Positions 1-64,000 of a stretch of 64,000 nucleotides of DNA are shown one piece after another; the first letter of the stretch is position 1, and every line of letters starts with the position of its first letter. A program made the position numbers and the translations under genes. The stretch is from positions 124,001 to 188,000 of the forward strand of contig NZ_BBJP01000023.1 in NCBI RefSeq assembly GCF_000739595.1, in the 5' to 3' direction. The stretch is from Halorubrum halophilum. GTDB taxonomy: Archaea; Halobacteriota; Halobacteria; Halobacteriales; Haloferacaceae. Below the pieces are notes generated by a model. The model made no database searches. It was not told the DNA's origin and worked only from the letters and a program-made list of their open reading frames with translations.

Positions 1-2
1 TG

Positions 3-170
3 TACCGCGACTTCGACCGTGCCTTCCGACTGATCGCCACCGGTGACGTCGACCACGAGACATTCCTCGACGATCGGTTCAGCCTCACCGACGCGGAGAC
101 GGCGTTCGAGGCATTTCTGTCCGGTGAGACGTGCAAGCCGGTCTTCGACGTGTCGGTGCTGCGAGAGTAA
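3..170 (+). CDS. zinc-type alcohol/polyol dehydrogenase, C-terminal fragment (gene starts before window)
   Basis: The first 55 codons are open and end in TAA at 168-170. The residues run FRLIATGDVDHETFLDDRFSL, then an AETAFEAFLSGE stretch. That matches the C-terminal end of medium-chain dehydrogenases (threonine, polyol and alcohol dehydrogenases), where a helix with 'I..G.V', a loop 'RF.L..AE.AF' and a final strand close the NAD-binding lobe. No catalytic zinc ligands fall inside the fragment, so substrate cannot be guessed. Confidence rests on this tail pattern alone. Confidence 0.6.
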   Translation, partial: YRDFDRAFRLIATGDVDHETFLDDRFSLTDAETAFEAFLSGETCKPVFDVSVLRE

Positions 171-241
171 GTATCGGTGTTGCGAGCGCCGGCCTCACTG
201 CGGACGATTCTCTGTCAAAAACGGCGCTGGCTCCGAGTCCG

Positions 242-916
242 TCAGTCCGTTCGAGGGTCCCAGTCGTTCCACTCGCGCTCGACGAGATAGTCGTCGAGCT
301 TCCGCTTCGGATTCTCGAAGACGTGTGACCCGTGGAAGACGAGGAGCGTGTCAAACTCGTGTTCGAGCAACGCGTAGAGATTCAGCTCCGCGTCTCTGTG
401 ATTGTCGTTGAAAAGCGCCGGCGGCGGGAGGAGGTAGCCGGCCGGGAGTCCACCCCGGTCGGCGCCGTCAAGAACGTCACCAGAGATGAGGATATCCCGA
501 TCCTCGAGAAGCAGCGCCGACGTTGCCTCCGTATGGCCGGGCACCTGGATGACCCGAATATTGCCGGCGAGGACATCGCCGTCCTCGTAGGCGACATCCG
601 GCTCGATGTCGAGGCCCGCTTCCTCGAGGTGATCGTAGAGCTTCGTCTCGTCGGCCGGCATCGCGATCTCTGGGTCGAACGCCTCCACGACGTGGCTGAG
701 CCCGCCGTGGTGACCGTGGTCGCCATGCGTGAGGATCACGCGATCGACGCCCCCGTACTGTGACTCTAGCGTTTCGACGAGTTCCGCGCCGTTCTCGTCG
801 AATGCAGTGTCAACGAGCGTGATAGATCCCGGTTCCGGAGTGTCTTCAAGCACGAACACGCGGACGTGTTCAAACTGTATCTGGTCGATACCGTCGACCA
901 CGTTACTTACGCTCAT
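242..916 (-). CDS. MBL-fold metallo-hydrolase
   Basis: A 224-residue metallo-beta-lactamase-fold protein. The metal-binding loop reads THGDHGHHGG at about residues 63-72. This is a variant of the usual THxHxDHxGG, with Gly in place of the first spaced His. Further ligands fit PGHT at about 127-130, SGD at about 145-147 and FHGSH near 195. The family contains glyoxalase II, lactonases and sulfur dioxygenases, and the sequence does not decide among them. ATG at 916 lies about 27 bases after an AT-rich box (937-949) on the minus strand, so a leaderless start fits. It is transcribed away from the TctB/TctA pair. Confidence 0.8.
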   Translation of the reverse strand: MSVSNVVDGIDQIQFEHVRVFVLEDTPEPGSITLVDTAFDENGAELVETLESQYGGVDRVILTHGDHGHHGGLSHVVEAFDPEIAMPADETKLYDHLEEAGLDIEPDVAYEDGDVLAGNIRVIQVPGHTEATSALLLEDRDILISGDVLDGADRGGLPAGYLLPPPALFNDNHRDAELNLYALLEHEFDTLLVFHGSHVFENPKRKLDDYLVEREWNDWDPRTD

Positions 917-1124
917 AGTCGTCTCAACATCTAGTTGTTTATGAATTAAATCTGCCGGATTTTCTCAGGTCCGAGCAGTCTCGCCTGGTTGACGTCGCGA
1001 GTGCGACCGGGACCCCCGCCGCCTTTCGGCGTGGCGCTCTCCCAACCAGTTCTTTTTGACCGTGTAGAGGGGTTCCAGTAGCTTTATACAAGCATATCTC
1101 TTGTGTGCCGAGTGAGAAGTACAC

Positions 1125-1640
1125 ATGGTAAAACAACGTATCGCAGACGCGGCCGACCGGGTTTCCGTGGGGACACTCTTGTCGCACCCGTTGTCAGTCG
1201 GGTTCATCCTCGTCTCGCTCGTAGTCATCTACGCTGCGAGCAACTTCCCCAACGATAGTCTATTCGGACCGAGTTTCTTCCCGATCCTCACTTCGGTCGG
1301 AATAATCGTCTTCGCTGTCGCCGACATGCTGAACGGAGCCGAAACCGAACTCGAAATGGGCGACATCGACGTTCGACCGCCAGCCGTCGTGTTGGGACTC
1401 CTGGTAGCGTACGTTCTCGTGATGCCGATTCTAGGGTTTTGGGTCGGATCGATGCTGTTCCTCGGCGTCCTACTGTACTACTCCGGCATTCGGTCTCTGC
1501 TACTCCTCGTCGGTCTTTCGCTTGGCGTGCCGACGCTGCTGTTTTACGTTTTCGGGCGGATATTCCTCGTCCGGCTCCCTGAGGCGATTGTCCCAGTCTC
1601 TCGATTGCTGCCGCAACTTCCGCTAGTGGTGGGACTCTAA
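1125..1640 (+). CDS. tctB: tripartite tricarboxylate transporter small membrane subunit TctB
   Basis: A 171-residue protein with four hydrophobic segments (roughly residues 25-45, 50-70, 90-125, 128-160) and a charged loop around residue 75. This is the size and layout of TctB, the small membrane subunit of tripartite tricarboxylate transporters. It is followed with a stop/start overlap (TAATG) by TctA, the diagnostic partner. A TATA-like box at 1083-1088 lies about 40 bases before ATG 1125, leaving a short leader. The family needs a periplasmic-type TctC binding protein, and none is encoded beside it. Assignment rests mainly on topology and the tctA neighbour. Confidence 0.8.
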   Translation: MVKQRIADAADRVSVGTLLSHPLSVGFILVSLVVIYAASNFPNDSLFGPSFFPILTSVGIIVFAVADMLNGAETELEMGDIDVRPPAVVLGLLVAYVLVMPILGFWVGSMLFLGVLLYYSGIRSLLLLVGLSLGVPTLLFYVFGRIFLVRLPEAIVPVSRLLPQLPLVVGL

Positions 1641-3121
1641 TGACCGTCGACTACATCGTCCAAGGAGCTCTCAACGCGACGGATCCGATCGCTATCGGGC
1701 TGATGGTCCTCGGTATCCTACTTGGTATCCTGATGGGGTCTATTCCGGGGATGACGGCGACGATGACCATCGCTGTGCTGCTGTCGTTCACCTTCACGAT
1801 GGACCCGGCCAACGGGATGATGCTGCTCCTCGGAATTTACGGCGGGGCGGTGTACGCAGGGTCGATCCCAGCGATCCTCATTCGAACGCCGGGAACGCCA
1901 TCGGCGGCGGCGACCATCTTCGACGGATACCCACTGTCACAGCAAGGGGAGGCCGGTCGGGCGATCCGTGTCGCTACGATCGCCTCCTTCATTGGCGGTT
2001 TTATCAGCGTCCTCGCGCTGATGTTCTTTTCGCCCGTGATTGCCAACGCCGCGCTCAATTTCCGGTCGCCGGAGTTCTTCGCGCTCGCCGTGTTCGGGTT
2101 GACGATCATCGCCAGCGTGAGCGGTGACTCAGTCACGAAGGGAATGGTCTCCGGACTCCTCGGTATGTTGGTCGCGACAGTCGGGATCGACCCGATTACG
2201 GGATACCATCGGTTCTCATTCGACATACCCGCCTTGCTCACCGGCGTTGAGTTCATCGCGGTGATGATCGGACTGTTCGGGATCGCAGAGGGGCTCCGGA
2301 AGTACGGTCAGGGAATCGAAACAGACAGAGAGCGAGTCGATCAAGACATCTCGGGCACGCTCCCGTCACTGTCGGACTTGCGGGCGATACTCCCCGTGAG
2401 CGCCGGCGGTGGCGTGCTCGGCTCGCTGATCGGATCGATTCCCGGTGCCGGCGGAGACATTGCCGCGTTCATCACGTACAACGAGGCCACTCGGTGGATC
2501 AAAGACGCGGTGCCGTCCTTCGGCGACGGAAATATCCGGGGTGTCGCTGCGGCGGAGTCGGGGAACAACGCGAGTACTGGCGGTGCCCTAATCCCCACGT
2601 TGACGCTCGGTATCCCCGGAGACTCCGTCTCCGCGATCCTCATCGGCGCGCTGCTGGTTCACGACGTCAACCCCGGCCCGGGTCTGTATCAGGACGAACC
2701 GGAGCTGTTGTACACCATATTCGTCGGATTCCTGCTCATCTACGTGTTTATCCTCATCTTTGGGCTGCTCGGTGCTAACTACTGGGCGCAGCTCATCAAC
2801 ATCCCCAAGCAGTTCCTCTGGCCGATCATCCTGCTGCTCTGCGTGATCGGCGCGATCGCGCTCCGTGGGAACCTCTTCGACGCGTGGATCATGCTCGGGT
2901 CTGGCGTGCTCGGCTACGCGATGCGCCTCCGCGGATATCCCCTCGCGCCGATGGTCCTCGGCCTGATTCTCGCTCCGATCGCCGAGGAGAACCTACGCCG
3001 GTCGCTGCAGCTGTCGAACGGATCACCCGAGATCTTCCTCACGAGTCCCATCGCACTCGTGATCCTCCTGTTGAGCGTGGGAACGATACTCCTCCCTGCG
3101 GTGCGAGCGCTTCGCGAGTAA
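1640..3121 (+). CDS. tctA: tripartite tricarboxylate transporter large permease TctA
   Basis: A 493-residue polytopic membrane protein. Family hallmarks are an early GILLGILMGSIPGMTATMTIA block (about residues 23-43), a GAVYAGSIPAILIRTPGTP block (about 68-86), and a second copy of the fold with GSLIGSIPGAGGDIAAFITYNE followed by ASTGGALIPTLTLGIPGD. These repeated glycine/proline-rich motifs typify TctA, the conducting subunit for citrate and other carboxylates. Its ATG overlaps the tctB stop by one base, so the two are co-translated. GC content is visibly lower than in the genes after 4.4 kb, which suggests an accessory origin. The substrate is unknown. Confidence 0.92.
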   Translation: MTVDYIVQGALNATDPIAIGLMVLGILLGILMGSIPGMTATMTIAVLLSFTFTMDPANGMMLLLGIYGGAVYAGSIPAILIRTPGTPSAAATIFDGYPLSQQGEAGRAIRVATIASFIGGFISVLALMFFSPVIANAALNFRSPEFFALAVFGLTIIASVSGDSVTKGMVSGLLGMLVATVGIDPITGYHRFSFDIPALLTGVEFIAVMIGLFGIAEGLRKYGQGIETDRERVDQDISGTLPSLSDLRAILPVSAGGGVLGSLIGSIPGAGGDIAAFITYNEATRWIKDAVPSFGDGNIRGVAAAESGNNASTGGALIPTLTLGIPGDSVSAILIGALLVHDVNPGPGLYQDEPELLYTIFVGFLLIYVFILIFGLLGANYWAQLINIPKQFLWPIILLLCVIGAIALRGNLFDAWIMLGSGVLGYAMRLRGYPLAPMVLGLILAPIAEENLRRSLQLSNGSPEIFLTSPIALVILLLSVGTILLPAVRALRE

Positions 3122-3587
3122 CGCCCGAAAACCGAGTTGCCAGCTCCTTTCTCGTCCCAATTATGGCAGACCGTTGCCGCCAGTTCGTTGTCTGTCACTC
3201 AGTCGACGACCGCTGTCCATTCGTCGCATGCCCGGGGCCCGTACTCCGTCTCGTGACGTGACCCGGTAGCGGTCGATGTCTCAGCGATCGATCTGACGAC
3301 TCAGAGCGCATTGTGGAGCAATTTCTCAGAAGCGACCTTCGAGACTCGTCGTTTCAATCGTCGCCGGGAGTTTCAGACCCCGTTTTTCGCTATTGTTGAA
3401 AATGAGGCCTGATACGCGTTAGAATACTGTGAGTATTACAAGCGTACGATTGTATGTACAAGACTCTGATCCGCCACTAAGTTCAACATGACTGGAATCG
3501 AGTGTCACTGTCGACTGTTACCGTCAAATAGTGTCGTTCCGGTACCGGTCGGCAAAGATATATGATACCGGCAAGGAAAGGACAAAC
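3122..3587. other. intergenic region between tctA and uspA
   Basis: This 466-base gap contains no ORF I would defend. Composition falls from mixed to AT-richer towards the uspA start. A possible Shine-Dalgarno-like GGAAAGG lies just before ATG 3588. I see no tRNA, repeat or strong hairpin. The short GTTTCAGAC string at 3370-3378 resembles the first bases of some haloarchaeal CRISPR repeats but occurs once and is treated as chance. Confidence 0.5.
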
Positions 3588-4010
3588 ATGACGATTGTTG
3601 CAGCCGTTGATCGATCCGAGCGAGCGTCGAACGTCGTCGACGAGGCGGCCGCCTTAGCACGGGCGTTCGATGAGCCGGTCCACGTCGTCCACGCCCTCAC
3701 GCGATCGGAGTTCCTCGATCTGGGGATCACCAGCGCGCAGGCCGAGGAGCCGAAAGACATGAACGAGATTCGCGAGGCGGCCAGCGAAATGGCGGCTGAG
3801 GCGGTCTCAGATATCGATGTTCCGTACGAAACGGTCGGCCTCGTCGGTGGGCCCGTCGAAGAAGTCGTGCGGTACGCCGACGAGAGGGACGCGAGGTACA
3901 TCGTTGTGAGTCCGAGACGCCGGTCGAAAACCGGAAAAGTGTTGTTCGGTAGCGTTGCGCAGTCGATCCTGCTCAACGCGACTACTCCGGTGGTCTCCAC
4001 GATCGAATAG
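3588..4010 (+). CDS. universal stress protein (UspA family)
   Basis: A 140-residue single-domain UspA protein starting MTIVAAVDRSERASNVVDEA, the family's first beta strand with the adenine-contacting Asp. The C-terminal phosphate loop is SPRRRSKTGKVLFGSVAQSIL, close to the G-2x-G-9x-G-S ATP signature although the first Gly is replaced. I chose ATG 3588 over an upstream in-frame codon because the Usp fold begins there and GGAAAGG precedes it. In haloarchaea such genes often sit beside secondary transporters, here tctBA, although the gap is 466 bases. Regulation is not visible. Confidence 0.88.
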   Translation: MTIVAAVDRSERASNVVDEAAALARAFDEPVHVVHALTRSEFLDLGITSAQAEEPKDMNEIREAASEMAAEAVSDIDVPYETVGLVGGPVEEVVRYADERDARYIVVSPRRRSKTGKVLFGSVAQSILLNATTPVVSTIE

Positions 4011-4373
4011 CAACAGATACCTCAGAAGAACATATATATATATTTATCTTGAGGTTTAAATACAATCGTGAGTGCGGTGAAGTCTCTACACACATAATAC
4101 TGTATAATTCTTAAAAATTTTTAAATTTAATATTGAAATAAAAGAATAGGATTAGATTATGTGAATTTATGTATCCTGATTACAGAAGATAGTCCAATGA
4201 GATCCGCAATATAATATACATATTTTGATATATCTATATAATAAGCATATTTCTGAAATGAATTTGAAGGTGGAATTACCAGAGACAAACCAGACTTTGG
4301 CGGTGAACTCCTGACCGTCTGAGTGCGATCTGAGAGCCAAACCGCTTTACGACCGCCCCCGTAAGTGACGCCA
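4011..4373. other. extremely AT-rich intergenic island
   Basis: Between uspA and the rhomboid gene lies DNA unlike anything else in the window. A hand count of 4081-4260 gives about 40 G or C in 180 bases, near 22%, against well over 60% in flanking genes. It holds runs such as an ATATATATATATTTAT stretch near 4032-4047 and A/T-only blocks near 4112-4140. No credible ORF, tRNA or long inverted repeat is present. It may be a relic of integrated foreign DNA, a nucleoid-protein or silencing site, or a multi-promoter region. The last 60 bases return to normal composition and carry the promoter of the next gene. Confidence 0.7.
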
Positions 4374-5369
4374 ATGGCGACGTGCGACGTGTGTGGGGAG
4401 TACGAGAACCTCCCGTACCAGTGTAAACGGTGCGGCAAGACGTTCTGCGCCGAACACCGACTACCCGAGAACCACGACTGCCCGGGGCTCGCCGAGTGGG
4501 ACGACCCCGGCGGCGTCTTCGACAGCGGGTTCGACGAGAGCGTCGAGAGCGGCGGGGCCGGAGGCTCGGGCGGTTCGGGCTCCGGCGCATCGGCCGGCGT
4601 CACGGGCCGGATCAAGCGACGGATCGACCGCGAGACGAGCACCGGCGGGCTCGTGAGCTACTTCCGCGGGAACGCGACGTACACGATCCTGTTGGCGATA
4701 TGGGTCACGTTCCTCGCGCAGTGGGTCGCGCTGTTCGTCGGCGGCCAGTCCCTGCACAACACCCTGTTCGTGCTCCAGTCTGACGCGATCGGAAACGTCT
4801 GGACGTGGGTGACATCGGTGTTCTCGCACTCTCCGAGACTGCTGTACCACATCATCGGCAACAGCATCGTCATCCTGTTCTTCGGCCCCCTCGTCGAGCG
4901 CGCGGTAGGGTCGAAGCGGTTCGTCGGGTTCTTCCTCCTCTCGGGGATCCTCGCCGGCCTCGGCCACATCCTGTTCGCGATCGCGACCGGCGCGCCGCCG
5001 ACCGGCGTGCTGGGCGCCAGCGGCGCCGGGTTCGCGATCCTCGGCGTCCTCACCGTCTGGCGGCCGAACATGCAGGTGCTCCTCTTCTTCGTCATCCCGA
5101 TGAAGATCAAGTACCTCACCTGGGGGATCGCGCTCATCTCCGCGATCCTCGTGATCCAGAGCGTTCAGGCCGGCGGGGCCGGCAGCGCCGGCAACATCGC
5201 GCACCTCGCGCACCTGATCGGCTTCGCGATCGGGCTCGCGTTCGGCAAGCGCAACGAGAACCTCGCCCGGTCCGCGGGCGGTCCCGGCGGGATGCGGATG
5301 GGCGGCGCTGGCGGTCCGGGCGGACCCAGAGGACCAGGCGGGCCGGGAGGTCCCGGCGGGCGGTTCTGA
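4374..5369 (+). CDS. AN1-type zinc finger plus rhomboid intramembrane serine protease
   Basis: A 331-residue fusion. Residues 1-35 form an AN1 zinc finger: CDVC, then CKRC, then C-x2-H-x5-H-x-C ligands. A Gly/Ser-rich linker (about 58-75) follows, then six or so membrane segments from about residue 100. Rhomboid active-site residues are visible: HIIGN in helix 2, the nucleophile Ser216 in GASGAGF, and His277/His280 in HLAHLIG. The C-terminus is a glycine-rich tail of about 40 residues. It should cleave transmembrane substrates within the bilayer, with the AN1 finger in the cytoplasm (inference). ATG 4374 was preferred to GTG 4365 because the finger starts there and a TTTAC box lies near -27. 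Its stop abuts the endonuclease V start. Confidence 0.9.
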   Translation: MATCDVCGEYENLPYQCKRCGKTFCAEHRLPENHDCPGLAEWDDPGGVFDSGFDESVESGGAGGSGGSGSGASAGVTGRIKRRIDRETSTGGLVSYFRGNATYTILLAIWVTFLAQWVALFVGGQSLHNTLFVLQSDAIGNVWTWVTSVFSHSPRLLYHIIGNSIVILFFGPLVERAVGSKRFVGFFLLSGILAGLGHILFAIATGAPPTGVLGASGAGFAILGVLTVWRPNMQVLLFFVIPMKIKYLTWGIALISAILVIQSVQAGGAGSAGNIAHLAHLIGFAIGLAFGKRNENLARSAGGPGGMRMGGAGGPGGPRGPGGPGGPGGRF

Positions 5370-6275
5370 ATGGCTCCGACGCCGATCGATCCGAGCGGCG
5401 TGGCGTGTTCCGAGTTCCTCCCCGACCCCGAGCTCTCGCGCGCGGAGATGGAGTCGCTTCAGCGCAAGCTGGCGACGACGGCGACGTTCGCGGACGATCA
5501 CGGGGTCGACCCGGCCGCGGTCGCGATCGACGAGCCCGCGGACCTGACCGACGGGCTACCCGGCGCGCGCCAAGAGACGCTTCCGGGGACCCACGCGGAG
5601 GGGGACGACGCGGGCGACTCCGACGCCCCGGTGGTCGTGGGGATCGATCAGGCGTTTCTGACGCCCGAAGACGGCGAGGACCGGGCGGTCTCCGCCGCGG
5701 TCGCGATCCGCGACGGCGACGTGATCGAGTACGCGAGCGCGACCACGCCGCTCTCGATCCCCTACGTCCCGGGCCTGCTCGCGTTTCGCGAGGGGGAGCC
5801 GATGCTGGCCGCGCTCGACGCGCTTTCGGTCGAGCCGGACCTGCTGGTCTGTGACGGCTCCGGCCGGATCCACTTCCGAGAGGCCGGCGTCGCGACTCAC
5901 GTCGGCGTGCTGCTGGACGTGCCGAGCGTCGGCGTCGCGAAGAGCCTGCTGTGTGGCACGCCCGACGACTCCACCGACGAGCGGCCGGAAGGCTGGCGGA
6001 CGCCGATCCGCGCGGACGAGTCGGTGGAGACGGCGGGTGTGGGCGGCTGCGCCGCCGACGGCGACACCGCCGCACCCGTCATCGGCCACGCCTACCAGTC
6101 TCGGCAGTATCCGAACAGCCGACGCGTGAACCCCCTGTACGTGAGCCCCGGCCACCGCGTGTCGCCGGCGACGACCGTCGAGTTCGTCGATGCGCTGTGT
6201 GCGGGCTACAAGCTCCCGGAGCCGACCCGGATCGCGGACGCGTACGCCGACGCCGCGAAGCGAGACGCCGCCTGA
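5370..6275 (+). CDS. nfi: endonuclease V
   Basis: A 301-residue endonuclease V, which nicks DNA (or RNA) next to deaminated purines such as hypoxanthine. The catalytic Asp93 sits in VGIDQAF. PYVPGLLAFRE (131-141) is the family's base-recognition wedge segment, and CDGSGRIHFR (161-170) carries the second metal-binding Asp. A further conserved block is GVAKSLLCG. The ATG follows the rhomboid TGA with no gap, so the two share a transcript. The length exceeds the bacterial norm of about 225 because of an acidic insertion at 55-85 and a C-terminal extension, both common in haloarchaeal proteins. Confidence 0.93.
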   Translation: MAPTPIDPSGVACSEFLPDPELSRAEMESLQRKLATTATFADDHGVDPAAVAIDEPADLTDGLPGARQETLPGTHAEGDDAGDSDAPVVVGIDQAFLTPEDGEDRAVSAAVAIRDGDVIEYASATTPLSIPYVPGLLAFREGEPMLAALDALSVEPDLLVCDGSGRIHFREAGVATHVGVLLDVPSVGVAKSLLCGTPDDSTDERPEGWRTPIRADESVETAGVGGCAADGDTAAPVIGHAYQSRQYPNSRRVNPLYVSPGHRVSPATTVEFVDALCAGYKLPEPTRIADAYADAAKRDAA

Positions 6276-6315
6276 GACCGCGGCGAGTCATGCCATCGGC
6301 TGCCACAGTCAGGCG

Positions 6316-6323
6316 GTTTATAT
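6316..6323 (+). promoter_or_regulatory. TATA box of the small cysteine protein gene
   Basis: TTTATATA is centred about 28 bases before ATG 6348. That is the spacing of leaderless haloarchaeal promoters, and it decides the start of the next gene. Confidence 0.6.
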
Positions 6324-6347
6324 ACTGTGGGCCGCGAACGCGAATGC

Positions 6348-6620
6348 ATGGGAGACGAGGAGACCGAGGGTCCGATGTCTGCAGAGGAGTTCCGCTCACT
6401 GACGGACGGACTGGTGCGTCAGAGCTCCGGCGGCGGGACCACCGTGTACAAGAACGCCGCGGGGGTCGGTTGCCCGAACCCGGACTGCGACCGCGGCGTC
6501 TTTCAGACGCTGTTCGTCAGTGACCACGGCTGGCAGCAGATCGGCGCGACCCGCGACGGGATCGACCTGTGCCTCTGTAACACCGAGTCGAAGCGGCTCG
6601 TCTTCATCCACGACGAGTGA
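6348..6620 (+). CDS. small conserved haloarchaeal protein with four cysteines
   Basis: A 90-residue acidic protein of unknown function. Cysteines occur as GCPNPDC (a C-x4-C) and LCLC (a C-x-C), separated by about 37 residues, so a zinc knuckle is possible. The middle reads VFQTLFVSDHGWQQIG. I recall similar haloarchaeal families without assigned roles but cannot name one with confidence. ATG 6348 is set by the TATA box at 6316-6323. It follows endonuclease V by 72 bases with its own promoter. Confidence 0.7.
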   Translation: MGDEETEGPMSAEEFRSLTDGLVRQSSGGGTTVYKNAAGVGCPNPDCDRGVFQTLFVSDHGWQQIGATRDGIDLCLCNTESKRLVFIHDE

Positions 6621-6724
6621 GTCGGCGGCGGCGGGCCGAGTCGTACACGGGGTCGTGGGCCGCGCGACGGCGAGTCACACGAGACGGTGAGAACCCTTTT
6701 CCGGAACCGCACACCAGCGGGCGT

Positions 6725-6982
6725 ATGTCGCTCGCCCTCCCAGTCAGCGCCGAGGACATCATCGATGCGCTCTTCATGGCAGTCACGACCCTCGTCGGCT
6801 TCCTCGTCGGCGGGGTCGTCGGCCTCGCCGTCGGCCTGTTCGCCGGCTACGCGTACCTCGATCTCACGAGTCGCATCGCCGATCTGGAAGCGGCCGTCAA
6901 CGGGCTCGCCCGAGAGCGAGACGAGCTCCGCGAGCGCGTGGCGGAGCTAGAAGACGACCGATCGGCCGGCGGTCACCCGTGA
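6725..6982 (+). CDS. small membrane-anchored coiled-coil protein
   Basis: An 85-residue protein with one long hydrophobic segment (about residues 16-45, rich in Val, Gly and Leu) followed by a predicted coiled coil: RIADLEAAVNGLARERDELR and on to about residue 78, with Leu/Val/Ala heptads and alternating charge. No enzymatic motif is present. The layout suggests a membrane scaffold or anchor, but function is unknown. ATG 6725 is preferred to an upstream GTG because the upstream stretch is basic and unlike haloarchaeal protein, and an AACCCTTTT box lies near -30. Confidence 0.65.
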   Translation: MSLALPVSAEDIIDALFMAVTTLVGFLVGGVVGLAVGLFAGYAYLDLTSRIADLEAAVNGLARERDELRERVAELEDDRSAGGHP

Positions 6983-6997
6983 TCGCTCCGGCTCCGG

Positions 6998-7444
6998 TCA
7001 GGCGGTCACGACGGTGACCGGGCCGTCGAACTCGAGGAGTACGCGCTGTGTGGGATCCCCGAACAGCGCCTTGCCCGTGGGAGACCGGTCGCGGCCCGCG
7101 AGAAACACGTGATCGCAGTCGTGTTCCTCGGCCGCGTCCAGCAACACCGCGCCCTTCTCGCCGACGTAGCCCGCCGTCTCGTACGCCACGTCGATGTCGG
7201 CGAGGGCGTCCTCGGCGAAGTCGTGGGCGAACTTGGCCGCCCCCTCGCTGGCGTCGTCCGTGGTGTACGTCTCACTCCCGCTCGACATCGACGACATCGC
7301 CTGTCGGCGTGCGGTGTACTCGTCTTCGGTCGTGACGTGGACGACGATCACCTCCGCGTCGACGCCCGCGGCGAGGGTTCCGGCCTCGCGGGCCAGCTCT
7401 TTCGTTCCGTCTGTCGGTTCGATCGCAACGAGTGCACGCTCCAT
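6998..7444 (-). CDS. universal stress protein (UspA family)
   Basis: A 148-residue UspA protein beginning MERALVAIEPTDGTKELARE. The C-terminal loop AGRDRSPTGKALFGDPTQRVL aligns with the ATP-binding G-2x-G-9x-G-S motif but has GD where the Ser normally is. It may therefore bind nucleotide differently. An inserted Ser/Thr-rich stretch (about 50-65, SSMSSGSETYTTDD) lies in the middle. It is divergent from the GntP permease across an AT-rich promoter region, a frequent haloarchaeal pairing, and both may respond to the same signal (inference). Confidence 0.85.
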   Translation of the reverse strand: MERALVAIEPTDGTKELAREAGTLAAGVDAEVIVVHVTTEDEYTARRQAMSSMSSGSETYTTDDASEGAAKFAHDFAEDALADIDVAYETAGYVGEKGAVLLDAAEEHDCDHVFLAGRDRSPTGKALFGDPTQRVLLEFDGPVTVVTA

Positions 7445-7533
7445 GAGCGCCGGGAGCCGTTCCGTCGGTTTAGTGCCACCGGGTGGCGGTGATCCGATGC
7501 CCGATCGATCAGAATTAATCTGTCATGAATATT

Positions 7534-7549
7534 GTTGATTTTAATCAAC
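7534..7549. promoter_or_regulatory. perfect palindrome upstream of the GntP permease promoter
   Basis: GTTGATT-TT-AATCAAC is a perfect 7+2+7 inverted repeat just upstream of a TATATA box (7555-7560) for the permease at 7597. Position and symmetry fit an operator for a dimeric regulator of the permease, of the divergent UspA gene, or of both. No regulator gene is adjacent. Confidence 0.5.
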
Positions 7550-7596
7550 TATCATATATAACTTTTTAACCCCGGAGTTAGCAAGTCCTGACTCGT

Positions 7597-9009
7597 ATGG
7601 GACCGATACCGTTGCAGGCTGTCGAATTCTCGCATAGCCCGCTGCTGACGTTCGTCATTGGGTTGATCACGGTGATCGCGCTGCTCGTGTGGCTCGACTT
7701 CCCGGCGTTCATCGGCCTCGTCATCGCGGGGTTCACCGTCGGGCTCGTCAACGCCGTGTTCGTCCCCGACTTCACGTCGACGATGGCCGCCACCGAAGTC
7801 GCCGGCGCGTTCGGTGACAACATGACCGGGATCGGCATCCCGATCCTGATGGCGGCGGTCATCGGGAAGGCGATGCTCGAAAGCGGGGCCGCACAGCGCG
7901 TCGTCCGCGGCTTCCAGAACGTGCTCGGCGAGTCGAACTCCGACATCGCGCTGCTCGGGAGCAGTTCCGTGCTGGCGATCCCGGTCTTCTTCGACAGCGT
8001 GTTCTACCTGATGGCGCCGCTCGCCCGGTCGATGCGCGCCCGCGTCGGTCGCGATTACACCCTGTTCATCGTCACGGTCGGCACGGGCGCGGCCGCCGCG
8101 CACGTGTTCGTTCCGCCGACGCCTGGGCCGCTCGCCGTCGCCGCGGAGGTCGGCAGCGACCTCGGAATGACCATCCTCATCGGAATCATCACCGCCATCC
8201 CGGCGGTGCTCATTGCCGGCCTCGGTTACGGTCGCTGGATCAACGCGCGCCTCGACATCCCGCTGCGGGACACCATGTCGACGACGACGGAAGAGCTCGA
8301 AGCGGTCGCCGAACGGCCGACGAGCGAGCTTCCCGGCATCCTCGAATCGCTCGCGCCGATCATCGTCGCGGTCGCGCTCATCGCGTCGGCCACCGCGGTC
8401 GACACGTTCCAGCAGTGGTACCCCTCGATCGCGGCGCTGGAGCCGATCGTGGGCTTCCTCGGCGACAAGAACGTCGCGCTGATGTTCGCCGCCGTCGTCG
8501 CGTCAGTCTCTTTCTACCGCCACGACGATCTGATGCAAAGCGAGTGGAGCGACGAGCTCACCGAGGCGCTGAAAAGCGGTGGGAACATCGCCGCGATCAC
8601 CGCCGCCGGTGGCGCGTTCGGCGCGCTGCTCGCGGCCTCCGGGATCGGCGATTACATCGCCGGCTCGCTCCAAGAGGTCGGGATCCCGCTGCTGGTGACG
8701 GCGTGGCTCATCGCGGCGGTCGTCCGCATCGCGCAGGGGTCCGCGACCGCTGCGATGTTGACCGCGGCGGGGATCATGGCCCCCCTCGTCGGCCAACTCT
8801 CCGTCCACCCCGCGTACCTCGTCATGGTCATTGGGGCGGGCGGGAACATCTTCTCGTGGTACAACGACTCCGGCTTCTGGCTCGTCAAGGAGATCGGCGG
8901 GCTCACGCAGGAGGAGACGCTGAAAACCTGGACCGTCCTGACCACCCTCATCGCGGTGTCGGGGCTGGTGACGACGCTCGTCTTCTCGTCGGTGTTCCCG
9001 TTCGCCTGA
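7597..9009 (+). CDS. GntP family permease (gluconate/hydroxy-acid:H+ symporter type)
   Basis: A 470-residue protein with about 12-14 hydrophobic segments. Family features include the early domain FVIGLITVIALLVW, the loop VGTGAAAAHVFVPPTPGP near residue 170 (the GntP family's conserved PPTPGP turn), and near the C-terminus AQGSATAAMLTAAGIMAP with GGNIFSWYNDSGFWLVKE. Known members import gluconate, glycerate or D-serine with protons. The substrate cannot be fixed from sequence. The gene is monocistronic with its own AT-rich promoter and a palindrome upstream, so inducible control is likely. Confidence 0.9.
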   Translation: MGPIPLQAVEFSHSPLLTFVIGLITVIALLVWLDFPAFIGLVIAGFTVGLVNAVFVPDFTSTMAATEVAGAFGDNMTGIGIPILMAAVIGKAMLESGAAQRVVRGFQNVLGESNSDIALLGSSSVLAIPVFFDSVFYLMAPLARSMRARVGRDYTLFIVTVGTGAAAAHVFVPPTPGPLAVAAEVGSDLGMTILIGIITAIPAVLIAGLGYGRWINARLDIPLRDTMSTTTEELEAVAERPTSELPGILESLAPIIVAVALIASATAVDTFQQWYPSIAALEPIVGFLGDKNVALMFAAVVASVSFYRHDDLMQSEWSDELTEALKSGGNIAAITAAGGAFGALLAASGIGDYIAGSLQEVGIPLLVTAWLIAAVVRIAQGSATAAMLTAAGIMAPLVGQLSVHPAYLVMVIGAGGNIFSWYNDSGFWLVKEIGGLTQEETLKTWTVLTTLIAVSGLVTTLVFSSVFPFA

Positions 9010-9104
9010 TCGGCGCAGGTGAGTCGGGCACGCGTATTTTTCCGTGAGAACCGATCGCCGACCGACTGCCGGTGGCGGACCGAAATCGGTCGTGGGGATC
9101 GGCT

Positions 9105-10406
9105 TCAGTCGTCCGCCGTCGGTTCCGCCTCGGGGTCGGCGGCGCACCGGTTCGGACCGAGCTCCAACTCGATCGCCGCGGCCTCGTCGGGCAGCGACTC
9201 GACACCGCGATTGGCGGCGATGACCGACTCGTAGTTCGGCGGTTTCTCCGGGAGCGTCGCCGTGATCTTCTCCACGAACGCCTCGCGGTCGAGCCCGAGC
9301 ACACCGAGCCCCCGGCGCGCCGCGCCCACCGTCGTCGTCACCGGTTCGCCGGGCACGACATCGCCCGTGGTCCCGTCGTTCGCGACCGCAAAGTGGCCGG
9401 GACAGACGACGAGGTCGTCGGGCTCCGCGAGCAGCGTTCCGTGGAGCGAGTCGTAGAGGCGCTCGGCGCCGGTCGCCGCGCCGGCGGTCTCGGCTCCTCC
9501 GTCGTCCGCCGCGTCACCGCCCGTCGCGAACTGCAGTTCCGTCCGGCCGACGCTGTCGGTGAAGAGCGTGTCCCCCGTGAGCACCGCCGACCGCCCGACG
9601 AGGTAGCTCGCTGCGTCGTCGGTGTGGCCGGGGGTCGCGAGCGCCTTCACGCCGACCCCGCCCACGTCGAGCGTCTCGTTGCGCGCGAGCGGCTCGAACG
9701 AGTAGGCGACGTCGCGCTCGGCGGCCGCCGCCGGCAGGTAGTAGGACACGCCGAGCTCGTCGGCGAGCGCCCGCCCGCCCGAGAGGTGATCGGCGTGGAC
9801 GTGGGTGTCGAGGACCGCGGCGATTGACGCGCCGCGTTCGGCGGCCGCCTCCCGCCACTCGTCGCCGTGACGGGAGACGTCGACGGCGATGGCGACGCGG
9901 TTGGAGCCATCGGAATCGGCGATGGCGACGCGGTCGGACTCTCCCTCAGTGGCGTCGCACTCAGACGGCGGTCCCCCGATCACGAGGTACCCGAGACACC
10001 CCTTCGCGCGCCGCTGAATCTGGACGACGTCGAGCGGCTCGTCGCCCGCGTCGGGGAGCGAAACCGGGGTTCGGTCGTACACGCCAGACCAGCCGCGCAT
10101 CCCGTCCGCGACGACGGCGACGTCGTCGTACCCCGCGGCCTCCAGCTCTTCGGCGAAGTCGAGCGAGGCCTTCCCCTTCGCGCAGGTCGTGACGACCGCG
10201 TCGACGGGACCGAGCCCGGTCTCGGCCTCGAAGTCGCCGGCGTCGAACTCGTGAGACGGCTTGTAGAAGTAGTGGACCGAGTCGGCGATCCGCCAGCCCT
10301 CGTAGCTCTCGCGGGGACGCGTGTCGACGACGGCGAAGGACCGCTCGCCGCGCCGCCGCTCGTCGATCCTGTCGCGGAACGCGTCTGCGTCGATGACGGT
10401 AGGCAT
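9105..10406 (-). CDS. rhodanese-MBL fusion, persulfide dioxygenase/sulfurtransferase
   Basis: A 433-residue two-domain protein. Residues 1-115 form a rhodanese domain with DTRPRESYEGWRI and an active-site loop TTCAKGKAS carrying the persulfide-accepting Cys. Residues from about 125 to 400 form an MBL domain with THVHADHLSGG metal ligands, then TPGHTDDAASYLV and LTGDTLFTDSVGRTE, the last typical of ETHE1-type persulfide dioxygenases. The product should oxidise glutathione-like persulfides to sulfite and move sulfane sulfur. ATG 10406 is used rather than TTG 10412. The domain order (rhodanese first) is the reverse of the commoner fusion. Confidence 0.88.
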   Translation of the reverse strand: MPTVIDADAFRDRIDERRRGERSFAVVDTRPRESYEGWRIADSVHYFYKPSHEFDAGDFEAETGLGPVDAVVTTCAKGKASLDFAEELEAAGYDDVAVVADGMRGWSGVYDRTPVSLPDAGDEPLDVVQIQRRAKGCLGYLVIGGPPSECDATEGESDRVAIADSDGSNRVAIAVDVSRHGDEWREAAAERGASIAAVLDTHVHADHLSGGRALADELGVSYYLPAAAAERDVAYSFEPLARNETLDVGGVGVKALATPGHTDDAASYLVGRSAVLTGDTLFTDSVGRTELQFATGGDAADDGGAETAGAATGAERLYDSLHGTLLAEPDDLVVCPGHFAVANDGTTGDVVPGEPVTTTVGAARRGLGVLGLDREAFVEKITATLPEKPPNYESVIAANRGVESLPDEAAAIELELGPNRCAADPEAEPTADD

Positions 10407-10546
10407 GGTCAACCGTTGGTGCCGGTCGGCAAAACCCTGTCCGGTGGGATCGGTAGGGGCCGGATCGCGGGACCCGTTGCGCGGTGGCGGCTCCCGGCCC
10501 GCCGACGATAGACAAGTTTTAGCCCGGCGACCTGACAGATCGGCGC

Positions 10547-11314
10547 ATGGTCGAGGCGTTCGCGGTCGCCAGCGGGAAGGGCGGCACGGGGAAGACGACG
10601 AGCACGCTCGCGCTGGGGATGGCGCTCGCCGAGGAGCACGACGTCACCGTCGTCGACGCCGACACGGGGATGGCGAATCTCCTCTTTCACGCCGGGCTCG
10701 ACGACGCGGCGGTCACCCTCCACGACCTCTTGGTCGAGGGGACGGCGACGGCGGTCTCGGAGGCGACGTACGACCGATTCGGGCTCTCCGTCGTCCCCTG
10801 CGGCACGTCGCTCGCGGGCTTCGAGGCGGCCGAACCGGGGCGCCTCCGCGAGGTGGTCGCCGAACTCGCGAGCGACACCGACGTGCTGCTGCTCGACTCG
10901 CCGGCCGCGCTCGGCTCGAAGTCGGCGGTGCTGCCGGTCGTCCTCGCCGACCGCGTCGTGGTCGTCGTCGAGCCGACGATCCCCGCGCTCTCCGACGGGT
11001 TGAAAGTCCAGGAGTACGCGCGCTCGTACGGGACGGAGACGGCGGGCGTGCTGTTCAACAAGGTCCGCAACGACGCCGTCGACGTGGCCGAGCAGGCCGA
11101 GCGCCGCTTCGGCGGCCCCGTCCTCGCTAGCGTCCCCGACAGCGACGCGGTCAGGGCGGCGCGACGCGCCGGAGAGCCGCTGCTCGCGCACGCCCCCGAG
11201 AGCGAGCCGGCCGCCCGCTACCGGCGTGCCGCGGCCCGGCTCGACGTGCGCGACGGCGACGAGGGGGCCGTCGCCGACCGCTTTCGGAGCGCGGTCGTGC
11301 CCGACACGCCATGA
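10547..11314 (+). CDS. MinD/ParA-family P-loop ATPase
   Basis: A 255-residue MinD-like ATPase. The deviant Walker A motif SGKGGTGKTT (about 9-18) has the signature Lys. DADTGMANL (about 38-46) is switch I and LLLDSPA (about 118-124) is Walker B. A C-terminal amphipathic membrane-targeting helix is not obvious; the end is acidic. Haloarchaea carry several MinD paralogues that position motility and chemosensory arrays or influence shape rather than the division ring. The next gene overlaps by four bases (ATGA) and is a likely dedicated partner. Confidence 0.9.
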   Translation: MVEAFAVASGKGGTGKTTSTLALGMALAEEHDVTVVDADTGMANLLFHAGLDDAAVTLHDLLVEGTATAVSEATYDRFGLSVVPCGTSLAGFEAAEPGRLREVVAELASDTDVLLLDSPAALGSKSAVLPVVLADRVVVVVEPTIPALSDGLKVQEYARSYGTETAGVLFNKVRNDAVDVAEQAERRFGGPVLASVPDSDAVRAARRAGEPLLAHAPESEPAARYRRAAARLDVRDGDEGAVADRFRSAVVPDTP

Positions 11315-11907
11315 CGGGAACCGCGGAGTCCCCGGAGCTGCGGATCCCCCGCGGAGACCTACTGCGGTCTCGCGTCGTCTCCGACGTGGGCACGACGCTT
11401 TCCCGGGCACTCGACCGCGAACTGACCGGGTACGCGACCCTCGTACCACAGGAAACGCTCCTGTTGGAGGGTGACGCCCGCGGCGTCGTCACCTTCGCAG
11501 ACGGCGTCCCCGTGCTCGCGTACAACACGGTGAGCGACAGCGGCGGCCCGGACGCGCTCGCCGAGCTCGCGGTCCCCGGCCCGTACCGCGTCGAGCTGTA
11601 CGCGGTCGGCGCCGATGCGCTCGAAACCGCCCACGAGGAGGACGCGCTCCGCGTCGCGCCGGGCGCCGCGGCGACCGAGCTCGCGGACGACCAGGCGCTC
11701 GCCGACCGCATCCGTGAGGCGGCCCCCGAGGAACGGTTAGACGCCGGCGGCGACGACGACAGCGACGCGATCGCCGCCTTCCTCGAAGACGACGAGCGGA
11801 TCGAGGCGATCCGAGAACAGGCGCGCTCGGAGGCGGCGGAGCGTGCCTCCGAGTGGGGGCTCGACGACGCGCTCGTGGAGGGGGACGAGGGCGAGTTCGA
11901 TGGGTGA
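11311..11907 (+). CDS. MinD-operon partner protein, uncharacterised
   Basis: A 198-residue acidic protein. Residues about 38-100 (LTGYATLVPQETLLLEGDAR and following) resemble the DUF4388/PATAN-like small beta domain, with a 'G.V.F.DG.P..A' turn and a following 'AL..L' helix. The remainder is a charged helical tail from about 125, with alternating Asp/Glu and Ala and a coiled-coil look. Start ATG overlaps the minD stop, implying translational coupling. It may be a MinD effector, as suggested for other haloarchaeal MinD-associated proteins, but that is inference. An IS6-family element is inserted exactly over its stop codon: the 8-bp target duplicate begins at 11902 and preserves the TGA. Confidence 0.75.
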   Translation: MTGTAESPELRIPRGDLLRSRVVSDVGTTLSRALDRELTGYATLVPQETLLLEGDARGVVTFADGVPVLAYNTVSDSGGPDALAELAVPGPYRVELYAVGADALETAHEEDALRVAPGAAATELADDQALADRIREAAPEERLDAGGDDDSDAIAAFLEDDERIEAIREQARSEAAERASEWGLDDALVEGDEGEFDG

Positions 11908-11909
11908 AC
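11902..11909. repeat. target-site duplication, left copy
   Basis: GGGTGAAC occurs immediately outside the left IS end and again at 12608-12615 outside the right end. It includes the TGA stop of the preceding gene. Eight bases is the usual IS6-family duplication. Confidence 0.85.
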
Positions 11910-12607
11910 GGCGGTGTTCAGATAAGGATTGAAAGGTGAGGCGGTACGTTTTCAAAGTGATTCATGCCCGAAAACGACCGCCTCAGCGGCTGTTTAGACG
12001 AGATAAACTTAGAGTTTGTGGAGCGAGAAGCAACACCGAAGCTGTTGATGAAGCTCAGTATTCAGCTACATTTGTCTGGACTATCGCTTTCGAATACTGT
12101 TTCGTTTCTTGAGGTATTCGGTGTTGATCGGGTTCGATCCACTGTACATAACTGGGTTCACAAGCCTGATCTACAGCCGGAATCTGGTCGGAGTCCGAAT
12201 CACGTTGCGGTCGATGAAACGGTGATTCAGCTTGACGGTGAACAATATTGGCTGTACGCTGCCGTCGATCCCGACTCAAACGATTTACTCCATACAAAGC
12301 TTGAGCCGACAAGAACAAACGTGATCGCAGATCAGTTTTTCGCAGAGCTCCGCGAAAAACACGATGTAGATGACGCGATCTTTCTCGTTGATGGCGCGGT
12401 TCCACTTCATCGAGCTTGTGACAAACATGACCTTAAGTTCAGATATGAACGACATGGAGATCGGAACAGCGTCGAACGTGTCTTTCGTGAGGTAAAACGC
12501 AGAACTGACAGTTTCTCAAACTGTTTTAGCAACGCCGAAGCAGAAACCGCTAACGAGTGGTTGAGCTCGTTCGCCTTCGCATGGAATCAGCTTATCTGAA
12601 CACTACC
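11910..12607 (+). mobile_element. complete IS6-family insertion sequence, 698 bp
   Basis: The termini are inverted repeats of 17 bases with two mismatches: GGCG/GGTA followed by a perfect GTGTTCAGATAAG (11914-11926), matched by CTTATCTGAACAC (12591-12603). The element carries one intact transposase. It is flanked by 8-bp direct repeats GGGTGAAC, so the boundaries are secure and insertion was by simple replicative transposition. Its base composition is much lower in GC than both flanks. The intact ORF, good termini and perfect duplication argue for a recent event. Confidence 0.93.
11964..12599 (+). CDS. IS6-family transposase
   Basis: A 211-residue DDE transposase, the short length typical of IS6 family members. 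An N-terminal helix-turn-helix-like region (about 30-65, with LSLSNTVSFLEVFGV) precedes the catalytic core. Likely triad residues are Asp84 in HVAVDETVIQLDG, Asp143 in FLVDGAV and Glu171 in RNSVERVFREVKRR, the last motif being characteristic of the family. The ORF is complete and ends eight bases before the perfect part of the right inverted repeat ends. Codon use is AT-richer than host genes. Confidence 0.93.
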   Translation: MPENDRLSGCLDEINLEFVEREATPKLLMKLSIQLHLSGLSLSNTVSFLEVFGVDRVRSTVHNWVHKPDLQPESGRSPNHVAVDETVIQLDGEQYWLYAAVDPDSNDLLHTKLEPTRTNVIADQFFAELREKHDVDDAIFLVDGAVPLHRACDKHDLKFRYERHGDRNSVERVFREVKRRTDSFSNCFSNAEAETANEWLSSFAFAWNQLI

Positions 12608-12615
12608 GGGTGAAC
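12608..12615. repeat. target-site duplication, right copy
   Basis: The second GGGTGAAC, directly abutting the right inverted repeat of the IS element. Confidence 0.85.
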
Positions 12616-12750
12616 CGCCACAGCAGTTAGGTCGGTCCGCCCCGTAGGTCAGACATCACCGTCCTCCGTCTCCTCCGCCTGACTGCGCCGACCGACTTCG
12701 CCGACTGGTACGCCGCGAGCCGCGCGTACACCCGCCACGTCGCCGAGGGG

Positions 12751-13380
12751 ATGGGGTTCGAGGGAGCCGACGCGCTCGACGGGGCGCGGATCGCGGCCAC
12801 CCTCCGCGAGGATCCGTCGGGACTGTCGCCCGCGGCGGCCCGCTCCGTCGCGGCGACGCTGCTCGCCGACGGTCGCTTCTCAGAGCCGTACTGCGAGTGG
12901 CTTCCGACGTGGTACGAGCTCGCCCTGATCGCGCCGGTTCGGTACGGCGAGTGGCGGCTGCGGCGGGTCGCCGACGCGATCGCCGACGCCGCGAACGTGA
13001 CGGTAACGGCACCGCGGTTCTCTCGACCGCAAGACGTGACCGTGGACGGCGGGCCGGCCCTCGCCCGTGTCTCCGGCTTCCGCGAGCGGTTCCTGCTCGC
13101 CGACGCGCTGTTGCACTTAGAGTGGTTCGAACACGCCGCGGCCGCCGACGGCATCGAGGTCCCGACGGCGCTCGCCGAGCGGACCCGCGAGGAGTCGCTG
13201 TCGTACTACGGCGGCGACCGCGAGCGCCTCTCCGAACCGGTGCGGCGGTTCCAGCGGCTGCTGTTCGCCGACGACGCGTGGGTCCGACGGGTCGACGAGA
13301 GCTACGGGCTCGAAAGCGGCCTGTTCAGCCTCTGGGAGGGCCTCCTGCGCGCGGAGCGGGAGCGGCTCGCGTCGGCGTGA
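12751..13380 (+). CDS. uncharacterised haloarchaeal protein, probably N-terminally truncated after IS insertion
   Basis: A 209-residue acidic, helix-rich protein of unknown function with no recognised motif. Blocks such as YCEWLPTWYELAL and RYGEWRLRRVADAIADA look like a folded, selected protein. The frame stays open upstream to a TAG at 12628-12630. The codons from about 12646 read like genuine N-terminal sequence (SDITVLRLLRLTAPTDFADW and so on), yet contain no ATG, GTG or TTG. AGG at 12646 or ATC at 12655 stands where a start is expected. Translation from ATG 12751 would drop about 33-36 residues. It would have been third in the minD operon before the IS arrived; it may now be a pseudogene. 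Confidence 0.6.
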   Translation: MGFEGADALDGARIAATLREDPSGLSPAAARSVAATLLADGRFSEPYCEWLPTWYELALIAPVRYGEWRLRRVADAIADAANVTVTAPRFSRPQDVTVDGGPALARVSGFRERFLLADALLHLEWFEHAAAADGIEVPTALAERTREESLSYYGGDRERLSEPVRRFQRLLFADDAWVRRVDESYGLESGLFSLWEGLLRAERERLASA

Positions 13381-13702
13381 CTGACCGCTCGGACGATCGG
13401 TCGCGACGGTGATGTTACAGCTCCTGTAACACGTGATCGGTCTTGTTGTTCGATCGAGAGGTAAGTATTCCAGTAGATAGAGCATACGGAGATGTACGAG
13501 CCGTCGACCGGTTCGTCGTTCCCCGAGGCATTTCGGCCCTCTATCACGTTTTCGCCCTCGCGTTCGTATCAGATCTATCGGAGACGCTTCTGTCGGACAC
13601 CGACTGCGCCACTTCGATCACTCGCCCGCGAGTAATCTTTTATTCACGGTTGCTCTGTCCGGAAGCTTCATAGGTTGGCTCCCGGATCCTCCGATCACAC
13701 GA
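13381..13702. other. intergenic region before ppsA with a palindrome
   Basis: This 322-base gap has no credible gene. GTTACAG-CTC-CTGTAAC at 13414-13430 is a perfect 7+3+7 inverted repeat 37 bases after the preceding stop and could be a terminator stem or a regulator site. The stretch 13440-13670 is of mixed composition. No obvious TATA box could be fixed for ppsA. Confidence 0.5.
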
Positions 13703-16036
13703 ATGGCAGTACTCTGGCTCGAGGACGTCGACGCCGACGACGTCGGGACCGTCGGCGGGAAGGCGGCTTCGCTCGGTGAACTCATCGGCGCGGGACTCCC
13801 GGTTCCACCGGGGTTCACCGTCACGGCGGGCACGTACCGCACCTTCATCGAGGAGGCAGGAATCGACGAGGAGCTGTTCACCGCGGTCGACGTCGATCCA
13901 GAGGACTCCGCCGCGCTCCGGAAGGCCGAGGAGACCGCGGCGGAGCTAATCTTAGAGACGCCGCTCCCCGACGACGTCCGCGAGGAGATCGTCGAGAGGT
14001 ACCGGACGATGGGCGACGACGGCGACGAGGCGTTCGTCGCGGTGCGCTCCTCGGCGACCGCCGAGGACCTCCCGGACTCCTCGTTCGCCGGCCAACAGGA
14101 GACCTTCCTCAACGTCCGCGAGGAGGACCTGATCCGGCGGGTGAAAGAGTGCTGGGCGTCGCTTTTCACTCAGCGCGCGATCTACTACCGGCAGCAGCGG
14201 GGGTTCCCGCACGCCGAGGTCGACATCGCGGTCGTCGTCCAGCGGATGGTCGACGCCGAGAAGTCCGGCGTGATGTTTACCAGCCACCCCTCGACCGGCG
14301 ACCCGCAGATCACGATCGAGGCCGCGTGGGGACTCGGCGAGGCGGTCGTGTCCGGCACGGTCTCGCCGGATAACTACGTGTACGACCGCGAGCGCGACAC
14401 CGTCGACGAGGTGACCGTCGCGGACAAGAAGGTGGAGATGGTCAAGGACGCGGAGACGGGCGAGACCGTCACGCTGGACGTCGACGACGACCGGCGGAAC
14501 AGCCGGGTGCTCTCGGACGCGGAGATCGAGAAGCTCGTCGCGCTCGGCGAGCGCGTCGAGGACCATTACGGGACGCCACAGGACGTGGAGTGGGCGATCT
14601 ACGACGACGAGATCTACATGCTGCAGTCCCGTCCGATCACGACGATCCAAGAGGACGGCGACAGCGAGGGAGAGACCGATGGGCGCGAACCCTCAGGGAG
14701 CGCTAGCGGCGACGGCGGTACGGGTGACGACACCGCCGGCAACGACGAGGTTGACGCCGACGTGCTCGTCGACGGGCTCGGGGCCAGTCCGGGCGTCGTC
14801 TCCGGAACGGTCCGGATCGTTCACAAGCTCGACCATCTCGACCAGGTGCAGGAGGGCGACGTGATGGTGACCGAGATGACGATGCCGGACATGGTCCCCG
14901 CGATGAAGCGGGCCGCCGGGATCGTTACGGATGAGGGTGGCATGACGAGCCACGCCGCGATCATCTCGCGGGAGCTCGGCGTTCCGGCCGTCGTCGGTAC
15001 CGGAAACGGGACGCGACTCCTAGACGACGGGCAGAACGTCACGCTCGACGGCGACAAGGGGACCGTCCGCGCGGGCGCCGACGAGGAGGCCGAGTCCGGC
15101 GAGGAGTTCGAGCCGGTCGAGGCCGCGCGGCCGGAGACCCCCGTCAAGCCGATGACGGCGACGGAGGTGAAGGTGAACGTCTCGATCCCGGAGGCGGCCG
15201 AGCGCGCCGCGGCGACCGGCGCTGACGGCGTCGGGCTGCTCCGGATCGAGCACATGGTGCTGTCGCTCGGGAAGACCCCCGAGAAGTACATCGCCGACCA
15301 CGGCGCCCGCGCGTATCAGGACGAACTCATCGAGGGCGTTCGACGGGTCGCCGACGAGTTCTATCCTCGACCGGTCAGAGTCCGGACCATCGACGCCCCG
15401 ACCGACGAGTTCCGGGAACTGGAGGGCGGAGAGGGAGAGCCGGCGGAACACAACCCGATGCTCGGCTGGCGCGGGATCCGCCGGAGCCTCGACAAGCCCG
15501 AGCCGTTCCGACAGGAGCTGGCCGCGTTCGCGCGCCTCCACGAGATGGGGTACGACAACCTAGAGGTGATGTTTCCCCTGGTCAACGACGCGAGCGACAT
15601 CGAGGGGATCAAACGGCACATGCGTGAGACCGGGATCGACCCCGAGACGAACCGGTGGGGCGTGATGATCGAGACGCCCGCGAGCGCGCTGCAGATCGAG
15701 GAGCTCGCGGAGGCCGGAATCGACTTCGCCTCCTTCGGGACGAACGACCTCACGCAGTACACGCTGGCGGTCGACCGCAACAACGAGCACGTCGCGGACC
15801 GGTTCGACGAGCTCCACCCGGCGGTGTTACAGCTCATCGGTGACACCATCGAGACGTGCCGAGAGCTGGGCGTGGACACGAGCATCTGCGGGCAGGCGGG
15901 ATCGAAGCCCGAGATGGTCGAGTTCCTCGTCGAGGCGGGCGTCTCCTCCATCTCGGCGAACATCGACGCGGTACGGGACGTGCAACACGAGGTGAAGCGG
16001 ACCGAACAGCGGCTCCTCCTCGACTCGGTCCGCTGA
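13703..16036 (+). CDS. ppsA: phosphoenolpyruvate synthase
   Basis: A 777-residue PEP synthase (pyruvate, water dikinase). It makes PEP from pyruvate with ATP to AMP conversion, feeding gluconeogenesis. The N-terminal ATP-grasp domain contains GGKAASLGELI, VRSSATAEDLPDSSFAGQQETFLN and ESRPITT-like QSRPITT at about 313-319. A haloarchaeal acidic linker (about 320-355) precedes the swivelling domain with the phosphorylated His in GGMTSHAAIISRELGVPAVVGT. The C-terminal PEP/pyruvate barrel ends with GTNDLTQYTLAVDRNNEHV and SICGQAG. Full length; single gene with its own promoter region. Confidence 0.96.
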   Translation: MAVLWLEDVDADDVGTVGGKAASLGELIGAGLPVPPGFTVTAGTYRTFIEEAGIDEELFTAVDVDPEDSAALRKAEETAAELILETPLPDDVREEIVERYRTMGDDGDEAFVAVRSSATAEDLPDSSFAGQQETFLNVREEDLIRRVKECWASLFTQRAIYYRQQRGFPHAEVDIAVVVQRMVDAEKSGVMFTSHPSTGDPQITIEAAWGLGEAVVSGTVSPDNYVYDRERDTVDEVTVADKKVEMVKDAETGETVTLDVDDDRRNSRVLSDAEIEKLVALGERVEDHYGTPQDVEWAIYDDEIYMLQSRPITTIQEDGDSEGETDGREPSGSASGDGGTGDDTAGNDEVDADVLVDGLGASPGVVSGTVRIVHKLDHLDQVQEGDVMVTEMTMPDMVPAMKRAAGIVTDEGGMTSHAAIISRELGVPAVVGTGNGTRLLDDGQNVTLDGDKGTVRAGADEEAESGEEFEPVEAARPETPVKPMTATEVKVNVSIPEAAERAAATGADGVGLLRIEHMVLSLGKTPEKYIADHGARAYQDELIEGVRRVADEFYPRPVRVRTIDAPTDEFRELEGGEGEPAEHNPMLGWRGIRRSLDKPEPFRQELAAFARLHEMGYDNLEVMFPLVNDASDIEGIKRHMRETGIDPETNRWGVMIETPASALQIEELAEAGIDFASFGTNDLTQYTLAVDRNNEHVADRFDELHPAVLQLIGDTIETCRELGVDTSICGQAGSKPEMVEFLVEAGVSSISANIDAVRDVQHEVKRTEQRLLLDSVR

Positions 16037-16117
16037 CGCGGTCGCAGCGGACGAGCCACACGAGCGAGAGCGCCCGGAACGGAACGGGTAAGACCCTCCG
16101 CGGCAACGTTGTGTCGA

Positions 16118-17185
16118 ATGCAGCAGCCCGAGCCGCAGTCGTTCGACCGGGTGCTCTCCTCGATGTGCACCGAGCCGCATCCCGCGGCTCGGGAGGCGGC
16201 CGAGCGGTTCCTCGCGACGAACCCGGGCGATCCCGCCACGTACGAGGCGGTCGCGTCGCTGGAGGAGCGCGCGGTCGAACTGCTCGCGACGCTCGCGGAC
16301 CACCCGACGCCGACCGACGCCGCGGGGTACGTCACCTCCGGCGGCACGGAGGCGAACGTGCAGGCAGTCCGGTCCGCGCGGAACCGCCACGACGCGGCCG
16401 ACGTGAACGTCGTCGTCCCCGAGAGCGGTCACTTCTCGTTTCACAAGGCGGCGGAGCTGCTCGACGTGGAACTCCGGACGGTGCCGGTCGACGACGACTT
16501 TCGGGCCCGAACCGACGCCGTCGCGGCCGCCGTCGACGAGTCGACCGCGCTGGTCGTGGGCGTCGCCGGGAGCACGGAGTACGGTCGGGTCGATCCGATC
16601 CCGGAGCTCGCTCGAATCGCGCGCGAGGCGGGCGCCCTGATGCACGTCGACGCGGCGTGGGGCGGGTTCGTGCTCCCCTTCACCGACGCCGAGTGGTCGT
16701 TCGGCGACGCCGCCGTCGACACGTTGACGATCGACCCGCACAAGTTCGGGCAGGCGGCGGTGCCGGCCGGCGGGCTCCTCGCCCGTGACGACGCGGCGCT
16801 GGACGCGCTCGCGGTCGACACGCCGTACCTAGAGACGCGGTCGCAGGCCACGCTGACGGGCACGCGGAGCGGCGCGGGCGTCGCCGGGGCGGTGGCCGCG
16901 ATGGAGGCGCTGTGGCCGGACGGCTACCGCGACGCGGTCGAGCGCGCGACCGGCAACGCCGAGTGGCTCGCGGGGGCGCTCGGGGAACGCGGGTACGACG
17001 TGGTCGATCCGGATCTCCCGCTCGTCGCCGCGGTGCTCCCCGAGTCCGAGTTCGACGCGCTGCGGGAGGCGGGCTGGAAGGTCTCGCGGACGAGCCGCGG
17101 CGAGCTGCGCGTCGTCTGCATGCCGCACGTGACTCGGGAGGCGCTCCGGGCGTTCGTGGGGGACCTCGACCGGATTCGAAAGTGA
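16118..17185 (+). CDS. mfnA: MfnA-type pyridoxal-phosphate decarboxylase (tyrosine/aspartate)
   Basis: A 355-residue group II PLP decarboxylase. [15 protein letters not shown] (about 73-87) binds cofactor phosphate, [13 protein letters not shown] (about 174-186) carries the Asp contacting the pyridine nitrogen, and the Schiff-base Lys is in [16 protein letters not shown]. In methanogens MfnA decarboxylates tyrosine for methanofuran. Haloarchaea do not make methanofuran, and related archaeal enzymes supply beta-alanine from aspartate for coenzyme A, so aspartate decarboxylase is the likelier role here (inference). ATG 16118 is used rather than an upstream TTG. Confidence 0.88.
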
Positions 17186-17452
17186 TCGGCGAGGGCGTTG
17201 CGGTGGTTGACGGGGAACCTGCATAGCGAACCGATCGGAATGGCGAACGGGCGGCGCTCGTCGCTCCCGAGCGGCTCGCCGCGCGACCACCTCGACCGCG
17301 CCGGGACGGGCGTCAGGTCACGGAACGGGGTGGTTCCGGGATCCGGGATAAGGGATCGGGATCGCCGGTGGCGAGCGTCGTGAGGTTGCTGCGGCGACAG
17401 CAATATCCGCAGCGCCCCGGCCCTTTTCACCCGAACCGCGGCCACCCTCTCT

Positions 17453-18115
17453 GTGACTCCCTTCAGCGACCTCGCGCGCGCCGCCTACTGCCCGCGACAG
17501 CTCTACTACGCGCGCCGTGACGACGACCGAGACGTTCCCGGCGAGGCGCGCACCCGGATCGACCTCGCCTTCCGGTACCCGACGCTCGTCGACGCGCCGG
17601 ACGCGATCCTCCGGCGACTGCCGATCCGTCGGTCGCCAGCGGCGTATCGCCGGAACCTCTCCCGACTCCGAGAGCGCGACGACTACGATCGGCTCGCCGA
17701 TCCCGAACACGAGCGTGCTTTCCGGTCCGGAAAAGACTGTCACGGGACGGTTCACAAGGTGCTCGCGGGCGAATCGGACGCCGACCCGCCTATTCCCACG
17801 GTCGTCTCGTCGGGAGAGCCGCCGGAAAATGGCGTCTGGGAGCCGCAGGCGGTCAGAGCCGTCGCTGTCGCCAAGGCGGTCGCGTGGGAGCGCGAGCGCG
17901 AGGTGCCGCGCGCGCTGGTGGAGTACCCGAGCGTCGGGACCGTCCGCGAGGTCCGACTCACGACGCGGAAGAAGGCCGCCTATCGGCGAGCGCTGCGGGC
18001 CGCCCGCGCGATCGACGGCCCACCGTCGCGCGTCGACGACGACCGGTGTTCCGCCTGCGACTACCGGGACCGGTGCGGCACCGGGCGGCGGTCGTTCCGG
18101 TCGCTGTTGGGGTGA
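17453..18115 (+). CDS. solo Cas4/Dna2-like PD-(D/E)XK nuclease
   Basis: A 220-residue protein with the Cas4 layout. An N-terminal cysteine occurs in AAYCPRQLYY (about residue 13). The nuclease core has an ALVEYPSVGTVREVRLTTRKKAAY segment supplying the E-x-K type residues. A C-terminal cluster C-x2-C-x5-C (CSACDYRDRC, about 200-209) would complete the iron-sulfur site. No cas1, cas2 or CRISPR repeats lie in the window, so it is a stand-alone Cas4 homologue, as found in many archaea, perhaps acting in DNA repair or with mobile elements. Start GTG 17453 lies 27 bases after a CCTTTTCA box. Confidence 0.8.
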   Translation: MTPFSDLARAAYCPRQLYYARRDDDRDVPGEARTRIDLAFRYPTLVDAPDAILRRLPIRRSPAAYRRNLSRLRERDDYDRLADPEHERAFRSGKDCHGTVHKVLAGESDADPPIPTVVSSGEPPENGVWEPQAVRAVAVAKAVAWEREREVPRALVEYPSVGTVREVRLTTRKKAAYRRALRAARAIDGPPSRVDDDRCSACDYRDRCGTGRRSFRSLLG

Positions 18116-18224
18116 GACGGCTCCGCTCGGAAGAGCGCCGGCGAGCGCCCGCGCGTTGTCGGTCCGGCCAAAGCTGTCGGAACCCGACGACTTATCAGTG
18201 TGTGACCCATCAACACGGACACGA

Positions 18225-18305
18225 ATGACACGAGACGATCGTGATCGTTCGGAGGATAGAGGAAGTCGCCTCACGGCGGCTGGCCGCGAAATTCTCCGAC
18301 GATAA
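18225..18305 (+). CDS. short leader ORF before the LeuA-type synthase
   Basis: A 26-codon ORF (MTRDDRDRSEDRGSRLTAAG then REILRR). Its ATG lies about 30 bases after a CTTATCA box, as in a leaderless transcript. It ends about 70 bases before the TTG I prefer for the downstream enzyme, in a different frame. It is a plausible leader peptide for transcript or translation control, rich in Arg and Asp with a Leu near the end, but has no run of Leu, Val or Ile codons that would suggest classic attenuation. It could also be chance. Confidence 0.35.
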   Translation: MTRDDRDRSEDRGSRLTAAGREILRR

Positions 18306-18375
18306 CGACTCCGGGGCGCGACCGCCCCGCGGCGGTACCGGCCCCGAACCCACCGACGAGCCGACGGACTACCTT

Positions 18376-19938
18376 TTGACCCGAACACAACTCACCACGC
18401 TCGATGAGGTACAGCTGTTAGACACCACCCTGCGCGACGGCGAGCAGATGCCCGGCGTCTCGCTGACGCCGACCGAGAAGGTCGACATCGCTCGCGAGCT
18501 CGATGCCGCCGGGATGCACCTGATCGAGGCCGGCTCGGCGTGCACCTCCGAGGGCGAGCGCGAGGCGATCCGCCGGGTGGCCGACGAGGGGCTCGACGCG
18601 ACCGTGACGAGCTTCGCCCGCGGCGTGAAGCGGGACGTCGACCACGCGCTCGACTGCGGCGTCGACGGGATCAACCTCGTCGTCCCTGCCTCGGACAAGC
18701 ACGTCGAGACGAAGGTCGGCTCGACCCGCGACGACGTGGTCGATCGGACGGTCGAACTCGTCGAGTACGCGAAAGACCACGACCTCTGGGTCGAGGTGCT
18801 CGGCGAGGACGGCTCGCGCGCCGACCTCGACTACCTCGAGCGCCTGCTCGGCGCCGGCCTCGACGCCGGCGCAGACCGGATCTGCTACTGCGACACCGTC
18901 GGCGCGGCCGACCCGGAGCGCACCGCCGAGGTCGTCTCCCGCCTCGCCGACCGCGGCCCGACGAGCCTCCACACCCACGACGACCTCGGCTTCGGCGTGG
19001 CGAACGTCCACGCCGGGCTGAAGGCGGGCGCCGACACCGTCCACGGGACCGTGATGGGCGTCGGCGAGCGCGCCGGCAACGTCGCCCTAGAAGAGGTCGC
19101 CATCGCGCTCGACCGGTCGTACGATATCGACACCGTCGAGCTGGAGCGACTCTACCGCCTCTGCCGGACCGTCTCGGAGGCGACGGGTGTCGCGCTCCCG
19201 CCGAACAAGGCGGTCTGCGGCGCCAACGCCTTCGCCCACGAGTCGGGGATCCACACCGACGGGACGCTGAAGGACGGGACGATGTACGAGCCGTATCCGC
19301 CCGAGACGGTGGGGCGAGAGCGGCGGCTCGTCCTCGGCAAACACGCCGGGCGCGCCGGGGTCAAAGCGGCCCTCGCCGAGCACGACGTGGCAGTCGACGA
19401 CGACGAGCTGAGCGAGGTCGTGAGCCGCGTGAAGGAGCTCGGCGACCGCGGGAAGCGCGTCACCGACGCCGACCTCCTCGCGATCACCGAAGACGTGCAG
19501 GGCCGCGAGCGCGACCGACACGTCGAGCTCGTCGACCTCTCGGCCACCTCCGGCGGGAACCTCCCGACGGCCTCGGTCCGGCTCCGCGTCGGCGACGACG
19601 AGCGCGTCGCCTCCGGGACCGGAGACGGTCCGGTCGACGCCGGGCTGGAGGCGGTGCGGGCCGCGTTGGCGGGAGACGGAAGCGAACAGGGCGCCGGAAG
19701 CGGGGTCGACTTCGAGCTCGACTCCTACCACGTCGACGCGATCACGGGCGGGACCGACGCCGTCGTCACCGTCGAGGTCGACCTCTCGCGCGGCGACCGG
19801 TCCGTGAGCGTCTCCTCGACGGACGCGGACATCACCCGTGCCAGCGTCGTCGCGATGGTCGACGGGCTCGACCGGCTCCTCTCCGCTGCCGCCAAGGACG
19901 GATCGGCGCCGGACGCGGCCTCGCTCGCTGACGACTGA
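18376..19938 (+). CDS. LeuA-family (R)-citramalate/2-isopropylmalate synthase
   Basis: A 520-residue member of the DRE-TIM metallolyase family. LLDTTLRDGEQMPGVSLT (opening the barrel) has the acetyl-CoA site Arg-Asp, THDDLGFGVANVHAGLKAGA carries metal-binding His residues, and GERAGNVALEEV is the family signature. From about residue 395 a C-terminal LeuA regulatory dimer domain follows (LPTASVRLRVGDDERVASGT and on). Substrate could be pyruvate (isoleucine route) or 2-ketoisovalerate (leucine); haloarchaea usually have one of each, and this N-terminus resembles the citramalate type. TTG 18376 is chosen because the conserved core begins just after it; GTG 18241 would add 45 residues overlapping the leader ORF. 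Confidence 0.85.
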   Translation: MTRTQLTTLDEVQLLDTTLRDGEQMPGVSLTPTEKVDIARELDAAGMHLIEAGSACTSEGEREAIRRVADEGLDATVTSFARGVKRDVDHALDCGVDGINLVVPASDKHVETKVGSTRDDVVDRTVELVEYAKDHDLWVEVLGEDGSRADLDYLERLLGAGLDAGADRICYCDTVGAADPERTAEVVSRLADRGPTSLHTHDDLGFGVANVHAGLKAGADTVHGTVMGVGERAGNVALEEVAIALDRSYDIDTVELERLYRLCRTVSEATGVALPPNKAVCGANAFAHESGIHTDGTLKDGTMYEPYPPETVGRERRLVLGKHAGRAGVKAALAEHDVAVDDDELSEVVSRVKELGDRGKRVTDADLLAITEDVQGRERDRHVELVDLSATSGGNLPTASVRLRVGDDERVASGTGDGPVDAGLEAVRAALAGDGSEQGAGSGVDFELDSYHVDAITGGTDAVVTVEVDLSRGDRSVSVSSTDADITRASVVAMVDGLDRLLSAAAKDGSAPDAASLADD

Positions 19939-20020
19939 GAGCGGGGCGACAGGGCTGACAAAGCGGACAGGCCGCCGTCGTCTGACGGGGTTTTTAAGCG
20001 ATGCCGCCCGAACGGCGTCC

Positions 20021-20332
20021 GTGAGCGTCGTCGTCGCGGTGAAACCCTCCGCCCGCAAGCGCAACGCGAAGGTGGGCCGGCTCGTCTTCGAGGACGGCTC
20101 CCGCCACGCCTTCGAGAGCCGCGCGGCCGCCGAGCGCTGGGCCGATGACCTCTCGACGGGAGACGGCCACGTCTGGGTCGCGAGCGCGCACCCCCGCGAC
20201 GGCGACGACGCCGACCTCTACCTCGTTTCGCGGGCGACGAACGCGAAGCTCGAGGCCGCCTACGACAAGCGCCGGCGGCGGCTCCGCGGCGACACCGCAC
20301 CCGAACAGGAGTCGCTGGGCGGGGAGCCGTAG
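20021..20332 (+). CDS. small uncharacterised haloarchaeal protein
   Basis: A 103-residue protein of unknown function. A basic N-terminus (VKPSARKRNAKVGRLVFEDG) leads to an RAAAERWADDLS helix, an HVWVASAHPRDGDDADLYLV strand pair and a basic C-terminal helix, KLEAAYDKRRRRLRG. GTG 20021 is supported by a TTTTTAA box at about 19990-19996, 26 bases upstream. The basic surface is unusual for a haloarchaeal protein and suggests nucleic-acid binding, but no known motif is present. Confidence 0.65.
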   Translation: MSVVVAVKPSARKRNAKVGRLVFEDGSRHAFESRAAAERWADDLSTGDGHVWVASAHPRDGDDADLYLVSRATNAKLEAAYDKRRRRLRGDTAPEQESLGGEP

Positions 20333-20352
20333 GACTCGCGGCGGCCGGCCGG

Positions 20353-20718
20353 CTATCCCTCTTCGACGATGTCGTCGCGGAACGCCTCCACGGCCTCCAG
20401 CACCGCCTCTCGGTCCGTGTCGTCCACATCGAACTCCCGAAGGGCGTTGTCGAGGTGGGTTGCGATCGCGTCGAACTCCGCGTCCGTGATCCCCAGCCCC
20501 TCGTGGGCCGTCTCCATGCCGTCGCCCTCGTACGCTCTCGGCCCGCCGGCGACCGCGCTCAGGAACGCCGTCTGGTGGGTGCGCTGCGCCGCCATGTCGA
20601 CGTCGTCGAAGTGGTGGGCCACCTGCTCGTCGTCAAGGACGCGATCGTAGAACTCGTCGACGACCGCACCGATCGCCTGCTCGCCGTCGAGGCGGGCGTA
20701 CAGCGTCGCATCGGACAT
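20353..20718 (-). CDS. truncated (2/2) hemoglobin, group I-like
   Basis: A 121-residue truncated globin. It begins MSDATLYARLDGEQAIGAVVDEFYDRVL, the helix A/B pattern of group I globins with the B10 Tyr at residue 24. The proximal haem-binding His is His72 in METAHEGLGI, and THQTAFL (about 47-53) is the distal helix E. Such proteins bind oxygen or nitric oxide and often detoxify NO. The gene is convergent with the small basic protein and lies next to tRNA-Ser. Confidence 0.9.
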   Translation of the reverse strand: MSDATLYARLDGEQAIGAVVDEFYDRVLDDEQVAHHFDDVDMAAQRTHQTAFLSAVAGGPRAYEGDGMETAHEGLGITDAEFDAIATHLDNALREFDVDDTDREAVLEAVEAFRDDIVEEG

Positions 20719-20811
20719 ACGATCCGGTCACGACCACGACGTATGGATTTTTTGCCGGGCGATCCGGGCGATCCGATTTCGGTCGCTACCGAGTCGGGCA
20801 TTCGAGAGAAG

Positions 20812-20896
20812 CGCCGAGGCGGAGATTTGAACTCCGGTGTCCGAATGGACAGTAGATTTCGAATCTACCGCCTTGGCCAGGCTAGGCTACCTCGGC
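20812..20896 (-). tRNA. tRNA-Ser (anticodon CGA)
   Basis: On the minus strand an 85-base cloverleaf is visible. The acceptor stem GCCGAGG pairs with CCTCGGC and has discriminator G. The anticodon stem GTAGA/TCTAC encloses TTCGAAA, giving anticodon CGA. A long variable arm with stem TGTCC/GGACA is diagnostic of class II tRNA. The T arm is CGGAG/CTCCG around TTCAAAT. The codon read is TCG, abundant in this GC-rich genome. CCA is not encoded and no intron interrupts it. Confidence 0.96.
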
Positions 20897-21019
20897 TCAC
20901 TCGTCGGTTGGCCGGTTCCGCTGTTATGCGTTTCGATCGCCGACGGCGCTTTGCGATCGCAACGACCGATCGGCGGGGACCCCGACAACGCTTTTCGGCG
21001 CGGATCGCGTGGTGGCGGT

Positions 21020-21982
21020 ATGGACGTCCCCAAAGCCGCGGCGGCCTGCTCCCGCGTCGTCGACGAGGTCGGCGGCGCGGTCGTGGCCGACCGCGAGTTC
21101 CTCGACCGCGTCACGCTCGGCATCCTCGCCCGCGGTCACGTCCTCCTGGAGGACGTGCCCGGCACCGGAAAGACCCTCTCGGCGCGCTCGTTCGCGGCCG
21201 CGCTCGGCCTGGAGTTCTCGCGGATCCAGTTCACCCCCGACCTCCTCCCCAGCGACGTGACGGGGACCAACGTGTTCGACGAGCGCGACGGCTCCTTCTC
21301 CTTTTCCCCCGGACCGATCTTCGCGAACGTCGTGCTCGCCGACGAGATCAACCGCGCGCCGCCGAAGACGCAGGCCGCCCTGCTGGAGGCGATGGAGGAG
21401 GGACAGGTGACCGTCGACGGAGAGACCCACGACCTCCCGGACCCCTTCTACGTCATCGCGACGCAGAACCCGGTCGAGAGCGAGGGCGCGTTCCCGCTCC
21501 CCGAGGCCCAGCTCGACCGCTTCGCGATCAAGACCGCCATCGGCTACCCCGACGACGAGGGGGAGATCGAACTGCTCCGTCGGCGTGCGGGGCGCGTCGC
21601 GCAGGCGCCGACCGTCGAGCGCGTGCTCGATCCGGACGCCGTCGCCGACCTCCGCGAGGTGCCGGAGACCGTCCGCGTCGACGACGACCTGCTGGAGTAC
21701 ATGGCGTCGATCGCCCGCGCGACCCGGACGGACCGCCGCGTCGACGTGGGCGTCTCCCCGCGAGGGACACAGCGGCTCTTCGAGACGGCACGGGCCGCCG
21801 CGGTCGTCGCCGGCCGCGAGTTCGTCACGCCCGACGACGTGAAACGCGTCGCGGAGCCGGCGCTGGCTCACCGACTCGTGTTGACCCCGGACGCCGCCGT
21901 CAACGATGCCGACAAGCGCGGCGTGATCGCCGACGTGCTCGATCGGGTCACGGTGCCGACGGTGGACGCAGCCGAGGCGTAA
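21020..21982 (+). CDS. MoxR-family AAA+ ATPase
   Basis: A 320-residue MoxR ATPase. Walker A is EDVPGTGKT (about 43-51), Walker B is LADEINRAPPKTQAALLEAMEEGQVTV-like (about 107-130), and IATQNPVESEGAFPLPEAQLDRF carries sensor 1 and the Arg finger. MoxR proteins are chaperones for metal or cofactor insertion and usually sit with DUF58 and von Willebrand factor A genes. None follows here, which is notable; the neighbour is pyrE on the other strand. Start ATG 21020 is where the conserved domain begins. Confidence 0.92.
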   Translation: MDVPKAAAACSRVVDEVGGAVVADREFLDRVTLGILARGHVLLEDVPGTGKTLSARSFAAALGLEFSRIQFTPDLLPSDVTGTNVFDERDGSFSFSPGPIFANVVLADEINRAPPKTQAALLEAMEEGQVTVDGETHDLPDPFYVIATQNPVESEGAFPLPEAQLDRFAIKTAIGYPDDEGEIELLRRRAGRVAQAPTVERVLDPDAVADLREVPETVRVDDDLLEYMASIARATRTDRRVDVGVSPRGTQRLFETARAAAVVAGREFVTPDDVKRVAEPALAHRLVLTPDAAVNDADKRGVIADVLDRVTVPTVDAAEA

Positions 21983-22018
21983 TTCCGGGTGCGAAAAGCG
22001 GCTAACTCCGGCTGTCTT

Positions 22019-22567
22019 CTACTCCGCGTCCCGCTCCGCCAACAGCTCCGTCGCCGTGAGCAGCGACTCCAGCTCGATGTCGTGGTCTGCCAGCAGCTCC
22101 TCGGCGCCCTCCTCGCGGTCAACGACGACGAGCACGCGGTTCACCGTCGCGCCCGCCTCGCGGAGCGCCTCGACGGCGTCGACCGCGGACTGCCCGGTCG
22201 TGGCGATGTCCTCCAACACGACGACCTCCTCGCCCTCGTCGAGCCGCCCCTCGATGCGGTTACCCGTGCCGTACTCCTTCGTCTGCTTGCGCGCGATGAC
22301 GTAGGGACGGCCCATCTCGGCGGCGGTGACGGCCACGAGCGGGACCGCGCCGAGCGCGACGCCCGCGAGCTTCGCGTCCGTGTCGGCGAGCCGGTCGGCG
22401 AACGCCTCGCTCACGAGCCGGAGCGCGTCGGGGTCGGTCTCGAAGAGGTACTTGTCGACGTAGTAATCGCTCGTTCCGCCGTGCGAGAGCTCGAACTCGC
22501 CGAACCGGACGGCGTCGGCCGCCCGCAGCGCGGCGATCAGGTCGCTCCGTCGCTCGTCGTCGGTCAT
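22019..22567 (-). CDS. pyrE: orotate phosphoribosyltransferase
   Basis: A 182-residue OPRTase, which joins orotate to PRPP to give OMP in pyrimidine synthesis. The PRPP-binding loop is [21 protein letters not shown] (about 112-132), and the mobile loop region is [16 protein letters not shown] (about 92-107). [19 protein letters not shown] near the N-terminus is typical of archaeal PyrE. ATG 22567 is preferred over an upstream in-frame start because the family's N-terminus begins there. Length is normal. Confidence 0.95.
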
Positions 22568-22690
22568 ACCGAGACAGCGCGCGGCGGCGACCATAAACGG
22601 GTCGGAACGCGGGCGATACGGAGAGTAGGTATTGCAGATCGGTGGTGGCGATGCAGTATTTAAATAACACTGAGCGATGACGCCGGTCAC

Positions 22691-22996
22691 TTATAAAGAG
22701 ATGTGCGGTGGCGCGCGCCTCCGAGCGCCCATCGGGCGCGAGGAGCGCCGCGCGAGGGAGTCGCGAGCAAAGAGGGACCGAAGGTCCCTCATGCAGCCGG
22801 CGCGCAGCGCCGGCGACGAAGCGAGCGACGAGGCTGGGGAGGCGTGAGGTGCGGTTGCGGGCGGGTGGGACTCAAAGGGGCAGTCGGCGAGGCGGGCGCA
22901 GGCGACGTAAGCACCGCAGCGAAGGAGCGGGAGCGACTGAGCGAGAAGCGCAGCGAGCGTGCGCCCGCCTCGCCGGCTGGGGCTTTGGAGGTCTTC
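22691..22996 (+). repeat. large intergenic hairpin element, copy A (candidate structured RNA)
   Basis: A member of a four-copy family (others near 33.6, 39.4 and 52.6 kb). TTATAAA at 22691-22697 precedes the opening box TGCGGTGGCGCG (22704-22715). Ordered boxes follow: CGAGGCTGGGGAGGCGTGAG (22829-22848), GGGTGGGACTCAAAGGGGCA (22863-22882), GACGTAAGCACCGCA (22904-22918) and GCTGGGGCTTTGGAGGTCTT (22976-22995). Between boxes 1 and 2 are perfect stems GAGGGACC-GAA-GGTCCCTC (22772-22790) and GCCGGCGC-GCA-GCGCCGGC (22796-22814). This copy lacks the CGGAAG/CTTCCG domain of the others. ORFs through it look like translated repeat, not protein. Confidence 0.75.
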
Positions 22997-23172
22997 AACG
23001 CAGCACCATCGATCACGTATAAACAGCCGACAGCACCACCACTCGATCACTTATAAACGATCTCACTCGCGACGTACTATACCCACTCCCGCAGTCGATC
23101 AGGGCGCTGATCGGAACCGTAGCCCACGCTCGGATCAACATATTCACTACAGACCGTCACAAACCGGGGTGT
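22997..23172. other. tail of copy A and halocyanin upstream region with repeated TATA sites
   Basis: CGATCAC-N-TATAAAC occurs twice, at about 23009 and 23043, 34 bases apart, after the last box of copy A. Similar TTATAA sites follow the 3' box of the other three copies. The remaining DNA to ATG 23173 is probably the halocyanin promoter region. Confidence 0.45.
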
Positions 23173-23802
23173 ATGAGCACGGACGACGTCTCGCGGCGCA
23201 GGTTCATCCGGACCGCCGGCGGCGCGGCCGGCGTCGCGGGAGCGACGGCGGCGACGACGGGAACCGCGGCGGCACAGGAGGAACAGCCGGTCTGGCCGAG
23301 CGGGGCCGAGGGGAACGTCGGATCGTACCAGGACGCCCGCGGCGAGAGCGAGGTCACCGTGATGGTCGGCGCCGGTGACCAAGGGCTCGCGTTCGATCCG
23401 ACCCTGCTGTGGGTCGACACCGGCACGACGATCACGTTCGAATGGACCGGGAACGGCGGCGCACACAACGTCCAGAACGTCGAGGGACCGGCCAGCCTCG
23501 ACAGCGGCGACCCGGTCGGCGAGGAGGGAGCGACCTACGAGTACGAGACGAGCGAGGAGGACGTCGGGATCACGCACTACCACTGCGTGCCCCACACCGA
23601 CGTCGGCATGCACGCCGGCCTCGCCGTCGGCGAGGACATCGAGACGGAGTCCACCGGCGGAGGGGGTGGGTCCGACGCCGTGTTCGTTCCGCAGGGCGCC
23701 CGCGCGCTCAGCGTCGCGACGTTCGTCGCGATGGTGAGCACGCTCGGGCTCGCGTTCCTCTTCATGAAGTACGGCGGCACGATCACGCAAGACGAGGAGT
23801 AG
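23173..23802 (+). CDS. halocyanin-like blue copper protein, Tat-exported and membrane-anchored
   Basis: A 209-residue protein. The N-terminus has a twin-arginine motif, SRRRFIRTAGG (7-17), and an Ala-rich signal segment. The plastocyanin-like domain (about 58-155) shows all type 1 copper ligands: His98 in GGAHNVQN, Cys138 and His141 in HYHCVPHT, and Met146 in VGMHAG. A Gly/Ser linker (161-167) leads to one transmembrane helix (about 178-198) and a short acidic tail. It should carry electrons on the outer membrane face, between respiratory complexes (family knowledge). It is anchored C-terminally rather than by a lipobox. Confidence 0.94.
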   Translation: MSTDDVSRRRFIRTAGGAAGVAGATAATTGTAAAQEEQPVWPSGAEGNVGSYQDARGESEVTVMVGAGDQGLAFDPTLLWVDTGTTITFEWTGNGGAHNVQNVEGPASLDSGDPVGEEGATYEYETSEEDVGITHYHCVPHTDVGMHAGLAVGEDIETESTGGGGGSDAVFVPQGARALSVATFVAMVSTLGLAFLFMKYGGTITQDEE

Positions 23803-23831
23803 TCGGTCGGCGCGGTCCGCGGGAATTTCTT

Positions 23832-23898
23832 TTCGTCTGTAGTTCGTTTTCGTCAGTAGTTCGCCTTCGTCTGTAGTTCGCCTTCGGTAGTTGGTTCG
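23832..23898. repeat. 17-bp tandem repeat between convergent genes
   Basis: Three 17-base units of the form TTCGTCTGTAGTTCGCC (23832-23848, 23849-23865, 23866-23882) differ by one to three bases. A degenerate fourth follows to 23898. It lies between the halocyanin stop and the glycosyltransferase stop. No function is evident; copy number may vary among strains. Confidence 0.8.
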
Positions 23899-23901
23899 CG
23901 T

Positions 23902-24951
23902 TCACTCCCCGTCCAGGAGCCCTCGGTACGCGTCGACGACCCGGTCGAGCACCGCGTCGTGGTCGTAGGACGCGAAGTCGCGCTCGACGGACTTCCTGTC
24001 GAGGTCGCCGACGGCGACGAACTCGTCGGCGAGCTCGGCCGGGCTCGTGACGAGCCGCCCGCGCTGGCGCCCCTCCACGAGCTCGTGGGCGCTCGAATCC
24101 GCCTGGTACTCGACGAGGGCGACGCAGCCGCACGCCAGCGCCCACAGCAGATCGGTCGCGAACGTCTCCCACGTCGCCGTCGCCACCGCGACGTGGGTCC
24201 CCTTGAACAGCGACACTCGCTCGCGGAGCGGGAGGTCGCCGAGGAACGACACCCGGTCGTCGATCCGGAGATCGCTCGCCATCGACTCGATCCGAGCGCG
24301 CTCGGGGCCGTCGCCGACGATCGCGGCGGTCCAGTCGCGGTCGCGGAGCTCCGCGAGCCCGAGCAGGAACGTCTCGACGTTGGCGTGGCGGTCCAGCCGG
24401 CGCGCGTACACCGCGTCGAACCGGTCGTCGACGCCCGCCGACTCGACGAGGTCGAAGTCGATGCTCTCGGGGATCACTCGCACGTCCTCGCCGGCGGCGC
24501 CGTGCTCGCGGACCCGCGTCTTGGTCGTCCGCGAGGGAGTCGCGACGGCGTCGGCCCGCCGGGCGAGCAGTCGGTATCGCCGACGGGAGTCGGCGGGGTG
24601 GTCGCGCCACCAGTCGACGATTACGGGGGTCCGCGACAGGGTACCCGCGATCGTCGCGGCGATCCCGGGCGTCGGCGGGGTGTTGACCGCGTGGACGACG
24701 TCCGGAGCGACTCGTCGGAGCGCGAGCGGGAGCCGGGCCGCGAACGCCGACGGCGACGGCTCGGCGGTCACCGACCGGTAGGCGATCCCGTCGTCCTCGA
24801 AGGCGTCGTGGTCGCCGCCCCACCAGCGGGCGCAGAGCCAGACCACGTCGTGGCCGCGCTCGGCGAGCCCGCGGGCGATCCGTCGCGTCCGCGACCGCGC
24901 CGGCGTGTCGCCGTGGCCGGGTGCGAAAAGCGAGACGAACGCGACGCGCAT
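23902..24951 (-). CDS. glycosyltransferase family 4 (GT-B)
   Basis: A 349-residue GT-B glycosyltransferase. The N-terminal Rossmann half begins MRVAFVSLFAPGHGDTPARS. The C-terminal half has AIVGDGPERARIESMA, VSFLGDLPLRERVSLFKGTHVAVATATWETFATDLLWALACGCVAL, matching the donor-binding region of family 4, and ends with a helical segment. The usual EPxGxxxxE acidic pair is altered: WETFATDLLWALACG. Donor and acceptor are unknown; a cell-surface glycan role is likely. ATG 24951 is where the fold starts; the open frame runs on far upstream only because GC-rich DNA lacks stops. Confidence 0.88.
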   Translation of the reverse strand: MRVAFVSLFAPGHGDTPARSRTRRIARGLAERGHDVVWLCARWWGGDHDAFEDDGIAYRSVTAEPSPSAFAARLPLALRRVAPDVVHAVNTPPTPGIAATIAGTLSRTPVIVDWWRDHPADSRRRYRLLARRADAVATPSRTTKTRVREHGAAGEDVRVIPESIDFDLVESAGVDDRFDAVYARRLDRHANVETFLLGLAELRDRDWTAAIVGDGPERARIESMASDLRIDDRVSFLGDLPLRERVSLFKGTHVAVATATWETFATDLLWALACGCVALVEYQADSSAHELVEGRQRGRLVTSPAELADEFVAVGDLDRKSVERDFASYDHDAVLDRVVDAYRGLLDGE

Positions 24952-25152
24952 ACGCCGACCGGACGGCTGGGGCGGATAAAAAGACACGGCATCCGGCGGG
25001 CCGGCGGCGGTCCGACGACGGGTCGGCAGCAGTTCGACGACGGGCCGGCGGCGGACCGACGGGAAGCCGACGCGATCGAGCCACCGGATCGCGGTCGTGC
25101 GACCGGTTCTCGCACCCGAAACGGTTTCACACCACGCGGAGAACCGGACCCT

Positions 25153-27033
25153 ATGCACCGGTACGACATCGAGCGATACCTCAACGTACGGAACGCTGGC
25201 GGGGCGGACTTGGGCCCCAACGGGCGGCTCTCCTTCCTGTTGAACACGACCGGCACCGGACAGGTGTGGTCGCTGGAGGAGCCGCTGGGGTGGCCCGAAC
25301 AGCACACGTTCTTCGAGGAGTCGGTCTCCTTCGTCGACTCCTCCCCGCAACGCGCGGAGGCCGTCTTCGGCATGGACGAGGGCGGCAACGAGCGCGCCCA
25401 GCTGTACCTGCTCAACTACGAGTCGGGCGAGATCAGCAACCTCACCGACCGCCCGGAGGCGAAACACCGCTGGGGCGGCTGGGACGGCGAGGGCGATCGC
25501 TTCGCGTTCGCCTCGAACCGCCGCGACGAGGCCGTCTTCGACGTGTACGTGCAGGACCGGGACGCGACCGGCGACGACGCCGAACTCGTCTACGAGGGCG
25601 ACGGCTGGCTCTCCGTGGCCGGCTGGTCGCCGAGCGACGACCGCCTGATCGTCCACGAGGCGCACTCCTCGTTCGACCACGACGTGTACACGCTCGACGT
25701 CGCGAGCGGCGACCTGACCCACCACACGCCCCACGAGGGCGACGTGCGATACGGCAGCCCGGAGTGGGGGCCGGAGGGCGAGGGGCTCTACCTCGTCACC
25801 GACCGCGACAGCGACACGCTCCGTCTGGAGCGGCTGGACCTCGCGACCCGCGAGTTCTCCGTGGTCGCGTCCGGAGCGGGCTCGGCGCGCGAGGGCGGCG
25901 CGGACGAGGACGGCGACGAGAGCGCTCCCCCCGCGAAGCCCGGCGGCGACGACGGCTGGAACGTCGACGGCGTTGCGGTCCACGAGGAGTCCCGGCGCGT
26001 CGTCTACTCGCGCAACGTCGACGGCTACACCGAGATCACGGTCGGCGAGCTGGTCGAGCCCGACCGGATCGACCCCTTCCCGGCCCCCGACCTCCCCGAG
26101 GGCGTCGCCGGCGGCGTGAGCTTCGGCCCGGACGGGAACCGCTTCGCGATCACCGCGACCGGCAGCACCCACAACGCGAACGCCTACGTCGTCGAGGCGA
26201 CGACCGGCGAGACGGAGCGCTGGACCGCGGCGTCGACCGCCGGCATCCCGCCGGACACGTTCGTCGAGCCCGAACTGGTCCACTACCCCACCTTCGACGG
26301 CCGGGAGATCCCCGCGTTCTTCTCGGTCCCGGCGGCAGAATCGCCCGAGGACGGCTACCCCGTCGTCGTCGACATCCACGGCGGCCCCGAGTCGCAGCGC
26401 CGGCCCTCCTTCGCCTCGGTCAAGCAGTACCTGCTGAACAACGGGTACGCCGTGTTCGAGCCGAACGTCCGCGGCTCGTCGGGATACGGCAAGGCGTACT
26501 CCGCCCTCGACGACGTGGAAAACCGGATGGACTCGGTCGCGGACGTTCGGGCCGGCGTGGAGTGGCTCCACGACCACCCCGAAGTCAACCCCGACCGCGT
26601 CGTCGCCATGGGCGGCTCCTACGGCGGCTTCATGGTGCTCGCTGCGCTCACCGAGTACCCCGATCTGTGGGCCGCCGGCGTCGACATCGTCGGCATCGCG
26701 AACTTCGTGACGTTCCTCGAGAACACCGGCGACTGGCGCCGCGAGCTCCGAGAGGCCGAGTACGGGTCTCTCGAAGAGAACCGGGAGTTCCTGGAGTCGA
26801 TCTCGCCGATCAACAACATCGAGGCGATCGAGTCGCCGCTGTTCGTCCTCCACGGCGCGAACGACCCGCGGGTGCCCGTCGGCGAGGCCGAACAGATCGT
26901 CGAACAGGCGCGCGAGCAGGGCGTCCCCGTTCGAAAGCTGATCTTCGACGACGAGGGGCACGGCTTCGCGAAACTGGAGAACCGCATCGAGGCGTACCGC
27001 GAGGTCGTCGACTTCCTCGCGGCGCACGTCTGA
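25153..27033 (+). CDS. S9 family prolyl oligopeptidase-like peptidase
   Basis: A 626-residue serine peptidase. A seven-bladed beta-propeller (about 1-370) is followed by an alpha/beta-hydrolase domain. VDIHGGPESQRRPSF forms the oxyanion region, the nucleophile is Ser489 in MGGSYGGFMVL, the acid is Asp571 in GANDPRVP, and the base is His603 in DDEGHGFAK. The layout matches acylaminoacyl peptidase or dipeptidyl peptidase 4 relatives, which trim short peptides in the cytoplasm. No signal peptide is visible. An acidic insertion at about 250-275 is a halophilic trait. Confidence 0.93.
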   Translation: MHRYDIERYLNVRNAGGADLGPNGRLSFLLNTTGTGQVWSLEEPLGWPEQHTFFEESVSFVDSSPQRAEAVFGMDEGGNERAQLYLLNYESGEISNLTDRPEAKHRWGGWDGEGDRFAFASNRRDEAVFDVYVQDRDATGDDAELVYEGDGWLSVAGWSPSDDRLIVHEAHSSFDHDVYTLDVASGDLTHHTPHEGDVRYGSPEWGPEGEGLYLVTDRDSDTLRLERLDLATREFSVVASGAGSAREGGADEDGDESAPPAKPGGDDGWNVDGVAVHEESRRVVYSRNVDGYTEITVGELVEPDRIDPFPAPDLPEGVAGGVSFGPDGNRFAITATGSTHNANAYVVEATTGETERWTAASTAGIPPDTFVEPELVHYPTFDGREIPAFFSVPAAESPEDGYPVVVDIHGGPESQRRPSFASVKQYLLNNGYAVFEPNVRGSSGYGKAYSALDDVENRMDSVADVRAGVEWLHDHPEVNPDRVVAMGGSYGGFMVLAALTEYPDLWAAGVDIVGIANFVTFLENTGDWRRELREAEYGSLEENREFLESISPINNIEAIESPLFVLHGANDPRVPVGEAEQIVEQAREQGVPVRKLIFDDEGHGFAKLENRIEAYREVVDFLAAHV

Positions 27034-27107
27034 CACCGAACGGGCGTTCGCCGAGGGATTCGCGCCGGCTTCCCGACCGGAGCGGCCGGATACGGCCACC
27101 TATTTAT

Positions 27108-27119
27108 GGGGGGGGGGGG
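27108..27119. repeat. homopolymer tract of 12 G
   Basis: Twelve consecutive G bases directly follow TATTTAT and an ATG at 27106. The tract lies just after the S9 peptidase gene and before a lower-GC gene on the other strand. It is a candidate slippage site, or an assembly or sequencing weak point. Confidence 0.85.
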
Positions 27120-27185
27120 CGGAGAATTACTGCACGTTATGGGAATTCTCGATGCCTTCGGCTCGTTAGCTAGCCATCTCGGTGC

Positions 27186-28277
27186 TTATCGACCCGGAAA
27201 CGCCGGAGGAAGCGGCTCTGGTCGCTCGCAGTCGTTCTCGATCTGTACGTGTTTACCCTCGTCAGATGCAGCACGAATCCCCGAGAGCACAGTCAAGACG
27301 TGGTATGCGAGGTTAGCGCTCGTTCGCTGCTCCCAGTCACCGTTGATCGCGTACGCGAGGTCTGCGACACCTGCGCCACGACCCGCGGTATACTCGTGAG
27401 TGAGTTCGACTGCTTCGAAGTCGTCGCTATTACTGTCTCGAACACGGACAGGGCCCTCGAAATGGTTCGGATCAGGTAATTGGAGCGTCCCTTCGGTGCC
27501 GTAGATCTCGAATGTAGGCTCGGGTAGAGACGATCCGCCGTTTACGTCGAAACTCATCAGGAGGTTCGCGATGGTTCCGTTCTCGAACTCGATGATCCCC
27601 GTTTCGTGCGTCGGCACTTCGACGTCGAATTCCTCTCCATTGCGGGGTTCACTCGTGATTGTCCGTTTCGAGAACGTCTGTTTAACCGACCCGGTTACGC
27701 GTGATGCCGAACCGAGCAACGAGACGAGCGCAGTCACGTAGTACGGTCCCATGTCGAACAGTGGTCCACCGCCCTCGGCATAGTAAAAGTCTGGATTCGG
27801 GTGCCAACTCTCGTGACCGCTCGAGGTCCAGATGGCTGTCGCGCCGATTGGTTCACCAATACGCCCCGAATCGATGATCGACCGACAGGTCTGGAGACCT
27901 GCACCGAGAAACGTGTCCGGTGCGGAACCAACCAGCAGGTCGGACTCATCGGCCATTGAGACTATTTCTTTGGCGTCTTTGACCGTCGCAGCGAGAGGTT
28001 TTTCGACGTAGACGTGTTTCCCAGCGTCGAGAAGTTGTTCGCAGGTTTGGGCGTGGACCGAAGGTGGTGTGAGATTGACGACAGCTTCGACGTCAGACTC
28101 GAGCAATGATTCTGTATCGTAGGACGTGATCCGGTACTCGTCGGCTTTCGCTGCCGAGCGCTCCGAGTCAAGGTCCGCACAAGCGGTAATCTCGAAGCAG
28201 TCGAACTGGTCGTCCGAAGAGAAGTACGCGTCACTGATCGTCCCACAGCCGAGGACGCCGACCGAAAGTGGCTCCAT
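27186..28277 (-). CDS. Gfo/Idh/MocA-family NAD(P)-dependent oxidoreductase
   Basis: A 363-residue dehydrogenase. The Rossmann fold opens VGVLGCGTISDAYF (about 6-19). VNLTPPSVHAQTCEQLLDAGKHVYVEKPLA (about 70-99) carries the family's conserved EKP lysine. The C-terminal sugar-binding domain contains GGGPLFDMGPYYVTAL, the usual metal or substrate-loop region. ATG 28277 is fixed by TTATAAT (28301-28307) 27 bases upstream on this strand. GC content and codon use are clearly lower than in flanking genes, and no pathway partner adjoins, so I infer horizontal gain. Substrate is unknown, probably a sugar or inositol. Confidence 0.9.
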   Translation of the reverse strand: MEPLSVGVLGCGTISDAYFSSDDQFDCFEITACADLDSERSAAKADEYRITSYDTESLLESDVEAVVNLTPPSVHAQTCEQLLDAGKHVYVEKPLAATVKDAKEIVSMADESDLLVGSAPDTFLGAGLQTCRSIIDSGRIGEPIGATAIWTSSGHESWHPNPDFYYAEGGGPLFDMGPYYVTALVSLLGSASRVTGSVKQTFSKRTITSEPRNGEEFDVEVPTHETGIIEFENGTIANLLMSFDVNGGSSLPEPTFEIYGTEGTLQLPDPNHFEGPVRVRDSNSDDFEAVELTHEYTAGRGAGVADLAYAINGDWEQRTSANLAYHVLTVLSGIRAASDEGKHVQIENDCERPEPLPPAFPGR

Positions 28278-28380
28278 ATCACCCCAATTCCCGTGCCTCA
28301 TTATAATCATGGCTCTGCGATCCGACCTGTCCCCTCCACAGATAACAAACCCTAAAACCCGCCTTGGCGACCGATCCCGT

Positions 28381-29166
28381 ATGCATTTGCGGTTCATCGG
28401 GCGGCTCGGGCTCGCTGACGCGGTGACGGTGGCGAACGCGGCGGTCGGCTTCCTCGCGGTCGTCGCCGCTGCCGTCGATCCCCGGCTCGCGGCTCGCCTC
28501 ATCCTGCTCGCCGCGGTCGCGGACGGGCTCGACGGCGTTGTCGCTCGGCATCGCGGGTCGACCGACGCCGGTCCGTATCTCGACTCGCTGGCCGACGTGG
28601 CCTCGTTCGGGGTCGCGCCCGCCGCGCTCGTGGCGTTCGTCGTCCTCGACGCGCGCTCGTTCGCGATCGACCCGATCTTCGTCGCCGCCGGCCTCGGCGC
28701 CGCGGCCCTGTTCGTCTCGCTGGCGGTCGCCCGCCTCGGAATGTACACGGCCTACGACGCCGACGAGCGCGAGACGGTGGGCGTGCCGACGACGCTGGCG
28801 GCCACGGTGCTCGCCGCGGCCGTCATCGCCGGCTACACCGCTCCCGCGCTGCTCGTCGGGGCGACCGCCGCGTTCGCCCTGCTGATGGGATCGACCGTTA
28901 CGTACCCCGACCTCCACGCGCAGGACGCGCTCGTGATGGGTGTCGTGCAGGCGGCCGTAATCCTCACCCCGATCGGCCACATGGCCACGTCCCTCCTCCC
29001 GGCGTGGATCGGCGAGGGGTTCGCGTTCGCGCTGCTGTTCCTCTCCGTGGGCTACCTCGTCCTCGGCCCGCGGTTCTACTGGGGAGACGGGATCCGGTCG
29101 CCGAGGGACGTGGGGGACGCAAACGAGACGAACGACGCCGACGCCGTCGAAGATCGCGGCGCCTGA
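28381..29166 (+). CDS. pssA: archaetidylserine synthase of the protein sorting system
   Basis: A 261-residue CDP-alcohol phosphatidyltransferase with about six membrane helices. The family signature D-G-x2-A-R-x8-G-x3-D-x3-D appears as DGVVARHRGSTDAGPYLDSL continuing to AD (about residues 43-66). The enzyme joins serine to a CDP-archaeol lipid; in haloarchaea the product feeds lipid attachment of archaeosortase substrates. ATG 28381 lies 27 bases after a CCTAAAAC box. The extended acidic C-terminus is typical. The neighbour on the left is a probable insertion, so original synteny is unclear. Confidence 0.88.
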   Translation: MHLRFIGRLGLADAVTVANAAVGFLAVVAAAVDPRLAARLILLAAVADGLDGVVARHRGSTDAGPYLDSLADVASFGVAPAALVAFVVLDARSFAIDPIFVAAGLGAAALFVSLAVARLGMYTAYDADERETVGVPTTLAATVLAAAVIAGYTAPALLVGATAAFALLMGSTVTYPDLHAQDALVMGVVQAAVILTPIGHMATSLLPAWIGEGFAFALLFLSVGYLVLGPRFYWGDGIRSPRDVGDANETNDADAVEDRGA

Positions 29167-29261
29167 GTCGTCAGGCCCGAACTCCGGTTCGTCCGCCTCG
29201 GCGAGAGAAGCGAAACAACGGAAAGTGCCGACAGAAACGGAATCTGCGTCGACCGCGACCG

Positions 29262-29993
29262 CTACAGCAGGTCGTCGAAGTCCTTGTAGCGGGTGATGTC
29301 GACGCCATCGTCGGTGACGACGGCGACGTTGATCCCGTTGCCGGACGCGAGGTCGCGCTCGACCGCGGACTGGATCGCCTTCGCGGCGATCTCGGTTGCC
29401 TCGTCGACGGTCACGTCGTCGTGGTACTCCTGTTCGAGGACACCGAGGGCGTACTGGGAGCCGGAGCCCGTGACGGTGTACTCCTCCTCGGTCGTGCCGC
29501 CGAGGGCGTCGATGGAGTAGATGTGGGCGCCCTCGTCGTCGACGCCGCCGAGGATCGGCTGGACGATGTAGAACGCGCCGGAGCGGAGGAGGTTCCCGGT
29601 GAGCGTCGACAGCGCCTCCATGGACATGTCCTTGCCGCGGCGGGTCTCGTAGAGGCTCGTCTCCGCCTTCAGCGTCGAGATGAGGTTCTGGGCGGCGGAG
29701 ACGGAGCCGGCGATGGTCAGTGCGCCGCGGGGGTGGACCTCCTCGACCTTCTGCACGTCCTTCGAGGAGACCATGCCGCCGAGGGAGGCGCGCATGTCGG
29801 TCGCCATCACGACGCCGTCGGCGGTCTTGATGCCGACCGTCGTGGTCCCGGTCTTCATCTCGCCCTCGCCGTCGGCCTGCGCCGCGCGGCGTTCACTGTG
29901 TTCGAACTCGCCGATCTCCGGTCCGAAGACGGGCTGGTCGCGGCCTAGCTCCTCGGCCGGTCCGTCGGAGAGGTCGCCAGTCGGTGTTCGCAT
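29262..29993 (-). CDS. psmB: proteasome subunit beta
   Basis: A 243-residue precursor of the 20S proteasome catalytic subunit. The first 49 residues are a propeptide. Cleavage is expected at KTG|TTTVGIKTADG, exposing Thr50 as nucleophile, with the catalytic Asp and Lys in ATDMRASLGG-type sequence downstream (Lys in VSSKDVQKV). Later blocks GSVSAAQNLISTLK and GSGSQYALGVLE are diagnostic. ATG 29993 is used; an upstream in-frame codon adds basic non-conserved residues. Transcribed alone; the alpha subunits lie outside the window. Confidence 0.95.
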   Translation of the reverse strand: MRTPTGDLSDGPAEELGRDQPVFGPEIGEFEHSERRAAQADGEGEMKTGTTTVGIKTADGVVMATDMRASLGGMVSSKDVQKVEEVHPRGALTIAGSVSAAQNLISTLKAETSLYETRRGKDMSMEALSTLTGNLLRSGAFYIVQPILGGVDDEGAHIYSIDALGGTTEEEYTVTGSGSQYALGVLEQEYHDDVTVDEATEIAAKAIQSAVERDLASGNGINVAVVTDDGVDITRYKDFDDLL

Positions 29994-30177
29994 TACGACT
30001 CCGTTGGCTCGGCGCGCTGATAAAGGCAACCCTTCGGGGACCGACCGCCGGTTCCGACGGGTCTATTCGTCGGCGACTACGCCCGGGCGACGGTTCCGGT
30101 GCTAACCGCTCAGAAACGGGAACGCACTCGAAACGGACATTCTCGAAAACGGGACAGCCACGACGGTACCGACGCGT

Positions 30178-30351
30178 TCACTCCTCGGTGGCCTCGTACA
30201 CCTCGCCGGTGGTCTCGACGAGCCGGCCGATGGGGACGTTGATACCGAGTTGCTTACGGGCGAAGACGGCCATCGGGAACAGCGAGATCCCGACAGCGAC
30301 GGTCGCCTGGTGCAGCCCGAAGAGGGCCGCCGTACGGATGCGGTCGAACAT
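30178..30351 (-). CDS. small haloarchaeal membrane protein
   Basis: A 57-residue protein with one hydrophobic segment, ATVAVGISLFPMAVFA (about 16-31), followed by a short acidic tail. ATG 30351 lies 27 bases after a strong TATATAAATA box (30378-30387), so the leaderless start is well supported. Function unknown; no motif. Confidence 0.65.
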   Translation of the reverse strand: MFDRIRTAALFGLHQATVAVGISLFPMAVFARKQLGINVPIGRLVETTGEVYEATEE

Positions 30352-30653
30352 GGGTCTTCGAGCTACCCGAACGGAGACGTATATAAATACTTTCCGGGGT
30401 GCGAAGTTCGAAGGCCTCGTCGCAGTCATGCGGTTTCGGATCATAAATTAACGATTATGAAATATAATCGGAAGGCTGTCACGATCGGGATAGCCACGGC
30501 GGTGCGAACCTCGCTCGTTTCCATAAGTTATGCGTATCTTCTGCGCCTCGTGCGCCTCGCATCGGTGGGAGCGCGACAGGGTCAGATCGGCCCCTGACCG
30601 ACTCCGGCCACGGACCGAACGCGATTTAACCGGTCCGTCGCCTATCACGCGGC

Positions 30654-31313
30654 GTGCAGAACGTCACGGACAGAACGCGGAACCCGTTCGGGATGCGCCC
30701 GGACTGCGAGTCGTTCGTCCCCGGCTACGGCGACGCCAACGCCGACTTCCACGTGATCGGCGACCACCCCGGGGTCCACGGCGGCGCCGACGCCGGCGTC
30801 CCGTTTACCGGCGAGCCATGGTCGACCGCGTTCCTCTCCGCGCTGGTCGACGGGGGCCTGATCGCGAGGTTCGACGACGACTCGGTGGACGACGCCGAAC
30901 TCTCCGATCCGATCCAAGCCGACCGGACGTTCTTCTCGTACCTCCACATGTGCGTCGCCGACGGCGTCCCGGACGAAGCGTCGTACGACGATATGGAGCG
31001 GTTCTTCGACGCGGAGCTCCGAGCGATCGCCGCCCACGTCCTCCTCCCGGTCGGCGCCCGCGCGACCGACCACGTCCTCCGGCAGTACACCTCGCGGGCG
31101 CACAAGACGGAGATCGACATGGACGCGCTCCACGCCGAGGAGCTGCTCGGTTCCGGCTGGCTCGTCCTCCCGATCAAGGACCCCGCCGAGTGGACCGACG
31201 GCGACGGCGACCGGCTCGTCGCGGCGCTCCGCGAACTTCAATCGACGGACTTCCGCCGCGAGAGCGACCTCGGGCGCTTCATCGCCGGCAGCGACCCGTA
31301 TCTCGTCAGGTGA
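30654..31313 (+). CDS. uracil-DNA glycosylase superfamily protein
   Basis: A 219-residue protein of the UDG fold. FHVIGDHPGVHGGADAGVPF and TG (about 32-53) match the motif 1 region (G-D-x-P-G-x2-E/G..G-x-P-F-x-G) of family 4/5-type glycosylases, and VLLPVGARATDHVL is the strand-turn after it. The usual C-terminal HPS-type loop is not obvious; SDPYLVR ends the protein. There are too few cysteines for the four-Cys iron-sulfur cluster of family 4. Likely removes deaminated bases, or is a diverged relative. Start is GTG 30654. Confidence 0.75.
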   Translation: MQNVTDRTRNPFGMRPDCESFVPGYGDANADFHVIGDHPGVHGGADAGVPFTGEPWSTAFLSALVDGGLIARFDDDSVDDAELSDPIQADRTFFSYLHMCVADGVPDEASYDDMERFFDAELRAIAAHVLLPVGARATDHVLRQYTSRAHKTEIDMDALHAEELLGSGWLVLPIKDPAEWTDGDGDRLVAALRELQSTDFRRESDLGRFIAGSDPYLVR

Positions 31314-31649
31314 CGAACCGCTGAGCGCGGGCTCCGTCGCTCGCCGCAGCGGTCCGTGCCGCTCGCCTTTCCGTCTCGCTCCCTCGGCCGGATGCATGTG
31401 CGGTTCCGGCGGCTCTGTACGGTTCCGATCGGATCCTTCGGGCCGAATCCCCGCGATTAGTGTTCGAACGTCATTCATTCGCGGGATGACGGTGTCATAT
31501 TTGTCACTACTACCTGAATTTTATACTGGTCCCCGTTATTCGTCAGTAGGCGCCCGACCGATCGGGCGTCGGCCGTAGGACTGGTACTCCATACGGCGGC
31601 TTGGTCAGCACCGGCCCCCACGGGCCGTTTTTCGCGCCGCGCGGCCCCG
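31314..31649. other. convergent intergenic region
   Basis: This 336-base gap separates the glycosylase-like gene from the asparagine-synthase-like gene. I see no gene. The middle (31480-31540) is AT-richer. A hairpin followed by five T lies at 31612-31632 and is listed separately. Confidence 0.5.
31612..31632 (+). terminator. hairpin plus T-tract
   Basis: CGGCCC-CCAC-GGGCCG followed by TTTTT. It is placed between convergent genes. Archaeal termination needs mainly the T tract, so the stem may be incidental. Confidence 0.4.
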
Positions 31650-32834
31650 CTACGATTCCGACAGCAGCGCGTCGAGGTACTGTCCGACGTGGTCGTCCAT
31701 GCGCCGTTTGAACCCCGCCCGCCGCGCGAGCCGGTCGAGTTCCCGAGAGACGTACGTCCCGTACTGGACCGCCTTCTTGTCGGCCGTCCGGACGGACTCG
31801 GGCACGTGCCCGGTCGCCGCCCGTCGGAGCGCGATCTTGCGCTCGCCGTCGCTCGCGAGCAGTTCGCCCGGCAGCGCGAGCGCGGCCGCGACGATCCGGT
31901 CGTCGAGCAGCGGCGCGACCGGCTCGACCCCGGCGGCGCGGAGCGCGAGCACGTCGCGTTCGAGCTGGTCCGGGAGCGAACGGACCGTCTCGGCCCGCGC
32001 GCCCCGCACCGTCTCCGCCGCGACGCGGTCGTCGCCGACGGGGTCGGCGACCTTGCTGTAGCCGCCGAACAGCTCGTCGGCGCCCTGCCCCACCGCGAGC
32101 CGGCGGACGCCGTCGGCCGCGGCGGCCTCCGCCGCGAGGTACAGCGGCACCGCGATCGCGACATCCATCGGGTTCTGCCGGCCGGTCGCCGCGGCGACGT
32201 CGCGGACCGCGCGCACGAGGTCGTCGTGGGTGATCTCGACCACACGGAGGTCCAGGTCCATCGCCGCGGCGGCCTCGCGGGCGGCCGCGACGTCGTGACA
32301 CCCCTCGAAGCCGGCGACGTAACAGGGCGCGTCCGGGACCGCGGCGGCGACGACTCCGGAGTCGATGCCGCCGGAGAAGGCGACCGCGAGGTCGTTCCCG
32401 TCGCGTTCCGCTTCGAGATCGCCGACGTCGAGATCGCCGAGCGCGGCGTCGAGCGCCTCGTCGACCCCGGCCTGTCCGGGTTCCGGATCGACGGCCTCGC
32501 CGTCCGGAAGCGACCAGACGCGATCGGTCCCCGCGCTCGACAGGAGAGCTCCGGCCCGAAGGGGTTCCGGGTCGTCGAGGTCGGTTCGGTCGAAACTCCA
32601 CGCGCCGGGGGTTGTGGGGCCGTCTTCGGTCATCGGATCCGCGACGCCGCGCTCGACGAACAGCGGCTGGCGGCCGAGCACGTCTCGGACGAGGACGGGC
32701 CCCTCGCGGTTCGGCGGGTCACGGAGGAGGCCGGCGAACCCGCGCCCGCCGGGGAGTGGATCGCCGTCGCGGAGGGCGTCGCGCACGCGCTCGGGCGGGA
32801 CACCGCGCAGATCGGCGGTGGAGGGAGTCGTCAT
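31650..32834 (-). CDS. asparagine synthase-like ATP-pyrophosphatase lacking the glutaminase Cys
   Basis: A 394-residue protein. The C-terminal two thirds is an asparagine synthase domain: the PP-loop AVAFSGGIDSGVVAAAV (about 158-174), GQGADELFGGYSKV (about 247-260) and KKAVQYGTYV near the end. The N-terminal part (1-120) retains traces of a class II amidotransferase fold (VLVRDVLGRQPLFVE) but starts MTTPS, without the Cys2 nucleophile. It would have to use ammonia or act on another substrate by adenylation. It follows the PHP gene by 5 bases on the same strand, so the two are an operon. Confidence 0.85.
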   Translation of the reverse strand: MTTPSTADLRGVPPERVRDALRDGDPLPGGRGFAGLLRDPPNREGPVLVRDVLGRQPLFVERGVADPMTEDGPTTPGAWSFDRTDLDDPEPLRAGALLSSAGTDRVWSLPDGEAVDPEPGQAGVDEALDAALGDLDVGDLEAERDGNDLAVAFSGGIDSGVVAAAVPDAPCYVAGFEGCHDVAAAREAAAAMDLDLRVVEITHDDLVRAVRDVAAATGRQNPMDVAIAVPLYLAAEAAAADGVRRLAVGQGADELFGGYSKVADPVGDDRVAAETVRGARAETVRSLPDQLERDVLALRAAGVEPVAPLLDDRIVAAALALPGELLASDGERKIALRRAATGHVPESVRTADKKAVQYGTYVSRELDRLARRAGFKRRMDDHVGQYLDALLSES

Positions 32835-32839
32835 CGCGG

Positions 32840-33523
32840 TCAGCGAAGTTCGTTCAGCGCCCGGAGCGCGCGTCGCTTGGCGCCGCCGCCGAACTGGCGG
32901 AGCGAGACGCGCCACGGGGTCCGTTTCCCGACGACGCTGGTGTGGCCGTCGGCGATGCCGTCGAGGATCGCCTCGGCCGAGCGCTCGTCGGCGCCGACCT
33001 CGGTCACGGCCTGTCCGACCATCTCGGAGATGTGGGCGTCGCTGCCGGCGGTCATCGGCAGCCGGTTCCGGATCGCGAACTTCTCGGCCTGTCGGTTCGA
33101 GCGCCCGGTGAACAGCCGAGAGTTGTACACTTCGAGGGCGTCGGCGCTCGCCAGCTGCTCGTCGCTGATGTGGGCGGCGACGCCGTGGCGGGACTTCTGG
33201 AAGGGATGGGGGATGACCGCGATTCCGCCCTGATCGCGGATCCGATCGAGCGTCTCGTCGAAGGGGAGGCCGCTCTCGACGCGTTCGGTGATGCCGAACG
33301 CGAGGACGTGACCGGCGGCGCTCGTCACCTCCATGCCGACGATGCCGACGAGCCCGTAGTCGGGGGCCTTCTCGGCCGCCTCGATGCTGGCGTCGATCTC
33401 GTCGTGGTCGGTGACGGCGAGCGCGTCGAGCCCGACCGCGGCCGCCTGCTCCAAGAGCAGGTCGACCGGGTCGCGCCCGTCGTAAGACAGCGCGGAGTGC
33501 GTGTGGAGCTCGACCGATAGCAC
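32840..33523 (-). CDS. PHP-domain metal-dependent phosphoesterase
   Basis: A 227-residue PHP protein. Metal-binding motifs are ELHTHSALSYDGRDP (5-19), VTDHDEI (about 40-46), GMEVTS, VIPHPFQKSRHG (about 108-119) and AGSDAHISEMVG (about 180-191). Such proteins are phosphoesterases acting on nucleotides, histidinol phosphate or RNA ends. Start GTG 33523 lies 27 bases after a TCTTAAAAAG box read on this strand; the longer upstream frame enters the repeat element and is not coding. It leads a two-gene operon with the asparagine-synthase-like gene. Confidence 0.88.
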   Translation of the reverse strand: MLSVELHTHSALSYDGRDPVDLLLEQAAAVGLDALAVTDHDEIDASIEAAEKAPDYGLVGIVGMEVTSAAGHVLAFGITERVESGLPFDETLDRIRDQGGIAVIPHPFQKSRHGVAAHISDEQLASADALEVYNSRLFTGRSNRQAEKFAIRNRLPMTAGSDAHISEMVGQAVTEVGADERSAEAILDGIADGHTSVVGKRTPWRVSLRQFGGGAKRRALRALNELR

Positions 33524-33616
33524 GCGCTCAGGTTCGAGCGTCGTCTTAAAAAGCGCCCCGGTCCGCAGGCGGTTCGCGTCGCTCGCGACGGACGGATCCC
33601 TGCTAGCGACGCAGTG

Positions 33617-34215
33617 TTTAAAAGTAAGTTGCGGTGGCGCGCGCCTCCGAGCGCCCGTCAGGGCGCGAGGAGCACGCGCGAGGCTGGGGAGGTGTGAGGC
33701 TGCGGTCCCGAGAGCGACCGCAGGGAGCGAGCGGGAGCACGGAAGTCGCAGCCCGCGCAGCGAACGGAGTGAGCGAGCAGGACCGTCTTCCGATGGTGCG
33801 GTTGCGGTCGGGGTGGGACTCAAAGGGGCGGCCGTGATCCCCGCGAGCAACGCGAGCGGGGGCACGGGAGACGGAGTCTCCCGGAGGGACGATACTTGGC
33901 GACGCAAGCAGCGTGGCGCTACGCGCCACGGGCAGCCGGCGGCTTCGCCGCCGGCGACACCGCAGGGAGCGAGTGGAACGAGCGACCGAGGAGCGTGGTT
34001 CGAGAGAGCAAAGCTCTCTCGTCATCGCCGGAAATCGGAGATTTCCGGCTAGCAGTCAGAATCCGTCGGATTCTGACGACATCACGAAAGGCGCTTCGCG
34101 CCTTTCGAACGACAGCGAGCCACGCGAGTCGTCGCGGCTGGGGCTTTGGAGGTGTTCTCCGTTGGATCGCTATCAGGCACTTATAAGCGAGCGGCTGAGA
34201 CCTTGGAAGTCTTCC
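33617..34215 (+). repeat. large intergenic hairpin element, copy B (candidate structured RNA)
   Basis: The longest copy. TTTAAAA (33617-33623) precedes the opening box at 33630-33641. Other boxes lie at 33679-33699, 33811-33829, 33901-33913 (GACGCAAGCAGCG) and 34137-34157. The optional domain 33701-33800 has CGGAAG facing CTTCCG. Perfect stems with three-base loops are stacked between the last boxes: GTGGCGC/GCGCCAC, GCCGGCGGC-TTC-GCCGCCGGC (33935-33955), GAGAGAGC-AAA-GCTCTCTC, GCCGGAAATC-GGA-GATTTCCGGC, GTCAGAATCC-GTC-GGATTCTGAC, and CGAAAGGCGC-TTC-GCGCCTTTCG. TTATAAG (34181-34187) and a degenerate second 3' box (34191-34215) follow. No protein-coding gene is credible here. Confidence 0.75.
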
Positions 34216-34262
34216 CCGCGCCGTCGACGCCAACGATATCTAAAAAGTAGTGAGCGAACCGA

Positions 34263-34529
34263 TCAGAACGCGCTTTCGCCGACCGTCTCCCGGTACGTTC
34301 CGGTCCCGCGGTGGTCCGCTTCGTCCCACGTGTCGACCGCGACCAGCACGCGGGTGTTCACGGCGTCGGCAGGTGCGTCCTCGATCCGGAGCGTCGAGTC
34401 GCCGATGCGGGCGACTGCCGTACCGCTATCCTCGCCGGTGACCATCACCTCGATCACGTCGCCGGGCGCGTAGTCGGGCGTCGAGTCCCGGAACGAGAAC
34501 CCGGCGAAGAACTTGTCGAAGCGGCTCAT
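34263..34529 (-). CDS. small haloarchaeal beta-rich protein downstream of the NhaC antiporter
   Basis: An 88-residue acidic protein. YAPGDVIEVMVTGEDSGTAV and ARIGDSTLRIEDAP suggest a small beta-barrel, reminiscent of TRAM or OB folds. Its ATG overlaps the antiporter stop (ATGA), so it is the second gene of that operon. It may modulate the transporter or be co-expressed by chance; function is unknown. Confidence 0.7.
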   Translation of the reverse strand: MSRFDKFFAGFSFRDSTPDYAPGDVIEVMVTGEDSGTAVARIGDSTLRIEDAPADAVNTRVLVAVDTWDEADHRGTGTYRETVGESAF

Positions 34530-36166
34530 GCGCGCGACACCTCCTCGGAGGTGCGGTCGGGAATGTACTCACGCCCGAACCCGGTGATCGCGGCCAGTAG
34601 GAAGACGATCACGAGGAACCAGCCGTGGAACACGTACGGCACGACCTCGATGGGATTGACCACCATCTCGGGGCCGTACTCGGCGCCGAGCCCCTCGGGA
34701 CCGACCATCACCTGATACCCGACGAGGACGCCGCCGGCCCAGGGGAAGATGTACCCGAGCGCGGAGGTGTTGGCGTCCAAGATGTTCGCGCGCCGGTAGC
34801 CGTTGATATTGAACTTCTCGCCGATCCGCGCGATATACGGGGCGATCGCGATCTCCGCGGCGGTGTTGATCGTGATCATCCCGTTGATGGTCGCCGTGCC
34901 GAGCACCATCGTCAGCTCGGCCCGCCGGACGTTTGTCGCGACCGAGTTCAACAGGAAGTCCTGGATCGCCGCGAAGCCGCCGCCGCGGATCATGATCTGC
35001 GCCATCGACACGATCAGCAGGGTCAACACGATGAGCGGGAAGAAGCCGATCGCGCCCGAGTAGAGGCTCCCGCCCACGCCCGCGGTCTCACCGACCACGA
35101 CGAACGGGAGCGCCGTGAACGTCCCGGCCTCGGTCACGGTGAACGCGAGGATGTCGCTCACGGACGAGAGCCCGAACAGGAGGTTGAACGCGACGGCGAC
35201 GAGGATACCCCACGAGATCGCCTCGACGATGTGGCGGCCCGCGACCGCCGTCGCGATCACGACGCCCATCGAGAGCAGGTGGACCAGACCGAGCGCGGTC
35301 GCCGTCTCCCGGAGCGCGGCCGACCCTTCGAGGCTCGCGCCCGACAGCACCGACCCCATGATCAGGTAGGCGATGAATGCGGGTACCGCGGCGAGGATCG
35401 CGTACTTGAACCGCGAGGCGACGACGCCACCGATGTCGGCGTCTTGCGTCACCGCGCTCACGATCGTCGTGTCGCTGACGGGCGCGAGGTTGTCGCCGAA
35501 CACCGCGCCCGACAGGATCGCGGCGAACAGCAGCACGGGGTTCGCGCCGATCAACACGCCGGCCGGGAAAAAGAGGGTCACGAACGCGACGGTGGCGCCG
35601 TATCCCGTCCCGATCCCGGTCGCGAGCAGGCCGCAGAGGACGAACGCGGCCGCGGGGAAGGTGGCCGCGCCGACGTTCAGGGCGTCGGCGGCGAAGATGA
35701 GCCCCTCGACGAACCCGCCGACCTGCAGCGTCTCGGCGAACATCCCGGCCCACAGCCACGCGACGATCGCGGTCGCGGCGACGCGTTGGGTCATCCCCTC
35801 GAAGATGGTGTCGGCGTACGCCTTCCAGTCGCCGCGCACAAAGAACATCCCGAGGATCGTCCCGAGCAGCGCCCCGATCACCAGCCCGTTCGTGTCGCCG
35901 ATGCCGAGGACGCCGCTCTGGAAGATAGCCCAGACGATGAAGAAGGCGAGCGGGACCGTGCTCGCCCACTTCCCGCCGTAAAAAGTGATCCGGGGCTCGG
36001 AGTCGGTCTCCGATCCCGTCCCGGCGCTGAGCCCCCCGTCGGTCGCGAGTTCGCCGTCGGACGCCCCGGGGTCTCCCCGGTCGCGCTGGCCGCCGCCGGG
36101 TGGAGCGCCGTCGGGTGGTTCGTCTCCGGTCAGATCGATCGGGTCGTCGTCGGATGGGTCGTTCAT
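34526..36166 (-). CDS. NhaC-family Na+/H+ antiporter
   Basis: A 546-residue transporter with about 12 membrane segments after a 65-residue acidic cytoplasmic N-terminus rich in Asp, Gly and Pro. Diagnostic stretches are GTGYGATVAFVTLFFPAG, GAVFGDNLAPVSDTTIVSA (conserved Asp residues in a membrane loop) and INTAAEIAIAPYIARIGE. Sodium extrusion in exchange for protons is the family's usual role and suits a halophile; some relatives carry malate or lactate. ATG 36166 marks the acidic N-terminus. The gene is first in an operon with the small beta-rich protein. Confidence 0.88.
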   Translation of the reverse strand: MNDPSDDDPIDLTGDEPPDGAPPGGGQRDRGDPGASDGELATDGGLSAGTGSETDSEPRITFYGGKWASTVPLAFFIVWAIFQSGVLGIGDTNGLVIGALLGTILGMFFVRGDWKAYADTIFEGMTQRVAATAIVAWLWAGMFAETLQVGGFVEGLIFAADALNVGAATFPAAAFVLCGLLATGIGTGYGATVAFVTLFFPAGVLIGANPVLLFAAILSGAVFGDNLAPVSDTTIVSAVTQDADIGGVVASRFKYAILAAVPAFIAYLIMGSVLSGASLEGSAALRETATALGLVHLLSMGVVIATAVAGRHIVEAISWGILVAVAFNLLFGLSSVSDILAFTVTEAGTFTALPFVVVGETAGVGGSLYSGAIGFFPLIVLTLLIVSMAQIMIRGGGFAAIQDFLLNSVATNVRRAELTMVLGTATINGMITINTAAEIAIAPYIARIGEKFNINGYRRANILDANTSALGYIFPWAGGVLVGYQVMVGPEGLGAEYGPEMVVNPIEVVPYVFHGWFLVIVFLLAAITGFGREYIPDRTSEEVSRA

Positions 36167-36555
36167 GTGTCTTTCCCACGCGCTCGGTGATCCACGACCC
36201 ACGTAAACCCTCGTGTCCTGTCTCGGGCCGCGCTCCGTCTCGGTCCGTGCTCCGGCTCCGCCCGCGTTCCCCCTCTAGATGTCCCGCACTCGCCCGAGCG
36301 GACGACAAGAACACGCTTAACAACCCGGACGACGACGCCTCATACGGGAACAGCACAGCTGCAGATCCGACGCGCCGGGGTCTTTTCGCCCACGGCTTGG
36401 GAATGTAGCAGTGCGCCGACGCCTCCGGCGTCGCGGTCGGACCGTCCGCTTGCGCGGGCCGTCCGGTCGGACAGCTCGACCCGCGAGCCGTCCGTCAGCC
36501 GCGTCGCGCGGAGTCGCGGTCACGTTGCGGTTGTGCCGTTCCAACCAGATACACA
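36167..36555. other. divergent promoter region of nhaC and rps15, with hairpins
   Basis: This 389-base gap separates the divergent nhaC-like and rps15 genes. CGACGCC-TCC-GGCGTCG (36417-36433) is a perfect stem-loop about 120 bases before the rps15 ATG. GC-rich CGG/CCG repeats continue to about 36500. No TATA box sits at -27 of the rps15 ATG, so a structured 5' leader is possible. No gene is seen. Confidence 0.5.
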
Positions 36556-37026
36556 ATGGCACGAATGCACACGCGCCGTCGCGGTTCGTCCGGTTCGGAC
36601 AAGCCGGCGACGGACGAGAACCCGGAGTGGAGCGACGTCGACGCCGAGGACATCGAGTCCCGCGTCGTCGAACTGGCGGAGCAGGGCCACGACCCCAGCG
36701 TCATCGGACTCAAGCTCCGTGACGAGGGCGTCAAGGGCGTTCCGGTGCCCGACGTGAAGCTGGCCACCGGCAAGAAGGTCACCGAGATCCTCGAGGAGAA
36801 CGACGCGGAGCCGGAGTTCCCCGAGGACCTCTACAACCTGATGGCTCAGGCCGTCCGCCTGCGCGAGCACATGGGGGAGAACGGACAGGACCACCAGAAC
36901 AAGCGCGCGCTCCAGAACACGGAGTCGAAGATCCGCCGCCTCGCGGACTACTACCGCGGCGACGAGATCGACGAGGAGTTCACGTACACCCACGAGTACG
37001 CCGCCGAACTCCTCGACGACGAGTAA
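36556..37026 (+). CDS. rps15: 30S ribosomal protein S15
   Basis: A 156-residue archaeal S15 (universal uS15). Haloarchaeal members have an N-terminal extension, here MARMHTRRRGSSGSDKPATD and an acidic stretch. The conserved core is VVELAEQGHDPSVIGLKLRDEGVKGVP-type, followed by RLREHMGENGQDHQNKRALQNTESKIRRLADYYR (about 98-131), which binds 16S rRNA helix 22. It heads the rps15, recJ-like, pcc1, rps3ae cluster that is conserved among haloarchaea. Confidence 0.97.
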   Translation: MARMHTRRRGSSGSDKPATDENPEWSDVDAEDIESRVVELAEQGHDPSVIGLKLRDEGVKGVPVPDVKLATGKKVTEILEENDAEPEFPEDLYNLMAQAVRLREHMGENGQDHQNKRALQNTESKIRRLADYYRGDEIDEEFTYTHEYAAELLDDE

Positions 37027-37175
37027 CGACGCCGAGAACGGCTCCGACGGGTAGCGACTCCGACGAGTAACTGACCCGACGCGACAACAGGTCGCGGCGA
37101 ACCGACGCGACGCGTCGACTCACGACGCATCGACGCAGAACGCACCGATCCACGACCGCACCACACGACCCCACG

Positions 37176-38354
37176 ATGACCGAAGCCACATCCGCCACGC
37201 CCGCCCCCGACGCCCTCGCCGGCGTCCTCGCGGACGCGCCGTTCGTTCGGCTCGTCGCGACCGACGACGGCGACGCGGTCGCAGCCGCGGGGCTGCTCGC
37301 GCGAGCGCTGCGAGCCGTCGGCACGCCGTTTCAGGTCCGCGTGTCCCGCGATCCGGTCCCCGACGCCGGCGACGACGCCGTCGCGGTGACCGTCGGCGCG
37401 GACCGCGGCCCGCACGCGATTCCCGGTACGGGGCGTCCGGCGAGCACGGACGCGTTCGCGATAGCGCGCGCGCTCTGCGACGACCCCGATCCGGTCGTCG
37501 CCCTCACGGGCGTCGTCGCGGCCGGCTCCGTGCCCGGCACGGACGGCTCCGGCGACGCGCTGGAAGCGGCCGAGCGCGCGGAGCTCGTCCGCCGACGCCC
37601 GGGCGTCGCGCTCCCGACCGCCGACGTGGCGGACGGGCTCGCGGCCTCAACGCTCGTCCGGACGCCGTACTCCGGCGACGCCGAGGCCGCGCGCGCCACG
37701 CTCGCGGATCTCGGACTTCCGGCCGACCTCGACGACGACGCGCATCGGCGACTCGCGTCGCTGGTCGCCGTCGACGTCGCGGACGCGGAGGGCGCGAGCG
37801 CGCGGGCCGCCTCGGCGGTCGAGCGCGCGCTCCGCCCCTACGAGACGGTCGGAGACGCGGCGCCGTTCGAGACGGTCGGCGGCTACGCCGACGTACTCGA
37901 CGCGCTCGCCCGCGAGGCCCCCGGCACGGGGGTTGCGCTGGCGCTCGCCGCCGACCCGAGCGACGGGCTTCGGACCGCCGCGCTCGACGCGTGGCGGACC
38001 CACGGGATCGCGGCACACCGCGCGCTCGATACCGCGACGACCGGCCGGTACGACGGCTGTCTCGTCGCGCGCGTCGACCTCGCAGAAGAAGCGACCGCCG
38101 TCCTCCCGACGATCGCCCGGCTCGCCCGGGATTTCCGGTCGCCGGAGCCGGTCGCGATCGCGGTCGACGAGACCGCAGGTCGGCTGGCTGCCGCTTCGAT
38201 CGAGCTCGCCGAGATCGGCGACGCCTGCCGGTCGGCGGCGGGCGAGGCCGGTGGCGACGGCTGGGGGACCGCCGACCGCGGCGGGATCGCGGTCGACGAG
38301 AGCGAAGACGGCGACATCACGAGCGCGCTCGCCGCGCTCAGGGAGGCGCTATGA
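37176..38354 (+). CDS. RecJ/DHH-family protein lacking a canonical DHH motif
   Basis: A 392-residue acidic protein in the slot where haloarchaea keep a RecJ paralogue, between rps15 and pcc1. VRLVATDDGDAVAAAGLLARAL (about 24-45) matches DHH motif I (D-x-D-G-x2-A). The eponymous DHH triad is not present at the expected place; GADRGPHAIPG stands there instead. The C-terminal half resembles a DHHA1 substrate-binding domain. It may be a non-catalytic RecJ, for example a structural partner in the replisome, rather than a nuclease (inference). Its stop overlaps the pcc1 start. Confidence 0.75.
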   Translation: MTEATSATPAPDALAGVLADAPFVRLVATDDGDAVAAAGLLARALRAVGTPFQVRVSRDPVPDAGDDAVAVTVGADRGPHAIPGTGRPASTDAFAIARALCDDPDPVVALTGVVAAGSVPGTDGSGDALEAAERAELVRRRPGVALPTADVADGLAASTLVRTPYSGDAEAARATLADLGLPADLDDDAHRRLASLVAVDVADAEGASARAASAVERALRPYETVGDAAPFETVGGYADVLDALAREAPGTGVALALAADPSDGLRTAALDAWRTHGIAAHRALDTATTGRYDGCLVARVDLAEEATAVLPTIARLARDFRSPEPVAIAVDETAGRLAAASIELAEIGDACRSAAGEAGGDGWGTADRGGIAVDESEDGDITSALAALREAL

Positions 38355-38665
38355 GCGGAGAATCCGCTCGGAGCGAGGCGTCGAGCCGGACGGCGACCGT
38401 CCGGACGACCCACGCCGACGCCCCCCTCGTCGCCGCCGCGCTCGCCCCCGACGAGACCGACTCGATGACCACCCGCGTCGACGGCGACGCGATCGAGTGC
38501 GTCGTCGAGCGGCCCACCACCGGCGGACTGCGGTCGACCGTGGACGATCACGTCGTGAACCTACGCGTCGCGGACCGACTCGTCGAGCGCGCGAGGAGCC
38601 ACCTCGCGGCCGACGACGGAGTGCGCCGCTCCGACACCAACGGCGACACTGACACCAACACATGA
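38351..38665 (+). CDS. pcc1: KEOPS complex subunit Pcc1
   Basis: A 104-residue Pcc1. TATVRTTHADAPLVAAALAPD opens the alpha/beta fold, VDGDAIECVVERPTTGGLRSTVDD forms the sheet, and HVVNLRVADRLVERARSHL is the dimer-forming helix. KEOPS makes the universal t6A37 modification of ANN-decoding tRNAs, with Kae1, Bud32 and Cgi121; the others lie elsewhere. The ATG overlaps the recJ-like stop and its stop overlaps rps3ae (ATGA), so the three are translationally coupled. Confidence 0.9.
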   Translation: MSGESARSEASSRTATVRTTHADAPLVAAALAPDETDSMTTRVDGDAIECVVERPTTGGLRSTVDDHVVNLRVADRLVERARSHLAADDGVRRSDTNGDTDTNT

Positions 38666-39309
38666 GCGAACGATCCGTATCCAAGAGCAGAGAACAGAAG
38701 CGCTGGTACTCCGTGCTGGCGCCCGAACAGTTCGACCGGCAGGAACTCGGCGAGACGCTCGCCGAGGAGCCCGACCAGGTCGTCGGCCGCACGATCACGA
38801 CGACGCTGGGCGAACTGACCGGCGACTCCGGGGCGAACAACACGAAGCTCACGTTCAAGATCACCGACGTGGGCAGCGACACGGCCTACACCGAGTTTAT
38901 CAAGTACGAGCTCACGCGGGACTACCTGCGCTCGCTCGTCCGCCGCGGCGCCTCGAAGGTCGAGGCGTCGATCACGGTGCTGACGACGGACGATTACCGC
39001 ATCCGCGTCCAGCCCGTCGCGCTGACGACGAAGAAGGCCGACCGATCGCAGGAGAAGGCGATCCGCCGCGTCATGATCGACAAGGTCCACGCGGCCGCCG
39101 AGGACCGCACCTTCGAGTCGTTCGTCGACGCCATCGTCGATGGGAACCTCTCGTCGGCGATCTACGGCGAGGCGAAGCTCATCTACCCGCTTCGCCGCGT
39201 CGAGGTCCAGAAGCTCACCCTCGAAGCGCGCCCGTCCGAGGTCGCCGCCGAGGAGGAGACCGCCGTCGACGTCGACGCCGACGAAGTCGCGGTCGACGCC
39301 GACGAGTAA
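38662..39309 (+). CDS. rps3ae: 30S ribosomal protein S3Ae
   Basis: A 215-residue S3Ae (eS1), an archaeal/eukaryotic ribosomal protein near the mRNA exit. Recognised blocks are KRWYSVLAPEQFDRQELGET, TTTLGELTGDSGANNTKLTFKI and a basic RIRVQPVALTTKKADRSQEKAIRRVM segment. It ends with a highly acidic tail (VDVDADEVAVDADE). The gene is the last of the coupled cluster and is followed directly by hairpin element copy C. Confidence 0.97.
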   Translation: MSERSVSKSREQKRWYSVLAPEQFDRQELGETLAEEPDQVVGRTITTTLGELTGDSGANNTKLTFKITDVGSDTAYTEFIKYELTRDYLRSLVRRGASKVEASITVLTTDDYRIRVQPVALTTKKADRSQEKAIRRVMIDKVHAAAEDRTFESFVDAIVDGNLSSAIYGEAKLIYPLRRVEVQKLTLEARPSEVAAEEETAVDVDADEVAVDADE

Positions 39310-39394
39310 CGCCGCTCCGAGCAGACCCGCAGTTTTCCCGTTTATCAGTCGCGTAGCGGCGACGCTGGCGTAGGAGGATGAGAGTAAGATCGGA

Positions 39395-39945
39395 TGCGGT
39401 GGCGCGCCCCGGTGAGCGGCCCGGAGGGCCGCGAGCCGCGAGGGACCGAAGGTCCCTCTGGCAGCCGGCGGCGCAGCCGCCGGCGACGCCGGTGCGAGGG
39501 AGTCGCTGGCGGCAGCCGCCGCCAGCGACAGGGCGAGAGCGGAGCTCTCGCTTGCAACCGGACGTAGTCCGGTGACGAGGCTGGGGAGGTGTGAGGCTGC
39601 GGTCCCGAGAGCGACCGCAGGGAGCGAGCGGGAGCACGGAAGTCGCAGCCCGCGCAGCGAACGGAGTGAGCGAGCAGGACCGTCTTCCGATGGTGCTGTG
39701 CGGTGCGGGGTGGGACTCAAAGGGGCAGCCGCGATTTCCGCGAGCGAAGCGAGCGGAAAGACGGGAGACGGAGTCTCCCGGAAGGACGACGCTTGGCGAC
39801 GTAAGCACCGCAAGAAGCGAACGGAGTGAGCGACTGAGGAGCACAGCGAGCCACGCGAGTCGTCGCGGCTGTGGCTTTGGAGGTGTTCGCCACAGCGTCA
39901 TCAGCGACGGCTTATAAGCAAGCGGCTGTGGCTTTGGAGGCGTTC
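39395..39945 (+). repeat. large intergenic hairpin element, copy C (candidate structured RNA)
   Basis: The opening box TGCGGTGGCGCG is at 39395-39406; no clean TATA box precedes it. Other boxes are at 39576-39596, 39708-39728, 39798-39812 and 39868-39888. Between boxes 1 and 2 are five perfect stems: GAGGGACC-GAA-GGTCCCTC (39440-39458), GCCGGCGGC-GCA-GCCGCCGGC (39464-39484), GCTGGCGGC/GCCGCCAGC, GCGAGAGC-GGA-GCTCTCGC and ACCGGAC-GTA-GTCCGGT. Several stems are followed by GAC. The optional CGGAAG/CTTCCG domain is present (about 39598-39695) and nearly identical to copy B. TTATAAG (39912-39918) and a near-perfect second 3' box (39922-39945) follow. Confidence 0.75.
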
Positions 39946-39983
39946 ACCGTCGATCCACCGTCAACCACTCATAACCCGTCCAC

Positions 39984-40556
39984 TTATCTCACCTCTCGCG
40001 TCATCTGCTTACGATACGGCTCGAACCCCTGTTTCTCGTAGAACGCCATCGCTCGGTCGTTATCGACGTCGACGTCGAGCCGGAGCGCGCCGCAGTCCTG
40101 CTCACGCGCGTCGACCGCGGCGCGCTCCATGAGCCGACCTCCGATCCCGGTCCCGCGGTACGGCTCCGCTACGTAGATGTCGCCGACTACGAGCCGGTCG
40201 GGCCGGTCGAACACCGCGGGACACTCGTCAACGCTCGTCGAGAGGAACGCGACGAGATCGCGGTCCGGGTCCGGGACGCCGACGGGCACGGGGTCCTCGG
40301 GGTCGAGGCTCGCGGGGTCGCCCTCGCCGGCGCCAACCCCAGCGTCGACCGCGACGACCCACGTCCGGTAGTCGTCGTTCTCCCGGAGTAAGTCGAGCCG
40401 GAACTCGGCCTCCGCGGCGATCAGCTCCTCGTCGGGTTGGTCCGCGAGCGCGTGCGCCGCCGCGCTCGCCGCGAGGTCGCGGTGGTACGGCAGCCACAGG
40501 TCCGCCGCGTAGCGCTCGGCGGCGGCCTCGGTGGCCGGCAGGCGTCGGATCTCCAT
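39984..40556 (-). CDS. GNAT-family N-acetyltransferase
   Basis: A 190-residue acetyltransferase. The acetyl-CoA binding motif A is [25 protein letters not shown] (about 129-153), with the Q/R-x2-G-x-G/A pyrophosphate loop as R-G-T-G-I-G. The following strand [30 protein letters not shown] (about 157-186) is the classic C-terminal part. The substrate cannot be inferred. Start ATG 40556 begins [20 protein letters not shown], a normal GNAT opening. Confidence 0.9.
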
Positions 40557-40669
40557 ACGGCGGGCACCGGAGCCGGCGGCATACGCTTTCGGGTCGCGTG
40601 CGGGCCAGTCGCATCCACCGATCCCCGGGAGACGAAAGCTTGAAACGCCGCTCGCTCGACCTGATACAC

Positions 40670-40948
40670 ATGGAACTGCGGGTCATCGAAAAAACCGACA
40701 CGGAACTCCGTATCGAGATCGCCGGCGAGGACCACACGTTCATGAACGTGCTGAAGGGCGTCCTGCTGGAGACCGACGACGTCGCGGCCGCGACCTACGA
40801 CATGAACCCCGAGCAGTCCGGCGGCCAGACGGAGCCGGTGTTGACGGTGAAAGCCGAATCCGGCGACCCGCTCGACGTCCTCGCCGACGGCGCGGCGTCG
40901 ATCACCGACCGAACGAGCGCGCTGCGCGACGCCGTGAAGGCGGCCTGA
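40670..40948 (+). CDS. rpoL: DNA-directed RNA polymerase subunit L
   Basis: A 92-residue subunit L (relative of eukaryotic Rpb11 and bacterial alpha N-terminus). It begins [20 protein letters not shown], then [20 protein letters not shown], the conserved H-T-x-x-N-x-L dimerisation helix that pairs with subunit D. ATG 40670 is chosen at the family start. It is a single gene here, divergent from the GNAT gene. Confidence 0.96.
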
Positions 40949-41051
40949 CCGGCCGCGAATCTTCTCTGGCTGTTTCCGCACTTCGCGAACGCCCGTCTCG
41001 ACCGCGCGAAGTAGGGGCATACCTAAGTGTCGACTCCCGAAACGTGAGGGT

Positions 41052-42098
41052 ATGCCGCCGAGCGTACTCATGCTGGGATGGGGGTATCCGCCGAACATCA
41101 CCGGCGGGCTCGACGTCCACGTCGGTGAACTGTTCTCGGGGCTCCGCGACGACTTCGGGGTGGACGCCACACTCGTGTTGCCCGCGGAGTTCGCGCCGGA
41201 CGACGAGCCCGGGATCGAGCCGGTCGAGACTGGAGCGGGTGACGTCGCCGCTCGGGTCGACCGGCTCAGCGATCGATTCGCCGAACTCGCCCCCGACCAC
41301 GACATTATTCACACGCACGACTGGTTCGGCTACGGTCCCGGCCGGAAGGCCGCTCGCGCGTCGGACGCGACGTGGGTGTCGTCGTTCCACTCGCTCGCGA
41401 GTGACCGCAACATCGACCCGCCGACCCGCGAGGTCGAGACCGAGCGCCGCCTCGCGAACGCCGCGGACACCAACATCGCGGTCAGCGAGCTCGTCCGCGA
41501 GGATATCCGCGAGCTGTACGACGCCGACTCCCGCGTCGTGTACAACGGTTTCTCGACGCCGACGTTCTCCGGGAAGGACGTCCGCGAGGACCTCGGCATC
41601 GACGGCGAGATGCTGTTCTTCGTCGGCCGCCACACCGACCAGAAGGGGATCTCGCACCTGCTGTACGCGATGCGGAAGCTCCACCGCCCCGGCGTGACCC
41701 TCGTCGTCGGCGGGTCGGGCCACCAGACCGACCAGCTGAAGCGGTTCGCCGAGCTGCTCGGGATCGAGGACCGCGTCGAGTTCGTCGGCTACGTTCCGGA
41801 AGCGGAGCTCGGCGACTACTACGCCGCCGCCGACGCGTTCGTCTCGCCCTCGTACGCGGAGCCGTTCGGCATCACGATCACCGAGGCGCTGGAGTCCGGG
41901 ACGCAGGTCGTCGCCACCCGATCGGGCGTCGCGGAGGTGCTTCCCGACGACTGCCTCGTCGAGGTCGAGGTCGATTCGGAGTCGATCGTCGACGGGATCA
42001 CGACCGCGCTCGACCGGGAGGAGCCACCGGAGTACGAGCGCCGGGAGTGGTCGGACGTCACTGAGGACACGCTAGCCGTGTACGAAGACGTGGCGTAG
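41052..42098 (+). CDS. glycosyltransferase family 4 (glycogen-synthase-like GT-B)
   Basis: A 348-residue GT-B enzyme. The N-terminal half opens SVLMLGWGYPPNITGGLDVHVGEL, whose glycine-rich acceptor loop resembles starch and glycogen synthases, and has HTHDWFGYGPGRKAA (about 80-94). The C-terminal half shows FFVGRHTDQKGISHLLYAM, the donor-phosphate Arg/Lys region, and SYAEPFGITITEALESGTQVVATRSGVAEVL with the canonical E-P-F-G-x5-E. All catalytic features are intact. The acceptor may be glycogen, trehalose-like or surface glycans; synteny does not decide. Confidence 0.9.
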   Translation: MPPSVLMLGWGYPPNITGGLDVHVGELFSGLRDDFGVDATLVLPAEFAPDDEPGIEPVETGAGDVAARVDRLSDRFAELAPDHDIIHTHDWFGYGPGRKAARASDATWVSSFHSLASDRNIDPPTREVETERRLANAADTNIAVSELVREDIRELYDADSRVVYNGFSTPTFSGKDVREDLGIDGEMLFFVGRHTDQKGISHLLYAMRKLHRPGVTLVVGGSGHQTDQLKRFAELLGIEDRVEFVGYVPEAELGDYYAAADAFVSPSYAEPFGITITEALESGTQVVATRSGVAEVLPDDCLVEVEVDSESIVDGITTALDREEPPEYERREWSDVTEDTLAVYEDVA

Positions 42099-42138
42099 GG
42101 CTCCAGTTCGCACATTCTCTCGCCCGCGCACGCGGCGG

Positions 42139-42468
42139 CTACTCGTCGCCGCGATACACGTCGAACTCGGTGGCCGTCTCCGGGTGCGTGATCCGGAACC
42201 CGTCTGCGGTCTCGGTCACGCCGCGAGTGCTCCCGGACCCGCCGCCGTACGGGCTCTCCTCGCCGTCGATCCCGCTCCCGCCCTGATACGGCGAGGAGTA
42301 CGGCGAATCCGACACGGGCTCGTCGAAGCTCTCCGGCGGGAGGTAGATCCGCTCGCCGCTCGCGGAGCGAACGACGACCGCGACGTCGCGAGTCCCGGTC
42401 ACGTCGATGACGGTCCGCTCCCCCGTGACGCGCGTGTCGATGTTGATCTCATCTTTGACCTCGTCCAT
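42139..42468 (-). CDS. small acidic haloarchaeal protein
   Basis: A 109-residue protein of unknown function. Two beta-rich ends (residues 1-45 with TVIDVTGTRDVAVVVRSASG, and 82-109 with GFRITHPETATEFDVYRGDE) flank a Ser/Pro/Tyr/Gly-rich disordered middle (SDSPYSSPYQGGSG and on). No known catalytic motif. It is divergent from the rpa operon with a short shared promoter region. Confidence 0.7.
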   Translation of the reverse strand: MDEVKDEINIDTRVTGERTVIDVTGTRDVAVVVRSASGERIYLPPESFDEPVSDSPYSSPYQGGSGIDGEESPYGGGSGSTRGVTETADGFRITHPETATEFDVYRGDE

Positions 42469-42596
42469 ACCCCATGTTGCGGACGGGGGCGGTTTATCGC
42501 TACCGGCCGTCGAGACGAGTTCTATCGCGATCGGTGCGTCGGCCCGCTGGTCGGGGTGGTGAACCCTTTTGTGCGGTCGCGTCGAACCTCGACCCG

Positions 42597-43871
42597 ATGG
42601 ACGTCAACAGCCATGCCGAGGAGCTCGCCTCCGACCTCGGCGTCGACAAAGAGGAGGTCAAAGCCGACCTGCAGAACCTGCTGGAGTACAGCGTCCCGAT
42701 CGACGAGGCCAAACAGAGCGTCCGCCGGAAGCACGGCGGCGGAGGCGGCGGCTCCACTCCCACCCCCGACGCCGTCGACGTGGGCGAGATCACGACCGAT
42801 CACGACGGGGTGACGGTCACCGTCCGCGTGCTCACGCAAGGGACGCGGACGATCCGGTACCAGGGCGACGACCTCACGATCCGCGAGGGCGAGGTCGCCG
42901 ACGAGACCGGCGTCATCTCCTACACCGCGTGGCAGGACTTCGGGTTCGAACCCGGCGACTCGCTGACGATCGGCAACGCCGGCGTCCGCGAGTGGGAGGG
43001 CGCGCCGGAGCTCAACCTCAACGACTCCACCACCGTCGCCATCGCCGACGAGGAGGTCGAGGTCGACCGCGAGGTCGGCGGCGACCGGAGCCTCGTCGAC
43101 ATCGACGCCGGCGACCGCGGGCGAAACGTCGAGGTCCGCGTGCTGGAGGTCGACGAGAAGACGATCTCCGGCCGGGACGGCGAGACCGAGATCTTAGAGG
43201 GCGTCGTCGGCGACGCCACCGCGAAGCTCCCCTTCACCGACTGGCAGCCCCGCTCGGAACTGACGCCGGGCGCCGACCTCCGGATCGAGGACGTGTACGT
43301 CCGCGAATTCCGCGGGGTTCCGTCGATCAACCTCACCGAGTTCTCGACGGTCACGCCGCTCCCGGACCCCGTCGAGGTCGCCGAGGACGCGCCACGCCTG
43401 TCGATCGCCGAGGCGGTCGGCTCCGGCGGGATCTTCGACGTGGAGGTCGTCGGCAACGTCTTAGAGATCCGGGACGGCTCCGGGCTCATCGAGCGCTGTC
43501 CGGAGTGCGGCCGCGTGGTCCAAAACGGTCAGTGCCGGAGCCACGGCGACGTGGACGGCGAAGACGACCTGCGCGTGAAGGCGATCGTCGACGACGGCAC
43601 CGACACCGTCACCGTCGTCTTGGACGACGAACTCACCGCCGAGGTGTACGGCGGCGGGCTCGAGGACGCCCTCGACGCCGCGAAGGACGCAATGGACAAG
43701 GAGGTCGTTGCCGAGGAGATAGCCGACTCGCTGGTCGGACGCGCCTACCGCGTCCGCGGGAACCTCTCGGTCGACGACTACGGCGCCAATCTCGACGCGG
43801 CCGAGTTCGAGCTCGCCGACGACGACCCGGCCGAGCACGCCCGCGCCGCGCTCGCGGAGGTGGGCGAATGA
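42597..43871 (+). CDS. rpa1: replication protein A (single-strand DNA binding), first gene of rpa-rpap-rpe operon
   Basis: A 424-residue RPA with three OB folds. OB1 covers about 65-150 (GVTVTVRVLTQGTRTI), OB2 about 165-260 and OB3 from about 275. A zinc finger occurs in RCPECGRVVQNGQCRSH (about 300-316): C-x2-C-x8-C-x-H. A helical N-terminus (MDVNSHAEELASDLGVDKEE) precedes. It coats single-stranded DNA in replication and repair. The gene order with an RPA-associated protein and a phosphoesterase matches the rpa1-rpap1-rpe operon known from Haloferax. ATG 42597 lies about 30 bases after an AACCCTTTT box. Confidence 0.93.
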   Translation: MDVNSHAEELASDLGVDKEEVKADLQNLLEYSVPIDEAKQSVRRKHGGGGGGSTPTPDAVDVGEITTDHDGVTVTVRVLTQGTRTIRYQGDDLTIREGEVADETGVISYTAWQDFGFEPGDSLTIGNAGVREWEGAPELNLNDSTTVAIADEEVEVDREVGGDRSLVDIDAGDRGRNVEVRVLEVDEKTISGRDGETEILEGVVGDATAKLPFTDWQPRSELTPGADLRIEDVYVREFRGVPSINLTEFSTVTPLPDPVEVAEDAPRLSIAEAVGSGGIFDVEVVGNVLEIRDGSGLIERCPECGRVVQNGQCRSHGDVDGEDDLRVKAIVDDGTDTVTVVLDDELTAEVYGGGLEDALDAAKDAMDKEVVAEEIADSLVGRAYRVRGNLSVDDYGANLDAAEFELADDDPAEHARAALAEVGE

Positions 43872-45535
43872 GCGACGACGGGCCGGGCGCCCGCGAGGTC
43901 GCTCACCGCGTGTTCGCCGCCGAGTTCGACGACGCCTCCCTCTCGTACTCCGAGAGCGACGAGGAGCGCGCCCCGAACTACGTGGTCACGCCGACCGGTG
44001 CGCGCGTGAACCGGCTGTTCGTCGCCGGCGTGCTCACCGAGGTCGAGCGCGTGAACGACGAGACGCGCCGCGGGCGAGTTGTCGATCCCTCGGACGCGTT
44101 CGTCACCTACGCCGGACAGTACCAGCCGGAGGCGCAGACCTTCTTGGAACGCGCCGAGCCGCCGGCGTTCGTCGCGCTCACGGGCAAGGCGCGCACCTTC
44201 GAGCCGGAGGACTCCGACCGGGTGTTCACCTCGGTCCGCCCCGAGAGCCTCAACGCGGTCGACGCCGATACCCGCGACCGGTGGGTCGTCTCCGCCGCGG
44301 AGGCCACGCTCGACCGTCTCGCCGTCTTCGAAAAGGCCCTCGACGCCGACCTCCGCGGCGAGGAGCTCCGCGCGGCTCTCGAATCGGGCGGCGCGCCCGC
44401 GTCGCTGGCGGCCGGGATCCCGAAGGCGATCGCCCACTACGACACCTCAACGGCCTACGTCGAGTCGCTCCGTCGGCTCGCGATCGACGCCTTAGAGCTG
44501 ATCGCCGGCGACCGCGACGAGGTTCGCTCGCTCGAAATCGCGCCTGATGGGGGCGACGAGACCGCGATCGGCGCGCTCCCGGAGACGGACGTGACGATCG
44601 AGGCGCCGGCGGAGCCGGTCGGCGACGAGGCACCGGGAGAACCGGAATCCGAGTCGGTCGCCTCCGAACCGGACGAAGTCGCCTCCGAACCGGACGAGGC
44701 TGCTTCCGAATCCGAGCCGGAGCCGGCGGTGACTGGTAACGAAACGACCGAGACGGCCGAGACCACCGAGACGGCCGATTCTGGATCGGCCGACGCCGAC
44801 TCGACCGATACCGACTCGATCGGTTCCGTGTCTGCCGACGCCGCCGACACCGATCCTTCCGGGACCGAGACCGAGCCCGAATCCGCCGGCTCCGAGTCGG
44901 AACCCGATCTCGGAGCCGAACCCGACGACGACAGCGACGGGCTCGACGACTTCGACGTCGGGACGGACGACGCCGAAACCGACGACTCCGGAGGAGCCGA
45001 GACCGACCGCGACGAGCCGCCGACCGAGCCTGCGTCCGACGAGATGTACGAGCTCGACGAGGAGGAGCGCGAGGAGATCGAGTCGGAGTTCGGCACCGAC
45101 TTCTCGACCGGGACCGAAGTCGACGAGCCCGGCGAGGCCGACATCGACGTGCCGGAGCCCGAAGAGATCGACGAGCCCCCGGCCGAGGAGGGCGCCGCGG
45201 AGTCCGCGGTCGACGCGCCTGCAGACGAGAGCGCCGGCACCGCCGCGGCGGAACCGGACGCCGGGAATCGGGACGCCGCCGACGCGAAACCGGAGAGCGG
45301 TGAATCGGCGGGCGACGAGGCGAGCGAGGCGGCCGACGATATCGACCTCGAAGCCGCAGTCATCGACGCGATGAGCGCGCTCGACGACGGCGACGGCGCC
45401 GGCCGCGAGGCGGTCGTCGAGGCCGTCGTCGACGACCACGGCGTCGCCGCCGACACGGTCGAGGACGCGATCCAGGACGCGCTGATGAGCGGGAAGTGCT
45501 ACGAGCCCGGCGACGGGCTGCTCAAGCCGATCTGA
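43868..45535 (+). CDS. rpap1: RPA-associated protein with a very long acidic linker
   Basis: A 555-residue protein that starts inside the rpa stop (ATGA). Residues 1-220 form the conserved RPAP domain, including an OB-fold-like part (NYVVTPTGARVNRLFVAGVL and FVALTGKARTF) and a helical part (LAAGIPKAIAHYDTSTAYVE). Residues about 235-490 are an extremely acidic Glu/Asp/Ser/Thr/Pro linker. The last 65 (DIDLEAAVIDAMSALDDGDG and on to LMSGKCYEPGDGLLKPI) look like a winged-helix domain, as in the RPA32 C-terminus. In Haloferax, RPAP1 co-purifies with RPA1. Confidence 0.9.
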   Translation: MSDDGPGAREVAHRVFAAEFDDASLSYSESDEERAPNYVVTPTGARVNRLFVAGVLTEVERVNDETRRGRVVDPSDAFVTYAGQYQPEAQTFLERAEPPAFVALTGKARTFEPEDSDRVFTSVRPESLNAVDADTRDRWVVSAAEATLDRLAVFEKALDADLRGEELRAALESGGAPASLAAGIPKAIAHYDTSTAYVESLRRLAIDALELIAGDRDEVRSLEIAPDGGDETAIGALPETDVTIEAPAEPVGDEAPGEPESESVASEPDEVASEPDEAASESEPEPAVTGNETTETAETTETADSGSADADSTDTDSIGSVSADAADTDPSGTETEPESAGSESEPDLGAEPDDDSDGLDDFDVGTDDAETDDSGGAETDRDEPPTEPASDEMYELDEEEREEIESEFGTDFSTGTEVDEPGEADIDVPEPEEIDEPPAEEGAAESAVDAPADESAGTAAAEPDAGNRDAADAKPESGESAGDEASEAADDIDLEAAVIDAMSALDDGDGAGREAVVEAVVDDHGVAADTVEDAIQDALMSGKCYEPGDGLLKPI

Positions 45536-46299
45536 TGGCGCGGGTCGAGCCGGTCGTCGGCGAGCCGGCGGCCGTGGCCGACCTCGGCGGCGAGCGGGTG
45601 CTGCTCGTCGCGGACGTCCACGCGGGCATCGAGGTCGGCCTGCGCTACGAGCGCGGCGTCGAACTGGACTCCCGGGCCGACGCGCGCCGCGAGCGGCTCT
45701 GCGACCTCGTCGCCGAGACGGACGCCGACCGGCTCGTCGTCCTCGGCGACCTCGCGCACCGGATCGGCGCGCCCGACGGCGACGAGTGCGCCGAGCTGGA
45801 AACCCTAATCTCCGCCGTCACGGACCGCGTCCCGATGGCGCTCGTCGAGGGGAACCACGACGCGGGCGTCGCGGCGGCGTTCGCCGACGACCTCGACGTG
45901 ATCGGAGCGGGCGGCGGCGTGCTCGGGGATTCCGTCGCCGTCTGCCACGGCCACACGTGGCCGGATCCCGCACTCCTCGACGCCGACGTGGTGTGTATGG
46001 GCCACGAGCACCCGCAGGTGCGACTGGAGGATTCGGTCGGCGGCTCGCGCGTCGAGCGCGCGTGGCTCCGCGGCCGGATCGAACCGGGGGCGTTCGTCGA
46101 GGACGGGAGTCCAGATGGGACCCCCGACGGAGATCTGCCCGAACTCGTCGTCTTCCCGGGGTTCAACGAGCGTTCCGGGGGCACGTGGGTCAACGTCGAC
46201 GGCCAGTCCTTCCTCGCGCCGTTCCTCCCCGACGCGCTCCCGGCCGGCGACGCGTACCTGCTGGACGGGACGCGACTCGGGGAGTACCGGCGATTGTGA
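45535..46299 (+). CDS. rpe: RPA-operon calcineurin-like phosphoesterase
   Basis: A 254-residue metallophosphoesterase. Dimetal motifs are LLVADVHAGIEVG (D-x-H), VVLGDLAHRIG (G-D), VEGNHDAG (G-N-H-D), and CHGHTWPD with MGHEHPQV (G-H-x-H). The start overlaps the rpap stop by one base (TGATG). The equivalent gene is third in the Haloferax rpa1 operon, so a DNA-end or nucleotide clean-up function with RPA is likely, although the reaction is not established here. Confidence 0.9.
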   Translation: MARVEPVVGEPAAVADLGGERVLLVADVHAGIEVGLRYERGVELDSRADARRERLCDLVAETDADRLVVLGDLAHRIGAPDGDECAELETLISAVTDRVPMALVEGNHDAGVAAAFADDLDVIGAGGGVLGDSVAVCHGHTWPDPALLDADVVCMGHEHPQVRLEDSVGGSRVERAWLRGRIEPGAFVEDGSPDGTPDGDLPELVVFPGFNERSGGTWVNVDGQSFLAPFLPDALPAGDAYLLDGTRLGEYRRL

Positions 46300-46501
46300 G
46301 GCGCAGTCGATTCTCACTATCAGAGATTCTCACCGCCGCAGACGTTGGGGACCGACAGATAGCGTTTATAGTCGCTTATACCAGTGAATACGGTATTTCC
46401 TGCGACTTAGCGCGGAGTCCACAGGCGAACAGATCGCGTCTTATTACCACGGGTGAGAATATGTCCATAGATTTATTAGCAGCGTATAGTATCGTTCCGA
46501 T

Positions 46502-48562
46502 ATGGGGCTTTCCCCCGGCATAGCCACCTGGATCTTGCTCGTTATCTCCGGGTTAAACCTCGGCATCGCGGCTGTCGCGGTTCGGCGCAGGGAGGTGCGC
46601 GGCGCAGTACCGTTCGCGCTCGTAATGGTCTCCGTCTCGCTCTATTCGTTAGGGACCGGTATCCGGGCGGGGAGTACGACGCTCTCCCTGTATCAGGTCG
46701 GCACGAGCATCAAATACATGGGGATCCTCGGACTCGGGCCAACGCAGTTCTGGTTCGGATTGGTGTACACCGGTCGGGAGTCACTTCTCACTCGCCGTCA
46801 CTGGGCGCTTCTGCTCGCGTGGCCAGTCGCCGTCTTTGTGCTCGTTGTGACCGCACCGGCGCACGACCTGTTGTGGAGCGTGCAGGGGTTCAGCAGGAGC
46901 GCCCCTCTGGCAGCGGTCGACCGTGTGAACGGGCTGATCTTCTGGCTGACGCTCGCGTATATCTACACGCTGATATTTATCACGTACGTGTTAATATTCA
47001 TATTCGGACTCAGGCGCGGGGGCCGATACCGCATTCAGGTCCTACTGATGCTTTCCGGCGGAATAATTCCGGTTGTCGGTAGTTTCCTACTCTTGTACAA
47101 CGGTAACCTATCGACGGCTTTGGACCCGACCGCGTTCGCCAACACGATCACCGGCATCGTGTTCGCTATTGCGCTTTTTCGGTTCGGCTTTCTCGATCTG
47201 GCTCCCATCGCGAGGCATACCCTCGTCGACGAGATGGTCGACCCGGTGTACGTCGTCGACGTCGACGATCGCGTCGTCGACGTGAACGTGGCCGGGATGG
47301 AACTTCTCGACGAGGGAGTGGGTGAACCAGTCGGACGACCGGCGGCCGAGGTGGTTCCGCTGTACGACTCGTTCCACGGGAGCACCGACGACGCCGACTC
47401 GGACGTGACCATCGAGCGCGACGGGTCGCTTCGATTCTTCGACATCAACCGAACGACGCTGACCGACCGGAGCGGAGCGACGATCGGGTTGCTGTTGATC
47501 TATCGCGACGTCACCGAGCGACACATCGCCGAAGAGCGGTTCAAACGGCTCATCGAACAGTCTTCGGACATCATCGCGGTGATCGACGAGAGCGGAGACA
47601 TCACGCACGTCAGCCAGTCGGTTGAAGAGATTCTCGGTTACGGCCCGACGGCGTTGATCGGTGCGAACGTCATCGAGAACGTCCATCCCAACGACCGAGA
47701 CGAGCTCCGCGCCGAACTCTCCGCCCACGGCACCGAGTACGGCTACACCAGCTCCTACAGGGTTCGGTTCCGGCACGCCGACGGAGAGTGGCGGGTCCTC
47801 GAAGTACGGGCGCGGAACCTGCTCAAAGACCAATTCGTGGAGGGCATCGTGCTGAACTCCCGCGACGTCACGGGAAAAGAGCGGCAGAAGCGAAAGCTGG
47901 AGCGGCAGAACGAGCGGCTCGACCAGTTCGCCAGCATCGTCTCGCACGACCTCCGAAACCCGCTGAACGTCGCGACCGGGCACGTCGACATGCTCGCATC
48001 GGACGCCGGAAGCGAGCAGGAAGACTCCATCGAGACGGTTCAGCGGCAGCTCGAACGGATGGATGCGATCATCAGCGACGCCCTCACGCTGGCTCGGTCG
48101 GGCGAGGTGATCACCGAGACAACCGAGGTGCGGCTCGAGGACATCTCTCGCACGGCGTGGCAGAACGTCGACACCGCCGAGGCCGACCTCGTCGTCGACA
48201 CGTCGCTCACCCTCGACGCGGACAAAGACCGGCTGCTCAACGTCTTCGAGAACCTGTATCGAAACAGCGCCGAACACAACGAGACGACGGGTCTGATCGT
48301 TCGGGTCGGGTCGCTGTCCGAGACGTTCGGGTTCTACGTCGAGGACACCGGCACGGGGATCCCCGAGGACAAGCGCGGCCAAGTGCTCGAACAGGGGTAC
48401 ACGACCAACCGCGAGGGGACCGGGTTCGGGCTCGCGATCGTCAGGGACATCGTCAGGGCGCACGGGTGGCAGATCACGGTCTCGGAAAGCGACGAGGGCG
48501 GCGCGAGGTTCGAGATCGAGTGCGCCGAGGTCCCGCTGGAAGAGCAGCCCGCGACAGCCTGA
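46502..48562 (+). CDS. membrane sensor histidine kinase (7TM, two PAS, HisKA, HATPase)
   Basis: A 686-residue kinase. Residues about 1-225 contain seven membrane segments, matching the archaeal 'histidine kinase N-terminal 7TM' sensor. A first PAS domain follows (about 235-340, VDDRVVDVNVAGMELLDEGV), then a second (about 345-460, SSDIIAVIDESGDITHVSQS). HisKA has the phospho-acceptor His in FASIVSHDLRNPLNVATGHV (near 482). The ATPase domain shows FENLYRNSAEHNE, FYVEDTGTGIPED and GTGFGLAIVRDIV. No response regulator adjoins. The 200 bases upstream are AT-richer and without another gene. Confidence 0.93.
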   Translation: MGLSPGIATWILLVISGLNLGIAAVAVRRREVRGAVPFALVMVSVSLYSLGTGIRAGSTTLSLYQVGTSIKYMGILGLGPTQFWFGLVYTGRESLLTRRHWALLLAWPVAVFVLVVTAPAHDLLWSVQGFSRSAPLAAVDRVNGLIFWLTLAYIYTLIFITYVLIFIFGLRRGGRYRIQVLLMLSGGIIPVVGSFLLLYNGNLSTALDPTAFANTITGIVFAIALFRFGFLDLAPIARHTLVDEMVDPVYVVDVDDRVVDVNVAGMELLDEGVGEPVGRPAAEVVPLYDSFHGSTDDADSDVTIERDGSLRFFDINRTTLTDRSGATIGLLLIYRDVTERHIAEERFKRLIEQSSDIIAVIDESGDITHVSQSVEEILGYGPTALIGANVIENVHPNDRDELRAELSAHGTEYGYTSSYRVRFRHADGEWRVLEVRARNLLKDQFVEGIVLNSRDVTGKERQKRKLERQNERLDQFASIVSHDLRNPLNVATGHVDMLASDAGSEQEDSIETVQRQLERMDAIISDALTLARSGEVITETTEVRLEDISRTAWQNVDTAEADLVVDTSLTLDADKDRLLNVFENLYRNSAEHNETTGLIVRVGSLSETFGFYVEDTGTGIPEDKRGQVLEQGYTTNREGTGFGLAIVRDIVRAHGWQITVSESDEGGARFEIECAEVPLEEQPATA

Positions 48563-48583
48563 GCGCTCGGCCTCGCCGGCCTC

Positions 48584-49036
48584 TCAGAGCGGCCGGAACC
48601 GGAACCCGTCCCAGTCCTGGCTCTCGGGCTCGCGGATCCCGGCGCCAGGCTCGCGCAGTTCGTCGGCGTAGACGGGCTCGACGCGGTCGCCGATGTCGAC
48701 GTCGAACGTCTCCCCGGTGCCGTCCTCGCGCTCGGCGATCTGCCCGAGCGCGCGGACCGCCGGCCCGTCGTACTCGTCGCCCATGTCGAACTCGACGATG
48801 GCGAGAGTGTTCGGCTCGCGGACGCCCGGCGGCGTCGCCGTCGACGTCGTCCACGTGAGGACCCGGCCCTCGTACTCGCGGAGGTCGACCGTCCCGACGC
48901 GCTCGGCGCCGTTCGGGCCCACGGTGTGGGGCGGGTACGTGACGGCCCCGTCCGCGTACTCTGCCGCTTCGAAGGTCGGTTCGGCGCTGTCAGTTTGGTC
49001 GTCAACTTCGCTGTCGGCCGCTTCGTTGTCGCTCAT
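48584..49036 (-). CDS. OB-fold (DUF35-type) partner subunit of the adjacent ketothiolase
   Basis: A 150-residue protein. After an acidic N-terminal stretch the OB fold contains VGTVDLREYEGRVLTWTTST and PNTLAIVEFDMGDEYDGPAV. The usual DUF35 rubredoxin-like zinc knuckle is missing: no cysteines are seen. Its ATG overlaps the thiolase stop (ATGA). Haloarchaeal beta-ketothiolases (the BktB and PhaA types of Haloferax mediterranei) consist of a thiolase alpha subunit and an OB-fold beta subunit, and this pair fits that plan. Confidence 0.85.
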   Translation of the reverse strand: MSDNEAADSEVDDQTDSAEPTFEAAEYADGAVTYPPHTVGPNGAERVGTVDLREYEGRVLTWTTSTATPPGVREPNTLAIVEFDMGDEYDGPAVRALGQIAEREDGTGETFDVDIGDRVEPVYADELREPGAGIREPESQDWDGFRFRPL

Positions 49037-50193
49037 TGGTTGCCCTCCAGAATCGTCGTGGTCACGCAGTTCCCGAACCCGCCGACGTTGCAGGCGAGCC
49101 CCGTGTCGGCCTCGACCTGCCGCGGGCCGGCGTTACCCGTGACCTGTTCGAATATCTCGTACACCTGTGCGACGCCGCTGGCGCCGAGGGGGTGTCCCTT
49201 CGACTTGAGCCCGCCGGAGGTGTTGATCGGGAGCTCGCCGTCGCGGTCGGTGACGCCCTCCTCGACTGCCTTCCACCCCTCGCCCTTCTCGAAGAAGCCG
49301 AGGTCCTCGCTCTGGAGGAACTCGAGGATCGTGAACATGTCGTGTAATTCGGCCACGTCGACGTCGTCCGGCCCGATTCCGGCCATCTCGTAGGCGATGT
49401 CGGAGGAGTCGGCGACTCCCCCCATCGTCGTCGGGTCCGCGCGCTCGTGGACGACGTGGGTGTCGGTCGCGCCGCCGATTCCCGAAATGACCGCGTACTC
49501 GTCTTCCGGGACGTACTCAGCGGCGACCGACTCCGGACAGAACACGAGGGCGGCGGAGCCGTCCGTGATCGGACAGAAGTCGTACAGCCGGAGCGGGTCG
49601 GCGACGATCGGCGATTCGAGGACGGTGTCGAGGTCGACCTCCTTCCGGAACTGCGCGTGGGGGTTGTCCACGCCGTTCTTGTGGTTCTTCACCGCGACCT
49701 TCCCGAGGCTCTCGCGGGGGGCGTCGTACTCGTCGAGGTAGAGCCGCGCCGTGAGCCCCGCGAAGGAGGGGAGCGTGACGCCCTGTTTGTACTCGACCGG
49801 GTGCGTGAGCGACGCGATCACGTCGGTCGCCTCCGACGTCGTCCGGTGGGTCATCTTCTCGCCGCCGACGAGCATCGTCAGATCGCTCGCGCCGGAGGCG
49901 ATCGACTGCCACGCGGCGTACACGCCCGCGCCCCCAGAGGAGGAGGTCTGGTCGATCCGGGCGGTGTAGACGGGCTGTGCCGCCAGATCGTGGGCGAGCG
50001 CGTTCGGGACGCCGGTCTGTCCCTCGAACTCGCCGCTGGCCATGTTCGAGACGTACAGGTGATCGAGGTCGTCGCCGTCGATCCCGGCGTCGTCGAGCGC
50101 GGCCGCGCCCGCCTCCGCCAGCAGCTCTCGCACCCACGCGTCGCGTTGCCCGAACGGGGTCATCGACGCGCCGATGATCGCTACGCGTTCCAT
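49033..50193 (-). CDS. beta-ketothiolase alpha subunit (Ser-His-His type acetyl-CoA acyltransferase)
   Basis: A 386-residue thiolase-fold enzyme. At the place of the nucleophilic Cys of bacterial thiolases (ACASG) it reads QTSSSGGAG, so Ser replaces Cys. The catalytic His residues are in AELHDMF and KGHPLGASG, and CNVGGFGN closes the fold. A Ser-His-His triad has been described for haloarchaeal two-subunit ketothiolases. It should condense acyl-CoA with acetyl-CoA or cleave ketoacyl-CoA, in polyhydroxyalkanoate, mevalonate or fatty-acid metabolism. It forms an operon with the OB-fold gene. Confidence 0.88.
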   Translation of the reverse strand: MERVAIIGASMTPFGQRDAWVRELLAEAGAAALDDAGIDGDDLDHLYVSNMASGEFEGQTGVPNALAHDLAAQPVYTARIDQTSSSGGAGVYAAWQSIASGASDLTMLVGGEKMTHRTTSEATDVIASLTHPVEYKQGVTLPSFAGLTARLYLDEYDAPRESLGKVAVKNHKNGVDNPHAQFRKEVDLDTVLESPIVADPLRLYDFCPITDGSAALVFCPESVAAEYVPEDEYAVISGIGGATDTHVVHERADPTTMGGVADSSDIAYEMAGIGPDDVDVAELHDMFTILEFLQSEDLGFFEKGEGWKAVEEGVTDRDGELPINTSGGLKSKGHPLGASGVAQVYEIFEQVTGNAGPRQVEADTGLACNVGGFGNCVTTTILEGNQ

Positions 50194-50272
50194 ACGCGTG
50201 GGTCCACGGCGCTCGCCTAAAGGGTACCTCTCTGCGGTCGCCGACCGGGCGATCGACTTCCTCCCTCCCGAC

Positions 50273-52516
50273 TCACTCCGCTCGGCGTCCGGCGTGGCCC
50301 GGGTAGTCGCGCTCGAACCGCGACCCGATCTCGTCGCGGTCGAGTCGGATCACGACCGGACGCCCGTGCGGACAGGCGTACGGGTTCTCGCAGGTGTCGA
50401 GCCGATCGAGCAGGTCGACGACCGACCCCTCGGTCAGCGAGGTGTTCCCGGTCACAGAGGGGTAACACGCGAGATCCGCGAGCAGCTCGTCGACCACGTC
50501 CGTCACCGGCTCGTCGCCCGCGGTCGCGTCGCCGACGAGCGCGGAGAGCACGTCCCGGAGGAGTTCGGGATCGAGCGCGGCGTCGAACACCGCCGGGACC
50601 GACTCGACGATCACCTCGCGCTCGTCCGCGCGTTCGGCGCGGAACCCGACTCCCGCGAGGTCCTCGACGAACTCCTCGAACAGCGCCGCCTCCCGCGCGG
50701 TGAGCTCGATCCGGACGGGCTCGGCGAGCGCCTGCGCGGCCGCGCCGTCGGCGAAGACGTCCTGCAGGCGCTCGTAGTTCACCCGCTCGTCGGCGGCGTG
50801 CTGGTCGATCAACACGAGCCCGTCGGGCGCCTCCGCGACGACGTACGTCTCGTGGAGCTGACCGAGCACCCGCAGCGGCGGGAGCGAGTCGTAGGTGCGC
50901 TCCGCGCTCGTCGACTCGCCGTCGAGCGTCCGCTGGGCGGTTGTGCCCGAGCGAGGTCGGTCCTCCGACTTCCCCTGTCCGTCCGCCGTACTGTCCGCGG
51001 AGGACGGCGCGGGGTCGGTAGAGGTCCGACCCCGATCGTCGCTCTCGGAGCCACCGAACCGGTCGAGTCCGTCGGCCGCCCCGGGGTCGCTCTCGCTCTC
51101 GGTGTCGGCCTCGGCGCCGGCGTCGCCGTCCCCCGCGTCTCCTTCGGTCTCGTCCGGGTCCGACTGCCAACTCCGCGGCGAGGGGCGGTCGGACGCGGCG
51201 TCGGCGGGATCGGCGGTGTCGTCCGAGCCCACGTCGCCGACCGCCCACGCCTCTTCGTCCGTGGGGTCCAGTTCTGATGCGGAACCGGCGGCGGCTCCGA
51301 TATCCGGGTCGTCGTCGTTCCGGCTGTCGCCGCCCTCTCGGTTGCCGATCGCGGCACGCTCGTGATCGGTTCCGGCGCCGCCGACGGCCTCCGTCTTGGG
51401 CCCTTCGGGGCTGATCTCGGTCTGATCGGGGGCCGACTCCCCTCGCGGCGCCGTCGAGCGGATCAGCCCGTGGTCCAGCAGCGCCTCCTCGACGGCGTCC
51501 TCCACGGCCTCGCGCACGGCCGGCTCCTCGTCGAACCGGACCTCCAGCTTGCGCGGGTGGACGTTCACGTCGACGTCGCCGGGCGGGACCTCGACGAACA
51601 GCACCGCGAAGGGATACCGGTCGGGCGCGAGTTGGCCGCCGTAGGCGTCGAGGACGGCCTCGCGGAGAGCGCTCGCGGTGACGTACCGACCGTTGACGTA
51701 GGTCGCGAGGTACTCGCGGGTCGACCGGGTCGTCTCCGGGTGGGAGACGAGCCCGGTGACGCCGCGGACGGGGGGATCGGCGGATTTGGCGGCGTCCGAT
51801 CCGGCCGGGCCGCCGTCCGTCTCGGGTGCCCACCCCACGTCCACCATCGCCTCCGCGACCTCGCGGCCGTAGACGGCCAAGACGGCCGACCGGAGATCGC
51901 CGTTCCCCTCGGTCGCGAACGTCTCCCGCCCGTCGTGTTCCAGCGAGACGGCGACGCCCGGGTTCGCGAGCGCGTAGCCGGTGACGACCGTGTTGATCCG
52001 GTCGAACTCGGTCGCGGTCCGCTTGAGGAACTTCTTGCGAGCGGGGGTGTTGTAGAAGAGGTCGTCGACCTCCACGGTCGTCCCCTCGGGACAGCCGGCG
52101 GGCCGGACGTCGCCGACGTCGCCGCCCTCGACGGTGATCTCCGCGCCCGGGTCGGCGCCGGGCGGGCGCGACCGGACGGTGAGCCGCGAGACCGCGCCGA
52201 CGGTGTACAGGGCCTCGCCGCGGAAGCCGAGGGTGCCGACGCCGTGATCGAGGTCCTCGATGTCGCCGATCTTCGAGGTGGCGTGTTCGGCGACTGCGGC
52301 CTCCAGTTGGTCCTCGGGGATGCCCACGCCGTCGTCGCGGACGCGGATCCCCTCGGTGCCGCCGGCCTCGACCGACACGGCCACGCGCGTCGCGCCCGCG
52401 TCGAGGCTGTTCTCGATCAGCTCCTTGACGACGCTGGCCGGGCGCTCGACGACCTCGCCGGCCGCGATGCGCTGGACGGTCTGCTCGTCCAACCGCTCGA
52501 TGTTCGGCGGCTCCAT
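50273..52516 (-). CDS. mutL: DNA mismatch repair protein MutL
   Basis: A 747-residue MutL. The GHKL ATPase half has IAAGEVVERPASVVKELIEN, DDGVGI, HATSKI and GFRGEAL. A very acidic linker of about 180 residues (about 380-560) follows. The C-terminal domain holds IDQHAADERVNYE starting near Asp571, matching the DQHA-x2-E-x4-E endonuclease motif, so this is a nicking MutL as expected in organisms without MutH. No mutS lies next to it. Start ATG 52516 begins MEPPNIERLDEQTVQRIAAG. Confidence 0.95.
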   Translation of the reverse strand: MEPPNIERLDEQTVQRIAAGEVVERPASVVKELIENSLDAGATRVAVSVEAGGTEGIRVRDDGVGIPEDQLEAAVAEHATSKIGDIEDLDHGVGTLGFRGEALYTVGAVSRLTVRSRPPGADPGAEITVEGGDVGDVRPAGCPEGTTVEVDDLFYNTPARKKFLKRTATEFDRINTVVTGYALANPGVAVSLEHDGRETFATEGNGDLRSAVLAVYGREVAEAMVDVGWAPETDGGPAGSDAAKSADPPVRGVTGLVSHPETTRSTREYLATYVNGRYVTASALREAVLDAYGGQLAPDRYPFAVLFVEVPPGDVDVNVHPRKLEVRFDEEPAVREAVEDAVEEALLDHGLIRSTAPRGESAPDQTEISPEGPKTEAVGGAGTDHERAAIGNREGGDSRNDDDPDIGAAAGSASELDPTDEEAWAVGDVGSDDTADPADAASDRPSPRSWQSDPDETEGDAGDGDAGAEADTESESDPGAADGLDRFGGSESDDRGRTSTDPAPSSADSTADGQGKSEDRPRSGTTAQRTLDGESTSAERTYDSLPPLRVLGQLHETYVVAEAPDGLVLIDQHAADERVNYERLQDVFADGAAAQALAEPVRIELTAREAALFEEFVEDLAGVGFRAERADEREVIVESVPAVFDAALDPELLRDVLSALVGDATAGDEPVTDVVDELLADLACYPSVTGNTSLTEGSVVDLLDRLDTCENPYACPHGRPVVIRLDRDEIGSRFERDYPGHAGRRAE

Positions 52517-52619
52517 TGCTTACCCTCCGGTCCGTCGAGCGCGCACTTGAAGCCGTTGTCGCCGACGGCATGGGGGATAGATGATTTTGGTGAGCGCCGC
52601 CGAAGTCCCGGCCGATCGC

Positions 52620-53055
52620 TTATAAATATCCACCCGCGAATCGGCGGTCAGATCCTCCAAAGCCCCAGCCGCGACGACTCGCGCGCTTTGCTGCGCTCCT
52701 CACTCGGTCGCTAGCGCTCCCTCGTTGCGGTGCTTGCTGCAGCGTGCTTCGTCCTCGCGGCAGCGAGGCGCTTCGCGCCTCTGGCAGCCGGCGGCGAAGC
52801 CGCCGGCGACTGCCCCTTTGAGTCCCACCCGACCGCACAGCACCGCCGGAAGACGGTCGCCTCGCTGCGCTCGGCGCTGCGACTTCCGTGCTCCCGCTCG
52901 CTCCCTTCGGTCGCTCACGGGACCGCAGCCTCACGCCTCCCCAGCCTCGTCGGTGGTCCTCCGCGTTGCTCCGGACCACCGACTCCCTCGCGCGGTGCCG
53001 TTCGCGGCCCTTCGGGCCGCTCACGGGCACGCGCCACCGCAGTTCGTTTATAAAT
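52620..53055 (-). repeat. large intergenic hairpin element, copy D (candidate structured RNA, minus strand)
   Basis: The same element on the opposite strand. Read on the minus strand, TTTATAAA (plus 53047-53054) precedes the opening box TGCGGTGGCGCG (53030-53041). The later boxes are at 52929-52949, 52810-52830, 52725-52740 and 52654-52669. The optional CGGAAG/CTTCCG domain is present. The hairpin module GAGGCGC-TTC-GCGCCTC / TGGCA / GCCGGCGGC-GAA-GCCGCCGGC / GAC lies at 52765-52810 and reads in the plus direction, opposite to the copy. A second TATA-like site (52620-52627) marks the far end. Confidence 0.75.
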
Positions 53056-53083
53056 AGTCGCTGTCGCGCGGGCGGTGCGACCC

Positions 53084-54115
53084 TCAGTCCGCCGCGTCCG
53101 GCGTCGGCGCCTCGCCGCCGAGCCGGTCGCGGTCGTGGGACGCCTCCCAGTCGAGGTCCGGGCCGCGCGCGATGATCCCGGAGGGAGTCACGTCCGGGTG
53201 CGTCGTGTAGTAGTGCTCCTTGATGTGGCTCATGTTCACCGTCTCGGCGACGCCCTCGGTCTGGTAGAGGTCGCGGAGGTACGGCCAGAGGTGCTCGTAC
53301 TGGTGAATGAACTTCTTGTTACACATGAAGTGCGTGTGGTACACCTGGTCGAACCGGACCAGCGTCGTGAACATGCAGATATCCGCCTCAGTGAGCGAGT
53401 CACCGACGAGGAAGCGCTGATCGGCGAGGCGGTCGTTCCAGTGGTCGAGGGCGTCGAACAGCTCGTCGACCGCCTCGTCGTAGGCCCCCTGCGACTTCGC
53501 GAACCCGGCGCGGTAGACGCCGTTGTTGACGGGTTCGTAGATGTCGGTGATCACCCGATCGACCGCCGCGACGGTCGCCTCGTCGTCGGGACCGGGCAGC
53601 AGCGACGCGTCGTTACCGAGGTCGTCGAACGCGGTCGAGAGCATCCGGAGGACCTCGCGCGACTCGTTGTTGACGATCGTCTCCTCCTCGGTGTCCCACA
53701 GCACGGGGACGGTCACCCGACAGGTGGCGTCCGGGTCGGCCTCGACGTAGAGCTCGCGGAGGTAGTCGCTCCCGTGGAGCTTGTCGGGGGTACACCCCTC
53801 CTTCTCGGGGGTGAACTGCCAGCCGCCCTCGCCGCGGTACGGGTCAACGACCGAGACGTCGATCGCGTCCTCCAGCCCGAGCAGCGACCGCGCGAGCAGC
53901 GTCCGGTGCGCCCACGGGCACGCGTACGAGACGTACAGGTGGTACCGCCCCGCCTCGGGCTGGAACCGCTCGTCCGGCTCGGCGTCGACGTGATCGGGCA
54001 CGTCGCTGCCGGCGATCCAGTTCCGGAAGGTCGTCTCACCGCGCTGGAACGAGCCGTCCTCGTCGGTCGCCTCGTACGCGTCGGTCCGCCACTCGCCGTC
54101 GACGAGCTGATTCAT
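53084..54115 (-). CDS. ECM4/YqjG-type glutathione S-transferase family protein
   Basis: A 343-residue protein of the glutathionyl-hydroquinone reductase family. The active-site Cys is in SYACPWAHRTLLAR (about 60-73), the thioredoxin-fold half continues to about 170, and the all-helical half has FLVGDSLTEADICMFTTLVRFDQVYHTHF, typical of this group. The family reduces S-thiolated quinones. Haloarchaea use gamma-glutamylcysteine instead of glutathione, so the thiol partner probably differs (inference). ATG 54115 is the conserved start, MNQLVDGEWRTD. Confidence 0.9.
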   Translation of the reverse strand: MNQLVDGEWRTDAYEATDEDGSFQRGETTFRNWIAGSDVPDHVDAEPDERFQPEAGRYHLYVSYACPWAHRTLLARSLLGLEDAIDVSVVDPYRGEGGWQFTPEKEGCTPDKLHGSDYLRELYVEADPDATCRVTVPVLWDTEEETIVNNESREVLRMLSTAFDDLGNDASLLPGPDDEATVAAVDRVITDIYEPVNNGVYRAGFAKSQGAYDEAVDELFDALDHWNDRLADQRFLVGDSLTEADICMFTTLVRFDQVYHTHFMCNKKFIHQYEHLWPYLRDLYQTEGVAETVNMSHIKEHYYTTHPDVTPSGIIARGPDLDWEASHDRDRLGGEAPTPDAAD

Positions 54116-54418
54116 ACCCGATCGTACTGGCGCGAGCCCCATAACGTGGGCGGGGACGCGCGTGTCACCGGGAGAGCCGGCCGTTTCCGATCCCGTCGGA
54201 CGAACCCGCACGCCTGGCGGCAGTATTGCCGCGCCGCGACGGGTTTAAGAAACCCACGCGACTACCGGTATCCAGTCATGGCCGCACAGGCGATGGATCG
54301 CGTTCCGCGATCGTGATGAGGTCTTCTCCGTGAGTATCGACACTACGCGCCGAGCTAACGTGACGCACCCGAGAGCGGCCGCTCTTCGAGAGTCACCGTC
54401 CTCCGAGGTGACCGCCCG
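54116..54418. other. divergent intergenic region with possible leader mini-ORF and hairpin
   Basis: GGGTTT-AAG-AAACCC (54241-54255) is a perfect palindrome that includes a TATA-like TTTAAGA. About 30 bases on, ATG 54278 opens a 12-codon ORF, MAAQAMDRVPRS. It contains a perfect stem GATCGCG-TTC-CGCGATC (54296-54312). The next gene starts at 54419. The arrangement of promoter, mini-ORF and hairpin resembles a regulatory leader. The remainder is unremarkable. Confidence 0.4.
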
Positions 54419-55231
54419 ATGCTGACCGGACGCGAGGCGGTCGCCCGGACCGGCATCGACGCTGCGGCGCTGAAGCCCGCCGAGTGCGACGTGTCGCGTG
54501 CGACCGAACTCCCGGTCGATCGGGTGACGATCGACTACGAGGGCCGCGAGCACCTCCCGGACGCGGAGACGCTCGACCGGCTAGCCGCCGAGACGGAACT
54601 GTACGTCACCACCCCGGTCCGGGCGGACGGGTTCGACCCGCTCGGCGACGACTCGCTGGTCGACCGGATCCCGGACGCGGCCCGCCGAGTCCTCGTCGCC
54701 GGTCACGGCGCCTACCTCACCGACGATGAGTCGTCGCGCGCGGTCGCCCCGCGGCTCGGGGCCGCCCGGCGCGACGCTCCCGACGCGTGGGTCGGCACGG
54801 AGGGCGTCGAGCGCGTCGCGCTGGCCGCCGGCGGGACCCAGTTCGAACTGCTCTCTCGGTCGACCGACCGCGACGTGCGCGCGCTCCGCGCCGCCGGGTT
54901 CGACGGCGAGGTCGCCGTCTACGCGCCGGCCGTCCTGACCGACGACGAGGACGCCGTCCTCGACGCCGTTGGCGCGTACGTCTCTCGGCGCCGCCCCGTC
55001 GCCCGCGCGCTCCCGGACGGAGACGGATCTGACGGCGATTCCGGTACCGCGCCGTCGACCGATTCGGAAGCGACGGGACGCGCCCGCGAGGTGCTCTCGG
55101 CGGCCGCGCGGGACTTCGCGCTCGTCGGGTCGCCCGAGACGGTCCGAGAGCGCGTCGACGACCTCTGCGAGGCCGGCGTCGACCACGTGGTCGGCTACCC
55201 CGCACGCGGGATCGACGAGTTCCTGTCGTAG
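54419..55231 (+). CDS. uncharacterised haloarchaeal protein
   Basis: A 270-residue acidic protein. The layout suggests a TIM-barrel-like alternation of strands and helices: YVTTPVRADGFDP, RVLVAGHGAYLTDDE and VAVYAPAVLTDDEDAVLDAV. The C-terminal FALVGSPETVRERVDDLCEA and GVDHVVGYPARG resemble the end of luciferase-like flavin monooxygenases, where this segment closes the barrel. The flavin-binding residues are not evident and the protein is short for that family. Function unassigned. It ends in a hairpin-rich gap convergent with aroA. Confidence 0.65.
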   Translation: MLTGREAVARTGIDAAALKPAECDVSRATELPVDRVTIDYEGREHLPDAETLDRLAAETELYVTTPVRADGFDPLGDDSLVDRIPDAARRVLVAGHGAYLTDDESSRAVAPRLGAARRDAPDAWVGTEGVERVALAAGGTQFELLSRSTDRDVRALRAAGFDGEVAVYAPAVLTDDEDAVLDAVGAYVSRRRPVARALPDGDGSDGDSGTAPSTDSEATGRAREVLSAAARDFALVGSPETVRERVDDLCEAGVDHVVGYPARGIDEFLS

Positions 55232-55280
55232 CCGCCCCGTCGTCGGTTAGCTGAATTGAGGCGCTAAGCCCCACTCACCG

Positions 55281-55345
55281 GCGCTTCGCGCCTCGCTGTC
55301 ACCAGCGTGTAGCGCCGGATTCAAGGAGAGCTTCGCTCTCGCCCC
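55281..55345. repeat. small hairpins between convergent genes
   Basis: GGCGC-TTC-GCGCC and GAGAGC-TTC-GCTCTC (about 55326-55340) lie between the uncharacterised gene and aroA. They have the same three-base-loop style as the stems in the large elements but none of the conserved boxes. They may be terminators of the two genes. Confidence 0.45.
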
Positions 55346-55361
55346 GCCGCGAGGACTCGCA

Positions 55362-56753
55362 CTACTCGCTCGCGCCGTCGCGCTCGATCGCCATCCCGAG
55401 GTCGGCCATCGCGTCGAAGAAGTTCGGGAAGGAGACGTCGACGTGTTCGCCGCCCCGGATCGTCGTGGTGCCGTCGGCGACCAAGGCGGCCACCGCGAGC
55501 GACATCACGATCCGGTGGTCCGCGCGCCCGTCGACGCTCGCGCCTCGGAGGTCGCTCTCGGAGCCGTGGATCGTCAGGGCGTCCCGCTCTTCGGTCGTCT
55601 CGGCGCCCATCTTCTCCAATTCCTCGGCCATCGCGGCGACGCGGTCGGTCTCCTTGTACCGGACGTGCTCGCAGTTCGTGATCCGGGTGTCGCCGTCGGC
55701 GACCGCGCCGAGCGCGGCGATCGTGGGGAGGAGATCCGGCGTGTCTCCCACGTCGACCTCGACGCCCGACAGCTCCGAGCGCCGGACGGTGATGACCCCC
55801 GCTTCGCGGTCCCACTCGATATCGGCCCCCATGCGCTCGGCGATCTCGACGATCGCGGAGTCGCCCTGCGCGCTCGGCACGGCGCCTTCGATCCGGACCG
55901 GCTCGCCCGGCTCGGCGGCGACCGCGCCCGCGGCGACCAAGTAGGAGATGGAAGAGAAGTCGCCGGGGACGGTGTAGCTCCCGCCTTCCGGCGCGTACGA
56001 CTGGCCGCCCTCGACGACGAAGCCGGCCGCGCCGGCCGCGCCGTCGAGCGCGTCGCCGCCGTCGTCGACGGGGGTAGCCTCGATCCCGAAGTCGGCGAGC
56101 AGTTCGAGCGTGATGTCGACGTACGGGGCCGACTTGAGCGGCGTCGTCAGGTCAATCTCGACGCCCTCGTCGGTGACCGCGCCGGCCATCAGCAGGGCGG
56201 TGACGTACTGCGAGGAGACGTCGCCGGGGATCGCGACCTCGCCGCCCGCGAGCGGCCCGCTCACGACGAGCGGCGCCTGCCCGTTCCCGCGGGTCGACTC
56301 CGCGCGCACGCCGAGGTCGCCGAGGGCCTCTAGGAGGGGTCCCTGTGGGCGCGAGCGGAGGGAGCCGTCGCCCGTCAGTACGGTGGTCCCGTCCGCGAGC
56401 GCGGCCGCGGCCGTGACGAGTCGCATCGTCGTCCCCGAGTTCGCGCAGTCGATCACGTCCTCGGGAACGGCGGGTCGGCCCCCGAAGCCGTCGACGGCGA
56501 GCGCGCCGGCGTCGTCGGGGATGAGCGCCTCGGTGTCGTCGACGGCGGTCTCGGTTCCGGCCTCCGGCTCGACCGCGCCGCCGAAGGCGGTCACGGCCCG
56601 GGCGGTCGCCTTCGTGTCGGCCGAGACGAGCGGGGAGCGCACGGTCGCGCCGTCGCTGTACCCCGCGGCCAGCAGCGCGCGGTGGGTGTAGCTCTTCGAG
56701 GGCGGCGCGCGGGCGGTCCCCCGCACGGTCGAGGTGGTGACGTGAACGTCCAT
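55362..56753 (-). CDS. aroA: 3-phosphoshikimate 1-carboxyvinyltransferase (EPSP synthase)
   Basis: A 463-residue EPSP synthase of the shikimate pathway. Conserved parts are [19 protein letters not shown] (phosphoshikimate-binding Lys-Ser), [15 protein letters not shown] (PEP loop), [32 protein letters not shown], the catalytic Asp region [29 protein letters not shown] and [13 protein letters not shown]. It appears complete. The 30-residue acidic extras are halophilic adaptations. ATG 56753 begins [20 protein letters not shown]. Single gene, convergent with the preceding one. Confidence 0.96.
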
Positions 56754-56871
56754 ACCTCCCCTGCCGCCCGCGGCGACAAGTGGGTACCGGCCGCGGCACG
56801 ATTCTGCCCCCGGACGCTCGCCGGCGCCCGCCGGCGCACCCTTTATACCAGCGGGAGCGTTACCGTCGCGT

Positions 56872-57414
56872 ATGCCCCAGTGTGAGATGTGTGGCGCCGA
56901 CGAGGCCTCGCTGACGACGACGAAGGTCGAAGGCGCAGAGCTGGAGCTGTGCAGCTCGTGTACGGACTTCGGCACCGAGGTCCGCGACGAGTCGACCGGC
57001 TCCGGCGGCAGCAAGTACTCCACGAGTTCGAGCACCGGGAAGTCGTCCGGGTCCTCCTCCGGCTCTTCCGGCGGGTCGTCCGGCTCGTCCGGTTCGTCGG
57101 GCGGGTCGACGCGTCCACGCGACATGTTCGACGACATGGACGAGATCGCCACCGACTACGACGACCAGATCCGGAACGCCCGCGAGTCCCGCGAGCTGAG
57201 CCAGGAGGAGCTGGCGAACCAGCTCAACGAGAAGGCGAGCCTCATTCGCAAGCTTGAGCGCGGCGACACGCTCCCCACGGACGAGGTCCAGCGGAAGCTG
57301 GAGGGCGCGCTCGACATCTCGCTGGTCGAGGGCGAGTCCGTCGAGGACGCCGACTGGGACAGCGGCGACGCCGGGACGATGACGCTCGGCGACGTCGTCA
57401 AGCGGAAGGACTAG
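56872..57414 (+). CDS. mbf1: multiprotein-bridging factor 1 (zinc ribbon plus HTH)
   Basis: A 180-residue archaeal MBF1. The N-terminal zinc ribbon is CEMCGADE and LCSSC (C-x2-C, C-x2-C). A Ser/Gly-only linker (about 48-78) follows, then the Cro-type helix-turn-helix [20 protein letters not shown] (about 104-123) and [23 protein letters not shown]. It links transcription regulators to the basal machinery or the ribosome (proposed in archaea). The gene is leaderless: a CTTTATACC box lies 27 bases before ATG 56872. Confidence 0.95.
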
Positions 57415-57452
57415 CGGTCAGACGCGCTCCGAGAGTTCCGTTTTCCCGCCGG

Positions 57453-57872
57453 TCACCGCCGTTCGACCCGGAGCCACATTCCGACGAGCAGGACCGCGAT
57501 CAGCCCGAACGCGACGAGCGAGAGGTTCGGGATCGAGAGCCCGAGAGCCGGGCTCTGCCACTGAACGGTCGCGCACGGACCCCCGATCGTACATTCCGTC
57601 ATCGTCGCTTGGAGGAAGGAGTGGTAGGCGGCGAGGCTTCCGCCGATCCCCGCGAGCGGCAGCGCGGTCCGAACGACCGCTGCTCGCTTCTCGACAGCGG
57701 CGACGCCGAGCACCACGACGAGCGGGTACATCAGGATGCGCTGGTACCAACACAGGTCGCAGGGCGTGAGCCCGAGCCCGAGGCTGAACCAGAGGCTCCC
57801 CGCGGTCGCGACGGTCGCGACGAGCGCCGCGGCCGACAGCCAGCGGGTCGTCTCCGAGGGCCTCCCCGTCAC
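57453..57872 (-). CDS. dsbB: disulfide bond formation protein B (DsbB/VKOR-like quinone reductase)
   Basis: A 139-residue membrane protein with four helices. The first cysteine pair is TPCDLCWYQRI (C-x2-C, about 37-40), next to a quinone-binding Arg, and the second pair is CTIGGPC in the second external loop. DsbB reoxidises a DsbA-like thioredoxin with quinone. Start GTG 57870-57872 overlaps the TGA of the DICT gene, so the two are coupled. No DsbA-like gene lies nearby. Confidence 0.92.
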   Translation of the reverse strand: MTGRPSETTRWLSAAALVATVATAGSLWFSLGLGLTPCDLCWYQRILMYPLVVVLGVAAVEKRAAVVRTALPLAGIGGSLAAYHSFLQATMTECTIGGPCATVQWQSPALGLSIPNLSLVAFGLIAVLLVGMWLRVERR

Positions 57873-58651
57873 ACTGCCTCTCCGTCGTCGTCCGTCCCTT
57901 CCGACCCGCCGTATCGCTCCCCTAGGTACTCGATGATGTAGTCGACCGTCTCGGGGTCGTAGCTCCAGAACCCGTAGAACTCGCCCGGAGCGCGCTCCTC
58001 GGCGAGCAGCGCGCACTTCGCGTCGTCGTACCCGCCGCCGTCGTACGCGACGAACCACGTCTCGCGGATCTCGGCGGTCTCGCCGACGTGGACGGTGTAG
58101 TGCTCCACGTCGGGCGCGTCGCCCTCGTCGGCGGCGTACGCGTGCACGGCGAGCCGCTCCTTCTCGCCGAGCAGGTCGTAGGTGTCCGTCTCGCCGGTGA
58201 GCACGTCGAGCGTCTGGAAGCCGGCGTGGAGTTCGCCGTCGCCGACCCGCCACGCGCGGTCCTCGATCTCGCGGGACGCGGCGACCATGTCCGCGCGCGA
58301 GTAGGAGGTGAACATCGTCTCGTCGAGGTGGTCCAACACCGGTCCCCCGACGCGGCCGCCGGTCGACGCTTCGTCTGCCGAGGCACCGGCACCCGACTCG
58401 CCGTCTCCCGGCTTGCTTTCGCCGCCGAGCCGCGGCAACAGCTCGCCGACGGTCACGGCCGTGACGAACTCGCCGTCGCGCGCGAGCACGGCGAACGCCT
58501 CCGGGCCTGCGGCGGTCTGTTCCTCGACGACCCGGATGTTGCGGTCGGCGAAGTGCTTCCGGAGCTCCTCCGCGACCTCCGGGTCGGCGTTGAAGACGGT
58601 CAGCGTGGCCTCGTGAGCTTCCACGCCGGCGATGAGCTCGATGAGGGACAT
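57869..58651 (-). CDS. DICT sensory domain protein
   Basis: A 260-residue protein. The N-terminus, MSLIELIAGVEAHEATLTVF and FADRNIRVVEEQTA to about residue 75, matches the DICT domain described beside two-component and diguanylate-cyclase systems. An acidic linker (about 75-110) precedes a second part with a similar alpha/beta character (VGDGELHAGFQTLD, ETWFVAYDGGGYDDAKCALL). No kinase or DNA-binding domain is present. Translational overlap with dsbB suggests a redox-linked role (inference only). Confidence 0.8.
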   Translation of the reverse strand: MSLIELIAGVEAHEATLTVFNADPEVAEELRKHFADRNIRVVEEQTAAGPEAFAVLARDGEFVTAVTVGELLPRLGGESKPGDGESGAGASADEASTGGRVGGPVLDHLDETMFTSYSRADMVAASREIEDRAWRVGDGELHAGFQTLDVLTGETDTYDLLGEKERLAVHAYAADEGDAPDVEHYTVHVGETAEIRETWFVAYDGGGYDDAKCALLAEERAPGEFYGFWSYDPETVDYIIEYLGERYGGSEGTDDDGEAV

Positions 58652-58820
58652 CTCTTGTCGGACCCACAGTAGCGGGGTATAAGGTCGTTTCTGCTCTCGG
58701 AGTCGCAAACGGGGACAGTCTCGGAGCCCGTGAGGTCGTGCCGGCGGTGTGCCGGGGAACGGGCCGGGGGAGCGTCGCCGGAGTATGAAGCTATTTGCGC
58801 CGCGCTCCCCGAGTACGAGT

Positions 58821-59465
58821 ATGTTCATCTTGGTGAACCTCAAGGCGTACCCGTGTGACCCGATCGACGTCGCGACCGCCGCCCGCGACGTGGCCGAGGC
58901 GTCCGGCGCGCGGATCGCGGTCTCGCCGCAGGCCGCCGACGTCGCCCGCGTCGCAGACACCGGCGTCGAGACGTGGGCGCAGCACGTCTCGCCGAACGCG
59001 CACGGCTCCCACACCGGCTCGACGCTCGCCGAGGCCGTCGCCGACAACGGCGCCGAGGGAACGCTCGTCAACCACTCCGAGAACCGCCTGAAACTCGCCG
59101 ATATCGACGGCTCCGTCCGCGCGGCCGAGCGCGCCGACCTGGAGACGATCGTCTGCGCGAACAACCCGGCGCAGGTCGGCGCCGCCGCCGCGCTCGGTCC
59201 CGACGCGGTCGCCGTCGAGCCCCCGGAACTCATCGGCGGCGACGTCTCCGTCTCGACGGCCGACCCCGGGATCGTCGAGGACGCGGTCGCGGCCGCCGAG
59301 GCCGTTGACCCGACCGTCGACGTGTTCTGCGGCGCCGGCGTCTCGACCGGCGAGGACGTGACCGCTGCCGGCGACCTCGGTGCCGCCGGCGTCCTGCTGG
59401 CCTCCGGTGTCGCGAAGGCCGACGATCCGGAGGCCGTGCTGGAAGACCTCGTCAGCGGGATCTGA
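58821..59465 (+). CDS. tpiA: triosephosphate isomerase
   Basis: A 214-residue archaeal-type TIM, shorter than bacterial ones. Start [13 protein letters not shown] supplies active-site Asn and Lys, [12 protein letters not shown] lies at the position of the WxGAxTG loop, [10 protein letters not shown] carries the catalytic His, and [10 protein letters not shown] the catalytic Glu. [10 protein letters not shown] and [14 protein letters not shown] bind phosphate. It interconverts dihydroxyacetone phosphate and glyceraldehyde 3-phosphate. ATG 58821 is where the barrel begins. Confidence 0.95.
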
Positions 59466-59669
59466 GGGGCTCGCCACCGCCCTCAGATACGGTCTCGTGG
59501 GCCCCCGCGACGGGACGCGGGATGCTGCGCTTGCGGATCGGTATAAAGACATCGGTGAGATGCGTTCACACGATCGCGGAAACCGCACGACTGCGGCGGG
59601 ATCGGCTGTTCGGCAAGATCGCACCGTCTAGTAACCTTTAACCGACACAAGCCGGTACATTTGGGTAAG

Positions 59670-61604
59670 ATGGCGAGCAACAAAATCCTCGGTATCGACC
59701 TCGGTACCACCAACTCCGCGTTCGCGGTGATGGAAGGCGACGAGCCCGAGATCATCGCCAACGCGGAAGGCGACCGAACCACTCCGTCGGTCGTCGCCTT
59801 CGCCGACGACGGCGAGCGACTCGTCGGCAAGCCGGCGAAGAACCAGGCCGTCCAGAACCCCGATCGCACGATCCAGTCGATCAAGCGGCACATGGGCGAG
59901 GACGACTACACCGTCGAGATCGGCGACGAGGAGTACACGCCCGAGCAGGTCTCGGCGATGATCCTCCAGAAGATCAAGCGCGACGCCGAGGAGTACCTCG
60001 GCGACGACGTCGAGAAGGCGGTCATCACGGTCCCCGCCTACTTCAACGACAAGCAGCGGCAGGCGACCAAAGACGCCGGCGAGATCGCCGGCTTCGAGGT
60101 CGAGCGCATCGTCAACGAGCCGACCGCGGCCTCCATGGCGTACGGCCTCGACGACGAGTCCGACCAGACCGTCCTCGTGTACGACCTCGGGGGCGGCACG
60201 TTCGACGTGTCGGTCCTCGATCTGGGCGGCGGCGTCTACGAGGTCGTCGCCACGAACGGTGACAACGACCTCGGCGGCGACGACTGGGACGAGGCGCTCA
60301 TCGACCACCTCGCGAAGGAGTTCAAGAACAACCACGGGATCGACCTCCGCGACGACCGGCAGGCGCTCCAGCGCCTCAAGGACGCCGCCGAGGAGGCGAA
60401 GATCGAGCTGTCGAACAAGAAGGAGACGACCGTCAACCTCCCCTTCATCACCGCGACCGATAGCGGTCCGGTCCACCTCGAACAGTCGGTCACCCGTGCG
60501 ACGTTCGAGAACCTCACCTCTGACCTCATCGAGCGCACCGTCAACCCGACCGAGCAGGCGCTCGCCGACGCCGACTACTCGAAGTCGGACATCGACGAGG
60601 TCATCCTCGTCGGCGGCTCCACCCGGATGCCGCAGGTCCAAGAGCAGGTCGAGGAGCTCGTCGGGCAGGAGCCGAAGAAGAACGTCAACCCCGACGAGGC
60701 GGTCGCGCTCGGCGCGGCGGTCCAGGGCGGCGTGCTCTCCGGAGACGTCGACGACATCGTCCTGCTCGACGTGACCCCGCTCTCGCTCGGTATCGAAGTG
60801 AAGGGCGGCCTCTTCGAGCGGCTCATCGAGAAGAACACCACGATCCCGACCGAGGAGTCGAAGGTGTTCACCACGGCCGCGGACAACCAGACCTCCGTCA
60901 ACGTCCGCGTCTTCCAGGGCGAGCGCGAGATCGCCGAGGAGAACGAGCTGCTCGGCGCGTTCCAGCTCTCCGGCATTCCGCCGGCGCCCGCCGGAACCCC
61001 GCAGATCGAGGTCTCCTTCAACATCGACGAGAACGGCATCGTCAACGTCGAGGCCGAGGACCAGGGCTCGGGCAACGCCGAGTCGATCACCATCGAGGGC
61101 GGCGTCGGCCTCTCCGACGAGGAGATCGATCAGATGCAGGAGGAAGCCGAGAAGCACAAGGAGGAGGACGAGGCCCGCCGCGAGCGGATCGAGGCCCGCA
61201 ACGAGGCCGAGACGTCGATCCAGCGCGCCGAGACCCTCTTAGAGGAGAACGAGGAGGAGCTCGACGACGACGAGCTCGTCGCCGACATCGAGGCGGCCAT
61301 CGAGGACGTGGAGGAAGTCCTCGAAGACGAGGACGCCGACACCGAAGAGATCGAGTCCGCCACCGAGGAACTCACCGAGGAGCTGCAGGAGATCGGCAAG
61401 CAGATGTACGAGGGACAGGCCGCGCAGGCCGGTCCGGGCGGCGCCGGCGGTGCCGCGGGCGCCGGTCCCGGCGGCATGGGCGGGATGGGCGGCGCAGCCG
61501 GTCCGGGCGGCGCAGGCCCCGGCGGTGCGGGCGGTGCCGACCCCGACGGCGACGACGAGGAGTACGTCGACGCCGACTTCGAAGACGTAGACGACGAGGA
61601 GTAG
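59670..61604 (+). CDS. dnaK: molecular chaperone DnaK (Hsp70)
   Basis: A 644-residue Hsp70. ATPase motifs are [37 protein letters not shown] and [13 protein letters not shown]. The substrate domain begins [13 protein letters not shown]. The lid is strongly acidic. The C-terminus is a Gly/Ala/Pro repeat followed by [17 protein letters not shown], the usual charged end. ATG 59670 is preferred to TTG 59661. dnaJ follows after 56 bases, and grpE is not in the window. Confidence 0.98.
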
Positions 61605-61660
61605 CGCCGGTTCATCGGGCCTCGGATCACCATTCACAACCAATTCACCGAACGTAACGC

Positions 61661-62827
61661 ATGAGCGAGAACTTCTACGACGTCCTCGGGGTATCGCGGG
61701 ACGCCAGCGAGGAAGAGATCAAGAAGGCGTACCGCAAGCAGGCCGCTGAACACCACCCGGACGTCAGCGACGACGACGACGCCGAGGAGCGGTTCAAGAA
61801 GATCCAGAAGGCCAAGGAGGTGCTCACCGACGAGCAGAAGCGCCAGCAGTACGATCAGCTGGGCCACGACCGCTTCACCGAGGCCGACAAGCGCGGCGCG
61901 ACCGGCGGGGGCGGTCCCGGCGGCGCGGGCGGCCCCTTCGGTGGCGCGGGGGGTGCCGGCGGCGCCGGCGCCGGCGGCTTCGAGGACATCTTCAACCAGT
62001 TCTTCGGCGGTGGCGGCGGCCGCGGCGGTGGCGGCGGCAACCGACCGCGTCAGGGACAGGACCTCCGGACCGGGCTCACGATCGACTTGGAGGAGGCGTT
62101 CGAGGGCGCGACCAAGGAGGTCACGCTCAGGCGACCGACCGAGTGCGACACCTGTGACGGCGCGGGCCACCCGCCCGACGCCGACGTGGAGACCTGTCCG
62201 CAGTGTAACGGTCGCGGACAGGTCCAGCAGGTCCAGCAGACGCCGCTCGGCCGCGTCCAGCAGACCTCGACGTGCCCACGGTGTGAGGGCGAGGGCGAGC
62301 TGTACAGCGAGGACTGCGCCGACTGCGGCGGCGACGGCGTCGTCCGCGAGGAGGCGACGCTCTCGGTCGAGATCCCGGCCGGGATCCGCTCGGGACAGAG
62401 CCTCCGGATGGAGCGAGAGGGCGCGCCCGGCGAGAACGGCGGCCCGAACGGCGACCTCCTGATCGAGGTCGACGTCGATGTCGGCGACCGGTTTAAACGC
62501 GACGGCGACGACCTCCGGGTGAACGAAGCGGTCTCATTCCCGCAGGCCGTCTTCGGCGACACGATCGAGGTCGAGACGGTCGACGGCAGCGTCGAGATGG
62601 ACGTGCCGGCCGGCACCCAGAGCGGCGAGACGTTCCGTCTCAAGGGGAAGGGAATGCCCCGGCTCCGTCGGCGCGGGCGCGGCGACCTCTACGTGCAGGT
62701 CGCCGTCGTGGTCCCCGACTCGCTCAACGAGGAGCAGCGCGAGGCGCTGGAGGCGTTCGCCGAGGCCGGCGGTGAGGACATCGACGTCGGCGGCGGCTTC
62801 TTCGAGAAGCTGAAGAGCTCGTTTTAA
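61661..62827 (+). CDS. dnaJ: chaperone DnaJ (Hsp40)
   Basis: A 388-residue type I DnaJ. The J domain has the HPD motif in [20 protein letters not shown] (about residues 30-40). A Gly-rich region with few Phe follows (about 78-125). The zinc domain has four CxxCxGxG repeats: [24 protein letters not shown] and CADCGGDG. The C-terminal substrate domains end FFEKLKSSF. It stimulates DnaK ATPase. It shares the dnaK transcript or starts shortly after it. Confidence 0.98.
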
Positions 62828-62830
62828 ATA

Positions 62831-62845
62831 ACCGCCTCCGGCGGT
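62831..62845 (+). terminator. stem-loop just after dnaJ
   Basis: ACCGCC-TCC-GGCGGT is a perfect six-base stem four bases past the dnaJ stop. No T tract follows, so termination is uncertain. Confidence 0.35.
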
Positions 62846-62905
62846 CCGTTGCGGCTCCCCTTCGCCGACCCGTACCTTTTCCGCGGTTCGGTCCGTTTGT
62901 CCGGT

Positions 62906-63226
62906 ATGGGCTACGACACGACCGCCTACGACGATGTCGAACCGCGCGCCCCCGGAATGTACTTCCTCCGCGACGCGCTCGACTGCGAAGAACTCGGAGT
63001 CACGGTCGTCGAGGCCGACGAGGGCTGGGAGGGGATGGAACACGACCACGCCGAGGACGGCCAAGAGGAAGTGTACGTGCTGCTCCACGGGGAGGCGACG
63101 CTCACCGTCGACGGCGACCCCGTCGAGCTCGGCCCCGGCGACGCGGTCCGGGTCGACGCCGACTCGGCCCGCGATCTGGCCTTCTCTGCGGACGGCTCCA
63201 AGATGGTCATCGCCGGCGCGCCCTGA
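62906..63226 (+). CDS. small cupin-domain protein
   Basis: A 106-residue single cupin. Motif 1 is GMEHDHAEDGQEEVYVLLHG (G-x5-H-x-H-x3,4-E-x6-G), and motif 2 is a weaker LGPGDAVRVDADSARDLAF, lacking the usual final His. The metal site His-His-Glu appears present. Small cupins of this kind bind sugars or signals or act as isomerases or dioxygenases; no specific role can be named. ATG 62906 follows a CCTTTTCC box by about 27 bases. Confidence 0.85.
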   Translation: MGYDTTAYDDVEPRAPGMYFLRDALDCEELGVTVVEADEGWEGMEHDHAEDGQEEVYVLLHGEATLTVDGDPVELGPGDAVRVDADSARDLAFSADGSKMVIAGAP

Positions 63227-63325
63227 ACATCCCCGTCGACTCTCGCTCCCCGGTTCCTGACCACCGTCTCGCGGCTCCGGAAACGCCTCCGCGTTTTTAA
63301 GTCTCGTCCGCCCCGAGCCCCGCGT

Positions 63326-64000
63326 ATGGATGTCGTCGGCGACTTGCTCGATCGCGACCGACGGAGCCGGGAGACCGCGCTCGTCACGGCCGACGGACGC
63401 GAGCGCACGTATCGGGACCTGATCACCAACGCGTACAAGGCCGCCAACGTGTTGCGCTACCTCGGCGCCCGCGAGGGGTCGACCGTCGCCGTCGAGCCGG
63501 CGCCGGGAGTTCACACGACGCTCGCCTTTTTAGGTGCCGCGGGACTGGGCGCTCCGGTCCGGTTCGACCCCGCGGCGGGGATCGAACGGGGCGACCGCGT
63601 GGTGCTCGTCAGCGTGGCGGACGAGGCCGAGACGGAGCCGGCGCCCGGGACCAACCTCGCCGTCTTCGGCGGGCCGCCGGACCGACCCGAGACGACCCAC
63701 TGGGAGCAGGAACTCTGGAGCGAGAATCCGGGAATGCCGCCGAGCGCGGTCGGTCCCGACGATCCGGTCGTCCGCGCCGCCGACGGCGAAATACCCCACA
63801 GAGACCTCCTCGCGGCGGCCGCCTCGGTCGTCGACCGGCACGGTATCGACGCCGAGACTCGGGTCGTCCTCCGGAGCGATCTTGCGGACCCGCGGGCGCT
63901 TGCCGCCGGCGTGATCGCGCCGCTCTCGGTCGGGGGAACGGTCGTGCTCACTCACGGGGAATCCGACCGCGAGAGCGGCGAGTCCCGCGGCGATCTGGCG
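63326..64000 (+). CDS. AMP-binding acyl-CoA synthetase-like protein, N-terminal part (continues past window)
   Basis: The first 225 codons are present and run off the window end. MDVVGDLLDRDRRSRETALV and TYRDLITNAYKAANVLRYLG match the N-terminal domain of acyl-CoA or acetyl-CoA synthetases (ANL family), including the 'T(Y/F)..L' helix. VAVEPAPGVHTTLAFLGAAGLGAP is the usual second block. The P-loop and adenylation motifs would lie beyond the end. The central part is unusually reduced, so it may be a diverged haloarchaeal synthetase. Confidence 0.65.
   Translation, partial: MDVVGDLLDRDRRSRETALVTADGRERTYRDLITNAYKAANVLRYLGAREGSTVAVEPAPGVHTTLAFLGAAGLGAPVRFDPAAGIERGDRVVLVSVADEAETEPAPGTNLAVFGGPPDRPETTHWEQELWSENPGMPPSAVGPDDPVVRAADGEIPHRDLLAAAASVVDRHGIDAETRVVLRSDLADPRALAAGVIAPLSVGGTVVLTHGESDRESGESRGDLA

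Follow-up and report, generated by a model that had tools for sequence, protein, structure and literature searches.

A Run of Perfect Hairpins and Its Chance Expectation

How does a string of perfectly paired hairpins come to lie within one intergenic element, and what keeps the two arms of each hairpin matched? The question is raised by positions 33851-34120 of the window, by which we mean the whole 64-kb stretch of Halorubrum halophilum DNA analyzed here. A first-pass annotation had described six stems with three-base loops in this region, and all six were recovered, at 33912 (loop TAC), 33935 (TTC), 34001 (AAA), 34027 (GGA), 34055 (GTC), and 34085 (TTC), together with a seventh perfect stem at 33865 (loop GGA). 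The seven perfect hairpins have stems of 8-10 bp and loops of 3 bases. Counting hairpins with a stem of at least 8 bp and a loop of 3 bases, the seven observed compare with a mean of 0.009 in dinucleotide shuffles of 33851-34120 (maximum of 1 in 1000 shuffles), and 676 of the 709 sliding 270-bp windows across the 64 kb hold no such hairpin, with no comparable stretch elsewhere.

A second run lies in another copy of the same element (copy C, below), where stems of 7, 8, 9, 12, 8, and 7 bp start at 39416, 39440, 39464, 39502, 39533, and 39557, the stem at 39502 having a 4-base loop (AGCC). The annotation had reported this run and described its stems as different; the run is real, but GCCGGCGGC is common to copies B and C. 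The stems in fact belong to a handful of families that are common to copies and species, and they are mostly arranged in pairs. Transcription terminators are disfavored as an identity for these hairpins, given the many successive stems, the lack of a T-run, and the location of some of them inside open reading frames.

The Host Repeat

The runs are housed in a dispersed, intergenic repeat (the host repeat), four copies of which occur in the window. T1 in the following list denotes one type of the twin-hairpin module described in the next section.

22695..22999, + strand: host repeat copy A, with a T1 twin at 22772-22814
33620..34210, + strand: host repeat copy B, a structured-RNA-like element that runs from box TGCGGTGGCGCG (33630) through box GGCTGGGGCTTTGGAGG and includes a tail
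33812..34160, + strand: P3 domain of copy B, with closing stem CTCAAAG-GGG-CAGYCG ... CGRCTG-GGG-CTTTGGAG, interrupted by modules; the structure was derived on other copies
39385..39960, + strand: host repeat copy C, flanked by rps3ae and a GNAT acetyltransferase-like gene
52600..53055, - strand: host repeat copy D, with a T1 twin at 52765-52807 in the orientation opposite to the host

The minimal element is ~255 nt long and is recognized by conserved boxes, TGCGGTGGCGCG at the 5' end and GAGGCTGGGGAGGYGTGAGG, GGTGGGACTCAAAGGGGCAG, and CGGCTGGGGCTTTGGAGG near the 3' end. Many copies are preceded by a TATA-like motif, and in many the 3' box GGCTGGGGCTTTGGAGG is repeated 57 nt downstream. We observed this doubling at 39867 and 39924 of the window and in L067, L073, L074, L075, and other loci, and the interval that separates the boxes of such a copy often contains a TTTATAA motif. 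A covariance model of the core finds 135 copies in this genome and has matches in 86 of 116 Halobacteria genomes. Sites B and C flank the S15-S3Ae gene cluster, and the element is present there in many Halorubrum species, indicating that many copies are old. Rfam searches at gathering and relaxed thresholds gave no match over the host element, only known leaders and a tRNA; the leader matches in the window are leuA-Halobacteria and S15-Halobacteria, at 18245-18297 and 36344-36414. Within the collections searched, the element does not look phage-borne, the phage sets giving 0 matches and the plasmid sets four partial ones. A GC-rich optional module of ~107 nt (GGGAGCACGGAAGTCGCAG...) occupies one site in many copies (33706-33800 and 39603-39697 in the window) and another site in L025, and might represent one more mobile palindromic module.

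The host core is composed of a long stem, a GGG/GGG internal loop, and an asymmetric motif (GYAAGSACC/GAGGASC), and by inspection the apical stem looks as if it contains tandem G-A pairs. Among 98 distinct copies, aligned with the model itself, 98.2% of cells are paired and 22 of 33 pairs have changed on both sides, a covariation signal that is lost when partners are slid. With one constant wobble pair excluded, the core has 84 G-U versus 15 A-C cells, although one pair alone supplies 36 of those 84. Tolerance of G-U over A-C is strand-specific and is a prediction of selection on RNA, which argues that the core acts as RNA. Covariation and strand-specific wobble tolerance, the signs by which we recognize a structured RNA, are thus both found in the host element; on these alignments its core clearly appears to evolve as a structured RNA and makes the repeat a candidate RNA family. 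Intergenic repeats of the ERIC type likewise exceed 100 copies per genome, fold strongly, and have no coding capacity, as does the host repeat (>100 copies, intergenic, strongly folded, non-coding), but the host repeat differs in its conserved asymmetric RNA-like core and in the upstream TATA-like motifs and 57-nt-spaced 3' box repeat of many copies.

Twin-Hairpin Modules

The paired stems form discrete modules of 45-60 bp, here called twins, that are built from few stem families. In order, a twin consists of AGS or GTT, stem 1 (7-10 bp, 3-base loop), a linker (TGGCA, for example), stem 2 (3-base loop), and GAC, which is the usual end of all types. Type T1 combines GAGGGACC, GCGAGAGC, or CGTGGCGC with a TGGCA-like linker and GCCGGCGGC, GCCGGCGC, or ACCGGCGC; T2 combines TCACGAGAGC, gcca, and ATCAGAACGC; and T3 combines CGAGAGAGC, tcat(ca), and CCCGAAAATC or CGAAAGGCGC. 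Stems are nearly identical within a type and loops are variable. Defined as 3-base-loop hairpins 0-10 nt apart, 26 twins occur in 1.34 Mb versus 1.3 in a Markov control; with more loci added there are 69 distinct twins, 65 of them near a host element box. Module types were modeled separately rather than in one mixed alignment, and models R2 and R3 have 59 and 29 matches in the genome, which is a draft assembly, some of them overlapping or on both strands and all with rough covariance-model E-values. The hairpins and modules of the window are as follows.

33865..33883, + strand: single hairpin CGGGAGAC-gga-GTCTCCCG, also in copy C (39762-39780) and other copies
33912..33955, + strand: T1 twin, CGTGGCGC-tac / ggca / GCCGGCGGC-ttc / GAC, in box GYAAGC^ACCGCA; R2 match 33908-33958, 53.9 bits
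34001..34107, + strand: four hairpins, T3 twin (CGAGAGAGC ... CGAAAGGCGC) at GAGCG^CAGCGAGC; R3 match 33997-34057
34027-34080, + strand: twin nested in the T3 linker, GCCGGAAATC / tagca / GTCAGAATCC / GAC
39440..39484, + strand: T1 twin, GAGGGACC-gaa / tggca / GCCGGCGGC-gca / GAC; R2 63.9 bits
39502..39529, + strand: 12-bp peripheral host hairpin, family GTCGCTGGCGSC
39533..39573, + strand: T1 twin, GCGAGAGC-gga / ttgca / ACCGGAC-gta / GAC, at GCGAC^GAGGCTGG
55298..55345, - strand: degenerate T1 twin with mismatched arms, just downstream of an EPSP-synthase type gene

The last of these is an example of the degenerate copies that exist beside the perfect ones. The box GYAAGCACCGCA is split by the T1 twin at 33912-33955, and in L061, at site C of another species, this box is interrupted by that same module. 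We interpret the four hairpins at 34001-34107 as a T3 twin, a second twin having split its TCATCA linker; a related T3 twin in L257 (CGAGACGCC / tcatca / CGAAAGGCGC) is without the nested twin, and L325 also has a twin nested in a twin, as in copy B. The region in question (L325 490-620) has six successive hairpins, arranged as nested and tandem twins, which are in frame and lie close to the C-terminal end of a predicted CPRC-motif protein. Each module type lies at fixed sites within the host, T1 in both orientations, and the junction GCG^CAGCGA is reused in three contexts. Orthologous host elements at sites B and C are without the window's modules or have other ones, and whole hairpins thus come and go between the conserved boxes of orthologous copies. 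Module ends, and the lack of a target duplication, are defined from the comparison of diverged copies.

The annotation had proposed that an RNA element expands in place, by slipped-strand or hairpin-templated synthesis. As the main route of growth this is unsupported: homologous modules are found repeatedly at particular internal sites of different copies, in either orientation, nested, and outside the RNA element. The corresponding explanation, in which slippage or template switching makes an inverted duplicate of an arm, so lengthening the RNA locally with no mobile module, does account for some observations to which we return below; however, the same twin modules are encountered in numerous copies, sites, orientations, genes, and genera, the empty target lacks arms such as TCACGAGAGC, and the hairpins are paired, joined by a conserved linker and terminated by GAC. 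We consider it unlikely.

Modules Outside the RNA Repeat

Twins are also found where the host repeat was not detected. Genomes such as G056, G069, and G078 contain R2 matches and gave no match to the host model, and loci from other genomes with R2 modules, among them L371, L372, and L375, have no host boxes; this indicates that the twins are not part of the RNA repeat. In other genomes we also noted twins inside or beside duplicated tRNA 3' fragments (L378 1337-1600, L367, L369). Several R2 and R3 matches lie in frame inside protein genes. In a DHH-family gene next to rps3ae, a 25-residue in-frame twin insert is present in one of 14 aligned orthologs (L138 only). In Halorubrum histidine-kinase homologs (L331-L360), anywhere from 0 to 4 in-frame 45-bp twin units (0, 1, 2, 3, or 4) come after the box NVFRNSVEHG, and they code for sequences like STSSRAEPDDSVEHG. 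Taken together, comparison of the copies shows that the twins insert as modules and form a homologous family with recurrent sites and both orientations, absent from orthologs, nested, and in frame in genes.

In the histidine kinases, arm 1 of the unit is the native SVEH coding sequence, arm 2 is an inverted copy of it, and the native sequence appears again after the unit. This arrangement favors growth in place, and at least some units may have originated by snap-back copying, which for the histidine-kinase units would fit better than the insertion of a finished element. Two further observations point in the same direction. In modules of fixed orientation, a loop triplet may be exchanged for its reverse complement, and the whole P3 interior is inverted, with flanking boxes intact, in L009 (1395-1536, - strand), L040 (1621-1767), and L067 (8895-9021). 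Such flipped loops and inverted P3 interiors are what template switching at hairpins would be expected to yield. Hairpin-templated copying, although unsupported as the main route of growth, may explain the perfect arms, the flipped loops, and the histidine-kinase units.

Arm Matching Is Strongly Indicated to Be Maintained at the DNA Level

The annotation's premise that perfect arms need either a copying mechanism or selection was upheld, and compensatory changes within arms proved to be real and strong. Stem 1 of the histidine-kinase unit is either GTGGAAC/GTTCCAC or GTCGAGC/GCTCGAC, and each version codes for VEHGST. Third-position bases co-vary 23:0/0:12 between the V and S codons and 22:2/0:12 between the E and G codons, with p-values that overstate the association, since the two main stem 1 variants are common to relatives; the same holds throughout, the sequences analyzed being related and their p-values too small. 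The codon pairing in stem 1 has no protein-level reason, and the force acts on nucleic acid. Stem 2 is perfect in 24 of 28 cases, and its pairs 2 and 6 vary and are always matched. In the T1 alignment, double changes are present in 10 of 15 pairs, counts of symmetric and asymmetric change being limited to covariance-model alignments and to families of 10-12 bp, because the GC-rich background is too strong in families of 8-9 bp.

Is this force exerted on a transcript? If the hairpins were expansion segments of the host RNA, they would be paired because the transcript must fold, and their peripheral positions in an element with an RNA-evolving core agree with such a role. The modules nevertheless lack the pattern of that core. 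In-register twin rows contain 780 Watson-Crick, 2 G-U, and 4 A-C cells (wobble 2/791); the near absence of wobble in the modules, versus its common occurrence in the host core, is unlike the pattern of RNA-stem selection. Perfect arms with synonymous paired changes are also found in protein genes, and the loops have no strand preference. Among 183 hairpins located in the host, loops are GNA in 54 and TNC in 46, the corresponding figure outside host regions being 15 of 195, and the closing pair is C-G in 176 of the 183. Triloops of the type d(C-GNA-G) are unusually stable in DNA, and the near-equal division of GNA and TNC over the two strands is consistent with DNA rather than with a transcript. 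Selection on the folded RNA is therefore an improbable explanation of the modules. That arm matching is maintained at the DNA level is strongly indicated, and we infer that either arm-to-arm copying or selection on a DNA hairpin keeps the arms perfect.

Known Elements Compared and the Search for a Mobilizing Enzyme

Among known elements, the twins resemble the REP/RPE palindromes in several respects. The CGTC REP superfamily, which includes Rickettsia RPE-4 and RPE-6, has stems of 8-9 bp, a tag (CGTC, or TGTC or CCTC) at one foot, and loops of 4-5 bases; its members are often dimers, mainly head to head, occur in palindromes and in frame in genes, and are without a known dedicated transposase, and none is reported from haloarchaea (PMC3733652). 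The likeness extends to stems (7-10 bp in the twins), frequent dimers, location inside other palindromes and in frame in genes, and the lack of a known dedicated transposase; it may include an unpaired foot tag (NGTC on the reverse strand, as modules end in stem 2 followed by GAC, which is GTC on the other strand, with a site-dependent fourth base). In contrast, the loops of the twins have 3 bases rather than 4-5, the twins are not head-to-head dimers (the GTC foot is on stem 2 only, and stem 1 begins with AGS/GTT), and T1 stems are without an AT start. Given that loop length and dimer geometry differ, we do not claim membership in the CGTC-type REP/RPE group for what is a resemblance between elements.

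PATEs and IS605-type ends are closer in host and size, being haloarchaeal, non-coding, and composed of two palindromes, with terminal-only versions of 52 bp (PMC3119063, PMC10544981). The twins might accordingly be IS605-type end remnants in which two near-terminal palindromes have fused into ~52 bp, as in Haloquadratum, and size, the two palindromes, the absence of an obvious target duplication, and the haloarchaeal host all agree (PMC3119063). The genome contains 3 Y1 matches and 26 TnpB-type matches, and a search for a cognate enzyme at its TnpA/TnpB loci found none with module-like hairpins. At 15 tnpA/tnpB loci of this genome, hairpin sequence and loop speak against PATE/IS605-type ends, the hairpins there differing in sequence and having mostly 4-base TTTA/TAAA-type loops; no linked tnpA/tnpB family, and no full-length element with these stems, was found for the twins. 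Such an origin is therefore highly improbable. One tnpB locus alone (L145/L300) has a twin nearby: a T2-like twin at L145 2568-2631 (G000:C81:107467-107530), ~300 bp upstream of tnpB, is the sole transposase-linked case seen.

Double-hairpin and repetitive hairpin-forming elements of mitochondria are also clustered tandem hairpin pairs in intergenic and coding DNA with inferred mobility, but they are mitochondrial and unrelated; in those of sponges, the stems are conserved and the loops variable, and a signal of paired change such as the twins show is missing (PMC2800124). No earlier report of the twin elements or of the host RNA in haloarchaea was found in the literature searched, the coverage of which was partial.

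A Proposed Account of the Modules and Their Significance

We consider it probable that the runs arise from mobile palindromes of a REP/RPE-like kind, which enter an RNA repeat and have their arms homogenized at the DNA level. On this account, short palindromic twins have inserted into an abundant haloarchaeal RNA repeat and persist there because its peripheral stems tolerate extra hairpins. The arms would be held identical at the DNA level, most likely by template switching in a transient hairpin during replication, by which loops would flip too, and perhaps also by selection for a DNA hairpin recognized by a putative mobilizing protein. New copies may spread via an activity in trans, for which an HUH/Y1-type transposase is a candidate, or via template switching between loci. 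A bolder proposal, which we advance tentatively and regard as somewhat unlikely, is that arm-to-arm DNA copying both keeps haloarchaeal palindromes perfect and seeds new ones with no transposase, lengthening RNAs and proteins.

The twins appear to be a widespread archaeal palindromic repeat that enters both structured RNAs and coding sequences, and the repeat that houses them is a candidate RNA family with >100 copies per genome that has no Rfam entry and is apparently uncatalogued. The histidine-kinase alignment provides a clean natural experiment in which paired synonymous codon changes preserve a palindrome. What keeps REP/RPE palindromes perfect, and whether a transposase is required, thereby become directly testable questions in cultivable haloarchaea.
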